From the NCBI RefSeq assembly GCF_003268595.1, contig NZ_CP029797.1, positions 1,633,501 to 1,697,500 on the forward strand: a stretch of DNA of 64,000 nt. Direction: 5' to 3'. Below the pieces are notes generated by a model that ran no database searches, had not been told where the DNA came from, and saw nothing but the letters and a program-made list of their open reading frames with translations. The DNA comes from Paraliobacillus zengyii. Lineage in GTDB: Bacteria; Bacillota; Bacilli; Bacillales; Amphibacillaceae. Shown here piece after piece: positions 1 through 64,000 of this stretch; positions within the stretch are counted from its first letter, which is position 1; each line of letters starts with the position of its first letter. Made by a program: the position numbers and the translations under genes.

Positions 1-614
1 ATTCCCTGACCTGCTTCTCAAGTGAAATTGACTCCCTTTCCGCAGGCACGGCTTCAGCTAACTCGGAAACAAAGTACGTTTCCGAGTGGATCGTGCGCCC
101 GGCATGGGTTATAACTAGCTGGTGAAAGTCCACTACAGGTTTGGCAGTAGGAACTGTTAGCGAATGGCAAGGGTGTCTATCGTGAGGTAGAATCTGAAGG
201 AAGCCGGACGCAAAATCCCGAACTGACGAACAGAAACTGTATATAAGGCTGAATCGGAACGGACGAGTTTGCGATCCCTTACAAAGTCCAATACTGCCCA
301 AATTCCGTACAGTAAATACAGCAGTTACATGGGAGGAAAGTTATAACTCTTACCCGGGGAGGTCTCACGAAGGTCTAATAAGACAATTGTATTAGTGATA
401 ATACGATGAATTGTGAGAAGTCAGCAGACGCCATAGTAGTTTCTCAATGAAACGAAGGGCAGAACAACCTTAAATCTTGGAAAACAGGGAGGTGTAGACA
501 TCGCCGCCTAAGCACAGAAAACAGTGTGGTAAAGACCGAATAGATGGCTACCTATGAGTAAATACGTTGGAAACGGAAGGATTCATAGGAGTGTGCAGGC
601 ATGTCGCATAAGAA

Positions 615-1900
615 ATGAAAGAACAAGATAGTATCAACTTAATCGAAAAAGTGATAAAAACGGATAACCTCTGGAAAGCACATGATAAAGTGAAAAGCAA
701 TAAAGGTGCCCCAGGAATAGATGGGATCACAATAGATGAATTGGAAGATCACATGAAGGGATACTTTGATCACCTACAAAGGAAATTAAGGGATGGAACT
801 TACGCCCCCCAACCGGTTAAAAGAGTAGCTATTCCAAAGGCAGATGGTTCCAAAAGATATCTAGGGATTCCATGTGCACTTGATAGAGTAGTTCAACAAG
901 CGATCTTACAAGTCATAGATCCCATCATTGACCCGTATTTTTCTAAATATAGTTACGGCTTCCGGAAAGGGAAAGATGCTCATCAAGCTATTCAAAAAGC
1001 GCAAACCTATTATGAAGAAGGTTACCGAACAATTGTAGACTGTGATCTAAAAAGTTATTTTGATACCATTCATCACCAACGATTGCAATCCTACTTGGAA
1101 TACTTCATCAAAGATAAGATCGTCTTGAAATTGATCTGGAAGTTCCTATGCTCCGGCATTATAGATAGGAACATCTTTATCGAAACCAACGAAGGAGCAC
1201 CGCAAGGTGGCCCACTATCACCAATTTTAGCGAATGTCTATCTCAATCAATTAGATCGCGAACTGGAGAAACGAGGACATCGATTCATTCGATATGCCGA
1301 TGATTTCATTATCTTTGTGAAGAGTCCACGAGCTGGAGAGAGAGTGATGATAAATATCACCGCATTTTTGGAGGGGAAACTTCAATTAACGATTAATCAG
1401 AAGAAAAGTCACGTAACTTCAGCGACAAAAGCGACCTTTCTGGGTTTCCAACTACTAGACTACATGGGAAAGTAGGGTGCCGGCCAAGTCGGTCGGCGAA
1501 GCAGAAGTTCAAAGAGAAACTTAGAACAATGACAAGTCTCAAAAGACCAGGAAAATTCGAAGAAATTGTTGCAGAGATTAATCAAACGATAGTTGGTTGG
1601 ATTAACTACTTCGGAATAGGTTATATGAAGGCATTTATAAAAGAAACCCAACAGTGGTTAAACCGTCGATTAAGACAATTGATATGGAAAAGATGGAAGA
1701 AAACAAAGACGAAGTACAAAAGACTTCGGAAATATGGGATATCACATGTGGATGCGATCAAACTCGCTAGCTCAAGGAAAGGGTATTGGCGATTAGCATT
1801 CAACCATATTATCCATCAAGCCATCTCCATAGAACGTTTAGGGAAATGGGGTCTAAAGGATATGAATATCCTTTACCATATAAGATACTTAAAAGGTTGA
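615..1900 (+). pseudogene. Group II intron reverse transcriptase/maturase, frameshifted
   Basis: This is the intron-encoded protein. The first part (615-1475, 286 codons) holds the RT domain, with RYADDFIIF carrying the catalytic YADD and GAPQGGPLSPILANVYL as the preceding conserved block. It stops at a TAG directly after GFQLLDYMGK. The reading continues in another frame from about 1466 as GKVGCRPSRSAKQKF and on through RPGKFEEIV and IVGWINYFGIG, the group II maturase-specific (X) domain, to 1900. Loss of one base near the GGGAAAG run (1466-1472) explains the break. No HNH endonuclease follows the maturase domain. The second half could start at ATG 1529 but would then be a maturase fragment without RT. 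A sequencing error or programmed frameshift cannot be excluded from sequence alone. Confidence 0.85.
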
Positions 1901-1973
1901 ACCGCCGTATACGGATCCGTACGTACGTACGGTGGTGTGAGAGGTCGGGGCTGTGAAGCCCCTCCTACTCGAT
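1901..1973 (+). ncRNA. Group II intron domains V and VI
   Basis: Domain V is seen at 1901-1936: ACCGCCGTA pairs with TACGGTGGT around an inner stem-loop, and the CGC triad sits in the 5' arm. Domain VI follows at 1941-1973: GGGGCT/AGCCCC hairpin with a candidate branch-point A in CCTACTC near the 3' end. The ORF stop codon (1898-1900) abuts domain V. Confidence 0.75.
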
Positions 1974-2179
1974 TTCAGCCCGTGCTGTTCCTGCAGGAGT
2001 GTCGCCAATTTAACTTGATCCGCTAATATCCAGCTTTCCATCACTAACAGAGAGTAAAAGTCTACAAATAAAAATGAAAGGATTTAAACCATATTTTATT
2101 AGTTAGAAATTATTACGTAGATTATCATTTTCATCTAGTTTAATCGATCTTTTCTATCTATAAGGATGTAAATAGACAT

Positions 2180-2473
2180 CAGCGAAGGAAGCAAATGGAT
2201 GACACTCCTGTGGGAACAGCACAAGTTGAAGATCCACTCGGAAAGCGACTTTTGCTTATCCGAGTTAGCTGAGACTGTGCCCACGGAAAGGGAATCCATA
2301 TGCTGACGAAGCGGGTAAGGGGATCTTCTCTTATGTCGCTGTTTCTCTCAAATTAATCAGATAAAAAGGTAGATGATTTCAGGCGAAGAGTGAAGTCAAT
2401 TTTTACTCTGGATTGTGAAAATTTCTAGTAATTGTAAAACTTAAATGCCTTTTATACACTATAAAAGTTGAGT
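2180..2473 (-). repeat. Palindromic repeat core, copy B, with right arm and terminal repeat
   Basis: The core at 2180-2317 is in the opposite orientation to copy A. It contains GACACTCCTGTGGGAACAGCAC, the hairpin CTCGGAAAGC...GCTTATCCGAG, GTGCCCACGGAAAGGG and an outer arm. A right module follows, TTATGTCGCTGTTTCTCTC (about 2332), shared with copy F, and it ends in AAAGTTGAGT at 2464-2473, the terminal inverted repeat seen complete at 25038/25753. The 155 bp between copies A and B show no gene. Confidence 0.8.
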
Positions 2474-2512
2474 AAATAAAGTAAAACAACAATTAATTTA
2501 GCAAGTAAATCA

Positions 2513-2547
2513 AAAGCCCACTTGGAAGTAAATCCAAGTGGGCTTTT
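2513..2547 (-). terminator. Intrinsic terminator of the MFS gene
   Basis: Near-perfect hairpin AAAAGCCCACTTGG / CCAAGTGGGCTTTT with an 8-nt loop. On the minus strand it lies about 10 bp after the transporter stop codon and the stem ends in a T-rich stretch. The terminal repeat of the A/B element starts 40 bp beyond it. Confidence 0.85.
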
Positions 2548-2556
2548 ATATACATA

Positions 2557-3801
2557 TTAATCGATCAATTGTGCATCGCGTCTGTTTTTTAAGTCGACCA
2601 TAATACGTTTCATTAGCATAAAGCTCAAAAATCCACAAAAAAGAATAAGTGTAGACATAATTTCACTAGAGAATATGCCACCTAAGGTAACAAAAAATGA
2701 ACTAATCATCATCGATCCATTAAAGACTAATCCATAGACAGCCATGTAAGAACTCCTCTTATCATCTGTCGGAATACTAGCTAAGAAATCCGATTGTATA
2801 GGTACACGCATCAATTCTCCGATTGTTGCAAGAACCATAAAGGCAAACAATAGCCAAATATTATTGAAATAACTGATACCTACATAGCCTAATGTGAATA
2901 TGCCAATTGACCAAAGGAAAATGGGGCCTTCTTTTTGTTTTACTACCCATCTTGTTACAAATACAGTTAAGAAAACAACAAGTATTGTATTTTCAGATTT
3001 AAGAAACCCGACCATTTCTACCCCTGAAAAAGGAAATCCTAAAATGGTTTGGAGTGGCATCTCATTGTTTAACCGAATTGCAATATAGTTTTCCATTTGA
3101 TTTTCCATAGATTGCAATAATAGCCCGGCAAATACAAATAGTAAGAATAACTTATCTCCAGCGACATCTTTATAACTGGTGAACATACTTTTTAACACAT
3201 TGGTTTCAATTGGTTTTTCTTTTTTCTCCATTGTTTCTGAGATGAAAAAGATAACTAAAACATTAGCTGCTATACTTGTGATTACCATAATGACTAATAA
3301 TTCGAATAGATAATGATTAAATGTTAAGGCACCGACAATACCACCAACAGCAAAAGCAAGATTGAAACTCCAATAAATAAGTGCATATACACCTTTTCTT
3401 TCGGAAGGTTTTGTAATATCAATAATCATTGCGTCAGCTGCAGGACCATCTAAACCAAATGATGCGGTAATAAGTACTGCCATTAAAAATGTTAATTCAG
3501 GTGAAGTTAGTAATGGTGAATTTGCAACAGCCATGACGATAAAAGCAATCATTCTTATCAGGCCAGCTATAACCATTAATTTTTTTCTGCCCATGATATC
3601 GGCATAATAGCCCCCATATAATCCAACAATAAGTCCAACGACTACATTAATAATGAGTAAAAGTCCAGTAATAGCTGAACCAAAGTATGTAGCAAAATAA
3701 ATTGCGATAAATGGAAATATTGCACCAGCTACCATATCTGATAAAAATATTTGTCCAATACGGATTTTAATATTGCGGTGATAATTTCGAAATTGACCCA
3801 T
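2557..3801 (-). CDS. MFS transporter, probable drug efflux type
   Basis: A 414-residue integral membrane protein with about 12 hydrophobic segments, consistent with the major facilitator superfamily. The MFS loop 2-3 signature is visible near residue 65 (GGYYADIMGRKKLMV), preceded by a hydrophobic segment. The length is typical for the 12-TM drug:H+ antiporter group and the closest general resemblance is to Bacillus YttB-like multidrug transporters, but substrate cannot be read from sequence. The start is ATG 3801 with AAAGGAG about 8 bases upstream. The gene stands alone on the minus strand, divergent from lspA, with its own terminator at 2513-2547. No regulator gene is adjacent. Confidence 0.8.
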   Translation of the reverse strand: MGQFRNYHRNIKIRIGQIFLSDMVAGAIFPFIAIYFATYFGSAITGLLLIINVVVGLIVGLYGGYYADIMGRKKLMVIAGLIRMIAFIVMAVANSPLLTSPELTFLMAVLITASFGLDGPAADAMIIDITKPSERKGVYALIYWSFNLAFAVGGIVGALTFNHYLFELLVIMVITSIAANVLVIFFISETMEKKEKPIETNVLKSMFTSYKDVAGDKLFLLFVFAGLLLQSMENQMENYIAIRLNNEMPLQTILGFPFSGVEMVGFLKSENTILVVFLTVFVTRWVVKQKEGPIFLWSIGIFTLGYVGISYFNNIWLLFAFMVLATIGELMRVPIQSDFLASIPTDDKRSSYMAVYGLVFNGSMMISSFFVTLGGIFSSEIMSTLILFCGFLSFMLMKRIMVDLKNRRDAQLID

Positions 3802-4010
3802 CTCTTTCTCTCCTTTGATGCTTAAAAACTTTTGTATGTCGTATTAAAATCATAGCTCTCTTATCATAATGTATATGGGATCAATTTACCACCGACTTAA
3901 GACGGATGTAAGCCACGTCTTAAATAGTAGAATAAGTTTTTCGCTTTTGTCGTAATTTATGGTAAAATGCTAGAGAAGGAAGAAGAGAGTTTGAACGGGG
4001 GAGAGATTGA

Positions 4011-4478
4011 ATGCGTTATTATTTGCTCGCATTTGTCATTATTATTATTGATCAATTAACAAAGTTTTGGGTTGTAGCAAATATGGAACTTCGGGAAAGT
4101 ATTACAGTTATAGAAAATATCTTTTACATTACATCTCACCGAAATACAGGTGCTGCGTGGGGAATCTTAGCTGGTAAAATGACATTCTTTTATATTATAA
4201 CTGCAGTTGTTATTGTTCTGATTTGTTATTACATACAAAAATTTGCTAAAGATAGTTTATTAACAGGTCTTGCATTAGGATTAATCTTAGGAGGAGCTGT
4301 TGGTAATTTTATTGATCGGATAGTACGCAAAGAAGTTGTTGATTTTTTTGATGTCTATATTGGTAGTTACAATTATCCGATTTTTAATATAGCAGATTCA
4401 GCTTTAGTTGTCGGCGTTATTCTGGTTTTAATTGCAACCATACTCGATGAAAGAAAACAAAGGAGAAAAAAGGCATGA
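4011..4478 (+). CDS. lspA: Lipoprotein signal peptidase (signal peptidase II)
   Basis: A 155-residue polytopic membrane protease that removes signal peptides from diacylglyceryl-modified prolipoproteins. Four hydrophobic segments are visible. The conserved blocks are RNTGAAWG (about 45), [11 protein letters not shown] (about 100), VVDFFDVY (about 113) and [11 protein letters not shown] (about 130); the Asp residues in GNFIDR/VVDFFD and NIADS correspond to the family's catalytic dyad region. It starts at ATG 4011 behind GGGGGAGA. The stop overlaps the next gene by 4 bp (ATGA), so translation is probably coupled. Position immediately before the pseudouridine synthase and pyr operon matches B. 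subtilis. Confidence 0.97.
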
Positions 4479-5389
4479 CAGAGAATAAATTGATCGTATC
4501 TTCAGAACAAGATGGGGAGCGAATTGATAAAGTATTAACCGAAATTATTAAAGAAGCATCACGTTCGCAAGTTCAAGCGTGGATTAAAGAAGGCTACGTA
4601 CTTGTAGATGATGCTACTGTAAAGAGTAATTATAAGTGTGAAGAAGGCACTACCATAACATGGCAGGTACCAGAACCAGAAACAATTGATCTTATTGCTG
4701 AGGATATTCCATTAGATATTATCTATGAAGATAAAGACTTACTCGTTGTTAATAAGGCAAGAGGGATGGTCGTGCATCCATCAGCAGGTCATAGAGGTGG
4801 AACGCTAGTAAATGCATTATTATATCACTGTGATGATTTATCTGGGATAAATGATGTTATTCGTCCAGGTATTGTACATCGAATTGATCGTGACACAAGT
4901 GGCCTATTAATGGTTGCTAAAAATGATCAAGCTCATCGTGCATTAGCTGAACAACTGGAAGCTAAAACGGTCAAACGGTCTTATGAAGCGATTGTTCATG
5001 GTGCAGTTCCACACGAATACGGTACGATTGATGCACCACTAGGACGTGATCCAAAAGATAGACAAAAGATTGCTGTCGTCTCAGGTGGCAAAGCAGCCGT
5101 TACCCACTTTGAAGTGATCGAGCGTATTGGTGATAAGTTTACACATGTAAAATGTGTGTTAGAAACAGGTAGAACACATCAAATTCGTGTTCATATGAAA
5201 TACATTGGCTTCCCGTTAGTAGGTGATCCAAAGTATGGTCCACGCAAAATTATTGCGATGGGTGGACAAGCTCTTCACGCAAAAGAATTAGGTTTTGAAC
5301 ATCCACGTACTAAAGAATGGATGCACTTTGAAGTTGAACCACCAAAAGATTTTCAAGAAGGTTTAAAAAAGATCAAAGAAATTCGTTGA
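4475..5389 (+). CDS. RluD-family pseudouridine synthase (YlyB)
   Basis: A 304-residue RluA/RluD-type pseudouridine synthase. An N-terminal S4 RNA-binding domain (about 13-75, [10 protein letters not shown]) is followed by the catalytic domain with [16 protein letters not shown] (about 135-150), which contains the invariant catalytic Asp. [21 protein letters not shown] closely follows the family's C-terminal block. By family it converts uridines in rRNA (or tRNA) to pseudouridine; the exact site is not evident. It overlaps lspA by 4 bp. The TTGACA of the pyr promoter overlaps its stop codon. It is the ylyB orthologue by position. Confidence 0.93.
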
Positions 5390-5414
5390 CAGAGTGGTTT
5401 TTTTTTGGAATAAT
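5386..5414 (+). promoter_or_regulatory. Sigma-A promoter of the pyr operon
   Basis: TTGACA (5386-5391), 17 bp spacer, AATAAT (5409-5414). The -35 box overlaps the end of the preceding gene. It lies directly upstream of the first PyrR attenuator. Confidence 0.8.
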
Positions 5415-5442
5415 AGAGAGTAATAAAATGACCTTTAAATAC

Positions 5443-5530
5443 AGTCCCGTGAGGCTGAAAAGGATTCGGCAAATAGAAGTGTAAGTCTGTCTAAATCCAT
5501 TTTCTTCCACGCGGAGAAAATGGATTTTTT
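5443..5530 (+). promoter_or_regulatory. PyrR-binding attenuator 1 (pyr leader)
   Basis: The PyrR-binding loop AGTCCCGTGAGGCT is at 5443-5456 and fits the consensus ARUCCNGNGAGGYU. It is followed by an intrinsic terminator, AAATCCATTTTC / GAGAAAATGGATTT plus a T run (5493-5530). As known for Bacillus PyrR, UMP-bound PyrR holds the anti-antiterminator and so favours termination when pyrimidines are plentiful. Confidence 0.93.
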
Positions 5531-5548
5531 TCGGTCATTTATCATTAA

Positions 5549-6109
<561 letters not shown>

Positions 6110-6125
6110 TGGAAACCTTTAAGTA

Positions 6126-6206
6126 AGTCCTGTGAGACTTGCAAGGTTGTTAAGGGATACGTGTACGCACGTCTACCTCTTTGCGACTTTGCAAAGAGGT
6201 TTTTTT
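6126..6206 (+). promoter_or_regulatory. PyrR-binding attenuator 2 (pyrR-pyrP)
   Basis: PyrR-binding loop AGTCCTGTGAGACT at 6126-6139, followed by the terminator hairpin ACCTCTTTGC / GCAAAGAGGT and seven T (6175-6206). Position and logic equal the second B. subtilis pyr attenuator. Confidence 0.92.
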
Positions 6207-6241
6207 ATGGAGAAAGAGAGATTAGAGGGGGAAGTCAGCAA

Positions 6242-7618
6242 ATGACAAATTCAAAAATGGTAATGGACGTAAGAGATGTACCACAAAAATCAAAATGGTT
6301 AATGTTAAGTTTACAGCACTTATTCGCAATGTTTGGTTCTACAATTTTAGTACCTTTTCTAACCGGATTACCACCAGCAGTTGCACTTATATCAAGTGGA
6401 TCAGGTACACTTGCTTACTTATTAATAACAAGAGGTAAAATTCCAGCATATCTAGGTTCCAGTTTCGCTTTTATCGCTCCAATTGGTGCTGCGATAAGTG
6501 AAAGTGGTGTTCCAGGGGCCATGGTTGGTAGTTTCTTTGCAGGTTTGGTTTACGGTATACTCGCACTTTTGATTGGTGCATTTGGATTAGACTGGTTAAT
6601 GAAAATATTACCACCAATTGTCGTAGGTCCAGTTATTATCGTAATTGGTTTAGGTTTAGCACCTACAGCAGTAGATATGGCAATGAATGTTGATGGAAGT
6701 TATAGTGAAAAACACTTTCTTGTTGCAGTTGTAACATTAGCAATAACAATTATTGGCTCTTTATTTTTCAAAGGGTTCTTTGGACTTATTCCGATACTGA
6801 TTGGTATCGTATCTGGTTACGTTTTCGCCTTAACACAAGGAATCGTTGATACATCTGCATTAAGTGCCTCATGGTCAGCTATTGTTAGTGCTGGCTCAAT
6901 CGGAGGATTCTTATCAGCAGTTTTCGTTCTACCGGAGTTTGTTATACCATTTAAAGATTACAATCCGATAGATGTATTTAGCTGGAGTATATTTTGGATC
7001 ATGGTCCCTGTATCAGTCGTTACGATTGCAGAACATATTGGTGACCAAATGGTTTTATCGAAAGTTGTTGGACGTAATTTCATTAAAGAGCCTGGATTAC
7101 ATCGTTCGATTCTAGGCGATGGTGTTGCAACATTAATCGCTTCTGTTTTAGGCGGACCACCAAACACAACATATGGTGAAAATATTGGTGTCTTAGCTAT
7201 TACGCGTGTGTTTAGCGTCTTCGTTATCGGTGGTGCAGCAGTTCTAGCAGTTACATTCGGTTTTGTCGGTATCGTCTCAGATCTAATAAGCTCGATACCA
7301 ACAGCTGTAATGGGCGGTGTTTCGATTCTATTGTTCGGTATTATTGCAGCAAGTGGTTTACGAATGTTAGTTGATAATCAAGTTGATTTAGGAAATAACC
7401 GAAACTTAATCGTAGCATCAGTCATTTTAGTAATTGGAATTGGAGGAGCGTTAGTACGTTTCAATGTTTTTGGACAAAGTATTGAGATTCAAGGCATGGC
7501 ATTAGCTGCCATTACAGGAGTTATTCTTAATCTAGTATTACCAGGCAAAGAGTCAGGCTTTGGTAATGGAAATATGTTCAAAACGGAAGAACAAATAGAA
7601 GCAGAAAATACAAAATAG
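6242..7618 (+). CDS. pyrP: Uracil permease
   Basis: A 458-residue UraA-type nucleobase:cation symporter (NCS2) that imports uracil. It is strongly hydrophobic with about 12-14 membrane spans; LQHLFAMFGSTILVPFLTGL near the N-terminus, GGPPNTTYGENIGVLAITRV around residue 300 and VADL-like turn DLISSIPTAVMGG are family hallmarks. I place the start at ATG 6242, behind AGAGGGGGAAG; the open frame upstream to 6161 would run through the attenuator terminator and is not credible. It lies between pyrR and pyrB, as in B. subtilis, and is controlled by the attenuator just upstream. Confidence 0.96.
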   Translation: MTNSKMVMDVRDVPQKSKWLMLSLQHLFAMFGSTILVPFLTGLPPAVALISSGSGTLAYLLITRGKIPAYLGSSFAFIAPIGAAISESGVPGAMVGSFFAGLVYGILALLIGAFGLDWLMKILPPIVVGPVIIVIGLGLAPTAVDMAMNVDGSYSEKHFLVAVVTLAITIIGSLFFKGFFGLIPILIGIVSGYVFALTQGIVDTSALSASWSAIVSAGSIGGFLSAVFVLPEFVIPFKDYNPIDVFSWSIFWIMVPVSVVTIAEHIGDQMVLSKVVGRNFIKEPGLHRSILGDGVATLIASVLGGPPNTTYGENIGVLAITRVFSVFVIGGAAVLAVTFGFVGIVSDLISSIPTAVMGGVSILLFGIIAASGLRMLVDNQVDLGNNRNLIVASVILVIGIGGALVRFNVFGQSIEIQGMALAAITGVILNLVLPGKESGFGNGNMFKTEEQIEAENTK

Positions 7619-7623
7619 CATGA

Positions 7624-7651
7624 GAAGGACTGTCTAACTAGACAGTCCTTC
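7624..7651 (+). other. Stem-loop between pyrP and pyrB without a T tract
   Basis: Perfect 11-bp stem GAAGGACTGTC / GACAGTCCTTC with a 6-nt loop, followed by AGACTAAAAGGAGG rather than a run of T. No PyrR loop is present. In B. subtilis a third PyrR attenuator sits here. This may be a processing or stabilising hairpin or a relic. Confidence 0.7.
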
Positions 7652-7673
7652 AGACTAAAAGGAGGAGTAAGTT

Positions 7674-8606
7674 ATGAAACATTTTGTCTCGATGAAGGGT
7701 TTATCTGAACATGAATTGATGCGGTTAATGAAAATAGCAAGCGATATTGAGGAAAATGGAATTGCACCATTTTCAGAGCAATTCTTTGTTGGGAATTTAT
7801 TTTTTGAACCTAGTACGAGAACGAAAATGAGTTTTATTGTGGCGCAGAAAAGACTAGGCATCGAAGCACTTGATTTTCATGCTGAAACTTCTAGTGTTAA
7901 AAAAGGGGAAACAGTCTATGATACTGCTAAAACATTTGAATCAATAGGCGCTTCTCTTCTGGTAGTGAGGCATCCAGAAGATGATGCTGTTCAACAACTA
8001 GCTGATCAGCTGTCGATCCCTGTTATAAATGCTGGTGATGGAGCTGGTGAACATCCAACACAATCATTACTAGACTTATACACAATGTATCAAGAGTTTG
8101 ATAGATTCAAAGGTCTCAATGTTGCGATTATTGGAGATATAAAACATAGCCGTGTTGCTCGATCAAATGCTTTAGCTTTACAAACGTTGGGAGCAAATGT
8201 CTACCTTTCAGCTAAGCCTGAATGGCAGGATGACACGTTACCTTTTCCATATATAAATATTGATGATGCCGTTACACTAGCTGATGTGGTTATGCTACTT
8301 CGCGTCCAAACGGAAAGACATCAAGAAGAAGACTATCCTCAAGAAAAAACATATCTCGAAAAATATGGCTTAACAGTAGAACGAGAACAAAAAATGTTAG
8401 CTCATGCAATTATTATGCATCCGGCGCCAGTTAATCGAGGTGTAGAAATAGATGATACGTTAGTAGAGGCGAAAAGATCACGCATCTTCAAACAGATGAA
8501 AAATGGTGTAACGGTAAGAATGGCTGTTATTCATCATTTACTTCAAACAGGGGGAATTACACATGCAACTAATTATCACGAACGTCAAGCAACTGTTACC
8601 AACTAA
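7674..8606 (+). CDS. pyrB: Aspartate carbamoyltransferase, catalytic subunit
   Basis: A 310-residue enzyme that condenses carbamoyl phosphate and L-aspartate to carbamoyl aspartate, the first committed step of pyrimidine synthesis. The carbamoyl phosphate site FFEPSTRTKMSF is near residue 43, and VVRHPEDD, GDGAGEHPTQSLLD and HPAPVNRGVE are present as in the family. The start ATG 7674 is preceded by AAAAGGAGGAG. The 3' end overlaps pyrC by 44 bp. No regulatory subunit (PyrI) gene is present, as usual in Bacillaceae. Confidence 0.97.
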   Translation: MKHFVSMKGLSEHELMRLMKIASDIEENGIAPFSEQFFVGNLFFEPSTRTKMSFIVAQKRLGIEALDFHAETSSVKKGETVYDTAKTFESIGASLLVVRHPEDDAVQQLADQLSIPVINAGDGAGEHPTQSLLDLYTMYQEFDRFKGLNVAIIGDIKHSRVARSNALALQTLGANVYLSAKPEWQDDTLPFPYINIDDAVTLADVVMLLRVQTERHQEEDYPQEKTYLEKYGLTVEREQKMLAHAIIMHPAPVNRGVEIDDTLVEAKRSRIFKQMKNGVTVRMAVIHHLLQTGGITHATNYHERQATVTN

Positions 8607-9855
8607 TGAATTAAAAGCGTGTGAAGTAAAGGTCAAAGATGGAATGATTGAAGAGATAGCCGATTATATTGAAAAAAAACCAACAGATACACTGATTGAT
8701 GGTCAAGGAAATCTCATTGCACCAGGTTTTATTGATATTCATGTTCATTTACGAGAACCTGGTGGTGGTGCAAAAGAAACGGTTGAAACAGGTACGAAGG
8801 CTGCTGCAAGAGGTGGATTTACAACTGTATGTACAATGCCAAATACGAGACCTGTTGTAGATAATCCGGAGATTTTACATCAATTGAACCAAAAGATAGC
8901 CGATACAGCATCTGTTCGTGTTTTACCGTACGCTGCGATCACACAAAGTTTACAAGGTGAAAAGCTAACAGATATGGTGAGTTTAAAAGAAGCTGGTGCC
9001 TTTGCTTTCACAGATGATGGCGTTGGTGTCCAAACAGCAGATCAGATGTTACAAGCGATGAATATTGCAGCAAAGCTGAACATGCCGATTGTGGCACATT
9101 GTGAAGATAATTCCTTAATTCATCAAGGGGTTGTCCATGAGGGTGAAGTGAGTAGTAGATTAGGAATCAATGGTATCCCTGCAGTATGTGAGTCGGTACA
9201 AATTGCTCGAGACGTATTATTAGCAGAAGCAACTGGTTGCCATTATCATGTCTGTCATGTCAGTACAAAAGAGTCCGTTCGGGTAATTCGTGATGCAAAA
9301 CGAGCAGGAATCCATGTAACAGCAGAAGTAACACCACATCATTTGCTATTAAATGAAACGCATATTTTGGATTTGGATACGAATTTTAAGATGAATCCAC
9401 CATTAAGAGCAAAAGATGATCAACAAGCGTTATTTGAAGGATTACTAGATGGAACAATAGATTTTATTGCAACAGATCATGCGCCGCACACTGAATCAGA
9501 AAAGCAAACAGATATCAATAAATCGCCATTTGGTATTGTCGGCTTAGAAACAGCTTTTGCTCTTTTATATAGCCATTTCGTACAAACAGAAAAAGTTACA
9601 TTAAAGCAATTGATTGATTGGTTAACGATTAAGCCAGCAGAAGTATTTCATTTAGCATCTGGTGAGTTAAAAGTTGGACGTGCAGCTGATTTAACACTAA
9701 TTAACCTCGATCAAAAATGGCTAATAGATAAAGAGAAGTTTTATTCAAAAGCGAAAAATACACCATTTCAAAATTGGGAAGTAACTGCTAATCCAATTCT
9801 AACAATGGTAAACGGAAAGATCGTCTATGAGGAGGCATCATATGTTAAACCGTAA
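8563..9855 (+). CDS. pyrC: Dihydroorotase
   Basis: A 430-residue class I dihydroorotase that cyclises carbamoyl aspartate to dihydroorotate. The metal-binding motif HVHLREPGGG (about 61-70), HCEDNSL (about 178), HVSTKES (about 231) and ATDHAPHTESEK (about 304) show the expected zinc ligands and catalytic Asp. ATG 8563 is preceded by AGGGGGAA inside pyrB; overlap with pyrB is 44 bp and with carA 14 bp, so translation is probably coupled. Confidence 0.97.
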   Translation: MQLIITNVKQLLPTNELKACEVKVKDGMIEEIADYIEKKPTDTLIDGQGNLIAPGFIDIHVHLREPGGGAKETVETGTKAAARGGFTTVCTMPNTRPVVDNPEILHQLNQKIADTASVRVLPYAAITQSLQGEKLTDMVSLKEAGAFAFTDDGVGVQTADQMLQAMNIAAKLNMPIVAHCEDNSLIHQGVVHEGEVSSRLGINGIPAVCESVQIARDVLLAEATGCHYHVCHVSTKESVRVIRDAKRAGIHVTAEVTPHHLLLNETHILDLDTNFKMNPPLRAKDDQQALFEGLLDGTIDFIATDHAPHTESEKQTDINKSPFGIVGLETAFALLYSHFVQTEKVTLKQLIDWLTIKPAEVFHLASGELKVGRAADLTLINLDQKWLIDKEKFYSKAKNTPFQNWEVTANPILTMVNGKIVYEEASYVKP

Positions 9856-10963
9856 GCTTGTACTAGAAGACGGAACGATATTTACTGGGAAAGCATTTGG
9901 TAGTTTAAATAAAAGTGTTGGTGAAGTTGTCTTTAATACAGGGATGACGGGTTATCAAGAAATATTTTCAGATCCTTCTTATTGTGGACAAATTGTAACG
10001 ATGACCTATCCGTTAATTGGAAATTATGGTGTCAATCGGGATGACTTTGAGACGATCAATCCATCTATTCATGGATTGGTAGTAAAAGAAATGTGTGAAA
10101 TGCCGTCTAATTTTAGAAGTGAAGAATCATTAGATAGTTATTTAAAAGCAAAAGATATACCGGCTATTTCCGGAATAGATACACGAAAATTAACCAAAAT
10201 CATTCGTAAGCATGGAACGATGAAAGCCATTTTGACAGAAGCATCGTTGGAGGTCAGTGAGAAGGATGAATTAGCAGCATTATCAAATGCAACATTCATG
10301 CGAGATCAAGTCGAGCGTGTTTCGACAGTTAAGCCTTATGTCGTACCAGGAAGAGGATACCGGATAGTTCTAGTGGACTTTGGGATGAAGCATGGCATTT
10401 TACGTGAATTAACAAAGAGAATGTGCCATATTACAGTTGTGCCGTACCACTATTCAGCAGAAGAAATCTTACGGTTAAAGCCAGATGGAATTATGCTTAC
10501 GAACGGACCTGGAGATCCCAAAGATGTACCAGAAGCAATTGAAATGATTGCTACTATTATCAACCAAGTTCCTATTTTTGGAATTTGTCTAGGTCATCAA
10601 CTATTAGCTTTAGCATGTGGAGCCGATACGGAAAAAATGACGTTTGGCCATCGGGGATCAAATCATCCAGTAAAAGATCTAGAAGAGGATAGAACTTATA
10701 TTACATCACAAAATCATGGGTATGCTGTAACAGCAGATTCACTGGTAGGAACTGACTTAGTCTTAACGCAAATTGCATTAAATGACAGTTCTGTTGAAGG
10801 AATTCGTCACCAAGCGTTCCCAGCCTTTTCCGTACAGTACCATCCGGAAAGTTCACCAGGTCCAGAAGATACGAGTCATTTATTTGATGCTTTTTTAACT
10901 GAAATAAACACACACCAGAATACAGTCAAGGAGGCTCTCGCATGCCAAAACGTACAGATTTAA
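9842..10963 (+). CDS. carA: Carbamoyl phosphate synthase, small (glutaminase) subunit
   Basis: A 373-residue class I glutamine amidotransferase subunit (PyrAA) that supplies ammonia to CarB. The N-terminal CPSase domain includes [15 protein letters not shown], and the glutaminase domain includes the nucleophile motif [13 protein letters not shown] (about 240) and [12 protein letters not shown] with the catalytic His/Glu. I chose ATG 9842 because GAGGAGG lies 6 bases before it; the in-frame ATG at 9827 would place that site inside the coding region. It overlaps pyrC (14 bp) and carB (22 bp). Confidence 0.96.
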
Positions 10964-13900
10964 ATAAAATATTAGTTATTGGTTCAGGGCCAATTATCAT
11001 CGGACAAGCTGCAGAGTTTGATTACTCAGGAACGCAAGCCTGTCAATCGTTAAAAGAAGAAGGATATAGCGTTATTCTAGCAAACTCAAATCCCGCTACA
11101 ATTATGACAGATCATACGGTAGCTGACACAGTTTACATGGAACCTTTAACAGTTGAATTTTTAACCAAAATCATTCGTAAAGAACAACCAGATGCTATTT
11201 TACCTACATTGGGTGGTCAAACAGGCTTAAATTTAGCTGTTGCAATTGAAAAAACAGGCATTCTTGAGACATATAATATTGAAATGTTGGGGACATCATT
11301 AGAAGCCATTCAATTAGCAGAAGATCGTGAGAAATTCAGATCGCTAATGTATCAGCTAAATGAGCCCGTACCTGAAAGTGAAATTGTTACAACAGTTGAG
11401 CAAGCAGTTGATTTCGCCAATAAAATAGATTATCCGTTGATTGTACGACCAGCGTACACATTAGGTGGTACTGGTGGGGGCATGTGTTATAACGAAACCC
11501 AATTACGTGAGATTACAAGAAGCGGACTAGCTTTATCTCCTGTAACACAATGTTTAATAGAACGGAATATTGCCGGGCTTAAAGAAGTTGAGTATGAAGT
11601 AATGCGTGATAAAAAGGATCAAGCAATTGTTGTCTGTAACATGGAAAATATTGATCCAGTTGGAATTCACACAGGTGATTCGATTGTTGTAGCACCATCT
11701 CAAACATTAAGTGACCGAGAATATCAATTATTACGTAATGCTTCATTAAAAATTATTCGAGCACTCAAAATTGAAGGTGGCTGTAACGTTCAACTTGCAA
11801 TTGACCCAGACAGTTTCGACTATTATATCATCGAGGTAAATCCTAGAGTTAGTCGTTCGTCTGCATTAGCATCAAAAGCTACTGGCTACCCAATTGCTAA
11901 AATCGCAGCAAAAATAGCAGTTGGTCTAACGCTAGACGAAATAAAAAATCCGATTACCCAGACGACTTATGCAGCATTCGAACCAGCACTTGATTATGTT
12001 GTGACAAAGTTCCCACGTTTTCCTTTTGATAAATTTACGACAGGAAACCGCACGCTTGGTACCCAGATGAAAGCTACTGGTGAAATAATGGCGATTGGGA
12101 GAACATTTGAAGAATCGTTTTTAAAAGGAATCAGGTCATTAGATATTAGTGAAGAAGAGTTCTGGATTCCGCAACTTGAAAAACTCAACGAAACTGAATT
12201 AGCTGAAAGGCTTACAAAAGCAGATGATGAAAGAATTTTTGTGTTAGCTGAAGCATTGCGTAGAAATATGACTGTTGATGAAATATTTGAACTAACGAAA
12301 ATAGATCGTTTCTTCCTGAACAAAATAAATAGAATAATTAAGATCGAAAATAGATTAATAGATGAAGTAGAATCAATAGAATGCCTTATAGAAGCGAAAC
12401 AGGCTGGATTCTCCGACACGCAAATTGCTCGTTTATGGAATCTTGATGTGGATACGATTTACCATCTTCGACAAAAGCATAATATCAGACCAGTATATAA
12501 AATGGTGGATACGTGTGCAGCTGAATTTGAATCAGCTACACCATATTTTTATAGCACATATGAAGATGAACAAGAATCAATTACAACTTCTAATCAAAAA
12601 GTACTCGTACTCGGATCAGGACCAATTCGAATTGGTCAGGGCATAGAATTTGATTATGCAACAGTACATTCTGTTTTAGCTTTAAAAGAAGCGGGATATG
12701 AAGCAATTATAATGAATAATAACCCGGAAACAGTATCCACTGATTTCAGTGTCTCCGATAAATTATATTTTGAACCATTAACGCTAGAAGATGTTATGCA
12801 TGTCGTCGAATTAGAGAATCCTCTAGGTGTCATTGTTCAATTTGGTGGGCAAACAGCGATAAACTTAGCCTCAGGTTTAGAGAGGCGTGGTGTGAAGATT
12901 ATGGGGACATCACTTGAAGCAATTGATCTAGCTGAAGATCGCGATAAGTTCGAACAATTGCTAACGAGCATAGACGTACCACAGCCAAAAGGAAAAAGTG
13001 TTCGTCATTTAGATCAAGCAATAGAGACAGCTAATGAAATTGGTTATCCAGTCTTAGTGCGACCATCTTATGTAATCGGTGGAAGCCAAATGGAGATTGT
13101 TTATAACGAGAATGAACTAGCACATTACTTACAAAAAACAACACATATTAAACATAAACATCCTGTATTAATCGACAAATATATGACTGGTATAGAAGTA
13201 GAAGTAGATGCGATATGTGATGGGGAGACAACTATTATCCCTGGTATTATGGAACATATCGAACGGGCTGGTGTCCATTCTGGTGACTCGATTGCAGTTT
13301 ATCCAACACAACGTATCCAACCAAAAGTCAAACAGCAATTAATAGATACGACAATTAAAATTGCAACTAAATTACAAGTCATCGGTTTAGTTAATATTCA
13401 ATTCGTTGTTCATAAAGATCAGGTATTTGTAATTGAAGTAAACCCACGTGCGAGTCGAACAATTCCATTCTTAAGTAAAATCACTGGGGTAACGATGGCA
13501 AATCTTGCAACAAAATGTATTGTCGGTCAGTCACTTAAAGAAATGGGTTATACAAGCGGCTTACTACCTGAACCAAATCATGTTTCTGTTAAAGTTCCAG
13601 TCTTCTCTTTTGAAAAATTACGTAGTGTCGATACGATACTTGGACCAGAAATGAAATCAACAGGTGAAGCAATTGGCCGTGACAAAACGTTAGAGAAAGC
13701 ATTGTATAAAGGTTTACTAGCTTCTGGACTATCTATTCCAATGGAAGGAGCGGTACTATTAACTGTTGCTGATAAGGATAAACAAGAGATTGTAGAAATT
13801 GCAGAAAGATTTCATCAGCTAGGTTTTCACTTATACGCAACAGAAGGTACAGCAGAGTTTATTCAGAGTCAAGATTTACCGGTAACAGAAGTTGGGAAAA

Positions 13901-14138
13901 TAGGTGCTGAAGGAAGAAATGTGCTGTCTATTATCGAGAACGGAGAAGCACAATTTGTTATAAATACACTTACTTCTGGGAAACGTCCTAGATCGGATGG
14001 ATTCAGAATTCGCCGTGAAGCTGTAGAACATGGAATTGCTTGTTTAACAAGTCTTGATACGGCATTAGCAATTTTGAATGTCATTGATTCCACAACATTT
14101 ACCGCACAAGCTGTCGTTGCGAATAAGGAGGTCATCAG

Positions 14139-14142
<4 letters not shown>
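10942..14142 (+). CDS. carB: Carbamoyl phosphate synthase, large subunit
   Basis: A 1066-residue protein (PyrAB) with the normal internal duplication. The first ATP-grasp half holds [20 protein letters not shown] and [15 protein letters not shown]; the second half has [19 protein letters not shown] and [17 protein letters not shown]-terminal MGS-like allosteric domain starts around residue 930 ([11 protein letters not shown]). It makes carbamoyl phosphate from bicarbonate, ATP and glutamine-derived ammonia. The length is normal. RBS AAGGAGG lies in carA; the stop overlaps pyrK by 4 bp. Confidence 0.97.
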
Positions 14143-16515
<2,373 letters not shown>

Positions 16516-16529
<14 letters not shown>

Positions 16530-17139
16530 ACAAATTGCCAATGACTTATATAAAATAGAAGCGATTCAAATTAAACCAGATCGTTCATTCACTTGGACAT
16601 CTGGTATCAAGTCACCGATTTATTGTGATAATCGACTAACGATGTCTTATCCAGAGATTCGAACTAATATAGCGGAAGCTTTTGTTGAAAAAATTAAAGC
16701 ATTACCCGTGCAACCGGATGTAATTGCAGGTTGTGCAACAGCAGGTATTCCACATGCAGCATGGCTAGCAGAAAAGCTGGGCTTACCAATGATTTATGTT
16801 CGTGCAAAGGCTAAGGCGCATGGTAAGGGGAATCAAATTGAAGGAAAAATAGAGGCAGGTCAAAAAGTAATTGTTATCGAAGATTTAATTTCAACTGGTG
16901 GTTCTTCGCTTAATACAGCGTTAGCGCTTCAAGAAGAGGGGATAGAGGTGTTAGGTGTGATGGCAATTTTTACATACGGACTAGAACAAGCAAAAAACGA
17001 ATTTGCTGCCAAACAAATAGACTTGTCTACCATAACAACTTTTGATATTTTAATTGGGCAATTGCTAGAAGCAAAAGCAATTACCAAAGTAGAAGAAGAA
17101 AGTCTGCTAGAGTGGCGCGATACATTAACACTTGGATAA
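16516..17139 (+). CDS. pyrE: Orotate phosphoribosyltransferase
   Basis: A 207-residue enzyme that joins orotate and PRPP to form OMP. The PRPP motif VIVIEDLISTGGSSLNTA is around residue 115, and FTWTSGIKSPIYCDNR near residue 25 is conserved. ATG 16516 is preceded by AAAGGAG and overlaps pyrF by 14 bp. It is the last gene of the operon; an intrinsic terminator follows at 17155. Confidence 0.96.
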
Positions 17140-17154
17140 ATATTTCTTGAAAAG

Positions 17155-17183
17155 TCATAGCGGAATGATCGCTATGATTTTTT
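17155..17183 (+). terminator. Intrinsic terminator of the pyr operon
   Basis: Stem TCATAGCG / CGCTATGA, 7-nt loop, then six T. It lies 16 bp after the pyrE stop codon; repeat copy C begins 28 bp further on. Confidence 0.85.
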
Positions 17184-17210
17184 GTGGATATGTAAGAGTT
17201 AGATTTTATT

Positions 17211-17359
17211 ACCCGCTTCTCAAATGAAATTGACTCCCTTTCCGTAGGCACGGCTTCAGCTGTTCCTACTGGACAAGGAATGCTTCGACAGCATTAACAT
17301 CGCACGAGAAAATGACTTCATATTTTCGAGGAGTGTCGCTAATTTCATTGGATGCGCTA
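17211..17359 (+). repeat. Palindromic repeat core, copy C
   Basis: Outer arms TCAAATGAAATTGACTCC and GGAGTGTCGCTAATTTCATTGG enclose CCGTAGGCACGGCTTCAGCT and GTTCCTACTGG. The inner stem is GTAGG/CCTAC, a third base combination besides GCAGG/CCTGC and GTGGG/CCCAC of other copies. The middle (17277-17330) differs from other copies and has its own hairpin potential (GAAAATGACTTCATATTTTC). Confidence 0.8.
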
Positions 17360-17393
17360 TTTTTATAGATATCTGGATAACTAGTCCTGTAAT

Positions 17394-17828
17394 TTAATCT
17401 CTGTATTGGGACATCGCTTTTTTAATTCGGTGATAAACTCGGGATTTATTCTTTGGTGAAATTTTTATACTACCAAGGATTGTTGAACTGTAAAATATTT
17501 CAATTCCATTCTTTGATGATAAAATTCTATAACCAGTAAATATATTATTCGTTAGAGATATTTTTGTTATAGCTTGATAAGGGACTTTACTCCTAAATGG
17601 TCCACCTTTCACTAATAGATAATCCTCATTAAAAATGTACTTAATAGAAAAGGCTGACCATAATATAAAGCCTACCGAAATAATAAAGATAGCGGACATA
17701 ATGATTACGATAGATATTGTTGCTTCTTTATCAATTAACAGAGGTAAATACACTACAACACCCATTAGTAACACCGTTATAGAAATAAATATTATGAAAT
17801 AAGTATCTACTTTTGAACGAAAAATCAT
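17394..17828 (-). CDS. PH-like domain membrane protein, unknown function
   Basis: 144 residues. Two hydrophobic segments (about 9-32 and 38-62) are followed by a soluble C-terminal part (about 65-140) resembling the short bacterial PH-like domain found in small Bacillus membrane proteins (YIFNEDYLLVKGGPFRSKVPY; ITKISLTNN). Start chosen at ATG 17828 (MIFRSKVDTYF), with AAGGATG about 10 bases upstream; the frame is open further upstream to 17909 but has no better start. It is divergent from the GNAT gene with 67 bp between starts. No function is assigned; family assignment is by overall pattern. Confidence 0.65.
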   Translation of the reverse strand: MIFRSKVDTYFIIFISITVLLMGVVVYLPLLIDKEATISIVIIMSAIFIISVGFILWSAFSIKYIFNEDYLLVKGGPFRSKVPYQAITKISLTNNIFTGYRILSSKNGIEIFYSSTILGSIKISPKNKSRVYHRIKKAMSQYRD

Positions 17829-17895
17829 ATAGTGATCACATCCTTCTAATGCTAAAAGTGGTATACTCATTAAAAATTCAACTGGGGTGATATTG

Positions 17896-18369
17896 ATGGA
17901 AATAAGCAAGACTAGAGATTATGCGTTAGTTGCAAAATTAAACAAGCCAGTTCATGATTTGCATTTTTCTCTATATCCAAAGTATTTCAAAGCATATAAC
18001 TATGAAGAAATCAAAGAAGTATTTAAAGAACTAATAGTTAATGAAAATTTTGCTTTTCTGCTATTAGAAGACTATAAAGAAGCGGTTGGTTATGCTTGGA
18101 TAGAGATTAGAAATTACCAGGAAAACGCGTTCAAGAAAGGTTATAAATCCGTTTATGTGCATCAAATTAGCATTGTTCAAACACAAAGACAAAAGGGATT
18201 TGGAACAAGCTTAATGGACTATATCTATAACTTCGCAAGTGAAAAAGGAATAGACTTGATTGAATTAGATTATTGGTTAGATAATAAAATTGCGAAAGAG
18301 TTTTACAAAAAGCACGACTTTGTAAAATATCGTGAGTTTGTATATAAACAGCTCAACTTTCTCACCTGA
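17896..18369 (+). CDS. GNAT family N-acetyltransferase
   Basis: 157 residues with the GNAT fold pattern: AVGYAWIEIR as beta strand 4, VHQISIVQTQRQKGFGTSLM (about 93-112) containing the acetyl-CoA loop Q/RxxGxG/A as RQKGFG, and LIELDYWLDNKIAKEFYKKHDF as the C-terminal motif B region. The substrate is unknown. I chose ATG 17896; GGGGTGAT lies just upstream. The last residues and the stop codon (LNFLT) are encoded by the left terminal sequence of repeat element D, CTCAACTTTCTCA, so the original C-terminus may have been different. Confidence 0.8.
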   Translation: MEISKTRDYALVAKLNKPVHDLHFSLYPKYFKAYNYEEIKEVFKELIVNENFAFLLLEDYKEAVGYAWIEIRNYQENAFKKGYKSVYVHQISIVQTQRQKGFGTSLMDYIYNFASEKGIDLIELDYWLDNKIAKEFYKKHDFVKYREFVYKQLNFLT

Positions 18370-18710
18370 AAAATAAGCACTGATCGTTGGCTACTATGAG
18401 TTTGTAGTGTGTTCATTATAAAGCTTGACACTATTTAAAAAAGTTGTTTAATACTGAATAACCATAGACTATGCGGTAACTGCCATGTTGATTTCCGCTA
18501 CAGGCAGTCGCTTTCCGCGGGCAAGTCTTCAGCTAACTTCGTAAAGCGGTTTTCTTTACAGAATTAGCTGAAGCCGTGCCTACGGAAAGGGAGTCAATTT
18601 CATTTGAGGAGCGGGTAAGAACTTTATGCCTCTTACCGCAGAGTTTCTCTCGAGTATAAACAACAATTTATAAAGAAGTCTAAATAATGATGATGAACAC
18701 TTAAGTTAAT
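18352..18710 (-). repeat. Palindromic repeat element, copy D, with terminal modules
   Basis: Left end CTCAACTTTCTCA (18352), then AAAAATAAGCACT, GTGTTCATTATAA, CATAGACTATG, all shared with the left module at 25038. The core is at 18485-18618: TTTCCGCGGGCAAG, TTCAGCTAACTTCGTAAAGCG / TTCTTTACAGAATTAGCTGAAG, GTGCCTACGGAAAGGGAGTC, outer arm. The right module CTTACCGCAGAGTTTCTCTC leads to a degenerate end TTAAGTTAAT near 18710. It lies between two convergent genes and fills the gap 18370-18794; nothing else is seen there. Confidence 0.8.
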
Positions 18711-18794
18711 CTCCGTTAATTTTGCAGTTTTAATCAATTAATAGAAGGTTTATGTCAAAGATAATGCTATTCTATTCGAATCTATCATTTCGAA

Positions 18795-20291
18795 TTAGTC
18801 CACTTGTTTTAAAAATTCTAATAGCTCATCTATTTCATACGTCTTGTAAATCATTTCTGTGTCATCAAAGACAACATATGCAGGAGATTTTTCTAAATTC
18901 AGAAATTGATATTGTTGATTCGCACTTTCCAAGGAATCAATAGTTTGGGCAGAGGTGACATTTTTAACACCCTCTTGATCCAGTATATCGTAGTCAAAAG
19001 ATGTCCTATTATCAACGACAAAAAGCGCATATTCATCCTCGTTTTCAGCAATTAAAGGATAGACTTCATCAAAATTAAACGCTTCTAATGTTCTGTTGAC
19101 CTCACCATTTTCATTAAATAAGCTAACCTTAACCGGTTTCTCATTGCTCAAATAGATATAATAATCATCATGGAGATGACTGCTTAGCTTCATATTGCTT
19201 GTTTCTATGATCGCTTTCTCTGAAAAAGCACTACCAGAACCAAAGCCAACACCCTCGGTTTCATCATACCAGTGAAAGTAGTCAGCATTATTTTCGTAAC
19301 TCAGTGTTAACAATCGTTTTGAATAGGCGTTATTTTCTTGTTTCACTTCAATTAATGCATAATAACCTGGAAACGACATTTCAAATTGAACAAGAACAAT
19401 CCAACGGTCGATTTGTTTAACCGACGTCAACAATGTGATATTATCTATATCTTCTTCGAGCATTTGATCGCCTAATTGTTCTTCTATTACTTCTGCTAAT
19501 TGGTCTGTCTCAACAGGTGATTCTGCGTATCTGAATGTATCATCGATATTGGTATCTGTACTAGGATCAGTTTGTGTCAAAGGTGAATCATTGAATTGAA
19601 AATATAGAAAGACAAAGAAAATCATACAGACAATTCCTACTGACCAAAATTTAATAGCAGCGGGCGATAAAATAAATCGCCGCTTTCTGTTTGACTTTGG
19701 CAAATCATCAAGAGTTTGTTCTATAGACTTTTTGATGATTTCAGAAGGTTCATCATTCTCTTTCTCGTTTTTCTCCACTTGATCTATTTTCAAATAGCTT
19801 GCAAGGTTATTGTGCGCATAATTAAGTCTTGATTTTACAGTACTTTCATTAATATTTAAAATAGTAGCAATATCTTGAATATTAAATTGTTCATAATAAA
19901 ATAGAGTTATGATTACTTTATGAGTAATACTTAAATTATCCATGCCTTTGGACAACTGATCATACACTGTTGCTTCTTCTTGATCAATTAATTGTATTGG
20001 ATAATCTAACGGTTCAGAAGAGATAACTTTATCCTGTTCTTTTAAATGAGCATAGCATTGATTAATTAATAGTTGTGTTAACCAAGTTTTAAAATCTTGT
20101 TGTTTCTTTAACTTATCAACAGAATAGTAACTTTTCTTAATCGTTTCTTGAATTACGTCTGCACAGTCATCATCATGCTTTAATATCACTTTTGAAACAC
20201 GATACAAGGTGTTTTGACATGCAATAATTAGACGTAAAAATGCATCTTTATCGTCTGCTTTTGCTAAATTCACTTCACTCTGATCGATCAT
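18795..20291 (-). CDS. ECF sigma factor fused to a membrane-anchored anti-sigma-like region
   Basis: 498 residues. Residues about 18-90 look like sigma-70 region 2 (DVIQETIKKSYYSVDKLKK) and about 115-170 like region 4 with a helix-turn-helix (FNIQDIATILNINESTVKSR). The pair resembles SigV/SigM-type ECF factors. After a charged linker (EIIKKSIEQTLDDLPKSNRK) one membrane span follows (about 215-233), then some 265 residues predicted outside the cell with no family I recognise. ECF sigma factors normally are about 165-190 residues and have a separate anti-sigma protein; here both parts are one chain. The start ATG 20291 is preceded by AGGAGGAAT. No separate anti-sigma gene lies beside it. It ends against repeat element D. 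Confidence 0.8.
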   Translation of the reverse strand: MIDQSEVNLAKADDKDAFLRLIIACQNTLYRVSKVILKHDDDCADVIQETIKKSYYSVDKLKKQQDFKTWLTQLLINQCYAHLKEQDKVISSEPLDYPIQLIDQEEATVYDQLSKGMDNLSITHKVIITLFYYEQFNIQDIATILNINESTVKSRLNYAHNNLASYLKIDQVEKNEKENDEPSEIIKKSIEQTLDDLPKSNRKRRFILSPAAIKFWSVGIVCMIFFVFLYFQFNDSPLTQTDPSTDTNIDDTFRYAESPVETDQLAEVIEEQLGDQMLEEDIDNITLLTSVKQIDRWIVLVQFEMSFPGYYALIEVKQENNAYSKRLLTLSYENNADYFHWYDETEGVGFGSGSAFSEKAIIETSNMKLSSHLHDDYYIYLSNEKPVKVSLFNENGEVNRTLEAFNFDEVYPLIAENEDEYALFVVDNRTSFDYDILDQEGVKNVTSAQTIDSLESANQQYQFLNLEKSPAYVVFDDTEMIYKTYEIDELLEFLKQVD

Positions 20292-20398
20292 GTTAGTTGA
20301 TTCCTCCTATACATATTAGACTTATTAAAATGATGAAACGTTCCATTTGATTTTCATGAATGATTGAAAACAGATATAAAGTTATTAGAAATATAAAA

Positions 20399-20432
20399 TA
20401 ACCTCTCCAAGGGCTACACATTGGAGAGGTTA
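20399..20432 (-). terminator. Intrinsic terminator of rqcH
   Basis: Perfect 12-bp stem TAACCTCTCCAA / TTGGAGAGGTTA, 10-nt loop; on the minus strand it lies just after the rqcH stop and is followed by a T-rich stretch. Confidence 0.8.
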
Positions 20433-20435
20433 TGC

Positions 20436-22148
20436 TTATTTTTTCGGTCTTAATTGCTTGATTAGGGCGCTATCTGGTGTGACGAATAATGTTTTTTGGT
20501 TATCGTATGTCACATAACCTGGTTTTGCCCCGTTCGGTTTTTTGACATGCTTAATTTGTGTGTAGTCAACGGGCACAGATGAAGAATCCTTAGCTTTACT
20601 AAAAAGGGCTGCTAACTGTGCTGCTTCTACTAATGTTTCTTGATCGGGATTTGGGTCACGAATGACGACATGCGATCCTGGTATGTCTTTGGTATGTAAC
20701 CAAATTTCATTACGTGCTGCTAAACGCATCGTTACATACTCATTTTGTTTATTGTTTTTACCAACTAATATAGTTGTTCCATTGCTTGCAATAAATGTTT
20801 CAGGCTCAGGTTTTTTCGCTTTCTTCGGCTTTTTACGATGTTTTGTTTTCGTTTTTAAATAACCCTGTTCACGTAACTCTTCTCTTATTTCCTCAATGTC
20901 TTGTACACGAGCTTCTCCAATTTGTTGAATCAATTCATCAAGATAAATAATTTCTAACTTAGCTTTTTCAATTTCTAAAATAACCATTTGTTTTGATTTT
21001 TTTAACTTTTGGTACGTTTTAAAATAGCTTTGTGCATTTTCACTAGGGGTTTTATTTGGATTTAATTCAATCGTTATTTCCTTTTGATCTGGATCGTAAT
21101 AGTCAATAACTGTTGCAAGTTTATCTCCAAATTTGATCGCATGCATGTTAGCAGTAAGCAGTTCACCATTTCGTTGATACATGGGCGCTTTTTCAGCCTT
21201 TTTTAAAGTTTGCTCTTGTTTTTTTATTTTACGTACATTTTTTTCGCGTTCATTTTTCAGGAAACGCAATAAGTCTCCAGCTTGTTGTTTAACAAGATCT
21301 CGTTCTGCTTTACCTGAATAGAATGCATCAAGCATGGCACTTACACTAGGAAAAGTTTCTTGCTCAGCTTTGATGTGTGTTAACGGCAAGACATAGAAAT
21401 CTTCTTTGACTTCTTTAAATATAATTGGTTGATATTCATGAGCTTGAAGTATAGTTTTTATGTCTTTAAAAGCATTCTCATAGGTTTCAAGTGATCCTAA
21501 GTGGGCACGAGAAACTATCTCTTTAGCTAATAAAGGAGATACCCCCATAAAAGTCAGCACTATTTGTTGATCTAGTTTTCCGGCGTTTAAATCCATTTTC
21601 TTGCGGAACGTGTCGTTATCAGTCGTAACTGGATTCAATTTCCCTTGATCAGGCGGTAATACATAAGCTTGCCCTGGTAATATTGTCCGGTGTCTATTTT
21701 GTGCGGGTGGTACGTGTTTAATGCTGTCTAGAATATGTCCTTTTTCATGATCGATTAATAAAATATTACTGTGCTTACCCATAATTTCAATTACTAACGT
21801 TTTTTCCGTTTCATCGCCTATTTCATTTTTCCCTTTAATATGAATCGTGACAATGCGTTCGTTTTCATGTTGTTCTATGCTAGTAATAAAACTCCCTGTT
21901 AAGTGTTTTCGTAAAAGCATACAAAACATGGAAGGTTCACTCGGGTTTTGATACGAATCTTCCGTTAAATGAAAGCGCGAATAACTTGGATGCGCGGATA
22001 ATAGCAATGTTTTATTCTTTCCTTGTGACCGAATAGTAAAAACTAATTCGGTTTGTGTTGGTTGATAAATCTTCAATATTCTTCCCGATTTTAAATCTTC
22101 TTGGAGCTCATGTGTAATTGCTCGGGTAACAACGCCATCAAATGTCAT
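20436..22148 (-). CDS. rqcH: Rqc2 homologue RqcH (NFACT protein)
   Basis: 570 residues, orthologue of B. subtilis YloA/RqcH by sequence and by place before yloB. The NFACT-N domain opens MTFDGVVTRAITHEL, coiled-coil segments lie around 290-420 (EREKNVRKIKKQEQTLKKAEK), and the C-terminal NFACT-R domain has NEIWLHTKDIPGSHVVIR. RqcH binds obstructed 50S subunits and recruits tRNA-Ala to add C-terminal alanine tails that mark stalled peptides for degradation. It was earlier annotated as fibronectin-binding protein; that role is not supported here by a signal peptide. It is transcribed opposite to yloB. Confidence 0.93.
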   Translation of the reverse strand: MTFDGVVTRAITHELQEDLKSGRILKIYQPTQTELVFTIRSQGKNKTLLLSAHPSYSRFHLTEDSYQNPSEPSMFCMLLRKHLTGSFITSIEQHENERIVTIHIKGKNEIGDETEKTLVIEIMGKHSNILLIDHEKGHILDSIKHVPPAQNRHRTILPGQAYVLPPDQGKLNPVTTDNDTFRKKMDLNAGKLDQQIVLTFMGVSPLLAKEIVSRAHLGSLETYENAFKDIKTILQAHEYQPIIFKEVKEDFYVLPLTHIKAEQETFPSVSAMLDAFYSGKAERDLVKQQAGDLLRFLKNEREKNVRKIKKQEQTLKKAEKAPMYQRNGELLTANMHAIKFGDKLATVIDYYDPDQKEITIELNPNKTPSENAQSYFKTYQKLKKSKQMVILEIEKAKLEIIYLDELIQQIGEARVQDIEEIREELREQGYLKTKTKHRKKPKKAKKPEPETFIASNGTTILVGKNNKQNEYVTMRLAARNEIWLHTKDIPGSHVVIRDPNPDQETLVEAAQLAALFSKAKDSSSVPVDYTQIKHVKKPNGAKPGYVTYDNQKTLFVTPDSALIKQLRPKK

Positions 22149-22253
22149 AGTTAATCACCTCTTTGTTCTATTGGAACATTTCCTATTATAGCATTTTTTT
22201 GCGTATGTCTGCATAGATATGATTACGAGCGAAAGTAGATGGAGGAATGCGAT

Positions 22254-24914
22254 GTGAATTGGTATCAGTTAAGTGAAGGAGAAGTCTTGGACAAGCTCGC
22301 AGTGAATCAAAAAGTTGGACTAACAAAAGAAGTTGTAACAGAACGCTTAAAGAAAACGGGGCCCAATCAGCTAGATGAAAAAAAGAAAGCATCTTTAATT
22401 TTTCTTTTCATAAAACAATTTCAGGATTTCATGGTATTTGTTCTGCTGGCTGCTACACTATTATCAGGCCTACTCGGTGAATATGTAGATGCAATTGCGA
22501 TTATTGTAATTGTAGTAATTAATAGTTTTATAGGTTTTTTTCAAGAACAAAAGGCCGAGAAATCATTAACTAAATTAAAAGAATTGTCTGCCCCAGTAGC
22601 ACACGTTCTACGAGATAAAGAATGGATGACTATTCCGTCCCAACAAGTAGTGATTGGGGACATTATTAAACTAACAAATGGGGATCGAATTGTTGCAGAT
22701 ATTCGAATCTGTCAAGGTGAAGGGTTAGAAATTGAGGAATCAGCTTTAACAGGGGAATCTGCACCCGTGCATAAAAAGGTAGCAAAGATTGCAACGGAAG
22801 AACTTGATTATGCTGACCAACAAAACATGGCTTTTATGGGAACGTTAGTGTCAAAAGGTACGGGTGTTGGTGTAGTTGTTGCGACTGGTATGCAAACAGT
22901 GATGGGTCAAATTGCTGATCTATTAGTACAAACGAAAGCCCAGCCAACACCGTTAGAAAGGAGATTGGCTGATTTAGGTAAAATACTTATTGTAATTGCT
23001 TTAATACTTACAGCTTTTGTTGTTTTTATTGGTGTATGGCAAGGGCATCCATTATACGATATGTTCTTAGCTGGGATATCGCTAGCAGTAGCGGCAATTC
23101 CAGAAGGATTACCAGCAATTGTTACAGTTGCCCTTTCTCTAGGTGTCCAACGAATGATTAAGAAGAAAGCAATTGTTCGAAAGTTATCTGCAGTAGAAAC
23201 ATTAGGGAGTACAACCGTAATTTGCTCAGATAAAACAGGAACAATGACTGAAAACAGAATGACAGTAAGACAAATATACACAAATCAACGTTTAATAGAA
23301 GTGACAGGCGAGGGTCACGCATTAACTGGTGCGTTTCAGGTAGAGGAAAAAAGTGTACCCGACAGGTTACTACGTGATGTTTTATTATATGGTATGGTCT
23401 GTAATCATGCAGCGCTGGCTAAAAAAAAGAAACACTGGCAGGTTGATGGCGATCCAACGGAAGGTGCTTTACTAATTGCAGCGCACAAAGCCCATCTTTC
23501 GGAAGACGATCGAAATGATTTCAAAATAATCAAAGAAATACCATTTGACTCAGATCGTAAGCGAATGACTGTTATTGTGGAAGATAAGCAAAAAAGACGT
23601 TTTGCGATTACAAAAGGAGCACCTGACGTATTACTTCCTCGTATTAATTATATGATGGATGATGGGGAACGTAGGCCTTTTACAAGTAAAGATAAAAATA
23701 GAATAGAAGAAAAATTAGATAGGATGACAGAACAGGCTTTACGAACAATTGCTATCTGCGTAAAACCAATTAAAACTGATATGTCTTTTGATCATACGTC
23801 AATTGAAAATAATCTTACTTTCGTTGGCTTAGTTGGAATGATGGACCCACCACGCAAGGAAGTGAAAAAGGCAATAAAGGCTTGTAAAAATGCTGGAATC
23901 AAAACAGTAATGATAACTGGAGATCATGCAAAGACTGCAGAGGCAATCGCAAAGCAGTTAGATATACTGCCTTTAGGTGGACAAGTCCTAAATGGATATG
24001 AACTAAATCATATGTCTGAAATGGAATTAGCTGACAGAGTTGATAATGTCTACGTATTTGCTCGTGTAACGCCTGCACACAAATTAAAAATCGTCCAAGC
24101 TTTACAGGCAAAAGGTCATATAGTAGCGATGACAGGTGATGGAGTTAATGACGCACCAGCAATGAAAGCAAGTGACATTGGTATTAGTATGGGTAAATCT
24201 GGTACTGACGTTGCCAAAGAAGCCTCTGCATTGGTATTACTTGACGACAACTTTGCGACGATTGAGGCAGCGATTGAAGAGGGAAGAAATATATACGAGA
24301 ATATCCGGAAATTCGTACGTTATCTACTAGCCTCAAACGTTGGGGAAATATTGGTCATGTTATTTGCGATCGCTTTAGGCTTTCCATTACCACTAATTCC
24401 AGTCCAAATATTATGGGTTAACCTTGTAACAGATGGTTTGCCTGCTATGGCATTAGGACTTGACCAAGCAGAGAATAATGTGATGAAAACAAAACCTCGA
24501 CCAGTAAAAGAAGGTATTTTCTCCAGAGGATTAGGTGTTAAAATATTAACACGTGGTTTACTGATCGGTGTCGTTACGCTAATAGCATTTATGACTGCCT
24601 ATCAAAACGATCCGGCACATTTAACGTATGCTAGAACAATCGCCTTTACAACACTCGTAATGGCACAGCTCATTCATGTTTTTGATTGTCGAAGTGAACG
24701 TTCAATTTTTTCACGTAATCCATTTCAAAACATTTATTTGTTAGGTGCAGTATTTTCTTCCGTTGTTTTACTGATGGTTGTTATCTATTACCCGCCATTG
24801 CAAGTTGTTTTCGAGACAGTCGATCTTCATTTACGTGACTGGATATTTATCTTATCACTTAGTGCAATTCCGACAGTCTTATTTGGATTCACCAAGAACA
24901 CAGCTAAGTCGTAA
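22254..24914 (+). CDS. yloB: Cation-transporting P-type ATPase, calcium type (YloB)
   Basis: 886 residues, P2A-type ATPase orthologous to B. subtilis YloB, a calcium pump. The actuator motif LTGESAPVHK (about 172), the phosphorylation site CSDKTGTMTENRMTV (Asp near 330), KGAPDVL in the nucleotide domain, MITGDHAKTA and MTGDGVNDAPA hinge motifs and AAIPEGLPAIV in TM4 (calcium site) are present, with about ten membrane spans. I take GTG 22254 as the start: GGAGGAA at 22242-22248 lies correctly before it but would be inside the gene if ATG 22239 were used. It has its own terminator at 24957. Confidence 0.93.
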   Translation: MNWYQLSEGEVLDKLAVNQKVGLTKEVVTERLKKTGPNQLDEKKKASLIFLFIKQFQDFMVFVLLAATLLSGLLGEYVDAIAIIVIVVINSFIGFFQEQKAEKSLTKLKELSAPVAHVLRDKEWMTIPSQQVVIGDIIKLTNGDRIVADIRICQGEGLEIEESALTGESAPVHKKVAKIATEELDYADQQNMAFMGTLVSKGTGVGVVVATGMQTVMGQIADLLVQTKAQPTPLERRLADLGKILIVIALILTAFVVFIGVWQGHPLYDMFLAGISLAVAAIPEGLPAIVTVALSLGVQRMIKKKAIVRKLSAVETLGSTTVICSDKTGTMTENRMTVRQIYTNQRLIEVTGEGHALTGAFQVEEKSVPDRLLRDVLLYGMVCNHAALAKKKKHWQVDGDPTEGALLIAAHKAHLSEDDRNDFKIIKEIPFDSDRKRMTVIVEDKQKRRFAITKGAPDVLLPRINYMMDDGERRPFTSKDKNRIEEKLDRMTEQALRTIAICVKPIKTDMSFDHTSIENNLTFVGLVGMMDPPRKEVKKAIKACKNAGIKTVMITGDHAKTAEAIAKQLDILPLGGQVLNGYELNHMSEMELADRVDNVYVFARVTPAHKLKIVQALQAKGHIVAMTGDGVNDAPAMKASDIGISMGKSGTDVAKEASALVLLDDNFATIEAAIEEGRNIYENIRKFVRYLLASNVGEILVMLFAIALGFPLPLIPVQILWVNLVTDGLPAMALGLDQAENNVMKTKPRPVKEGIFSRGLGVKILTRGLLIGVVTLIAFMTAYQNDPAHLTYARTIAFTTLVMAQLIHVFDCRSERSIFSRNPFQNIYLLGAVFSSVVLLMVVIYYPPLQVVFETVDLHLRDWIFILSLSAIPTVLFGFTKNTAKS

Positions 24915-24956
24915 GAAATTATAACTTTAAACAAAAAGTAAATAAGGCAATCAAAT

Positions 24957-25001
24957 AACCGAGCTATAATAGATGATAATTCAACTATAGTTCGGTTTTT
25001 T
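24957..25001 (+). terminator. Intrinsic terminator of yloB
   Basis: AACCGAGCTATA / TATAGTTCGGTT imperfect stem followed by six T. The terminal repeat of the E/F element starts 37 bp downstream. Confidence 0.8.
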
Positions 25002-25037
25002 GATTTAGTTTAGAAAAGTAGACATTTATTATGAAAT

Positions 25038-25753
25038 ACTCAACTTTCTCAATTAAAAAATAAGCACTAAGCGTTTGCTGTTATAAGTTTGGCGTGTGTT
25101 CATTATAAGCTTGACACTAATTAATTACTGAATAAACATAGACTCTGTCGTAAATAAGAATTTCTAGAACCGCTCCTCAAATGAAATTGACTCCCTTTCC
25201 GCAGGCACGGCCTCAGCTAACTCGGATAAGCAAAGATCGCTTTCCGAGTGGATATTCAGCCCGTGGGATTGCGATTACTCATCCCATCGAAAACATGTGC
25301 TGTTCCTGCAGGAGTGTCGTCAATTTCATTTGATACGCTGGTTTTAGTCCATGAATTAAAAATTGTGTAAAATGCTGCTTTATTATTTGTAATTAAAGGG
25401 TAACTAAAACACGAGTTAGACTCAATAAACAGCGCTTTATCACCTGTTTCAAAAAAAGGTACGCTATCCAGCGAAGGTAGCAAATGGTTGACACTCCTGT
25501 GGGAACAGCGCAAACCGAAGATCCTCTATAGAAGCGTTCTTTGCTTCTATAGATAGCTGAGGTTGTGCCCACGGAAAGGGAGACCATTTGCTACTGTAGC
25601 GTGTCTAAGGTTGTAAGATACCTTATGTCACAGTTTCTCTCACGTGCGCCAGATCAAACGCACTTATGATTACCAAAGAGGTGTGAAGTCAACTTTAAGA
25701 CTATCTTGTTATACCAAGAATTAAGTGTCTGTTTTACAGATTGAAAGTTGAGT
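25038..25753. repeat. Composite palindromic element E/F with 11-bp terminal inverted repeats
   Basis: This 716-bp element begins ACTCAACTTTC and ends GAAAGTTGAGT, a perfect inverted pair. Inside are a left module, core E (25170-25341, forward), a 126-bp spacer, core F (25468-25602, reverse) and a right module with TTATGTCACAGTTTCTCTC. Core E is a long palindrome: outer arms TCAAATGAAATTGAC / GTCAATTTCATTTGA, stem GCAGG/CCTGC, hairpin CTCGGATAAGC / GCTTTCCGAG. Core F has GTGGG/CCCAC and hairpin CTATAGAAGC / GCTTCTATAG. No credible gene is present in 24915-25870; short open frames there follow the repeat. No target-site duplication is evident. The composition suggests a non-autonomous mobile or MITE-like element. 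Confidence 0.85.
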
Positions 25754-25870
25754 TATATATTAAGAATTAGTGAATTTCGTTATGTTCCGTCTCATTTTTA
25801 TATTCATGCCTTTTTTTGCTATACTACTATTATATATTTAAGAATGAATTATAAAATTGGATGTGATGAT

Positions 25871-26749
25871 GTGACAAATAGTATGACGGGATTTGGTAGA
25901 GAAGTTAGAATTGTAGATGGTACTGTCATCGCCGTAGAAATCAGAAGCGTGAACCAACGTTTTCTTGATATCTCACTAAAACTACCACAAGCTTTTTCTA
26001 TGTTTGAAGATAAAATCAAAAAAAATGTCCAACGTTATTTTTCACGGGGGAGAATAGAAGTCTTTATTTCAATAGAAGGTAAAGGATTTGTCAAACGTGA
26101 TTTACAAGTGGACTGGAACCTTTTTGATCAATATATTACTATGTTTCACACGGTGCAGTCACGTTATGATTTAGCAGATGATGTGACGGTCGCGATGATA
26201 CCGAAACTAAATGAAGTTTTAGCCGTTCAAGAAACAGATCAAGAAACGGATGAGTTAAAAGATGCAATTTTAGTCAGCGTTGAAAAAGCATGTCAACAAG
26301 TTTGGGATATGCGTATAAAAGAAGGCCAGGCATTAAAGGAAGATATGGTAACAAGAATAGAAAAAATAGAAAAAATCATAAATATGTTGGGTGAACGACG
26401 AGAAACTGTTATAATAGAATATCGGGAGCGAATTCAAAATAGAATCAAGTCCTACACACTGGAAATGCTTCCTGATGATAATAAAATATATCATGAAATT
26501 GCCTTGTTAGCTGAAAAGGGAGACATAACAGAAGAAGTTACACGATTACATAGTCATCTCAAACAGTTTAGCATGACGGTTGATCAAGAACAGGTAATGG
26601 GTAGGAAATTAGAATTTATTTTACAAGAAATGCTTCGCGAAACAAATACAATAGGCTCTAAATCAAATGATTCATTAATTAGCGAGTGGGTTGTGACGTT
26701 AAAAACAGAAATGGAGAAATTGAAAGAACAAATTCTTAATGTTGAATAA
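25871..26749 (+). CDS. yloC: YicC/YloC family endoribonuclease
   Basis: 292 residues, orthologue of B. subtilis YloC / E. coli YicC, a family reported to have endoribonuclease activity. Conserved N-terminus SMTGFGRE and EIRSVNQRFLDISLKLP; C-terminus DNKIYHEIALLAEKGDITEEV and GRKLEFILQEMLRETNTIGSK. I choose GTG 25871 (MTNSMTGFGR) with GGATGTGAT just upstream, giving the normal family length; the open frame reaching back to 25748 runs into the repeat's terminal sequence. It heads the yloC-remA-gmk-rpoZ group. Confidence 0.92.
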   Translation: MTNSMTGFGREVRIVDGTVIAVEIRSVNQRFLDISLKLPQAFSMFEDKIKKNVQRYFSRGRIEVFISIEGKGFVKRDLQVDWNLFDQYITMFHTVQSRYDLADDVTVAMIPKLNEVLAVQETDQETDELKDAILVSVEKACQQVWDMRIKEGQALKEDMVTRIEKIEKIINMLGERRETVIIEYRERIQNRIKSYTLEMLPDDNKIYHEIALLAEKGDITEEVTRLHSHLKQFSMTVDQEQVMGRKLEFILQEMLRETNTIGSKSNDSLISEWVVTLKTEMEKLKEQILNVE

Positions 26750-26856
26750 ATATTTTCATCATATGCTAAATTGTACTATAATATATAGGAATACAAAGTA
26801 AAAGTAGATTAAGATTAACCGTACACGGAGATGATGTACATAGAGGGGGAGCAAGA

Positions 26857-27117
26857 TTGAGTTTAAGATTGATAAACATAGGATTCGGGAATGTCGTCTC
26901 GGCTAACCGTATTATCTCTATCGTATCACCAGAGTCTGCACCAATAAAGAGAATTATTACGGTTGCGCGAGATAATAATAAATTAGTAGATGCAACTTAT
27001 GGCCGTAGAACAAGAGCTGTAATTATTACAGATAGTGATCATGTTGTCTTGTCAGCTGTTCAACCTGAAACTGTAGGTCAACGTGTTCTAAGTCATGAGG
27101 AAATGATAGATGAATAA
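26857..27117 (+). CDS. remA: Extracellular matrix regulator RemA
   Basis: 86 residues, DUF370 family. The sequence [20 protein letters not shown] and [19 protein letters not shown] is nearly invariant in the family. RemA is a DNA-binding activator of matrix and osmoprotection genes in B. subtilis. The start is TTG 26857 behind GAGGGGGAGC. Gene order yloC-remA-gmk is that of B. subtilis. Confidence 0.95.
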
Positions 27118-27134
27118 ACAGTAGACATGAATGA

Positions 27135-27994
<860 letters not shown>

Positions 27995-28016
27995 ACACAG
28001 ACTATTCTTTAGTATT

Positions 28017-28050
28017 CCCTCGTTTGCACTCTGCAGGCGAGGGTTTCTTC
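28017..28050 (+). terminator. Possible intrinsic terminator after rpoZ
   Basis: CCCTCG / CGAGGG with an inner TGCA/TGCA stem, followed by TTTCTTC. The T run is interrupted, so termination may be partial. Confidence 0.5.
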
Positions 28051-28102
28051 TATAAATAATCATCCAATAAGATATAAACTGTTTTTTGAAAGGAGAAATG
28101 AC

Positions 28103-29308
28103 ATGCTAAATGGTTTACATGTTGTACTCGGAGTAACAGGCGGCATTGCTGCGTATAAAGCTTGTGCACTAACAAGTAAATTGGTCCAAAAGGGTGCAGA
28201 AGTAAAAGTTATTATGACAGAAAGTGCACAGGAGTTTGTCAGTCCGTTAACTTTTCAGGCATTATCTCGTAATCCAGTTTACACAGATACATTCGATGAA
28301 AAAGACGTAGAAAAAATAGCTCATATTGATTTAGCAGATTGGGCTGATTTATTTATTCTAGCACCCACAACAGCGAATATGATTGGTAAAATAGCTAATG
28401 GGATTGCTGATGATATGTTATCCACTACTGTTACTGCAACAGAAGCAGATGTTTATATAGCACCGGCAATGAACGTACATATGTATGCACATCCTGCTGT
28501 AGTTGACAATATGAAGAAATTAGACGCATGGGGTTATAAATTTATTGAACCAGGTGATGGTTACCTTGCATGTGGGTACGTAGGTAAAGGAAGATTAGAA
28601 GAACCAGAAACAATCATAGCTGTTTTGGAAGAAACCAGAAAGACGGGTCAACCGTTAGCAAATCAAAAGGTTTTAATTTCAGCGGGTCCAACGCAGGAGA
28701 AAGTTGATCCTGTTCGTTTTTTTACAAATCATTCTTCTGGTAAGATGGGTTTTGCTTTAGCTGAAGTAGCAGCACAATTAGGTGCAGAGGTAACCCTTAT
28801 TTCAGGACCTGTAGAATTAGATACGCCGGCTAATGTAAATCGTGTGGACATTGTATCAGCTAGTGAGATGCATGAGCAAATGAATCATTATTTTACCGCT
28901 AGTGATATTGTAATTAAAGCAGCTGCAGTTGCAGATTATCGACCTAAAACAACGTATGACAAAAAGATGAAAAAGAAAGACGGCGACTTAATACTTGAAT
29001 TAGAACGGACGACAGATATCTTAAAAGAATTAGGTAGTAATAAAACCAATCAATTTTTAGTGGGATTCGCTGCTGAAACAGATAATGTCCTCGATCATGG
29101 CCAAAAGAAATTAGCGAGCAAAAACTTGGATGCGATTGTTATTAATGATATTCAAGCTAAAGGTGCTGGTTTCAAATCAAATACAAATGATGTAACGTAC
29201 GTGCATCGTTCTGGTGCTGCTACGCATTTTGCTTTGGCGTCAAAAAAGGAAATAGCAAAACAAATTTTAGAACAAATAATCAACGATTTAAAGGCTGATG
29301 AAAAGTGA
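28103..29308 (+). CDS. coaBC: Phosphopantothenoylcysteine decarboxylase / phosphopantothenate-cysteine ligase
   Basis: 401 residues, bifunctional coenzyme A biosynthesis enzyme. N-terminal CoaC flavoprotein domain: GVTGGIAAYKACAL, conserved His in KIAHIDLADWADL, APAMNVHMY and the active-site flap CGYVGKGRLEEPE. C-terminal CoaB domain from about 185: VLISAGPTQEKVDPVRF and KAAAVADYRP. ATG 28103 has AAAGGAG about 8 bases upstream. The stop overlaps priA by 4 bp. Confidence 0.96.
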   Translation: MLNGLHVVLGVTGGIAAYKACALTSKLVQKGAEVKVIMTESAQEFVSPLTFQALSRNPVYTDTFDEKDVEKIAHIDLADWADLFILAPTTANMIGKIANGIADDMLSTTVTATEADVYIAPAMNVHMYAHPAVVDNMKKLDAWGYKFIEPGDGYLACGYVGKGRLEEPETIIAVLEETRKTGQPLANQKVLISAGPTQEKVDPVRFFTNHSSGKMGFALAEVAAQLGAEVTLISGPVELDTPANVNRVDIVSASEMHEQMNHYFTASDIVIKAAAVADYRPKTTYDKKMKKKDGDLILELERTTDILKELGSNKTNQFLVGFAAETDNVLDHGQKKLASKNLDAIVINDIQAKGAGFKSNTNDVTYVHRSGAATHFALASKKEIAKQILEQIINDLKADEK

Positions 29309-31713
29309 ATATTGCTAAAGTAGTAGTTGATGTGCCTGCCTCCCAAACTAACCGTGTATTCGATTACGAGATACCAGAAAAGTTAAATGGGTCGATACAT
29401 CGAGGCATGCGTGTCATTGTTCCATTTGGACCTAGAAAGATTATGGGGTATGTCCTAGAGCTTACAGACCATTCTGATTTCTCTCCACTAAAGAAGATTG
29501 TAGAATTAATGGATATCACCCCTGTGTTAACAGATGAATTATTGGATTTAGGTAAATGGTTGGCTGAACATACGATAAGTTTTTATATTTCCACCTTTCA
29601 GGCAATGCTACCACAAGCTTTAAAGGCGTCCTATAAAAAAACGTTGCATCGTTTAACTGATGAGAAGCTATCTGATGAGTTAGAGGTATTGTTTGCTGAT
29701 CGTGATTACCTAGAGTATGAAGAGTTTGTTGAAAGATCGGGATCCCATAAATACTTGCAACAAGCAATAAAAACAGATCTAGTAGAGATGATTTACCAAG
29801 TAAACTCGAAAGAAACATTTAAAAAACAAACAATGATCGAAGCTGGTAAAGATCCGTTAGAATTAGAAGAAATAATTGCTGATTTACCAAAGCAAGCAAA
29901 GAAAAAAATAGAAATTCTCCGTTATTTTCAAGATAACAGAGAAATAATCTTAAAGCGTGACTTCTTGAAAAAGTTGCATACAACACAGGCAACAATAAAA
30001 CCATTAATAGATGAAGGTTTATTAATAGAAAAAAAGCAAGAGATATACCGAAATCCTTTCAATGATGATGAAGTAGAGCGCACCAATGCACTTCCTTTAA
30101 TGAAACAACAAGTTAAAGTAATGGAGCCGATAGTTGAGTCACTTGATACGGCTAGTCACGACGTTTTTCTTTTGCATGGTGTAACAGGAAGCGGGAAGAC
30201 AGAAGTTTATTTACAGTCTATTCAGCATGTATTAGAACAAGGGAAAGAAGCTATCGTTTTAGTGCCAGAGATCTCATTAACACCACAAATGGTTACGAGG
30301 TTTAAAGGTAGATTCGGCTCACAAGTTGCTGTCATGCATAGTGCGCTATCAAAAGGTGAAAGATTTGATGAGTGGCGTAAAATTCAACGTAAGGAAGTAA
30401 ATGTGGTTGTTGGTGCAAGATCGGCTATTTTTGCACCATTTGAAAATGTTGGCCTTATTATTATAGATGAGGAGCACGAAACGAGCTATAAACAGGAAGA
30501 ACATCCACGTTATCATACCCGTGATGTGGCGATTTATCGAGGGGAATATCATCAATGTCCTGTCATTTTAGGAAGTGCGACACCAACATTAGAATCATAT
30601 GCAAGAGCTGGTAAAGGTATATATCAGCTGTTATCGATGCCAGACCGAATGAATGAAACAAAAATGCCAGATGTACATATTGTTGATATGCGAGAAGAAC
30701 TTCATGCTGGAAATAGAACAATGTTTTCTAGACAATTAAAAGAAGAAATTGAAAAGCGTATCGAACGAAAAGAACAAATAGTCTTATTTTTAAATCGTCG
30801 AGGGTATTCAACCTTTGTAATGTGCCGCGATTGTGGATACGTCATTAATTGTCCGCATTGTGATATTGCATTAACTTATCATCGGAAAACAGAAAAGTTA
30901 AAGTGTCATTATTGCAGTTATGAAGAAAAGATGCCTGATAAATGTCCAGATTGCTTAAGTGAAACAATTCGCTATTTTGGTACTGGTACACAAAAGGTGG
31001 AAGAAGCAATTCAAGAAATGATTCCTGCAGCACGCGTGATTCGGATGGATGTTGATACGACAAGACGTAAGGGTGCACATGAAAAGTTATTAGATCAATT
31101 TGGCAATCATGAAGCGGATATTTTATTAGGTACACAAATGATTGCAAAAGGTTTAGACTTTGCTAATGTTACATTAGTTGGTGTGCTAGCTGCAGATAGT
31201 TTGTTACATTTACCTGATTTCCGTGCTTCTGAAAAGACATTTCAACTTTTAACACAAGTAAGTGGACGTGCGGGAAGACATCATCTACCAGGAGAAGTTG
31301 TCATTCAAACTTATACACCAGATCATTACAGTGTTGAACTAGCAGCACAATATGACTATGAGACCTTTTTTAAACAGGAGATGTTATTACGTAAGACTTA
31401 TAATTATCCGCCATACTATTTTCTAACATTAGTAACGGTCTCACATCCAAATGAATTAAAAGCAATGGAAGTGACAAAGACGATTACACAGTTATTAATT
31501 AAACACTTATCTAGTCAAGTGCGGGTTTTAGGCCCTACACCTTCACCAATCACAAGGATAAAAGATAGATATCGCTATCAATGCATGATAAAATACAAAA
31601 ATGAACCAGAACAACGGCGTGTTTTACAGCGAATTTTAGCTTACTATGAAAAAGAGATTCAAAAAAATGATTTACTAATCCAAATTGATTTACAACCATA
31701 TCAATTAATGTAG
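29305..31713 (+). CDS. priA: Primosomal protein N' (replication restart helicase)
   Basis: 802 residues. N-terminal DNA-binding domain ([19 protein letters not shown]), helicase core with Walker [13 protein letters not shown] (about 290), [12 protein letters not shown] (DEEH box) and motif LNRRGYSTF. The zinc-binding cysteines follow, as [19 protein letters not shown] and CPDC. It restarts replication at repaired or stalled forks. Starts at GTG 29305, overlapping coaBC. In B. subtilis def lies between priA and fmt; here fmt follows directly. Confidence 0.96.
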
Positions 31714-31727
31714 AAATGAGGTATTTG

Positions 31728-32666
31728 ATGCAGAATGTCGTATTTATGGGGACACCAGATTTCGCCGTCCCTATTTTAAAACAGTTAGTAGAGGATAAAT
31801 ATAATGTTGTATTAGTTGTCACACAACCAGATCGTCCTAAAGGTAGAAAGAGACAATTGACACCGCCACCAGTTAAAGAGGAAGCAATGAAGCAAGGTAT
31901 TCCAGTATACCAACCAGAAAAAGTTAAAGATACTTTTCAAGATATCTTAGCTTATGAGCCTGACATTATTGTGACAGCTGCCTTTGGACAGATTTTACCA
32001 AAAGCGTTATTGGAAGTTCCTAAATTTGGCTGTATTAATGTACATGCTTCTCTCTTGCCAGAACTTCGTGGTGGTGCACCAATTCACTATGCACTACTCC
32101 AAGGCAAAAGAGAAACAGGTATAACCATAATGTATATGGCCGAAAAGTTAGATGCAGGAGCGATTATCTCACAGGCTAAAATCGCCATTAATCACGATGA
32201 CCATGTCGGATCATTACACGAGAAGTTAGCTGGAGTTGGTGCATCACTTTTACAGGAAACATTACCAACTATTTTAGAGCAAACGGCGCAACCGGTAGAG
32301 CAAGATGAAACACTTGTTACGTATGCACCAAATATTAAACGAGAACAAGAAAAAATAGATTGGAACGAAACGAATCACGAAATATATAATCATATTAGAG
32401 GACTTCACCCATGGCCTGTCGCAAGTACAACACTAAATGGGAATAATATTAAAATTTGGTGGGGAGAAGTAGACCCTACTACTTATCCAAACAAGCCAGG
32501 TGAAATAGTAGCTGTTAGCCCTGAAGGGATCATTGTTTGTTGCGGTAATAAAGAAGGCATTAAGATTACTGAAATACAACCTTCAGGAAAAAAGAAAATG
32601 TCTGTTGCAGATTTTGTACGTGGGAGCGGTCAATCATTAAAAGCAGGGGAAAAGTTGGGAGAATAA
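31728..32666 (+). CDS. fmt: Methionyl-tRNA formyltransferase
   Basis: 312 residues. It formylates initiator Met-tRNA using 10-formyltetrahydrofolate. [13 protein letters not shown] at the start, the catalytic region [20 protein letters not shown] (about 105) and the C-terminal anticodon-side domain ([10 protein letters not shown]) are present. I choose ATG 31728 (MQNVVFMGT) because GAGGT lies 5 bases upstream of it; ATG 31716 in frame has no site. It starts 15 bp after priA. Confidence 0.95.
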
Positions 32667-32667
32667 A

Positions 32668-34014
32668 ATGAAGAAAAAAAATGTACGCGCAAGTTCATTA
32701 GATATATTATTACGGATAGGTGATAATGGTGCTTTCAGTCATTTATTAATTGATCATACGATCAAGTCAAATGAGTTATCTACATTAGATCAATCATTAT
32801 TAACAGAGATAGTTTATGGTACCCTGCAACGAAAACTAACATTGGATTATTTCGTAACCCATTTTGTGAAAAAACCCGAAAAATTAGCGTCATGGGTAAA
32901 ATGGTTGCTTTATCTATCCTTCTATCAAATGCATTATTTAGAAAAAGTTCCGGATCATGCGATTATTAACGAGGCTGTTACGATTGCTAAAAAAAGGGGA
33001 CATGAAGGTATTTCTTCATTAGTTAATGGCGTATTACGGAGTGCGCAGCGAAGCGGTTTTCCTTCATTTGATAAGATTTCAGATGATGTGGAGCGTCTCA
33101 GTTTAGAAACAAGTCATCCATTGTGGTTGGTAAAACGCTGGGTGAAAACCTATGGTATAACTAAGACAGAATTGATTTGTCATGCTAACTTACATACAAA
33201 ACCGATGACTGTTCGTGTACAACCATTAAAAATAACACGAGATGATGCAATGAAAGTACTGGAAGATGAGGGCTATGAGGTAGAAGCATCTCTTTTCTCA
33301 GAACAAGGAATTGTTGTTGTCAAAGGTAATGTATTAAAAAGTGACTTATTTAGTAAAAATAGTTTGTCAATTCAAGATCAAAGTTCGATGCTAGTAGCGG
33401 AAATGTTACAATTAGAAGAGAATCAAATTGTCTTAGATGCTTGTAGTGCTCCAGGTGGAAAGACAACACATATAGCTGAAAAACTAAAGAATACAGGTCA
33501 AATTTTCGCCTATGATTTGCTTGAGAAGAAAGCAGACCTTGTTGCAAAAAAAGCAGGTATATTGGGCTTAACCAATATTGAGACAAAGGGAGCTGATGCG
33601 AGAAACTTAGATGTCTATCATAATCCGAATACATTTGATCGCATATTAGTGGATGCACCTTGCTCAGGTTTAGGAGTTATTAGAGGGAAGCCAGATATTA
33701 AATACAATAAAAGTGAAGCAGATATTAATAAATTAGCAACCATTCAGATGTCATTATTAGAAAATGTTGCACAATTATTAAAAAATGATGGTAAACTTTT
33801 ATATAGTACATGTACAGTTGATAAGGAAGAGAATGAAAAAGTAGTAGAAGCCTTTTTACTAGCTAATACGGACTTTGAAATAGATAAGTCTTTTTTCGAA
33901 ACATTACCGACATTCATCCAAAATGCGCCTGGTTTATCTGATCTAGGGTTACAAATATTCCCGGATGATTATCAAACGGATGGTTTTTTCTTAACTCGCT
34001 TGCAAAAGAAATGA
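32668..34014 (+). CDS. rsmB: 16S rRNA (cytosine967-C5)-methyltransferase
   Basis: 448 residues. An N-terminal NusB-like RNA-binding domain (about 1-140) is followed by a SAM-dependent Rossmann domain with the motif I region LDACSAPGGKTTHIAEKL (about 255), VDAPCSGLGVIRGKPD (motif IV, Cys) and LLYSTCTVDKEENEKVV (motif VI, catalytic Cys). ATG 32668 follows the fmt stop by one base, with GGGAG upstream. In B. subtilis rlmN comes next; here prpC follows after 86 bp. Confidence 0.95.
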   Translation: MKKKNVRASSLDILLRIGDNGAFSHLLIDHTIKSNELSTLDQSLLTEIVYGTLQRKLTLDYFVTHFVKKPEKLASWVKWLLYLSFYQMHYLEKVPDHAIINEAVTIAKKRGHEGISSLVNGVLRSAQRSGFPSFDKISDDVERLSLETSHPLWLVKRWVKTYGITKTELICHANLHTKPMTVRVQPLKITRDDAMKVLEDEGYEVEASLFSEQGIVVVKGNVLKSDLFSKNSLSIQDQSSMLVAEMLQLEENQIVLDACSAPGGKTTHIAEKLKNTGQIFAYDLLEKKADLVAKKAGILGLTNIETKGADARNLDVYHNPNTFDRILVDAPCSGLGVIRGKPDIKYNKSEADINKLATIQMSLLENVAQLLKNDGKLLYSTCTVDKEENEKVVEAFLLANTDFEIDKSFFETLPTFIQNAPGLSDLGLQIFPDDYQTDGFFLTRLQKK

Positions 34015-34100
34015 AAAAGACATACGTTATAAGGACTAGTTTACCGTTACGTATACAATGAATTATAATGATGAAGAATGAATGATACGGGGTGAGATGA

Positions 34101-34859
34101 ATGAAGCAATATTTTATAACGGATCAAGGAAAAGTAAGAGAACATAATGAAGATGCAGGTGGTATATTTCGTAATGCAGAAAATCAAGTTTTAAGTGTTG
34201 TAGCAGACGGGATGGGAGGCCATAAGGCAGGTGATGTGGCTAGTCAAATGGTTATCCATCACTTTCAACAAGAATGGCCAAAAACCACTAGCTTAACAAC
34301 GAAAGAGGAAACGGAAGAATGGTTGACAAACTCAATTAAAGATATTAATCAAAAAGTTTATGATCATGCACAGGAAAATAAAGAATGTGCTGGTATGGGC
34401 ACAACGGTGGTGGCTGCAATATTTTCTTGTGATTTTGTTTCTATCGCGCATATTGGTGATAGCCGTTGTTATCTTTATCATGATCAAACACTTCGACAAG
34501 TAACAGAGGACCATTCACTCGTCAATGAACTTGTTCGATCTGGTCAAATTTCAAAAGAAGATGCTGAATTTCATCCTCGTAAAAATGTTTTGATGAGAGC
34601 ATTGGGCACAGATAAAAATGCAGAACCAGATGTAAGATCAGAAGAATGGAAAGAAAAGGATCGTATACTGATTTGCTCAGATGGTTTATCTAATAAAGTC
34701 AGTGATAAAGAATTCAATGAATATTTGCAGAAGGATGATTCACTTGACCAAATTGGAAAACAATTAGTTAATCTAGCTAATGATCGCGGTGGAGAAGACA
34801 ATATCACGATTACTTTATCTGAATATGAAACAGTAAGAGAAGGTGATCCATCGTGTTAG
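34101..34859 (+). CDS. prpC: Stp1/PrpC protein serine/threonine phosphatase
   Basis: 252 residues, PP2C type. Metal-binding motifs REHNEDAGG, VADGMGGHKAGDVAS, IAHIGDSRCYLY, ICSDGLSNKVSD and DRGGEDNITI are all present. It removes phosphate from PrkC targets. The start ATG 34101 follows GGGGTGAG. It overlaps prkC by 7 bp; the pair forms a reversible signalling switch. Confidence 0.96.
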   Translation: MKQYFITDQGKVREHNEDAGGIFRNAENQVLSVVADGMGGHKAGDVASQMVIHHFQQEWPKTTSLTTKEETEEWLTNSIKDINQKVYDHAQENKECAGMGTTVVAAIFSCDFVSIAHIGDSRCYLYHDQTLRQVTEDHSLVNELVRSGQISKEDAEFHPRKNVLMRALGTDKNAEPDVRSEEWKEKDRILICSDGLSNKVSDKEFNEYLQKDDSLDQIGKQLVNLANDRGGEDNITITLSEYETVREGDPSC

Positions 34860-36910
34860 AAGGTCGATTACTGAATGACCGTTATAAGGTAATAAAGACG
34901 ATTGGCGGCGGTGGAATGGCCAACGTATATCTAGGCCATGACACTATTTTAGATCGTGAAGTAGCTATTAAAGTATTGAAACTAGAATATGCAAATGATG
35001 AAGAATTTATTACCCGTTTTCATCGTGAAGCCCATTCTGCAACAAGTTTATCTAATCCTAATATAGTTAATATATATGACGTCGGCGATGAAGATAATAT
35101 ATACTACATGGTTATGGAGTATGTCGATGGGATGACTTTAAAAAAATATATTCAATTATACGGTCCAATCCAAGTTGAAGAAGCGATTGCAATTATGAGA
35201 CAAGTTACATCTGCAATTGATCATGCCCATGAAAATGATATTGTTCATCGTGACATTAAACCCCAAAACATTTTAATTGATCCTTTTGGTCAAGTTAAAG
35301 TGACTGATTTTGGTATAGCATTGGCTTTAAGTGCTACCTCATTGACGCAAACCAATTCTGTATTAGGTTCTGTTCATTATCTTTCACCAGAACAGGCGCG
35401 CGGAGGGAACGCAAATAAAAAATCCGATATCTATTCACTAGGTATTGTCCTCTATGAATTGTTGACTGGGCGGATACCTTTCTCTGGACAATCTGCAGTT
35501 TCGATTGCCTTAAAACACTTACAATCTAATACGCCCTCCATTAGACAATGGAATGAAGAAATACCACAAAGTATTGAAAATGTTGTTTTAAAAGCAACAA
35601 CAAAAGATCCATTCTATCGGTATGATTCGGTAGATGCTTTTGAGCAAGATTTAATAACTGCTTTAGACCCATCTCGTTTGAATGAGCCAGCTTTTTTCCC
35701 GCCTGAAGAAGAGGGCGAGTCAACAAAAGCAATTCCGATCATAACGGAAAAATCTTTTGAAAAAAATAAATCAGCACAAGATACACTCGTTCACACTAAA
35801 AATAATGTTGGAAATGAACAACCAACAGAAAATGAAACAGATATAAAAACAGGTAAAAATAAAAAAGCTAAGAAAAAGAAATCCAAAAAAAAGAAAGTTT
35901 TTATTTGGTTGATAATAGTATTCTTTGTTCTAATAAGTTCAGGTCTGTTTGCATTATTTGTATTGCCTAATTGGCTCCAACCAGATGATATAACGGTTCC
36001 TGAGTTAGAAGGAGAAACATATAGTGATGCTTTACAAGAACTTGTAGAACTTGGTTTAGAAGTAGAACGTGAAGATGATTTCTCAGAAGAAATTCCGGAA
36101 GATCACGTAACGAGAACGAACCCTGAGGCAGGCATAAATATTAAAGAAGGCTCCTCGATAACAGTTTATGTTAGTCAAGGAAAAGAAACAGAAGATATTG
36201 CTGATTATGTAGGGCAGAATTATGATCAAGTAGAACGAATTCTCCTGCAACTAGGTTATCAAGACGTTCAGAGAAACGATACCTATTCTGATCAACCAGA
36301 AGGACAGATTTTAGAACAGGTTGAACCTTCACCAAATAGTGCGGTGGTTCCTTCTGATACTATTGTTATATTCGATGTTAGTGCTGGAGAAAAAATGATC
36401 ACGTTAGATGACTTAACTGGCATGAGTGAAGATGATGCAAGAGAGTATCTAGCAGCAAATAATTTATCCGCCAATATAGAAGAAAGTAATTCAGATGAAG
36501 TCGCTGACGGAGATGTGATTAGTCAATCTCCAAGTGCAGGTAGTGAGGTGGCAGAGGATACTGTTGTCGATCTTGTTGTTTCAATAGGAGAAGAAGAACA
36601 GCCTCCTATAACACATAGCGTTTCCTTTACAATACCATATACTGGTGACACTACAAATAACGGTAATGGTGATGAAAATGGAAATGGAAATAATGAGAAT
36701 GCCACAAGTGAAGCACAAGAAGTGCGTATCTATATTAGTGATATGAATAATGATCTTACGAGCTTGTATGAAACAGAGTCCATTACGGAGGATACGGAGT
36801 TTTCTGTTAGACTTACGATCGCACCAGGTGAGACTGCAACTTACAAAGTTGAAAGAGAAGATCAAGTAATCTTGCAAAAAACGATTGCATATGAAGATGT
36901 AGAGGGGTGA
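34853..36910 (+). CDS. prkC: Serine/threonine protein kinase with PASTA domains
   Basis: 685 residues. A cytoplasmic kinase domain (about 10-275) has the glycine loop IGGGGMANVYLG (17-28), Lys40, HRDIKPQN (132-139) and DFGIA (152). A basic stretch (338-348) precedes a single membrane span (about 349-371), then three extracellular PASTA repeats (about 380-580). The end is an unusual Asn/Gly-rich linker (NNGNGDENGNGN, about 606) and a small beta-rich tail. PrkC senses peptidoglycan fragments, affecting spore germination and cell wall metabolism in Bacillus. Start GTG 34853 is preceded by AAGGTGATCC within prpC. Confidence 0.96.
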   Translation: MLEGRLLNDRYKVIKTIGGGGMANVYLGHDTILDREVAIKVLKLEYANDEEFITRFHREAHSATSLSNPNIVNIYDVGDEDNIYYMVMEYVDGMTLKKYIQLYGPIQVEEAIAIMRQVTSAIDHAHENDIVHRDIKPQNILIDPFGQVKVTDFGIALALSATSLTQTNSVLGSVHYLSPEQARGGNANKKSDIYSLGIVLYELLTGRIPFSGQSAVSIALKHLQSNTPSIRQWNEEIPQSIENVVLKATTKDPFYRYDSVDAFEQDLITALDPSRLNEPAFFPPEEEGESTKAIPIITEKSFEKNKSAQDTLVHTKNNVGNEQPTENETDIKTGKNKKAKKKKSKKKKVFIWLIIVFFVLISSGLFALFVLPNWLQPDDITVPELEGETYSDALQELVELGLEVEREDDFSEEIPEDHVTRTNPEAGINIKEGSSITVYVSQGKETEDIADYVGQNYDQVERILLQLGYQDVQRNDTYSDQPEGQILEQVEPSPNSAVVPSDTIVIFDVSAGEKMITLDDLTGMSEDDAREYLAANNLSANIEESNSDEVADGDVISQSPSAGSEVAEDTVVDLVVSIGEEEQPPITHSVSFTIPYTGDTTNNGNGDENGNGNNENATSEAQEVRIYISDMNNDLTSLYETESITEDTEFSVRLTIAPGETATYKVEREDQVILQKTIAYEDVEG

Positions 36911-36918
36911 GTGAATGG

Positions 36919-37800
36919 ATGCCTGAAGGTAAAATTATGAAAGCATTAAGCGGCTTTTATTACGTGAAAAGTGATCAAAATATATATCAATGCAGAGGAC
37001 GAGGATTATTTCGTAAACAAAAAATCACGCCATTAGTTGGTGATGATGTCCAATTTGATATTAGCAATCCGAATGAAGGCTATATTTTTGAAATAAAAGA
37101 ACGTAAAAATGAATTAAGACGCCCACCTATAGCGAATATTGATCAAGCTGTTATTGTCGTGTCAGCTAAAGAACCTGATTTTAGTTCCCTACTATTAGAT
37201 CGTTTTTTATTATTAGTAGAAGCGAATCAAATAGAACCTGTTATATTTATTTCAAAAGTAGACATGCTTTCTGCTGAAGAGCTAGAAAAAATTAATATGT
37301 ATCAGGAAATTTATCGTTCTACTGGCTATCAGGTTGAAGTGTCATCAACGAAAGATGGTTCTGATCTGCAACAACTAATGCCTTATTTCTCGAATAACAT
37401 ATCGGTTATAGCTGGACAATCAGGTGTGGGTAAATCATCGTTATTAAATAAATTGAATCCACAACTTGATATCGAGACAGACGAAATTTCAACTAGTCTG
37501 AATCGTGGTAAACATACAACGAGGCATGTTGAACTTGTAGAAATTGCAGAAGGTTTAGTTGCGGATACACCTGGATTTAGTTCATTGGAATTTGATCAAA
37601 TTGATTTAGAAACGTTACCTGTTTGCTTTCCTGAAATGAGAAGCAGACAGAATGATTGTAAATTCCGTGGCTGCATGCATATTAATGAGCCGAAGTGTGC
37701 CATTAAAGCAGCCGTAGAAAATGAAGAAATCGCATCTTTCCGATACAAACATTATGTTTCATTTTATCACGAAATTCATACAAGAAAGCCGAGGTATTAA
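36919..37800 (+). CDS. rsgA: Ribosome small subunit-dependent GTPase A
   Basis: 293 residues (CpgA/YloQ). An N-terminal OB fold is followed by a circularly permuted GTPase domain with G4-like FISKVDML, G1 GQSGVGKSSLLN and G3 DTPGFSS, then a C-terminal zinc region with CKFRGCMHINEPKCAIK. It helps mature the 30S subunit. I choose ATG 36919 (MPEGKIMKALSGFYYV), which matches the B. subtilis start and follows AGAGGGGTGA by 8 bases, rather than GTG 36907. Confidence 0.95.
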   Translation: MPEGKIMKALSGFYYVKSDQNIYQCRGRGLFRKQKITPLVGDDVQFDISNPNEGYIFEIKERKNELRRPPIANIDQAVIVVSAKEPDFSSLLLDRFLLLVEANQIEPVIFISKVDMLSAEELEKINMYQEIYRSTGYQVEVSSTKDGSDLQQLMPYFSNNISVIAGQSGVGKSSLLNKLNPQLDIETDEISTSLNRGKHTTRHVELVEIAEGLVADTPGFSSLEFDQIDLETLPVCFPEMRSRQNDCKFRGCMHINEPKCAIKAAVENEEIASFRYKHYVSFYHEIHTRKPRY

Positions 37801-37803
37801 AAG

Positions 37804-38457
37804 ATGACAAAAATTGCCCCATCTATTCTATCAGCTGATTTTGCACGATTGAAAGATGAAATTACAGACGTGGAACGAGGGGGAGCCGATTATATTCATG
37901 TTGATGTAATGGACGGCCACTTTGTTCCCAACATAACAATTGGACCACTTATTGTTAATGCTATTCGTCCAGTTACTACGTTACCTTTAGATGTGCATTT
38001 AATGATTGATAATCCAGATGACTATATTGACGCTTTTGCTGATGCTGGAGCAGATATTATTTCTGTTCATGTCGAAGCTTGTGTGCATTTACACCGCACG
38101 ATTCATGCGATTAAAGCAAGAGGAGTAAAAGCGGGAGTTGTAATCAATCCTGGTACACCTGTAGAAATGCTCTACCCTATTTTAAAAGATGTCGATTTAG
38201 TCTTGTTTATGACTGTAAATCCTGGCTTTGGTGGGCAGTCCTTTATCGCAGATGTATTGTCGAAGGTTGAACAAGCAGCTATTTGGAGAAGAGAATTTGC
38301 CCCTCATGTGGAGTTTGAAGTTGATGGTGGTATTAATGAAGAAACTGCCAAATTGTGTACAGATGCAGGTGTCGATGTGTTAGTTGCAGGAAGCGCTATT
38401 TTCAATCAACAGGATCGACATGAAGCAATTGAGATCATTCGAAATGCAACAAAATAA
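37804..38457 (+). CDS. rpe: Ribulose-phosphate 3-epimerase
   Basis: 217 residues, TIM-barrel enzyme of the pentose phosphate pathway that interconverts ribulose 5-phosphate and xylulose 5-phosphate. APSILSADFARL, VDVMDGHFVPNITIGP with metal ligands, HLMIDNPDDYI, MTVNPGFGGQ and EVDGGINEET are all conserved. It starts 3 bp after rsgA. Confidence 0.96.
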   Translation: MTKIAPSILSADFARLKDEITDVERGGADYIHVDVMDGHFVPNITIGPLIVNAIRPVTTLPLDVHLMIDNPDDYIDAFADAGADIISVHVEACVHLHRTIHAIKARGVKAGVVINPGTPVEMLYPILKDVDLVLFMTVNPGFGGQSFIADVLSKVEQAAIWRREFAPHVEFEVDGGINEETAKLCTDAGVDVLVAGSAIFNQQDRHEAIEIIRNATK

Positions 38458-38483
38458 AGTTTGTGCATAAAAGGGGTAAGATT

Positions 38484-39158
38484 ATGTATACTGTAGCCAT
38501 TGTAGCGGGAGGTCCTGCTTCATTTATTCCAAACTTAACATTATACCAGAATCAAGTTGACTACTGGATTGGTGCAGATAAAGGTTCTTACCGTTTAGTA
38601 GAGGAAAATATGAGTCTAGATCTAGCAATTGGCGATTTTGATTCGATAACTGAAGATGAATTTAGTAAGGTGAAAGAGCATGCAAAAAAAATAAATGTTT
38701 TTTCAATTGAAAAGGATGAAACTGATCTAGATTTAGCTATTTTAGAAGCAATGGCTTTAAAGCCTAATAAATTACTTATCTTTGGTGCTACAGGTGGTCG
38801 AATGGACCACACACTGGCTAATATTCAATTACTCTCCCGATTAAAACAGGACATCCAAACTAGTATAATTGATTCTCAAAATGAAATTTCTTTATTTCGT
38901 CCTGGAAACTATGAGATTGAGGAAAATCACAATTTACCGATGATCTCCTTTATTCCTTTAACACCTGCTGTAGCAGGTTTATCTCTTGAAAATTTCTACT
39001 ATCCGTTAGAGGATAAATTAATTGAATGGGGATCAACTCTATGTCTTTCCAATAAGCTTATTCGGAAAAAAGGTACTTTTTCTTTTGATACAGGCATATT
39101 AATAATGATAAAGAGCCGTGATGTACTTATTAGGCATGGTAATCATACAATAATATGA
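38484..39158 (+). CDS. thiN: Thiamine diphosphokinase
   Basis: 224 residues (ThiN/YloS). It transfers pyrophosphate from ATP to thiamine to make the cofactor. GADKGSYRLV, LAIGDFDSIT, DETDLDLAI and GATGGRMDHTLANI are family motifs. I use ATG 38484 because AAAGGGG lies 8 bases upstream; GTG 38463 in frame would put that site inside the gene. The gene precedes spoVM as in B. subtilis. Confidence 0.94.
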   Translation: MYTVAIVAGGPASFIPNLTLYQNQVDYWIGADKGSYRLVEENMSLDLAIGDFDSITEDEFSKVKEHAKKINVFSIEKDETDLDLAILEAMALKPNKLLIFGATGGRMDHTLANIQLLSRLKQDIQTSIIDSQNEISLFRPGNYEIEENHNLPMISFIPLTPAVAGLSLENFYYPLEDKLIEWGSTLCLSNKLIRKKGTFSFDTGILIMIKSRDVLIRHGNHTII

Positions 39159-39195
39159 AGTATTTTTTGTCATAAGGAAAAGAGGAGGGGTTCTC

Positions 39196-39276
39196 ATTAA
39201 ATTTTATACCTTTAAACTCCCAAGGTTCATTGGTGGCTTCGTTCGAGTAATCATGGGTTCATTTAAAAAGAATTAA
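39196..39276 (+). CDS. spoVM: Stage V sporulation protein M, ATT start codon
   Basis: 26 residues reading (M)KFYTFKLPRFIGGFVRVIM followed by GSFKKN. Length, order and Pro9 match B. subtilis SpoVM, the amphipathic helix that binds the convex forespore membrane and anchors the SpoIVA coat base. Position between thiN and rpmB also matches. The codon at the Met position is ATT (39196-39198), preceded at 5 bases by AGAGGAGGGG. No ATG, GTG or TTG occurs in frame upstream as far as the thiN stop region. It is too short for ordinary gene callers. Confidence 0.9.
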   Translation: MKFYTFKLPRFIGGFVRVIMGSFKKN

Positions 39277-39301
39277 TTTGTTCCGTATGTGAAAGTGGCA
39301 T

Positions 39302-39337
39302 AACAAAAAAGCACCTAATCATAGGTGCTTTTTTGTT
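39302..39337. terminator. Bidirectional terminator between spoVM and rpmB
   Basis: AACAAAAAAGCACCTA / TAGGTGCTTTTTTGTT with a short loop. A and T runs flank it on both sides, so it can serve spoVM (+) and the convergent rpmB (-). Confidence 0.85.
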
Positions 39338-39394
39338 AAATAAGTATATCTTTTATTGAATAGTAAAAACTAATCATTAAAGCACTACTTATAA

Positions 39395-39583
39395 TTATAC
39401 GCGCTCTACTTTACCAGATTTCAATGCACGAGTAGAAACATAAACACGTTTCGGTTTACCATCTACCATAATGCGAACTTTTTGCACGTTAGCTTTCCAT
39501 GTGCGTTTATTAGAGTTCATTGCGTGCGAACGGTTATTTCCAGTTGAAGTTTTACGTCCAGTTATAACACATTTTCGTCCCAT
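39395..39583 (-). CDS. rpmB: 50S ribosomal protein L28
   Basis: 62 residues, normal length. [20 protein letters not shown] and [12 protein letters not shown] are typical. No second zinc-type Cys pair is present, so this is the Cys-poor form. ATG 39583 is preceded by AGGAGGGA on the minus strand. It is convergent with spoVM and divergent from yloU. Confidence 0.95.
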
Positions 39584-39626
39584 ATTAATCCCTCCTACTT
39601 ACATCTATCTCATTACATACTTATAT

Positions 39627-39655
39627 AATTTATCACAAATATACGGATAATGCAA
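39627..39655 (-). promoter_or_regulatory. Candidate rpmB promoter
   Basis: On the minus strand TTGCAT, 17 bp, TAAATT, about 45 bp before the rpmB start. The -10 is weak. Confidence 0.45.
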
Positions 39656-40026
39656 TCTATAGTTGAATAAAGTAAGAACGATCAAAATGATCACGAATTA
39701 ATTACTACTAATAAGCAAAACCTTCAATTTTTAGACAAAAAGTAGCTTTATAATAGGAATATAAAGCAGATTCGCTTGACAGAATTTAAGTTTTCGTCCA
39801 TTGTATAAAGGGGTTTATCAAGGTTATGGAAGACTTAGGTCCTTAATACACGGATTTATTCAAGTACATACTAACCAATGAAACAGTTTTTTGTTAAAGG
39901 TACAAGGTGAAACGGCTTTCATAATTAATTTGTTTGTTGTAATATGAAGATAACCGAACTGTTTTATATGTTAAACTGAAATTATAAGTAAAAGAATAGC
40001 AAGATATGACTAAGGAGGATAATGTT
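39656..40026. other. Divergent intergenic region without a gene
   Basis: About 370 bp of AT-rich sequence between rpmB and yloU. A TTGACA at 39776 followed by TTGTATAAA has poor spacing for a sigma-A promoter. No copy of the palindromic repeat and no conserved ORF is seen. Confidence 0.5.
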
Positions 40027-40389
40027 ATGTCTATTGAATTAACTACAAAAGACGGACATGTCACAATTACAAATGAAGTAATCTCTACAGTTGCCGGTGG
40101 AGCAGCTATTGAGTGCTATGGTATTGTTGGTATGGCTTCAAAAAACCAACTGAAAGATGGAATTGCGGAAATTTTACGTAAAGAAAACTTTTCTAAAGGT
40201 GTTGTCGTTCGTCAAGATGATGACCTTATTAGTATTGATATGTATATTATTGTAAGTTATGGTACAAAGATTTCTGAAGTAGCTCATAACGTACAATCTC
40301 AGGTAAAATATACATTGGATAAAACATTAGGATTACCAATTCATGCAATTAATATTTTCATTCAAGGTGTAAGGGTACAAGCAGAATAA
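40027..40389 (+). CDS. yloU: Asp23/Gls24 family envelope stress protein YloU
   Basis: 120 residues. GGAAIECYGIVGMASKNQ and DMYIIVSYGTKISEVAHNVQ are characteristic of the Asp23 family. The precise role is unknown; the genetic neighbour is the fatty acid kinase FakA homologue, as in B. subtilis. ATG 40027 (MSIELTTKDG) is preceded by AAGGAGGAT; the upstream in-frame ATG 40006 includes that site within the coding part. Confidence 0.94.
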   Translation: MSIELTTKDGHVTITNEVISTVAGGAAIECYGIVGMASKNQLKDGIAEILRKENFSKGVVVRQDDDLISIDMYIIVSYGTKISEVAHNVQSQVKYTLDKTLGLPIHAINIFIQGVRVQAE

Positions 40390-40470
40390 AAAATAAAAGT
40401 TGTAATAAATAAAATGCTAGCTACAAATTGAAACGTGTTAAGTTTTTCGTTTACGAAGGAGGAAGTTCTA

Positions 40471-42138
40471 GTGGTTGTAAGAACTATAGAAGGCGCTAAG
40501 TTTGCACAAATGGTGCTACTTGGTGCAAACCATTTAACTAACAATGCAACAATGATTGATGCATTAAATGTTTTTCCAGTTCCTGATGGGGACACGGGTA
40601 CAAATATGAATTTATCAATGACTTCAGGCGCTGCCGAAGTAAAGAAATTAGAGAATGAATCTGTAACAGTAGTATCTGAAGCATTTGCAAAAGGCTTGTT
40701 AATGGGTGCACGTGGAAATTCAGGTGTGATACTTTCACAACTATTTCGCGGTTTTGCAAAAGGTGTGAATGGTGCTGAAGTTCTTGATACAAAAACATTC
40801 GCAAAGGCTTTGCAAACAGGTGTTAATACAGCTTATAAAGCTGTTATGAAACCGGTTGAAGGGACAATTTTAACTGTAGCAAAAGATACCGCTAAAAAAG
40901 CAGTAGAATTAGCTGAAACTACTGAGGACATCATTGTATTTATGGAAGGTGTCTTAAAAGCTTCTAAAAAATCGCTTGCGCATACACCGGAATTATTACC
41001 AGTTTTGAAAGAGGTTGGTGTAGTAGATAGTGGTGGACAAGGTTTAGTAGTTATATATGAAGGGTTTTTAGCATCCTTAAAAGGAGAGGCTTTACCTGAA
41101 TCTGCAAATGCGACGGTTGAAATGGATGATTTGGTAAACGCTGAACATCATAAACTTGTTCAAGATTATATGCGAACAGAGGATATCGAATTTGGTTATT
41201 GTACTGAATTTATGGTTAAATTTGAAGATGAAAAATTAAAAGAAAATCCTTATGATGAAGAAGTATTTCGTCAAGAGCTAAGTGAACTAGGTGATTCATT
41301 ATTAGTTGTATCTGATGATGAAATTATTAAAGTCCATGTGCACGTAGAATATCCTGGTCAAGCTATAGATTTAGGCCAGCGTTTTGGAAGCTTTATTAGT
41401 ATTAAAGTTGAAAATATGCGTGAGCAACATACTTCTATTGTCGGTGATAAGGTTAAAACGAAAGAAAAGCCAAAGAAAAAGCAAGATTATGCGATCGTAT
41501 CTGTTGCAATGGGTGATGGATTAAAAGAATTGTTAGAAAGTCTTGGTGCATCAGTTGTCATTCAAGGTGGACAAACAATGAATCCTAGTACGCAGGACAT
41601 TACACATGCAATTGAAGAAGCGCATGCTAAACGCGTAATTATATTACCTAACAATAAAAATATTGTCATGGCTGCTGAGCAAGCTGCAGATTTAAGTGAA
41701 GATGAAGTAATTGTTGTTCCAACGAAAACAATTCCACAGGGAATGAGCGCATTATTAGCCTTTCATCCTGATTCTTCGCTTGAGACTAACAAAGCGAATA
41801 TGTTAGAAGCAAGTAAGCAAGTAAAAACTGGTCAGATAACATATGCAGTAAGAGATACGCAAATAGATGGGTTAACGATTGAAAATGGAAACTTTATGGG
41901 GCTTGCTGATAGTAAGATTATCGCAACAGGTAAAGATAAATTAGATGTTATCAAACAATTACTAGCAGAACTTGTTACAGAGGAAGATGAAATTGTAACG
42001 ATCTTACAAGGTGAAGATGCTGCTGATGAAGAAATTGAGATCATCGAATCATACATTGAAGCGGAATTTGAAGACTTGGAAATAGAAGTTCATAAAGGAA
42101 ATCAACCGATTTATTCTTATATTTTTGCTATAGAATAA
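40471..42138 (+). CDS. fakA: DhaL domain protein, fatty acid kinase subunit FakA (YloV)
   Basis: 555 residues. The N-terminal DhaL-type ATP-binding domain shows NVFPVPDGDTGTNMNLSM and GARGNSGVILSQLFRG (metal and nucleotide sites), the middle has DSGGQGLVVIYEG, and the C-terminal domain is DegV-like in its overall pattern. In Staphylococcus FakA phosphorylates fatty acids bound by FakB proteins. I choose GTG 40471 because AAGGAGGAA is 6 bases before it. The gene ends with its own terminator at 42147. Confidence 0.92.
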   Translation: MVVRTIEGAKFAQMVLLGANHLTNNATMIDALNVFPVPDGDTGTNMNLSMTSGAAEVKKLENESVTVVSEAFAKGLLMGARGNSGVILSQLFRGFAKGVNGAEVLDTKTFAKALQTGVNTAYKAVMKPVEGTILTVAKDTAKKAVELAETTEDIIVFMEGVLKASKKSLAHTPELLPVLKEVGVVDSGGQGLVVIYEGFLASLKGEALPESANATVEMDDLVNAEHHKLVQDYMRTEDIEFGYCTEFMVKFEDEKLKENPYDEEVFRQELSELGDSLLVVSDDEIIKVHVHVEYPGQAIDLGQRFGSFISIKVENMREQHTSIVGDKVKTKEKPKKKQDYAIVSVAMGDGLKELLESLGASVVIQGGQTMNPSTQDITHAIEEAHAKRVIILPNNKNIVMAAEQAADLSEDEVIVVPTKTIPQGMSALLAFHPDSSLETNKANMLEASKQVKTGQITYAVRDTQIDGLTIENGNFMGLADSKIIATGKDKLDVIKQLLAELVTEEDEIVTILQGEDAADEEIEIIESYIEAEFEDLEIEVHKGNQPIYSYIFAIE

Positions 42139-42146
42139 GTAAGAAG

Positions 42147-42180
42147 GCTCAGGAGTAAGACCATATCCTGAGCTTTTCTT
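42147..42180 (+). terminator. Intrinsic terminator of yloU-fakA
   Basis: GCTCAGGA / TCCTGAGC, 10-nt loop, followed by TTTTCTT. Repeat element G begins about 20 bp later. Confidence 0.8.
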
Positions 42181-42199
42181 ATGTTAGAAGTTTCGTTAT

Positions 42200-42559
42200 A
42201 CTAAGTTTACAACTTACGCAAGTATGAAACAGGTATTCAAGTCTTGATATAACAAGGAAGTCTGACAATCAAAATAGAAGTTGACTTCACGCTTCTTTTG
42301 AAATCGGCTGACGAACTTTTTGCTTTACTAAGTTAGCTGAAGCCGTGCCTACGGAAAGGGAGCCCATTTCGCTTGAGATGCGAGGCGAAAGCTCTGTTAA
42401 ATGTCCATTTAACTAAAGATCGTTACGACATAGTCTGTGTTAATTCTGTAATTGACAATAAACTTATAAAAAACAGATCTCTAAAGAATGTCACATAATA
42501 TAATTCAAACGAAACACATTCAACAATTAACGCTTATTTTTTTGTTGAGATAATTGAGT
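42200..42559 (-). repeat. Palindromic repeat element G (truncated core)
   Basis: Reverse orientation relative to E. The right end TTGAGATAATTGAGT is the complement of ACTCAATTATCTCAA, near the left end ACTCAACTTTCTCAA of element E/F. The left part AAGTTGACTTCAC is the complement of GTGAAGTCAACTT in the right module of E/F. The core at about 42308-42385 keeps AGTTAGCTGAAGCCGTGCCTACGGAAAGGGAG and one outer arm but lacks the other half. It fills the 42181-42615 gap; no gene is seen. Confidence 0.7.
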
Positions 42560-42615
42560 AAGAAAATATAAAACACGTTTAATAACTGAGGGAATTGAAA
42601 GGAGTGTCATTTCGA

Positions 42616-43278
42616 ATGAAATACAAATCAGTTTTTGACATTATTGGTCCTGTTATGATTGGACCTTCAAGTTCTCACACAGCAGGTGCTGCAAGAATTG
42701 GTAGGGCTGCGAGAAATTTATTTGGAAATGAACCAGTTTGGGCAGATATTTATCTCTACGGGTCATTTGCTAAAACGTATAGAGGCCATGGTACGGATGT
42801 TGCAGTTATTGCAGGCTTATTAGACTATGATACTGATGACAGTCGAATTAGTATAGCATTGGAAATTGCACATTCAAAAGGTATTGCTGTCCACTTTTTT
42901 GAAGAAGAAAGTGCCGTTGAACACCCAAATACAATGCGAATTAAAATGGGTGTTGGTAATGAAACTTTTGAATTAGTGGGTATTTCTATCGGCGGTGGGA
43001 AAGTTGAAATTACGGAACTGAATGGTTTTGAATTGCATTTATCAGGAAACCATCCGGCTATCTTAATCATGCACAATGATCGTTTTGGTGCAATTGCATC
43101 TGTTACACAAATATTAGCAAAGCACGAAATTAATATTGGTAGAATGGAAGTATCACGTAAAGACATAGGCAAAGAAGCATTAATGGTAATTGAACTGGAC
43201 CAAAACGTAAGTGAAGCGATAGAATTAGAATTAGATCAAGCTGACCACATCTTGCATGTTTCTAAAATTGTCGATTGA
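42616..43278 (+). CDS. sdaAB: L-serine ammonia-lyase, iron-sulfur dependent, beta subunit
   Basis: 220 residues, the same length as in B. subtilis. VFDIIGPVMIGPSSSHTAGA is the start of the serine dehydratase beta domain, and a C-terminal ACT domain (about 148-220) is a likely serine-sensing site. Together with SdaAA it deaminates L-serine to pyruvate. I use ATG 42616 with AAAGGAG 11 bases upstream; ATG-like alternatives further up lack a site. Confidence 0.94.
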   Translation: MKYKSVFDIIGPVMIGPSSSHTAGAARIGRAARNLFGNEPVWADIYLYGSFAKTYRGHGTDVAVIAGLLDYDTDDSRISIALEIAHSKGIAVHFFEEESAVEHPNTMRIKMGVGNETFELVGISIGGGKVEITELNGFELHLSGNHPAILIMHNDRFGAIASVTQILAKHEINIGRMEVSRKDIGKEALMVIELDQNVSEAIELELDQADHILHVSKIVD

Positions 43279-43353
43279 TTCACATTACATATATACGAAC
43301 TAGAACTAGAGTTAAATTATTAAATAAATAATAAGAATCAGGGAGGGATTTAT

Positions 43354-44238
43354 TTGTTTCGAAACGTCGCAGAATTATTAACAATCACAGAAGAAAAAAA
43401 TATTTCGATCTCTGAAGCAATGATCCTTCAAGAGATGAACTTGCATGGGAAATCTAGAGAACAGATAATGGCTCAAATGGAACGAAATCTAGATGTCATG
43501 GAAAAAGCAATAGAAGATGGTTTAAAAGGTGTCCGTTCTCATTCAGGTCTTACAGGTGGGGATGCGGTACTTCTACAAAACTATATAAAAACAAACAAAC
43601 CACTTTCAGGCACGTTATTATTGGATGCTGTTAGTAAAGCGGTCGCAACAAATGAAGTAAACGCTGCTATGGGGTTAATTTGTGCTACACCGACAGCTGG
43701 AAGTGCTGGCTGTGTTCCGGGTGCTTTATTCGCAGTAAAAGAAAGATTAGAACCTTCTCGAGAAGAGATGATTCGTTTCTTATTTACATCTGGTGCTTTT
43801 GGATTTGTTGTTGCAAATAATGCTTTTATTTCCGGCGCTGCTGGTGGTTGTCAAGCAGAAATAGGTTCAGCTGCAGCAATGGCTTCGGCAGCTGTAGTAG
43901 AAATGTCTGGTGGGACACCGAAACAAAGTGCAGAAGCGTTTGCTATAACGTTAAAAAATATGTTAGGACTTGTTTGCGACCCTGTTGCAGGACTCGTTGA
44001 GGTACCATGTGTTAAGCGTAACGCAGCTGGAGCTTCTAATGCGATTGTATCAGCAGATATGGCTTTAGCAGGTATTGTTAGTAAAATTCCTTGTGATGAA
44101 GTTATAGGAGCGATGTATCGAATTGGAAGACAAATGCCATCAGCTTTACGAGAGACTGCAGAAGGTGGTCTTGCTGCTACACCAACTGGGCGAGCAATTG
44201 CTGCAAAAATTTACGGAAATACAGCAGAGAAAGAGTGA
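43354..44238 (+). CDS. sdaAA: L-serine ammonia-lyase, iron-sulfur dependent, alpha subunit
   Basis: 294 residues. CATPTAGSAGCVPGALFAVK, SGAAGGCQAEIGSAAAMA and LVCDPVAGLVEVPCVKRNA contain the cysteines for the [4Fe-4S] cluster used in catalysis. The start is TTG 43354 behind GGGAGGGAT. It forms an operon with sdaAB (75 bp between). Confidence 0.95.
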   Translation: MFRNVAELLTITEEKNISISEAMILQEMNLHGKSREQIMAQMERNLDVMEKAIEDGLKGVRSHSGLTGGDAVLLQNYIKTNKPLSGTLLLDAVSKAVATNEVNAAMGLICATPTAGSAGCVPGALFAVKERLEPSREEMIRFLFTSGAFGFVVANNAFISGAAGGCQAEIGSAAAMASAAVVEMSGGTPKQSAEAFAITLKNMLGLVCDPVAGLVEVPCVKRNAAGASNAIVSADMALAGIVSKIPCDEVIGAMYRIGRQMPSALRETAEGGLAATPTGRAIAAKIYGNTAEKE

Positions 44239-44243
44239 GATAA

Positions 44244-46277
44244 TTGGGAGATCATTCGATTGAGCAAGTTAAAGGAGTAGGAGAAGCTTTACAAAAGAAC
44301 TTTGAAGAACTGGGGATTTATACAGTTAATGATTTGCTCTTTTATTTTCCAAACAGATACGAACATTATGAAATCAAACCTGTCAGTGAATTAAGGCATG
44401 ATGAGAAAGTATCGATAGAAGGGGAAGTCGTAGGAGATCCTGTGCTCACCTTTTTCGGAAAAAAGAAATCACGCTTAATATTTCATCTTCAAGTTGAAGA
44501 AGTAATCATAAAAGGGATTATGTTCAATCGACCTTTCGCGAAAAAACAATTACAACAAGGTGATACAGTAACATTAACTGGGAAATGGGATCAGCATCGC
44601 TTACAAATTACTGTCAATCAATATAAAAAGGGTAAAGTGAAACAAGATGATCCGATTCAGCCTGTTTATTATTTAAAGAATATACTAAAGTCAGCACAAT
44701 TCAAAAAAATAATGATGCAGGCTATCGATCAATTTGCAGGTGAGATTGAAGAAATATTACCAAATCCTTATATAGAATCTTACAAGCTGCCAACAAGGGC
44801 TAAAGCATTGAGGGAAATGCATTTTCCATCTAATTTTCAAACGCTTAAGCATGCGAAGCGTCGTTTTATTTATGAAGAGCTTTTATTGTTCCAATTAAAA
44901 ATGCAATTATTTCGTAAAAGAGATCGAGAGCGTACAAAAGGAAATAGCCAAATATATGATGCGTCTCAAGTTAATCAGTTTATTGAAACGTTACCATTTA
45001 AGTTAACAGATGCGCAAAAACGTTCACTTGATGAAATATTAGTAGATTTACGTGCCCCTTACCGAATGAATCGATTATTACAAGGTGATGTTGGTTCAGG
45101 GAAAACAGCTGTCGCTGCGATTGCCTTATTTGCTTCTATTACATCTAAAAAGCAGGGAGCAATTATGGTGCCAACAGAAATATTGGCTGAACAACATTAT
45201 GAATCGTTACAGTCTTTATTCGATGGATACGGAACGATTATGTTATTAACTGGTTCTGTTAAAGGGAAAAAACGAAAAGAGATTCTAGAAAAAATCAAGA
45301 CGCATCAAGTGGATATTACTATCGGTACCCATGCATTGATCCAAGAGGAAGTGGTCTTTGCTAATTTAGGTACAGTGATTGTCGATGAGCAACATCGTTT
45401 TGGTGTTAATCAACGAAAGACGTTGCGTGACAAAGGAATGGATCCAGATGTACTATTTATGACAGCTACCCCCATCCCTAGAACACTTGCTATTACAAGT
45501 TACGGTGATATGGATGTATCGCAAATTGATGAGATGCCAGTTGGTCGTAAAACAGTTGAAACCTATTGGGTAAAAGAAAACATGCTCCCTCGTCTATTAC
45601 AATTCATTCAAAAAGAAGTGGATAGTGGTTATCAAGCGTATGTTATTTGTCCATTAATTGAAGAATCGGATAAAATAGATATTCAAAATGCGGTAGACTT
45701 ATATAATCAATTACAAAATACATTCCCTTCGTCGACTAAAGTTGGTTTATTACATGGTAGGTTACATAGTGATGAAAAAGAAGATGTTATGCAGCAGTTT
45801 GCGGCTAATGAGATTCATGTTTTAGTTTCTACGACAGTTGTGGAGGTAGGTGTGAATGTTCCAAATGCAACAGTTATGCTCGTATATGATGCAGAAAGAT
45901 TTGGTTTATCACAATTACACCAATTAAGAGGAAGAGTGGGACGTGGGCAAGCGCAGAGTTATTGTATTTTACTTGCTGATCCTAAAGGTGAAGTAGGAAA
46001 AGAACGTATGAAAATTATGACCGAAACGAGTAATGGATTTGAATTAGCAGAGCAAGATTTGCAATTAAGAGGACCTGGGGACTTTTTTGGTAAAAAACAA
46101 AGTGGCTTACCTGAGTTTAAAGTAGCTGATATTGTTCAAGATTATCGTGCATTAGAAACGGCCAGAAATGATGCACAATCAATTGTTTATCAAGATCGAT
46201 TGAAAGATCCAAATTATTATGCACTTAAAAGCTACATCACAAAAGAATTAAACAATAATGGATCTTCATTTGATTAA
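44244..46277 (+). CDS. recG: ATP-dependent DNA helicase RecG
   Basis: 677 residues. N-terminal wedge/OB domain (KGVGEALQKNFEELGIYTV), helicase core with Walker A GDVGSGKTAVAA (about 288), DEQHRFGV (DExH box), ATPIPRTL, STTVVEVGVNVPNA and the C-terminal TRG-type region with GRVGRG. It reverses stalled forks and processes Holliday junctions. The start TTG 44244 has only a weak site (GAGTGAG), consistent with coupling to sdaAA 5 bp upstream. Confidence 0.95.
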   Translation: MGDHSIEQVKGVGEALQKNFEELGIYTVNDLLFYFPNRYEHYEIKPVSELRHDEKVSIEGEVVGDPVLTFFGKKKSRLIFHLQVEEVIIKGIMFNRPFAKKQLQQGDTVTLTGKWDQHRLQITVNQYKKGKVKQDDPIQPVYYLKNILKSAQFKKIMMQAIDQFAGEIEEILPNPYIESYKLPTRAKALREMHFPSNFQTLKHAKRRFIYEELLLFQLKMQLFRKRDRERTKGNSQIYDASQVNQFIETLPFKLTDAQKRSLDEILVDLRAPYRMNRLLQGDVGSGKTAVAAIALFASITSKKQGAIMVPTEILAEQHYESLQSLFDGYGTIMLLTGSVKGKKRKEILEKIKTHQVDITIGTHALIQEEVVFANLGTVIVDEQHRFGVNQRKTLRDKGMDPDVLFMTATPIPRTLAITSYGDMDVSQIDEMPVGRKTVETYWVKENMLPRLLQFIQKEVDSGYQAYVICPLIEESDKIDIQNAVDLYNQLQNTFPSSTKVGLLHGRLHSDEKEDVMQQFAANEIHVLVSTTVVEVGVNVPNATVMLVYDAERFGLSQLHQLRGRVGRGQAQSYCILLADPKGEVGKERMKIMTETSNGFELAEQDLQLRGPGDFFGKKQSGLPEFKVADIVQDYRALETARNDAQSIVYQDRLKDPNYYALKSYITKELNNNGSSFD

Positions 46278-46283
46278 AGGGGC

Positions 46284-46333
46284 TTGCATCTTTTTCTTTG
46301 GTATTATATATTACTATTAGTACCTACTCATAA
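46284..46333 (+). promoter_or_regulatory. Promoter and FapR operator of the fapR-fab operon
   Basis: TTGCAT (46284), 17 bp, TATATT (46307-46312). The sequence TTAGTACCTACTCATAA (46317-46333) resembles the FapR box TTAGTACCTRGTMNTAA, with a perfect left half. It covers the expected transcription start, so bound FapR would block initiation; malonyl-CoA relieves this in Bacillus. Confidence 0.7.
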
Positions 46334-46396
46334 ATTAAAAATTCTCTTTAGTTTTACATTGGAAGTGATGAGAAAACTAGGATGGTGTTTAAATAA

Positions 46397-46990
46397 ATGA
46401 AATTACCGAAAAAACATAGACAACAAAAATTACAAGAAACAATTAAAGAGATGCCTTTCATTACGGATGAAGCGTTGGCAAAACAGTTTGGCGTTAGTAT
46501 TCAGACTATTCGATTAGACAGAATGGAATTATCCATTCCTGAGTTGCGTGAACGAATCAAATCTGTCGCAACCGATCAATGGAATGAAACCGTAAAAGCA
46601 TTACGAATTGATGAAGTAATTGGAGAAGTGATTGATTTAGAATTAGACAATCGGGCTATTTCTATTTTAGACATTAGTAGTGAACATGTATTCTCACGTA
46701 ATGATATTGCTCGTGGCCATCATTTATTTGCTCAAGCTAATTCATTAGCTGTGGCAGTTATTAACGATGAGCTAGCTTTAACCGCTAAGGCAGAGATAAA
46801 GTTTACGCGACAAGTTAAACAAGGGGAACGCGTTATTGCAAAAGCTAAAGTAGTCACTGCTGTTGAAAATCAACGGACATCGGTTGAAGTAGATAGCTAT
46901 GTTGATAATGAAATTGTTTTTTCTGGTGTGTTCGATATGTATCGTTCTACAGAACAAAAAGGAGAAGATCGACATGAAGTTAGTAATTGA
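46397..46990 (+). CDS. fapR: Transcription factor FapR
   Basis: 197 residues. A DeoR-like HTH (about 20-45, [20 protein letters not shown]) is joined to a hot-dog domain that binds malonyl-CoA ([15 protein letters not shown]). It represses fatty acid and phospholipid synthesis genes, here including its own operon. It overlaps plsX by 17 bp. Confidence 0.95.
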
Positions 46991-47975
46991 TGCAATGGGA
47001 GGCGACCATGCTCCAGAAGCAGTAGTAAAAGGGGCTATGGAAGCTGTCAAACAGATTGAAAACCTTGAAATAACATTAGTGGGAGATCAAGAAAAAATAG
47101 CGACTCATTTAACAGATGACAGCAAGATATCGATTATACATACAACAACTGTAATAACTGGTGATGAAGAACCTGTTCGAGCTGTTCGTAGAAAAAAGGA
47201 CTCTTCTCTAGTTTTAATGGCAAATGAAGTGAAGGAAAAACGAGCTGACGCTTGTGTATCAGCAGGGAGTACCGGAGCGTTAATGAGCGCTGGTTTATTT
47301 CAAGTCGGCCGTATCAAAGGTATAGAAAGACCAGCACTAAGCCCAACTTTACCAACTAAAGATCAAAAAGGATTTTTATTATTAGATGTTGGTGCTAATG
47401 TAGACGCAAAAGCGAAACACCTCGTTCAATTTGCAATCATGGGTACAATTTATAGTGAGAAAGTCCGGGGGATCACTTCACCTCGAGTAGGCTTACTGAA
47501 TATTGGAACAGAAGATGGTAAAGGCAATGAACTGACAAAAGCTGCTTTTTCTCTATTAAAACAAGCACCGATTAACTTCATTGGTAATGTAGAAGCACGA
47601 GATTTACTTGACGGTGTTGCAGATGTGGTTGTTACAGATGGTTTTAGTGGTAATATAACGCTGAAAACAATTGAGGGTACAGCTGCGACAATGTTTTCTA
47701 TGTTGAAGAAGTCATTTATGGCTAACATGAAGACAAAAGTAGCTGCTGGATTGATGCAAAAAGATTTAAGGAAACTAAAAGATCAATTAGACTATTCAGA
47801 ATATGGTGGTGCAGGACTTTTTGGTCTTCAATCCCCAGTTATCAAAGCACATGGTTCTTCAAACGCTCGTGCGATTTTTAGTGCAATTAAGCAAGCATGT
47901 CATATGGTGGAATATGATGTCACAAAAAAAATTGAAACAACAGTAGCAGAGTATGACGCCAGTGAGGAGGAATAA
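46974..47975 (+). CDS. plsX: Phosphate acyltransferase PlsX
   Basis: 333 residues. It makes acyl phosphate from acyl-ACP for phospholipid synthesis. [18 protein letters not shown] at the start, [15 protein letters not shown] and [14 protein letters not shown] are family motifs. I choose ATG 46974 ([11 protein letters not shown]) because AAAGGAGAAG precedes it; upstream in-frame ATGs lie deep inside fapR. Confidence 0.95.
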
Positions 47976-47976
47976 T

Positions 47977-48924
47977 ATGAAACAAGTAGCCTTTATATAT
48001 CCCGGACAAGGATCACAACAAGTTGGTATGGGTGAAGAATTATATCAAACGTATCCGGTGGTAAAAGAACTTTTTGAACAGGCTAATGCATTATTGAATT
48101 TAAATTTAACGGATCTTATGTTTGTGGGCCCAGACGATAAGTTAAAGCAAACAGAGAATGCCCAACCTGCTTTATTACTTACTAGCATTGCTATTACTAG
48201 GGTACTTTTTGAGGAAGGTATTAAACCAGTACGTCTTGCTGGTCATAGTCTTGGCGAATACAGCGCACTCGTGGCAGCAAATGCTTTGCCATTTCAGGAT
48301 GCCTTACCATTAGTACAAGCTAGAGGTCGGTTGATGGAAGAAGCATATCCAAAAGGTCAAGGACTAATGGCTGCGGTTCTCGGAATGGAGCAAGATACTC
48401 TGCAAAAAGAATTAGATCAAATTCAAACGGAAACAAATGAAGTGATTGAAATTGCTAATTTGAATTGTCCAGGTCAAATAGTCATTTCAGGAACTAAAGT
48501 AGCAATAGAACATGCCGTTACAAAGTTAAAAGAAGCTGGAGCAAAACGGGTCTTACCGTTAAATGTTAGTGGACCATTTCATTCTAGTTTAATGAAACCA
48601 GCTGCTAATGAATTTTCTAAACGATTAGAACAAGTAAATGTTACCAATGCGGAAATTCCTGTCTATGCGAATGTATCGGCCGAAGAAGTGACAGACCAAG
48701 TAGAAATTAAACAATTACTAATAGAACAATTGTATTCACCAGTTCGTTTTGAAGAAATTTTACACCGTTTGAATGATGATTCATTGGATGCTATCGTAGA
48801 AATTGGTACTGGAAAAGTCTTAACTGGATTAATGAAGAAAGTGAATCGTCGCATGACTACTTTCTCTATCCAAGATCCAGAATCACTTCAGGCGTTTATT
48901 TCATGGTATAAGGAGGAATCTTAA
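47977..48924 (+). CDS. fabD: Malonyl-CoA:ACP transacylase
   Basis: 315 residues. [13 protein letters not shown] and the catalytic serine motif [15 protein letters not shown] (Ser near 90) are present; [10 protein letters not shown] carries the catalytic His. It charges ACP with malonate. ATG 47977 follows GAGGAGGAA and starts 2 bp after plsX; it overlaps fabG by 1 bp. Confidence 0.96.
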
Positions 48925-49664
48925 TGCTTAAAGGTAAGGTAGCACTTATAACAGGTGCTTCTCGAGGGATTGGTAGATCAGTTGCACTAGAGCTTGCATC
49001 GCAAGGAGTGAAAGTTGCCGTCAACTTTGCAGGCAACGAAACAAAAGCACAACAAGTTGTTGATGAGATAGAAGCATTAGGCATAGAGGCAATTAAGATT
49101 CAAGCAGATGTTACGGTTGAAGCAGAAGTCAAAGATATGATCAAGCAAGTAATAGAAATATTTGGTAGTTTAGATATCTTAGTTAATAATGCCGGTATAA
49201 CGCGTGATAATTTGATCATGCGTATGAAAGAAGAAGAATTTGATGAAGTAATTCAAACGAATTTAAAAGGTGTTTTTCTTACTACGAAAGCTGTGACAAG
49301 ACAAATGATGAAGCAAAGAGCTGGTCGAATTATTAATGTCGCCTCAGTAGTTGGTATTAGTGGTAACGCTGGTCAAGCAAACTATGTAGCAGCAAAAGCT
49401 GGTGTAATTGGTATGACTAAAACCGCTGCAAAGGAATTAGCTACGCGTAATATCTTAGTAAATGCAGTTGCACCAGGATTTATTGAAACAGATATGACAG
49501 CTAAATTATCAATTGAGCAACGCGATGCAATGACTGAATTAATACCTCTTACAAGATTGGGTAGTGGTGAGGATGTTGCGAAAGTTGTGCGATTTTTAGC
49601 TTCTGATGATGCAAGTTATATCACTGGACAAACTATACAAGTTGATGGTGGTATGGTAATGTAG
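48924..49664 (+). CDS. fabG: 3-oxoacyl-ACP reductase
   Basis: 246 residues, short-chain dehydrogenase. NADPH motif [12 protein letters not shown] (about 9-20), NNAGITRDN, catalytic Ser in INVASVVG and YVAAKAG (Tyr/Lys). It reduces 3-oxoacyl-ACP in fatty acid elongation. AGGAGGAA precedes ATG 48924. Confidence 0.96.
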
Positions 49665-49707
49665 AATTTGTTATTCTCTTGCTACTTTGAAAGGGGGTGA
49701 ACGAAAG

Positions 49708-49941
49708 ATGGCAGATACATTTGAACGCGTAAAGAAAATAGTGATCGATCGCCTAGATGTTGAAGAAGATAAAGTAACTTTAGAGGCATCTTTTAAAGAT
49801 GATTTAGAAGCAGATTCATTAGATGTTGTTGAACTTGTTATGGAACTAGAAGATGAGTTTGATATGGAAATCGCTGATGAAGATGCAGAAAAACTTCAAA
49901 CGGTTGGTGATGCTGTAACGTACATAAACAGCCAATCCTAA
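49708..49941 (+). CDS. acpP: Acyl carrier protein
   Basis: 77 residues, acidic four-helix protein. The phosphopantetheine attachment Ser is in [12 protein letters not shown] (about 36). ATG 49708 ([10 protein letters not shown]) is preceded by AAGGGGGTGA. It is the last gene of the fab operon; a terminator follows at 49957. Confidence 0.96.
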
Positions 49942-49956
49942 TAAATGGTATCAATT

Positions 49957-49990
49957 AAAAAGTCTCGCTCAAAAAGCGAGACTTTTAAAA
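49957..49990 (+). terminator. Intrinsic terminator of the fab operon
   Basis: AAAAGTCTCGCT / AGCGAGACTTTT with a short A-rich loop. It separates acpP from rnc, which are close in B. subtilis. Confidence 0.85.
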
Positions 49991-50064
49991 TATGGCTCTT
50001 TTCGAAAAGATTGTTGCTTTTCAATATGAACTTGATAAAAACTGCGACGTAGTGAAACTTTTTT

Positions 50065-50486
50065 ACCGCTACGCTCCACAAGTGAAATGGGATCGCTTTC
50101 CGTGGGCACAACCTCAGCTATCTCTAGAAGCAAAAATCGCTTCTAGAGAGGATCTTCGGTTTGTGTTGTTCCCACAGGAGTCTCACCCATCTCACTTGCT
50201 CCGCTAGTTTTTGTTTATAAATAAGTAAAGCGTGTCCTATTTCATACTGAATTTAAATACCAGTAACTATGTTAGTTACTGAAAAACACATCAGTTGTTA
50301 ATTTATTATAACTAGCGTATCAAGTGAAATTGACGACACTCCTGCAGGAACAGCACATGTTTTCGATGGGATGAGTAATCGCAATCCCACGGGCTGAAGA
50401 TCCACTCGGAAAGCGGTCTTTGCTTATCCGAGTTAGCTGAAGCCGTGCCTGCGGAAAGGGAGTCAATTTCACTTGAGAAGCGGGTT
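50065..50486. repeat. Head-to-head pair of palindromic cores, copies H and I
   Basis: Copy H (50065-50206, forward) has outer arms around CCGTGGGCACAAC / GTTGTTCCCACAGG and the central hairpin CTCTAGAAGC / GCTTCTAGAG. Copy I (50313-50486, reverse) has arms TCAAGTGAAATTGAC / GTCAATTTCACTTGA and GCAGG/CCTGC; its complement is almost identical to core E (25170-25341), with about five differences over 170 bp. The spacer (50207-50312) and the sequence from 50487 to the rnc ribosome site hold no gene. An open frame at 49992-50207 follows copy H and is not considered real. Confidence 0.85.
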
Positions 50487-50628
50487 AGATAATTCGTTAC
50501 GTCGTAGTTGATGATAATGCTGACGTAAGTATGGTTAAGGGCAGTCTATGGAAATGTTTTAAACAACAATCTTTTAGAAAAGAGCTTAAAAATAAAGGTG
50601 TTAAAATAATGAATAGGAGGCGAAGGAT

Positions 50629-51306
50629 ATGAATTTTCAACCATTACAAGATCATTTGCAAATTCATTTTAATAATGAATCGATATTGCAACAAGCTTTT
50701 ACACATTCTTCTTATGTGAATGAAAATCGTGGCAAATCATCTCAAGATAATGAACGGCTTGAATTTTTAGGAGATGCGGTATTAGAACTAGGTGTTTCGC
50801 AATATTTATATCGTACTTATCCTAATATGGCAGAAGGAGAGTTAACGAAATTACGCGCATCAATTGTCTGTGAGCCTGCCTTAGTTGGTTTTGCAAATGA
50901 TTTATCGTTTGATCAATACGTGTTACTTGGTAAGGGTGAAGAACGAACTGGTGGGAGAAAGCGTCCAGCATTATTAGCTGATGTTTTTGAAGCTTTTGTT
51001 GGTGCACTTTACTTAGATCAAGGTTTTGATGTTGTATTAGACTTCTTGGATAAATACCTTTATCCAAAAATTGAAAAAGGTGCCTTTTCTCACGCAATGG
51101 ATTATAAAAGCCAGTTGCAGGAATTGATTCAACAGAATAGAGATGCAGAGATTGTATATGAAATAGTTGAGGAAAAAGGTCCCGCACATGATCGCGAATT
51201 CATTGCAAACGTACGTTTGAATCAAGAAATTGCTGGAGTTGGACATGGTAGAACAAAGAAGGAAGCAGAACAACGAGCTGCTAAAAAGGCATTAGATCAA
51301 AGGTAG
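50629..51306 (+). CDS. rnc: Ribonuclease III
   Basis: 225 residues, double-stranded RNA endonuclease for rRNA and mRNA processing. The RNase III signature [17 protein letters not shown] (about 42) and [12 protein letters not shown] (about 115) hold the metal-binding acidic residues; the C-terminal dsRNA-binding domain (about 150-225) ends [16 protein letters not shown]. Start ATG 50629 behind AGGAGGCGAAGG. It is slightly shorter than the B. subtilis protein. The upstream region is occupied by repeat pair H/I. Confidence 0.96.
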
Positions 51307-51378
51307 AATAAAATGATTGATGGTTGGCTCGTCTTTATGAATAGCTATTCGTAAAAACAAGCCAACAATCACTCTATT

Positions 51379-51600
51379 TTATTTACGGATACTTGAAAGT
51401 TCTTGAATAAATGCTTGTGTTTCAGAAACGCTTAATTGACCTTTTTGAATTAAAACATCATATAACGCTTTTAGATCATCATACTTCTCTAGATTGTAAT
51501 CATCTGGATCCATAATTGATTCATTTACCACGCGTAACTGGCTAGCAATTTCCTTTAGAATATAAGTAAGGTTTTCATTTGTTGCTTCATTTAAATTCAA
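51379..51600 (-). CDS. DUF1128 family protein (YfkK-like)
   Basis: 73 residues. DYNLEKYDDLKALYDVL and SVSETQAFIQELSSIRK follow the pattern of the small DUF1128 proteins of Firmicutes. No function is known. It lies between rnc and smc on the opposite strand, whereas rnc-smc is contiguous in B. subtilis. ATG 51600 has AAAGGAG on the minus strand about 5 bases upstream. An imperfect hairpin TTGGCT/AGCCAA (about 51324-51366) separates it from rnc. Confidence 0.75.
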   Translation of the reverse strand: MNLNEATNENLTYILKEIASQLRVVNESIMDPDDYNLEKYDDLKALYDVLIQKGQLSVSETQAFIQELSSIRK

Positions 51601-51744
51601 ACGAACACTCCTTTGGTAATCTGACCTTCTATCTCTCCTCTCTTTATGATAAAATAGTTTAGTTGAAATGCAAGCTTTTAGTTGAAATTGTAGTAAAATA
51701 ATTAATGAGTTAAAAAATAGTAGCGACTTAATAGGAGAATGTAT

Positions 51745-54700
51745 ATGTTCCTAAAAAAATTAGAATCAGTTGGTTTTAAATCATTTGCTGAACGCGTTTC
51801 AGTAGATTTTGTTCCGGGTGTTACTGCAGTGGTAGGACCAAACGGAAGCGGAAAAAGCAATATAACAGACGCAATACGATGGGTTTTAGGGGAGCAGTCT
51901 GCTAAATCATTGCGTGGTACAAAGATGGAAGATATTATTTTTCAGGGTAGTGATACACGAAAAGCTTTAAATGTCGCAGAGGTTACCCTTATTTTAGATA
52001 ACCATGATCAAGCATTACCGATTGATTATGAAGAAGTAAGTGTAACTAGGCGTGTATATCGTTCTGGTGAAAGTGAATATTTATTAAACAAGCAATCTTG
52101 TCGATTAAAAGATATTGTTGATTTATTTATGGATTCTGGTTTAGGACGAGATGCATTTTCTATTATTAGTCAAGGGAAAGTTGAAGAAATATTAAGCTCG
52201 AAAGCAGAAGAAAGACGCACAATTTTTGAAGAAGCTGCAGGTGTTTTAAAATATAAAAACCGTAAAAAGAAAGCCGAATATAAACTTGCAGAAACTCAGG
52301 AGAATTTAAATCGAGTTGAAGATATTACACATGAAATAGAAAAGCAGTTAGAACCTTTGCAACAACAGGCTTCCACTGCTAAAGAATATATAGCTAAAAA
52401 AGAAAGTTTGAAAACGAAAGAAATTGCGTTATTAAACGCTGAAATTGAAACGCTTCATAAGCAATGGTCCGAGTATCTTGAAGATATTAAAGAAAATAAA
52501 GATGAGGAGATCGCTTTTACGACATCTATTCAGCAAAAAGAAGCTGTCTTAGAAAGAGAAAGACAAGATATGCAACAGTTGGATCAATCTATAGAAGTTT
52601 TACAAGAAAAACTATTAGCTTCAACACAAGAATTAGAGAATTTAGAAGGTAACAAGAAGCTAATGGAAGAGCGGTCCAAACACTTTACAGAGAATAAAGA
52701 AAAATTAGAAACAGAACTAGAAACACTACAAGTTAGAATTACATCTATTGAAGATGAATTGAATACACAAACCGAAAAACTTACTGAACTTGAGTCTGTA
52801 CGCAACCAGACAAAGCAACAGACCAACATAGTGAAAACGCAACTAGACCAGTCTTCTGAAAATAGCGAAGAAAAAATAGAAGAACTAAAAAGTGACTACA
52901 TTGAATTGCTTAATGAACAAGCAGCGAAAAGGAACGCCAAACAATCGATTGAGCAACAGTTAAATCAAATGGATTACAGACAGAAAAATCAGGAATCAAA
53001 ATTTGAAGATCAATTGGCACAAAGAGACACACTAACAAGTGTATTAACGGATTATCAAGGACAATTAGAAGTACAACACGCAAATCGAAAACAAAAAGAA
53101 GATGGTTTACATGCTGATAAAGAAAAAATTGAGCAAATAAAAGAAGAATATCAAGCATCACAAACCAAACTCAATCAAGGTTATCAATATATTGAAAAAC
53201 TAAAATCTAAGAAAGAAATGCTTGAAGATATGAAGGAAGACTTTCAAGGTTTTTTCCAAGGTGTTAAAGCGATATTAAAAGCAAGAGAAGAGAAGCGTTT
53301 ATCAGGCGTACATGGAGCTGTAATCGAGTTACTTGATGTTCCTAAGGAATATGTTACTGCAATGGAAACAGCGCTTGGTGGGCAAACTCAGCATATTGTA
53401 GTAGATGATGAAGGAATAGCAAGACGAGCAATCGAATGGTTAAAACAATCGAATAATGGTAGAGCTACTTTTTTACCACTAAAAACAATGCGAGCAAAAT
53501 CGCTTCCATTAAACCTGAAACAAAAAGTGGAAAATCAATCTGGATTTATTGGTGTTGCTAGTGATTTAATACATTTTGACGAAAAATATGATGGGGTTAT
53601 TCGTTATTTACTTGGAAATACGATATTTGCGAGCACATTAAAAGATGCTAATGCAATAGCTGGAACGTTAGAACGTCGCTACCGCGTTGTAACGATAGAA
53701 GGCGACATTGTTAATCCTGGTGGGTCTATGTCTGGTGGGGCGCGTAAAAATACGAATCAATCACTATTTACAAGAGATAATGACTTGCAAGATGTAACCA
53801 ATAAGTTAACTAAATTCAATCAAAATATTATTGAATTTGAAGAGAAAGTTAACAAGCAAAAACAATTAATCTTTGAAAAAGAAGTAGATTTAGAGCAAGC
53901 AAGAACAAGTATTCAAACGATGCAACAGGAAGAAAATAAGTTGCGGGAACAAATGGCGGAGAATCAAGCAAATATTCGTCACATAAATAGTAATCTAAGT
54001 ATATATGATCAAGAAAAAGCTCAATTTGAAAAAGATAAAAAAGAATTAACAGACAAAAAACATCAAATTGAGGAAACGCTTATCCTATTAGAAGAACAAT
54101 TAGCAAGTAGACAGGCCGAAATTAATCGTTTAACGAGTGAGAAAAATACGCATCAAGAAAATTATACGGATTTAAAAGAAAACTATCACCGTTTACAAGT
54201 GAAGTTGGCTGAACAAGAAGGACAAGTGCAACATCAATTAGAGAAAACAGAAATTCTGGAGCAAACGTTTAGAGAATTACAGACTTCAGAAAAGAATATA
54301 ACGCAACAATTAAATGAGTTAATAGCCTTTCATCAAACAGATGATAAACAACTAGCTTTTGAAGAGAAAGTAGTGCAAAAGCAAGCCGAAAAACAAGAAG
54401 TAACCGAATCCATTCAATCAAATCGCCAAAAGAGACTAAAACAAACGCAATTTATTGAAGATGCTGAAAGAGAAATTAAAACGCTTCTTAATCAAAGACA
54501 AGCAATAACAGAGATGATTCAACAGAAGGAAGTGAAAGCTACCCGTTTGGATGTAGAATTAGAAAATCGTTTAAATCATCTACAAACAGAGTATGTAATC
54601 ACTTATGAAAAAGCAAAAGCAACCTATCCAACAGCCGAAGATATAAATCAAGCAAGCCAGGATGTAAAGTTGATTAAGCGATCAATTGAAGAGTTAGGAA

Positions 54701-55317
54701 CCGTTAACTTAGGAGCAATTGATGAATACGATCGAATTGCAGAACGTTATGAATTCTTAACAGCGCAGCAAACAGATCTATTAGAGGCTAAAGAAACATT
54801 ATATAGTGTCATTGGTGAAATGGATGACGAGATGAAACGGAAATTCGAAACAACCTTCTATCAAATAAAAGAAGAGTTTTCTGTTGTGTTTGAACAATTA
54901 TTTGGTGGAGGACATGCTGCTTTAATCTTAACAGATCCAACAGATATGTTAGAAACAGGGGTTGACATTAAGGCGCAACCTCCAGGCAAAAAAGCGCAAC
55001 AGCTGGGCCTTTTATCTGGTGGAGAAAGAGCTTTGACAGCAATTGCTTTGTTGTTCGCTATTCTGCGTGTTCGACCAGTTCCGTTTTGTGTATTAGATGA
55101 AGTGGAAGCAGCATTGGATGATGCAAACGTAAATCGATTTGCGCGTTATTTAAAAGATTACAGTGAAAATACGCAATTTATCGTAATCACACATAGAAAA
55201 GGAACAATGGAAGAAGCGGATGTTCTTTATGGCGTAACCATGCAAGAATCCGGTGTTTCGCGCTTGGTATCAGTTAAATTGGAAGAAACAAATGACTTAG
55301 TGAAGACGACAATATAA
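51745..55317 (+). CDS. smc: Chromosome partition protein SMC
   Basis: 1190 residues. Walker A GPNGSGKSNITDAIRWVLGE (about 32-51), two long coiled coils (about 165-500 and 660-1010), a hinge (about 515-650, with GVHGAVIELLDV and GGSMSGGARKN), ABC signature LLSGGERALTAIALLFAI and Walker B FCVLDEVEAALDDAN near the C-terminus. It condenses and segregates chromosomes with ScpAB. I choose ATG 51745 (MFLKKLESVGFK), which matches the family start and follows AGGAGAA; ATG 51739 adds two residues. Confidence 0.96.
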   Translation: MFLKKLESVGFKSFAERVSVDFVPGVTAVVGPNGSGKSNITDAIRWVLGEQSAKSLRGTKMEDIIFQGSDTRKALNVAEVTLILDNHDQALPIDYEEVSVTRRVYRSGESEYLLNKQSCRLKDIVDLFMDSGLGRDAFSIISQGKVEEILSSKAEERRTIFEEAAGVLKYKNRKKKAEYKLAETQENLNRVEDITHEIEKQLEPLQQQASTAKEYIAKKESLKTKEIALLNAEIETLHKQWSEYLEDIKENKDEEIAFTTSIQQKEAVLERERQDMQQLDQSIEVLQEKLLASTQELENLEGNKKLMEERSKHFTENKEKLETELETLQVRITSIEDELNTQTEKLTELESVRNQTKQQTNIVKTQLDQSSENSEEKIEELKSDYIELLNEQAAKRNAKQSIEQQLNQMDYRQKNQESKFEDQLAQRDTLTSVLTDYQGQLEVQHANRKQKEDGLHADKEKIEQIKEEYQASQTKLNQGYQYIEKLKSKKEMLEDMKEDFQGFFQGVKAILKAREEKRLSGVHGAVIELLDVPKEYVTAMETALGGQTQHIVVDDEGIARRAIEWLKQSNNGRATFLPLKTMRAKSLPLNLKQKVENQSGFIGVASDLIHFDEKYDGVIRYLLGNTIFASTLKDANAIAGTLERRYRVVTIEGDIVNPGGSMSGGARKNTNQSLFTRDNDLQDVTNKLTKFNQNIIEFEEKVNKQKQLIFEKEVDLEQARTSIQTMQQEENKLREQMAENQANIRHINSNLSIYDQEKAQFEKDKKELTDKKHQIEETLILLEEQLASRQAEINRLTSEKNTHQENYTDLKENYHRLQVKLAEQEGQVQHQLEKTEILEQTFRELQTSEKNITQQLNELIAFHQTDDKQLAFEEKVVQKQAEKQEVTESIQSNRQKRLKQTQFIEDAEREIKTLLNQRQAITEMIQQKEVKATRLDVELENRLNHLQTEYVITYEKAKATYPTAEDINQASQDVKLIKRSIEELGTVNLGAIDEYDRIAERYEFLTAQQTDLLEAKETLYSVIGEMDDEMKRKFETTFYQIKEEFSVVFEQLFGGGHAALILTDPTDMLETGVDIKAQPPGKKAQQLGLLSGGERALTAIALLFAILRVRPVPFCVLDEVEAALDDANVNRFARYLKDYSENTQFIVITHRKGTMEEADVLYGVTMQESGVSRLVSVKLEETNDLVKTTI

Positions 55318-55343
55318 TGAATTAGCTAGAGAGGAAGTAATAT

Positions 55344-56333
55344 ATGAGTTTTTTTAAAAAGTTAAAAGAGAAATTTACTACAACAGAAGAAGAAAGCAAT
55401 GTATCAGATAAGTACAAAGAAGGTCTATCCAAAACAAGAGATTCTTTTTCTAGCAAGATTAACAATTTAGTTGCACGCTATCGGACAGTTGATGAAGATT
55501 TCTTTGAAGATTTAGAAGAAATCTTAATCCAAGCAGATGTCGGTGTGATGACTGTAATGGATTTAGTAGAAGAATTAAAAACAGAAGTGAAACGACAAAA
55601 CATTAAAGATACAGCTAATTTGAAAGAAGTTATTTCTGAGAAATTAGTGGAGATTTATGCTGGTGATGATGATGTTAACACGAAACTAAACATACAAGAT
55701 GATGATCTTTCTGTTATTCTTTTTGTTGGGGTCAATGGTGTAGGTAAAACAACAACAATTGGTAAAATGGCTCATCAACTAAAAGAGCAAGGGAAAAAAG
55801 TAGTATTAGTAGCAGGTGATACATTTAGAGCTGGCGCTATTGAACAGCTTGAAGTATGGGGAGAACGTGTTGGAGTTGATGTAATTAAACAGACTGCAGG
55901 AAGTGATCCTGCTGCCGTTATTTATGACGGTGTTAAAGCAGCGAAATCTCGCGGTGCAGATGTTTTGCTTTGTGATACAGCTGGCAGATTACAAAATAAA
56001 GTTAACTTAATGAATGAGCTCTCGAAAGTAAAAAGAGTAATTGAACGGGAGATTCCTGGCGCTCCACATGAAGTGCTCCTTGTGTTAGATGCAACAACTG
56101 GACAAAATGCATTAAGTCAAGCTAAAACATTCTCTGAGTCAACGGATGTTTCTGGAATTGTCTTAACTAAATTGGATGGTACAGCTAAAGGTGGGATTGT
56201 GCTAGCAATTCGAAAAGAATTGAAAATCCCTGTTAAGTACGTTGGATTAGGTGAAAAAGTCACAGATCTAGAAGAATTTGATGCTCATGCATTTGTTTAT
56301 GGTTTATTTGCTGATATGATTGAAAAGGAATAG
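55344..56333 (+). CDS. ftsY: Signal recognition particle receptor FtsY
   Basis: 329 residues. A short acidic N-terminal A region is followed by the NG GTPase domain: GVNGVGKTTTIGKMAH (G1, about 132), DTFRAGAIEQL, DTAGRLQNKVNLM (G3), TKLDGTAKGG (G4) and GLGEKVTDLEEFD. It docks SRP-ribosome complexes on the membrane. Start ATG 55344 behind GAGAGGAAG. Confidence 0.96.
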   Translation: MSFFKKLKEKFTTTEEESNVSDKYKEGLSKTRDSFSSKINNLVARYRTVDEDFFEDLEEILIQADVGVMTVMDLVEELKTEVKRQNIKDTANLKEVISEKLVEIYAGDDDVNTKLNIQDDDLSVILFVGVNGVGKTTTIGKMAHQLKEQGKKVVLVAGDTFRAGAIEQLEVWGERVGVDVIKQTAGSDPAAVIYDGVKAAKSRGADVLLCDTAGRLQNKVNLMNELSKVKRVIEREIPGAPHEVLLVLDATTGQNALSQAKTFSESTDVSGIVLTKLDGTAKGGIVLAIRKELKIPVKYVGLGEKVTDLEEFDAHAFVYGLFADMIEKE

Positions 56334-56418
56334 ACAATATAGAATCCTTGACAGACAAGTAAGCTATCGTCTACTATTTTAAATGTAAAGGTCTTTCACT
56401 TAACAAGGAGTGTTTATA

Positions 56419-56745
56419 TTGTTAGAAAAAACAACAAGGGTTAATTTTTTATTCGACTTTTATCAAGCATTATTAACACCAAAACAACGTAATTACATGG
56501 AAATGTATTATTTAGAAGACTATTCATTAGGTGAAATATCGGAAACATATACGATCTCAAGGCAAGCTGTCTACGACAATATTAGACGAACTGAAGCAAT
56601 GTTAGAGGCATATGAAGAAAAACTCGAGCTGTATGATAAATTTATATCTCGACAAAAGTTACTTAATGAATTACAAGAAATACCAGAAATAGATACACAT
56701 GTACAAGCAAAAAAAATCGTGAATGATTTAAAAGAATTAGATTAG
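56419..56745 (+). CDS. ylxM: SRP-associated DNA-binding regulator YlxM
   Basis: 108 residues, UPF0122 family with a sigma-4-like HTH (about 20-65: [38 protein letters not shown]). It is usually co-transcribed with ffh and may influence SRP expression. The start is TTG 56419 ([16 protein letters not shown]), 8 bases after AAGGAG; GTG 56410 overlaps that site. Confidence 0.93.
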
Positions 56746-56758
56746 GAGGACACCCTCT

Positions 56759-58111
56759 ATGGCATTTGAAGGTTTAGCAGATCGTCTGCAACAAACAATG
56801 AAAAAAATGACTGGCAAAGGGAAAGTTAGTGAGCAAGATGTAAAGGAAATGACCCGGGAGGTTCGTCTTGCTTTATTAGAAGCCGATGTAAACTTTAAAG
56901 TAGTAAAAGACTTTGTCAAACGGATTAAAGAACGTGCGGTTGGCCAAGAAGTAATGAATAGCTTAACCCCGGGCCAACAAGTAATTAAAGTAGTAAAAGA
57001 AGAACTAACCGAGTTAATGGGTGGAGAACAGAGTAAGATAGCAGTAAGTGAAAGATCACCAACAGTTATTATGATGGTTGGTTTACAAGGTGCAGGTAAA
57101 ACAACTACATCTGGTAAATTAGCGAACCTACTTCGAAAAAAACATAATCGCAAACCAATGTTAGCAGCAGCTGACGTTTATCGTCCAGCAGCAATTAACC
57201 AATTGGAGACGATCGGTTCACAACTAAGTATTCCTGTTTTTTCAATGGGTACAGAAGCAAATCCAGTTGATATTGCTAATGAAGCTATTGCAAAAGCGAA
57301 AGAAGAACATCATGATTACGTTATTATCGATACTGCAGGTCGATTGCATGTAGATGAAAATTTAATGGATGAATTAAAACAAATCAAAACAAATGTTTCA
57401 CCAGATGAAATATTCTTAGTTGTTGATGCAATGACTGGTCAAGACGCAGTTAATGTTGCGGAGAGTTTTGATGAGCAATTAAATATCTCAGGTGTTATAT
57501 TGACCAAGCTAGATGGTGACACACGTGGTGGTGCAGCCCTTTCTATTAAGGCTGTCACAGATAAACCAATTAAATTCGCAGGTATGGGCGAAAAGTTAGA
57601 TGAGTTAGAGCCGTTTCATCCTGAAAGAATGGCCTCTCGTATTCTAGGTATGGGAGATGTCTTGTCATTAATTGAAAAGGCGCAAGATAATGTCGACGAA
57701 AAGAAAGTGAAAGAGCTTGAGCAGAAAATGCGTTCCTCATCCTTTACATTTGATGACTTCCTTGATCAGATGGCACAAGTCAAAAACATGGGACCGCTAG
57801 AAGATATACTTGGTATGATACCAGGTGCGAACAAAATGAAAGGTCTTAAAAATGTGCAATTGGATGAGAAACAACTTGTACATGTAGAGGCTATTATTCA
57901 ATCTATGACAAAACAAGAACGCCAAGAGCCTAGCATCATGAATGCCAGTCGTAAAAAACGTATTGCTAAAGGAGCAGGACGCCCTGTATCTGAAGTGAAT
58001 CGGTTATTAAAACAGTTTGATGAAATGAAAAAAATGATGAAACAAATGACCAATACACAACCAGGTAAGAAGGGTAAAAAGGGAAAAGGATTTAATTTTC
58101 CGTTCATGTAA
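56759..58111 (+). CDS. ffh: Signal recognition particle protein Ffh
   Basis: 450 residues. N domain, then GTPase domain with GLQGAGKTTTSGKLANLLRK (about 107), DVYRPAAINQL, DTAGRLHVDENLMDEL and TKLDGDTRGGAALS, then a Met-rich M domain (about 300-450: MRSSSFTFDDFLDQMAQVKN, MKKMMKQM). It binds signal peptides and SRP RNA. The tail is Gly/Lys-rich. It starts 13 bp after ylxM behind GGAGG. Confidence 0.96.
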   Translation: MAFEGLADRLQQTMKKMTGKGKVSEQDVKEMTREVRLALLEADVNFKVVKDFVKRIKERAVGQEVMNSLTPGQQVIKVVKEELTELMGGEQSKIAVSERSPTVIMMVGLQGAGKTTTSGKLANLLRKKHNRKPMLAAADVYRPAAINQLETIGSQLSIPVFSMGTEANPVDIANEAIAKAKEEHHDYVIIDTAGRLHVDENLMDELKQIKTNVSPDEIFLVVDAMTGQDAVNVAESFDEQLNISGVILTKLDGDTRGGAALSIKAVTDKPIKFAGMGEKLDELEPFHPERMASRILGMGDVLSLIEKAQDNVDEKKVKELEQKMRSSSFTFDDFLDQMAQVKNMGPLEDILGMIPGANKMKGLKNVQLDEKQLVHVEAIIQSMTKQERQEPSIMNASRKKRIAKGAGRPVSEVNRLLKQFDEMKKMMKQMTNTQPGKKGKKGKGFNFPFM

Positions 58112-58122
58112 TGTAAAAACAC

Positions 58123-58151
58123 TTTACAGACAATAAAATTTCTGATAGAAT
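58123..58151 (+). promoter_or_regulatory. Sigma-A promoter upstream of rpsP
   Basis: TTTACA (58123-58128), 17 bp, TAGAAT (58146-58151), 12 bp after the ffh stop. It would drive rpsP and khpA. Confidence 0.75.
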
Positions 58152-58192
58152 CAAAACTTGAGTAAAACATTTATAAATGGAGGTGCGAAAGC

Positions 58193-58465
58193 ATGGCAGT
58201 AAAAATCCGCTTAAAGCGCATGGGGTCAAAACGTAATCCCTTTTATCGTGTAGTAGTAGCTGATTCTCGTTCTCCTCGTGATGGACGTTTAATTGAGCAA
58301 ATTGGCACATACAATCCGGTTGCTAATCCGGTTGAAGTGAAATTAGATGAAGATAAAGCATTAGACTGGATGTCAAAAGGTGCAAAACCAAGTGACACAG
58401 TTCGTAACTTATTCTCTAATGAAGGCATCATGAAGAAATTCCACGAGTCTAAAAACCAAAAGTAA
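58193..58465 (+). CDS. rpsP: 30S ribosomal protein S16
   Basis: 90 residues, normal length. The start [19 protein letters not shown] and [11 protein letters not shown] are diagnostic. GGAGGTGCG lies 8 bases before ATG 58193. It is followed by khpA after 14 bp. Confidence 0.97.
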
Positions 58466-58479
58466 AGGTTTGTGATTAA

Positions 58480-58707
58480 TTGGAAACTTTAATTCAAACA
58501 ATCATTGAGCCATTAGTTGATCATCCAGAAGAAATTCAGGTTAACGTCAAGGAAGAATCCAGTAAGATGGTTTATCATCTTACTGTTCATCCAGATGATG
58601 TTGGAAAAGTGATCGGTAAGAATGGGCGAATTGCTAAAGCGATTCGTACAGTGGTTTATGCCGCAGGATCAGATACAAATAACCGTATTTATCTTGATAT
58701 TATGTAA
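58480..58707 (+). CDS. khpA: KH domain RNA-binding protein KhpA (YlqC)
   Basis: 75 residues. A single KH domain with the GxxG loop as IGKNGRIAKAIRTVV (about 46-60). KhpA pairs with KhpB as a global RNA chaperone-like binder in Gram-positive bacteria. The start is TTG 58480 with a modest AAAGG site upstream. A terminator follows directly, separating it from ylqD, unlike in B. subtilis. Confidence 0.93.
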   Translation: METLIQTIIEPLVDHPEEIQVNVKEESSKMVYHLTVHPDDVGKVIGKNGRIAKAIRTVVYAAGSDTNNRIYLDIM

Positions 58708-58708
58708 A

Positions 58709-58744
58709 GCAGGGAAGGGATATTTTAAACCTTCCCTGTTTCTC
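58709..58744 (+). terminator. Intrinsic terminator of rpsP-khpA
   Basis: CAGGGAAGG / CCTTCCCTG with an 11-nt loop, followed by TTTCTCT. Repeat element J begins 18 bp later. Confidence 0.8.
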
Positions 58745-58761
58745 TATATACAAGTAAATAT

Positions 58762-59093
58762 CTAAACTTTCTCAACCTAAAATAAGCATGCTGTCTAAAC
58801 GACTTTTGTTTATTACGAAACAACAATTAATTCTGAGGTAACACCCTCGCTATGGAAGCGAATGGGCTCTCTTTCTGGTGGGGTGGGAACAGCGCGGGCC
58901 GAAGTTAGCTGAAGCCGTGCCCACGGAAAGCGAAGTATATTTCCAAAGCGGTATGCTGCATTTTCTATCAATTTCGTAAAATGTATCGCAAAGATGCTTA
59001 CGAGAAGAGCATGAAGTCAACTTAACTTTTGATTGTGAGACTTTTTAAGTTTAACAAGATTTAAATGTCTAGTTCAATCTGCAAAAGTTAAGT
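58762..59093. repeat. Palindromic repeat element J
   Basis: The left end CTAAACTTTCTCAACCTAAAA and right end GCAAAAGTTAAGT resemble the 25038/25753 termini. The core (58845-58952) has GTGGGAACAGCGC / GTGCCCACGG with GTGGG/CCCAC, but a shortened middle (GGGCCGAAGTTAGCTGAAG) lacking the central hairpin. The right module holds GCATGAAGTCAACTT. No gene is seen in the 58745-59208 gap besides this element. Confidence 0.75.
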
Positions 59094-59208
59094 GAAGAAC
59101 TTTTTAAAAAATACAAATTAAAATATATCTACATAGGCTTTAAATAAGATATACTAGTATAAGAATAGGTGTCATAACTTTGTACAAGATAAGAAAGGTT
59201 GATAATCT

Positions 59209-59595
59209 GTGCAGATTATTCAAAAAATACTAGTAAAACAAGTTATAACAGAATCAAGTAAAACATTAATTCAAAAGAATTTCAAAAAGAAATTACAACA
59301 ACTTGAACAAGAAAGTCAGCAATTAATTTTTGAACGTAAAAAATTAGAACATAAACCAGGCGTTGATAAATATAAGGTGAACAAACGTTTTCAGGATGAG
59401 ATACAAAAACGTGAGGAAAGAAAAAAACAGATCCACTTTCAATTGGATCAATTAGAAATAGTACCAATTGGAACAGAAATCGTAGAGAATGAAGTAGAAG
59501 CACTTGTTGACGTTTATGAAGGTATGAATTGGCAGGAAGTGATGAAAGAACAAGCAATTATCATCCAAGATGGTATGGTTATTAGAATAGATTAA
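59209..59595 (+). CDS. ylqD: YlqD family protein
   Basis: 128 residues, charged, with a predicted coiled coil (about 20-85: KKKLQQLEQESQQLIFERKK). It is a conserved Bacillaceae gene of unknown function, always found near rimM. The start is GTG 59209 behind AAAGGTTGAT. It lies 13 bp before rimM. Confidence 0.85.
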   Translation: MQIIQKILVKQVITESSKTLIQKNFKKKLQQLEQESQQLIFERKKLEHKPGVDKYKVNKRFQDEIQKREERKKQIHFQLDQLEIVPIGTEIVENEVEALVDVYEGMNWQEVMKEQAIIIQDGMVIRID

Positions 59596-59607
59596 GAAGG
59601 TGAAAAT

Positions 59608-60126
59608 ATGGAGAATAAATTTTATAATGTAGGTAAAATAGTGAATACACATGGAATTAAAGGTGAAGTGAAGATCATCAGGATCACAGATTTTGATGAT
59701 AGATTTGATAAAGGTAACACACTGTTCTTTTTAGGGAAAAACGAGAAAAAGCCAACTAAATTGACTGTTGTAAGTCATCGTATGCATAAACAATTTGATT
59801 TAGTCCAATTTGAGTCTTATAACACAATTGAAGCTGCCGAAAAACTAAAAGAAGGCATGCTAATGATTAAAGAGGAACAAAGAGGCACTTTAGATGAAGG
59901 TGATTTTTATTACCATGAGATTATTGGTTGCACAGTCTATACAAAAGAAAATGAAGAACTCGGTTTGGTTAAAGAGATTCTAGCACCTGGTGCAAATGAT
60001 GTATGGGTTGTTACTAGACCAAACCAAAAAGATTTATTAATTCCGTATATTCCGGATGTCGTAAAAGAAGTAGATACGATCGAGAAGAAAATTATCATTG
60101 ATCCGATGGAAGGATTGCTAGATTAA
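59608..60126 (+). CDS. rimM: Ribosome maturation factor RimM
   Basis: 172 residues. [20 protein letters not shown] (N-terminal RimM domain) and a PRC-barrel part (about 97-172, [26 protein letters not shown]). It assists 30S head assembly near S19. It overlaps trmD by 1 bp. Confidence 0.95.
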
Positions 60127-60860
60127 TGCATATTGATATACTAACGTTGTTTCCAGAGATGTTTGATGGCGTTATGCGATCATCAATATTAAGAAAAGCT
60201 CAAGAAGCGGCTGCATTTAACTATCAAACAATTGACTTTAGAGAATATACGGCCAATAAACATTATAAGGTTGATGATACACCTTATGGTGGTGGTGCTG
60301 GTATGGTGTTAATGCCACAACCAATATTTGATGCGGTTGAGGATGTCGCTAAAAAGTCAGATAAAAAACCTCGAATTGTTCTGTTGTGTCCACAAGGCGA
60401 AACGTATACACAACAGAAGGCGGAAGAATTCGCCAGGGAAGAACACCTCGTATTCATTTGTGGTCATTATGAAGGTTATGATGAAAGAATAAGACAAGAA
60501 TTAGTTACGGATGAAATATCTATTGGTGATTATGTCTTAACAGGAGGAGAACTTGGTGCGATGGTTATAATTGATAGCGTTGTTCGCCTTCTTCCAGGTG
60601 TTTTAGGTAATGAAGCATCTGCAAGTCAAGATTCATTTTCGAATGGATTGTTAGAACATCCACATTATACACGCCCAGCAAACTTTAGAGGTATGGAAGT
60701 TCCTTCTGTGTTACTATCTGGTCACCATAAGAATATTGATGATTGGAGAAAAAAACAATCTATTCAACGAACATTTGAAAGAAGAAAAGATTTGTTGGAA
60801 AAGTACCCTTTGTCAGATCAAGAAAAAGAATGGATAAAAGATTTCGAAGACGATAAATAA
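60126..60860 (+). CDS. trmD: tRNA (guanine37-N1)-methyltransferase
   Basis: 244 residues, SPOUT fold enzyme that makes m1G37 and prevents frameshifting. [44 protein letters not shown] and the knot region [19 protein letters not shown] are present. The catalytic Asp lies in EASASQDSF. The start ATG 60126 is coupled to rimM. Confidence 0.96.
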
Positions 60861-60874
60861 GAAAGAAGTAATGG

Positions 60875-60903
60875 TTGAACTGCAGAACAAAATGTGTTAT
60901 ATT
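60875..60903 (+). promoter_or_regulatory. Sigma-A promoter upstream of rplS
   Basis: TTGAAC (60875-60880), 17 bp, TATATT (60898-60903), located after the trmD stop. Confidence 0.75.
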
Positions 60904-60907
60904 ATTT

Positions 60908-60995
60908 GTTGTGCTTAAGTGAATACTTAGGTCGTATAAACGATGTTCCGCTGTTAAGGTATCTAGGATATGAGCATTAGTTTGGAAGGAGTGTG
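60908..60995 (+). ncRNA. Candidate L19 leader RNA
   Basis: Between the promoter and rplS, CTTAAGTGAATACTTAGG can form a hairpin, followed by GTCGTATAAACGATG and then TCCGCTG, AAGGTATCTAGGATAT. Firmicutes carry an L19 autoregulatory leader in this place. I assign it by position and these elements only; no alignment was made. Confidence 0.5.
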
Positions 60996-61000
60996 ACATA

Positions 61001-61345
61001 ATGCAACAGATAATTGAGCAATTAACTAAAGAACAACTTCGTTCAGATCACCCTGAGTTTCGTCCTGGTGATACAGTGAAGGTTCACGTTAAAGTTGTCG
61101 AAGGAACGCGTGAACGTATTCAGCTATTTGAAGGTGTTGTTATTAAACGCCAAAATGGTGGAATTAGTGAAACATTTACTGTTCGTAAAATTTCTTATGG
61201 TGTAGGTGTTGAACGTACTTTTCCAGTACATTCTCCACGTCTAGATAAGATTGAAGTTTCTCGTCGCGGTAAAGTACGTCGTGCGAAACTTTATTACCTA
61301 CGTGAATTACGTGGTAAAGCAGCACGTATTAAAGAAGATCGCTAA
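61001..61345 (+). CDS. rplS: 50S ribosomal protein L19
   Basis: 114 residues. [20 protein letters not shown] and [20 protein letters not shown] are diagnostic; the end is [20 protein letters not shown] 61001 follows GGAAGGAGTG. A strong terminator follows at 61357. Confidence 0.97.
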
Positions 61346-61356
61346 TTTTAAATGTA

Positions 61357-61386
61357 AAAGGAGCTTGCTCAGTCAAGCTCCTTTTT
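61357..61386 (+). terminator. Intrinsic terminator of rplS
   Basis: AAAAGGAGCTTG / CAAGCTCCTTTTT, 6-nt loop. Confidence 0.88.
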
Positions 61387-61473
61387 CTCATCTAAAAACA
61401 ATATTAATTATTCTATATTTCACTATACTATACATAACAATAGGAATGAGATTCGTATCGGAGGAGAAACCTA

Positions 61474-62037
61474 ATGGCAAAGAAAAAGAAAAGCGAGTGG
61501 TTTGAATGGCTTAAATCATTAGCGATTGCAATTTTACTAGCTTTCATTGTGAAAACTTTTCTATTCTCGCCAATAATAGTTGATGGACCTTCTATGCAGC
61601 CAAATCTAGAAGATGGCGATCATATGATTGTAAATAAGCTAAACTACAAAATTAATGAACCAGAACGATTTGATATTGTTGTCTTTCATGCAACAGAGGA
61701 AAAAGATTATATCAAGCGTGTAATTGGATTACCTGGGGAAACTGTAGAATTGGCTGATGATACCCTTTATATAGATGGCGAAGCAGTGGAGGAAACATTC
61801 TTAACGGATGAAAAATCGCAGCTTTCAGATGGACAAGTATATACAATGAATTTTTCTATGGATGAAATACCAGGTGGATCACTAGTAATTCCAGAAGATC
61901 ACGTTTTGGTACTAGGAGATAATAGAAATAACTCTACAGATAGCAGAATGCTTGGATTTATCTCATATGATCAACTTGTTGGAAATGCTGTCTTTATCTA
62001 TTGGCCATTAAATCGATTTGGCTTTGCAAATGAATAG
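61474..62037 (+). CDS. Signal peptidase I
   Basis: 187 residues, Gram-positive type I signal peptidase (Sip family). A single N-terminal membrane span (about 12-32) is followed by the catalytic Ser in VDGPSMQPNLEDGD (about 41) and the Lys region YIKRVIGLPGETVE (about 80), then VLGDNRNNSTDSR. It cleaves secretory signal peptides outside the membrane. ATG 61474 behind CGGAGGAGAAA. It sits between rplS and rbgA, an arrangement seen in several Bacillaceae. Confidence 0.95.
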   Translation: MAKKKKSEWFEWLKSLAIAILLAFIVKTFLFSPIIVDGPSMQPNLEDGDHMIVNKLNYKINEPERFDIVVFHATEEKDYIKRVIGLPGETVELADDTLYIDGEAVEETFLTDEKSQLSDGQVYTMNFSMDEIPGGSLVIPEDHVLVLGDNRNNSTDSRMLGFISYDQLVGNAVFIYWPLNRFGFANE

Positions 62038-62049
62038 GAGGTTTTATTT

Positions 62050-62898
62050 ATGACCATTCAATGGTTTCCAGGCCATATGGCAAAAGCTAGGCGTGAAGTG
62101 CAAGAAAAACTGAAGCTTGTAGATTTCGTAATTGAATTGGTTGATGCTAGAGCGCCGTTATCATCAGAAAATCCAATGTTACATCAAGTGATACAACAAA
62201 AACCGAAGATGCGTGTCTTAATGAAACGAGATTTAGCTGATCCAACTGCAACAAAACAATGGATTAAGTATAATGAATCCAATGAAATACCCACTATAGC
62301 TGTCGATGTACAAAATAAACAAGATATTCAACAAGTAATCGAAATGGCTAAAAAGATGAGCGAAGAGAAGATGGCACGATTAAAACGTAAGGGTGTCCGA
62401 CCCCGAGCTGGACGTGCAATGATTATTGGTATTCCTAATGTTGGTAAGTCAACTTTAATTAATCGACTTGTCAATCGAAAGATTGCAAAAACAGGAGATA
62501 GACCAGGGATTACCAAAAGCCAACAATGGATTAAGATAAATAAGGATTTTGAGTTATTAGATACGCCGGGTATATTATGGCCAAAATTTGAAGATCAATT
62601 GGTTGGTTATCGGTTAGCCGCAATTGGTACTATTAAAGATCAATTGTTACCTATAGATGATGTAGCTGTTTTTGTATTAGAATATCTCCAAGAAAACTAT
62701 TTTTCATTGTTAGAAGCACGCTATCAATTATCGGAGCCAATAGATGACATGGAAAAGTTGTTTGAACATATTGGTAGGCTCAGAGGTTCATTAGAGAGTG
62801 GCGGTTATATTAACTTAGAAAAAACAGCAGAACTTATCATACATGACCTTCGAATTGGGAAGATCGGTAGAATTACCTTGGAAAGACCCGAAAATTAA
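62050..62898 (+). CDS. rbgA: Ribosome biogenesis GTPase A (YlqF)
   Basis: 282 residues, circularly permuted GTPase needed for late 50S assembly. The N-terminal MTIQWFPGHMAKARREV and the order G4-G1-G3 match the family; G1 is GIPNVGKSTLIN (about 127) and G3 is DTPGILWPKFEDQLVG. The G4 motif, normally NKxD, reads MKRD (RVLMKRDLAD, about 58), so the guanine-recognising Asn is absent. The rest of the protein looks intact, including the C-terminal RNA-binding helices. Start ATG 62050 behind AGGAGG. Confidence 0.95.
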   Translation: MTIQWFPGHMAKARREVQEKLKLVDFVIELVDARAPLSSENPMLHQVIQQKPKMRVLMKRDLADPTATKQWIKYNESNEIPTIAVDVQNKQDIQQVIEMAKKMSEEKMARLKRKGVRPRAGRAMIIGIPNVGKSTLINRLVNRKIAKTGDRPGITKSQQWIKINKDFELLDTPGILWPKFEDQLVGYRLAAIGTIKDQLLPIDDVAVFVLEYLQENYFSLLEARYQLSEPIDDMEKLFEHIGRLRGSLESGGYINLEKTAELIIHDLRIGKIGRITLERPEN

Positions 62899-62940
62899 AA
62901 TTGTTACGTTTTTTCTTTAAAAGTACAATAATAGTAGAGA

Positions 62941-62977
62941 AATAAAGACATTCCAATTGCGGATGTCTTTATTTTTT
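62941..62977 (+). terminator. Intrinsic terminator of rbgA
   Basis: AATAAAGACAT / ATGTCTTTATT, 11-nt loop, then six T. Confidence 0.82.
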
Positions 62978-63022
62978 GAAATAGTAGACGATATAAGATA
63001 TATATGTGAGAGGAAGATTGTG

Positions 63023-63790
63023 ATGGGGAATAAACAATCAATCGCTGAAATTAAGGCGATGTTAAATGAAGGAGCTGCTACGGCAGAGGAAATAGATAAC
63101 TATAAAATGGATCCAAGAAAAGGCGTTCAGGCAGCTGTAAAACAATATGATCAAAAATTGGCAAAAGAAGACGAGCTGTCTGCACAATTTGAACAAATGA
63201 TGACATATGAACGTAAAAACTATCAACTGGGAAAGAAGTTAATTGCAGGAATTGATGAAGTAGGTCGAGGACCTTTGGCAGGACCAGTTGTAGCTGCGGC
63301 AGTTATCTTACCAGAGGATATTTATCTCCCAGGTATTAATGATTCAAAGAAAATGTCTAAAGCAATGAGAGAAACCCTTTACGATAAGATTAAAGAACAC
63401 GCTATTTGTTATAGTATAGGTATTATTGATAACAATGAGATAGATCGGATTAATATTTACCAAGCAACAATAAAAGCGATGATGCAAGCAGTCAGTAAAT
63501 TAAGTCATGCTCCTGATCATGTATTAATTGACGCCATGTCACTTCCAAATGTGTCGTTTACAACCGAGTCCATAATTAAAGGGGATCAAAAAAGTATTTC
63601 AATAGCAGCAGCTAGTATACTAGCTAAAGTGACACGAGACAAATTGATGCTCGATCTACATAGAGAATTTCCCAACTATTGCTTTAATAAAAACCAAGGC
63701 TATGGTACGAAAGATCATATTAAAGCATTAGAGGAATATGGGATCACACCAATTCATCGGCAATCATTTGCACCGATAAAACGAAAGTGA
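63023..63790 (+). CDS. rnhB: Ribonuclease HII
   Basis: 255 residues. An N-terminal extension (about 1-70) typical of Bacillus RNase HII is followed by GIDEVGRGPLAGPVVAAAV (catalytic Asp-Glu), DSKKMSKAMRE, LIDAMSLPN and IKGDQKSISIAAASILAKVT. It removes ribonucleotides and RNA primers from DNA. I use ATG 63023 (MGNKQSIAEIK), preceded by GAGGAAG; the frame is open upstream to 62957 but starts inside the terminator. Confidence 0.94.
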   Translation: MGNKQSIAEIKAMLNEGAATAEEIDNYKMDPRKGVQAAVKQYDQKLAKEDELSAQFEQMMTYERKNYQLGKKLIAGIDEVGRGPLAGPVVAAAVILPEDIYLPGINDSKKMSKAMRETLYDKIKEHAICYSIGIIDNNEIDRINIYQATIKAMMQAVSKLSHAPDHVLIDAMSLPNVSFTTESIIKGDQKSISIAAASILAKVTRDKLMLDLHREFPNYCFNKNQGYGTKDHIKALEEYGITPIHRQSFAPIKRK

Positions 63791-63800
63791 GGGGATTTAG

Positions 63801-64000
63801 ATGGCTTTTCAATCAATGGATGTGTCATCAATACTTCGGTCAGCTTCATCCTCAAAAGTACAGCAAAATCAAATGGTCTTAAGACCAGGCCAAATCTTAT
63901 CAGGTAAAATACTAGAAATCTATCCAAATCAACGTGCGTCTGTTCAATTGGGGAATCAGCAATTTGTTGCCCAATTACAGACAGCATTGAATCTTGATGG
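63801..64000 (+). CDS. YlqG-like protein, 5' part only
   Basis: The frame from ATG 63801 (MAFQSMDVSSILRSASSS) stays open to the window edge, 66 codons. GAGGGGA lies 8 bases upstream. A segment QILSGKILEIYPNQRASVQL resembles the N-terminal part of B. subtilis YlqG, which follows rnhB there and is a large protein of unclear, flagellar-hook-length-like relation. The gene is truncated by the window. Confidence 0.6.
   Translation, partial: MAFQSMDVSSILRSASSSKVQQNQMVLRPGQILSGKILEIYPNQRASVQLGNQQFVAQLQTALNLD

Follow-up and report, generated by a model that had tools for sequence, protein, structure and literature searches.

Prokaryotic MITEs such as QMITE2 are described as short, folded elements with terminal inverted repeats and AT-rich intergenic targets, and for QMITE2 itself direct repeats of 7-9 bp are given (PMC10969869). 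Bacillales and Staphylococcus also harbor structured repeats that are mostly intergenic, namely bcr1 of the B. cereus group, Bhal-1 (74 nt, 36 copies) and Sta-1 to Sta-4, of which Sta-2 is border-spanning according to the descriptions in a 2008 survey (PMC2267715). A third kind of described system is the small RNA. The candidates tsr1-tsr39 were reported as new S. aureus sRNAs in an article whose main text does not contain tsr24 by name (PMC7392542).

We analyzed a multi-copy palindromic repeat of Paraliobacillus zengyii in a 64-kb stretch of DNA, hereafter the window (NZ_CP029797.1, bases 1633501-1697500; the genome is a single contig of 3,728,451 bp). The repeat shares with the prokaryotic MITEs the short length, the terminal inverted repeats, the AT-rich intergenic targets and the folding, and differs from them in its internal divergent pair of a hairpin that covaries class-wide. 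Moreover, the same hairpin is common to elements with different ends, and the parent IS was not found. Like bcr1, Bhal-1 and the Sta families, it is structured and mostly intergenic; these families, by contrast, are described in the survey with neither pairing nor MITE ends nor a class-wide range (PMC2267715), and Bhal-1 or one of the Sta families might be a fragment of the unit. No description of the repeat was found in the literature searched, which comprised titles and abstract openings and left most subscription journals outside.

The initial annotation knew of no named family for the repeat. This stands insofar as no Rfam family reaches its gathering threshold there (the six matches in the window belong to parts of a group II intron, to PyrR sites and to an L19 leader), and it gives way insofar as the core is collinear with RF02577 tsr24. 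The best tsr24 score in the window is 26.1 bits against a gathering cut-off of 50, with the same polarity and with both conserved regions spanned (shared core GA.ACUCCUG.GGGA.CAG ... CCGAAGA.C ... GCUGAG ... CCC..GGAAAG.GA). Among 14 loci from elsewhere in the class with units found by R1, our covariance model of the unit built from 25 own-genome units without side hairpin, tsr24 matches at E<=0.01 in five and passes its cut-off in three, L124, L117 and L113, the last with two units (82.8, 61.7, 54.0 and 53.9 bits; all three loci come from family code f56, with genome sizes near 2.5 Mb). The match in L124 is full-length. Of 12 additional loci, ten give tsr24 scores of 30.1-45.9 bits, all under the cut-off. 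The unit is related to tsr24, with the difference that tsr24 is filed as an S. aureus sRNA gene whereas the window unit is multi-copy, paired and set in MITE-like elements.

Anatomy, pairing and distribution of the unit

Each unit forms an imperfect palindrome, about 135 nt long or, with an optional side hairpin, about 170 nt. The outer stem varies and has AGCG/CGCT-like bases at the foot. Further in come, one after the other, an asymmetric loop of conserved sequence (GA.ACTCC / GGAAAG.GA), a stem of five pairs and another conserved region (CYGAAGATCC / TTAGCTGAG), and the unit closes in a terminal stem-loop that again varies. The extra side hairpin of about 35 nt is present in 28 of the 53 aligned own-genome units and resembles a very small mobile module sitting within the unit. 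It has the form GTTTTCGATGGGRY-GAGTAAYCGCA-RYCCCA with a covarying stem, and two window examples are marked in Table 1. Usually it sits in the 5' arm and sometimes, inverted, in the 3' arm; L233 has three tandem copies, and further sites are L182:4552-4640, L233:1411-1500 and L328:473.

In the window, the covariance model R1, of the kind proposed in the initial annotation, returns 12 rows at E<=0.1, corresponding to ten copies and two reverse-strand duplicates, so that all ten of the palindromic copies originally noticed are recovered. The span given for the 25-kb copies, 25170-25602, marks a real repeat and covers only the inner part of a 714-bp element. The size of the unit, its divergent pairing and the enclosing MITE-like elements had been missed. 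The coordinates of all features are collected in Table 1.

Table 1. Units, elements and intron of the repeat in the 64-kb window, with strand and basis of each call
Feature	Position	Strand	Basis
Intron-split unit, first part	9..92	-	R1 row 9-151
Group II intron inserted directly after the unit's terminal stem-loop	93..1973	+	Rfam RF02001, RF01998, RF00029; ends by eye
Intron-split unit, second part	1974..2025	-	sequence reading
Unit, divergent partner of intron-split unit	2176..2316	+	R1 155 bits
Diverged single unit	17211..17363	-	R1 38.5 bits
Apparent fusion of two half-units; left element end at 18352	18491..18616	+	R1
Whole MITE-like element, 714 bp, ends CTCAACTTTCTCA / GAAAGTTGAG	25039..25752		end scan
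Unit with side hairpin, left member of divergent pair	25168..25344	-	R1 89.8 bits
Spacer between the two 25-kb units	25345..25464		no promoter excess over shuffles, 24 spacers tested
Unit, right member of divergent pair	25465..25604	+	R1 155.7 bits; tsr24 26.1 bits (cut-off 50)
Partial or diverged unit	42263..42382	+	R1 25.0 bits
Second complete element, 593 bp, ends GGCTCTTTTCGAAAAGATTGTTG / CAACAATCTTTTAGAAAAGAGCT	49994..50586		end scan
Unit in 50-kb element	50069..50210	-	R1 141.7 bits
Unit with side hairpin in 50-kb element	50309..50485	+	R1 102.1 bits
Partial or diverged unit, within 331-bp span between two degenerate element ends	58852..58953	+	R1 27.1 bits

Across the 3.73-Mb genome, R1 finds at least 142 units at E<=0.01 among the best 150 of 1303 first-look candidates scored. 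Neighboring units less than 700 bp apart are divergent in 48 of 49 cases and convergent in none, with a median gap of 123 bp, and the other 44 own-genome units are alone at this threshold. In 126 loci of other genomes, not all of them independent, 47 of 50 neighboring units are divergent and the rest tandem. Three tandem units, 189 bp apart, are seen at L113:1312-1795 in a small-genome relative (G339), where the units match tsr24.

The unit is widespread. A DNA-only search of 100 genomes sampled from the family matches 47, and R1 at E<=1e-4, with 16 candidates scored in each genome, detects the unit in 131 of the order's 199 sampled genomes (73 of 98 genera). In the class-wide sample, 42 of 250 genomes match, 32 of them outside the order and in six family codes (12 candidates per genome). 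The own genome is counted among the matches of both the order and the class. In the named collection, a conserved 26-base pattern occurs in at least 117 stretches, from Sediminibacillus, Virgibacillus, Oceanobacillus, Halobacillus, Lentibacillus, Gracilibacillus, Amphibacillus, Aquibacillus, Planomicrobium and others.

Within the own genome, 45 clusters have both neighboring genes called; these genes are tandem at 32 clusters, convergent at 11 and divergent at 2, as counted on mechanical ORFs of at least 80 aa with no genome-wide baseline behind the figures. The elements thus adjoin gene 3' ends and seem to avoid shared promoters. Promoter scores in 24 spacers between paired units show no excess over shuffled sequence (mean best score 9.19 and 9.17, respectively). 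No terminator consisting of a hairpin and a T-run is called in 24900-25900, and the one call in 49900-50650 lies in the spacer, with none in a unit. The 50-kb element is located just upstream of the RNase III gene (50629-51306), so that an rnc transcript may contain long hairpins ahead of the gene.

The first two units of the window form a divergent pair that has been pushed apart by a group II intron (junction TGGATC followed by GTGCGCCCGG). As the intron stands exactly after the terminal stem-loop of the unit, the hairpin served as its landing site. The reading frame of the intron's reverse transcriptase is split into an RVT_1 part (615-1475) and a GIIM part (1529-1900), as assigned with Pfam.

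Covariation of the stems and the strand that folds

On a MAFFT alignment of the 53 own-genome units, RNAalifold gives 38 pairs, 23 of which have both sides changed. The fraction of cells that pair is 97.0%, against 85.0% after shuffling, and 280 cells covary, against 92.4; none of 500 shuffles is as high on either count. A weaker covariation measure that takes in further pair types is equalled by 17 of the 500, and in the slid-partner control only 28-44% of cells pair. For 104 distinct units of named genera, the corresponding values are 88.3% vs 68.9% for pairing and 662 vs 171.5 for covarying cells, in an alignment (A5) that is fitted to the model and therefore leans towards structure. This alignment was used because MAFFT aligned the outer stems badly; the MAFFT cross-genus alignment includes 45 of the 65 listed diverse units, and its own consensus fold covers the core only. 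Since shuffling ignores relatedness, these counts are not formal probabilities. A stronger argument than the shuffle statistics is the replacement of the outer stems between genera: with no fitted alignment involved, the two arms of a unit share a complementary run of at least 7 in 66 of 96 representatives, compared with 6% for arms taken from different units. The compensatory change noticed in the initial annotation is real and, both in the own units and across the named genera, the fold is maintained.

Folded as RNA, the strand in the sense of tsr24 is the more stable one for 50 of the 53 own units and for 98 of the 117 representatives; DNA parameters raise these numbers to 52 and 108. An excess of G-U over A-C in the RNAalifold counts is not trusted because RNA energies are used there; stem wobbles were therefore counted with an aligner blind to wobble. 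The set comprises 231 units (232 minus one reverse-strand duplicate), of which the outer arms were usable in 204 and the terminal stems in 170; the 117 representatives contribute 96 and 75. In the variable outer and terminal stems of the representatives, clustered at 85%, the ratio of G-T to A-C is 31:9 and 17:1, and in the variable stems of the 53 own units, found by sequence alone, it is 49:4. Over the whole hairpin including the conserved loops there is no difference, with 365:358 for all units and 145:172 for the representatives, and under the strictest filter, demanding two flanking pairs, the representatives give only 11:4 and 1:1. With relatedness only crudely removed, the balance favors selection on one folded strand, either RNA or single-stranded DNA. 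The suggestion of a structured RNA, one of three made at the outset, is likely and short of proof, based on this one-strand folding preference and the homology with tsr24.

Element ends, target sites and the search for a mobilizer

An element of 714 bp with ends CTCAACTTTC...GAAAGTTGAG encloses the 25-kb pair, and the 593-bp element at 50 kb has a 23-bp inverted repeat of a different type. Terminal inverted repeats in the own genome are of the CTCAACTTTCTCA and GGCTCTTTTCTAAAAGATTGTTG types, while those of G178, a genome of another genus, are of the GGCTCTGTTAAA type. Most of the 46 own-genome clusters have one end or no end assigned. Both ends are assigned in 14 elements of the genus, 13 of the own genome and one of the same-genus genome G021. 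Some of these ends could be assigned only by allowing as many as 6 mismatches over 23 bases or 2 over 10. Perfect direct repeats of 7, 7, 7, 7, 8, 10 and 11 bases flank seven of these 14 elements, whereas none of 182 cross-pairings reaches 7 bases. The other seven have no perfect direct repeat; they include all three bounded elements of the window (25, 50 and 58 kb), and several of them have weak ends.

The syntenic DNA of G021 covers 60 kb, with 71-79% identity in blocks and the first 20 kb of the window outside the comparison. In it, the sites corresponding to the 25-, 42-, 50- and 58-kb copies are empty, and at the 50-kb site 14 bp stand between the aligned flanks. The reverse case is also observed, with one G021 element whose site is empty in the window. 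ORFs over some of the 46 clusters are only mechanical (80-138 aa at a threshold of 80), and the largest window element measures 714 bp. With their terminal inverted repeats, target-site duplications, empty sites and lack of an internal transposase gene, the elements are mobile and belong to the MITEs by anatomy only. The MITE reading put forward in the initial annotation is thereby borne out on the anatomical side, with no mobilizer found; we infer a transposase acting in trans.

In G178, a 189-bp MITE is present in at least 40 copies that are 97-100% alike (best 40 of 167 candidates scored), which is a recent amplification burst. Direct repeats of at least 7 bases are found in 23 of 32 copies, compared with 3.0% in mismatched partners, and repeats of 8 bases in 19 of 32, compared with 1.1% in the control, allowing one base of slack per end in copies and controls alike. 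Each of three copies scanned contains one unit, so the pair is not essential. The G178 and 50-kb ends share GGCTCT and ATTGTTG and are thus possibly one kind of end, from which the CTCAAC-type end differs. Among the seven elements of the window's genus with a direct repeat, the 364-bp element at L319:1044-1407 has CTCAACTTTC ends, a repeat of 7 bp and no R1 unit, which implies that the ends do not need the unit. In another genome, G222 (L147-L153), near-identical elements some 295 bp long have GAGGCTGGGACA...TGTCCCAGCCTC as their borders and contain one unit and a second hairpin.

Tests of RAYT, ISL3 and IS1595 found no transposase with matching ends. The GGCTCT ends look ISL3-like. ISL3 was rejected, its transposase being only a fragment in G000 and the ends not matching in G178; IS1595 was rejected because it is absent from five genomes. 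At 3 mismatches, neither the 7 sites of G000 nor the 10 sites of G021 include a widely spaced pair of ends. Plasmid records show no match to 25100-25700; the unit gives one weak match there, and five records by typed consensus (PLSDB). Two of the PLSDB records, NZ_CP088021.1 and NZ_CP025132.1, carry units alongside either housekeeping genes of chromosomal kind or a gene for an M20 peptidase, have no annotated transposase adjoining the unit, and look like misassigned chromosome pieces. No unit match is found in phage records, and no viral contig has the conserved 26-base pattern.

Explanations and significance

The repeat probably represents non-autonomous MITE-like transposons whose interior is typically a divergent pair of hairpin units selected on one folded strand. 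A competing account holds that the units are stand-alone structured ncRNA genes, sRNAs like tsr24 that were copied around, with the transposon features being secondary. The tsr24 homology, full-length and over the cut-off in L124, and the strand preference speak for it; nevertheless, close neighbors are almost always divergent pairs, the 24 spacers have no promoter excess, and target-site repeats surround the multi-copy elements, which makes this account unlikely. We give slightly less weight to the idea that the covariation is unselected and arises from template-switching during replication, by which one arm of a palindrome is copied onto the other. The great length of the palindromes and the replacement of the outer stem between genera with complementarity retained speak for such a process. 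However, arm-copying should erase the asymmetric internal loops, which persist across genera, and it gives no reason for the preference of G-T over A-C on one strand.

Bidirectional intrinsic terminators would account for the position of the elements next to gene 3' ends, and a group II intron has used a unit's stem-loop as its insertion site; with no hairpin and T-run at the 25-kb element and the sole call at the 50-kb element falling in the spacer, the two elements scanned argue against this function, and we regard it as improbable. Movement of REP, BIME or REPIN elements by a RAYT (Y1) transposase, the REP-like option of the initial annotation, is hardly credible. Extragenic palindromes in inverted pairs are common to both, but REP and REPIN elements, which are moved by a Y1 transposase, are palindromes of 20-40 nt with a GTAG/CGTC tag, much shorter than units of 135-170 nt. 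Y1 transposition makes no target-site repeats, which are present here, and the own genome has no Y1_Tnp match in a search that is positive in 5 of 14 control genomes.

For the MITE-like transposons with paired hairpin units, the following mechanism can be proposed. A transposase would move the whole element in trans, and the unit would work as folded RNA, or possibly as folded single-stranded DNA, when transcripts of neighboring genes run through it. As the pair is divergent, read-through from either side carries one sense unit, and the lack of a promoter excess together with the lack of a terminator call in the units of the two scanned elements makes read-through transcription the likeliest setting. 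Since the elements adjoin gene 3' ends, the hairpin may contribute to the 3' end, the stability or the processing of transcripts, for example as an RNase III substrate, a role that we infer with low to moderate confidence. In S. aureus, tsr24 would be a member of the family that is expressed as a small RNA. A broader history is conceivable, although on balance doubtful, in which an old functional RNA of the class Bacilli spread as cargo on elements with different ends, the smaller GAGTAAYCGCA-loop module moved inside it, and tsr24 would be one staphylococcal branch.

Taken together, the repeat is real and widespread, and it is related to a little-studied Staphylococcus small RNA. The only convincing match in the RNA library, tsr24, an obscure sRNA of S. 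aureus, is now placed in an evolutionary family. The units also offer abundant natural material for examining whether transposon-borne hairpins owe their persistence to the movement of the element, to host transcripts or to mutation alone. If the RNA did spread as cargo, it would have to be seen as an RNA structure carried about by MITEs and not as a by-product of palindromic ends, and the divergent pair would yield one folded sense copy in either direction of transcription.
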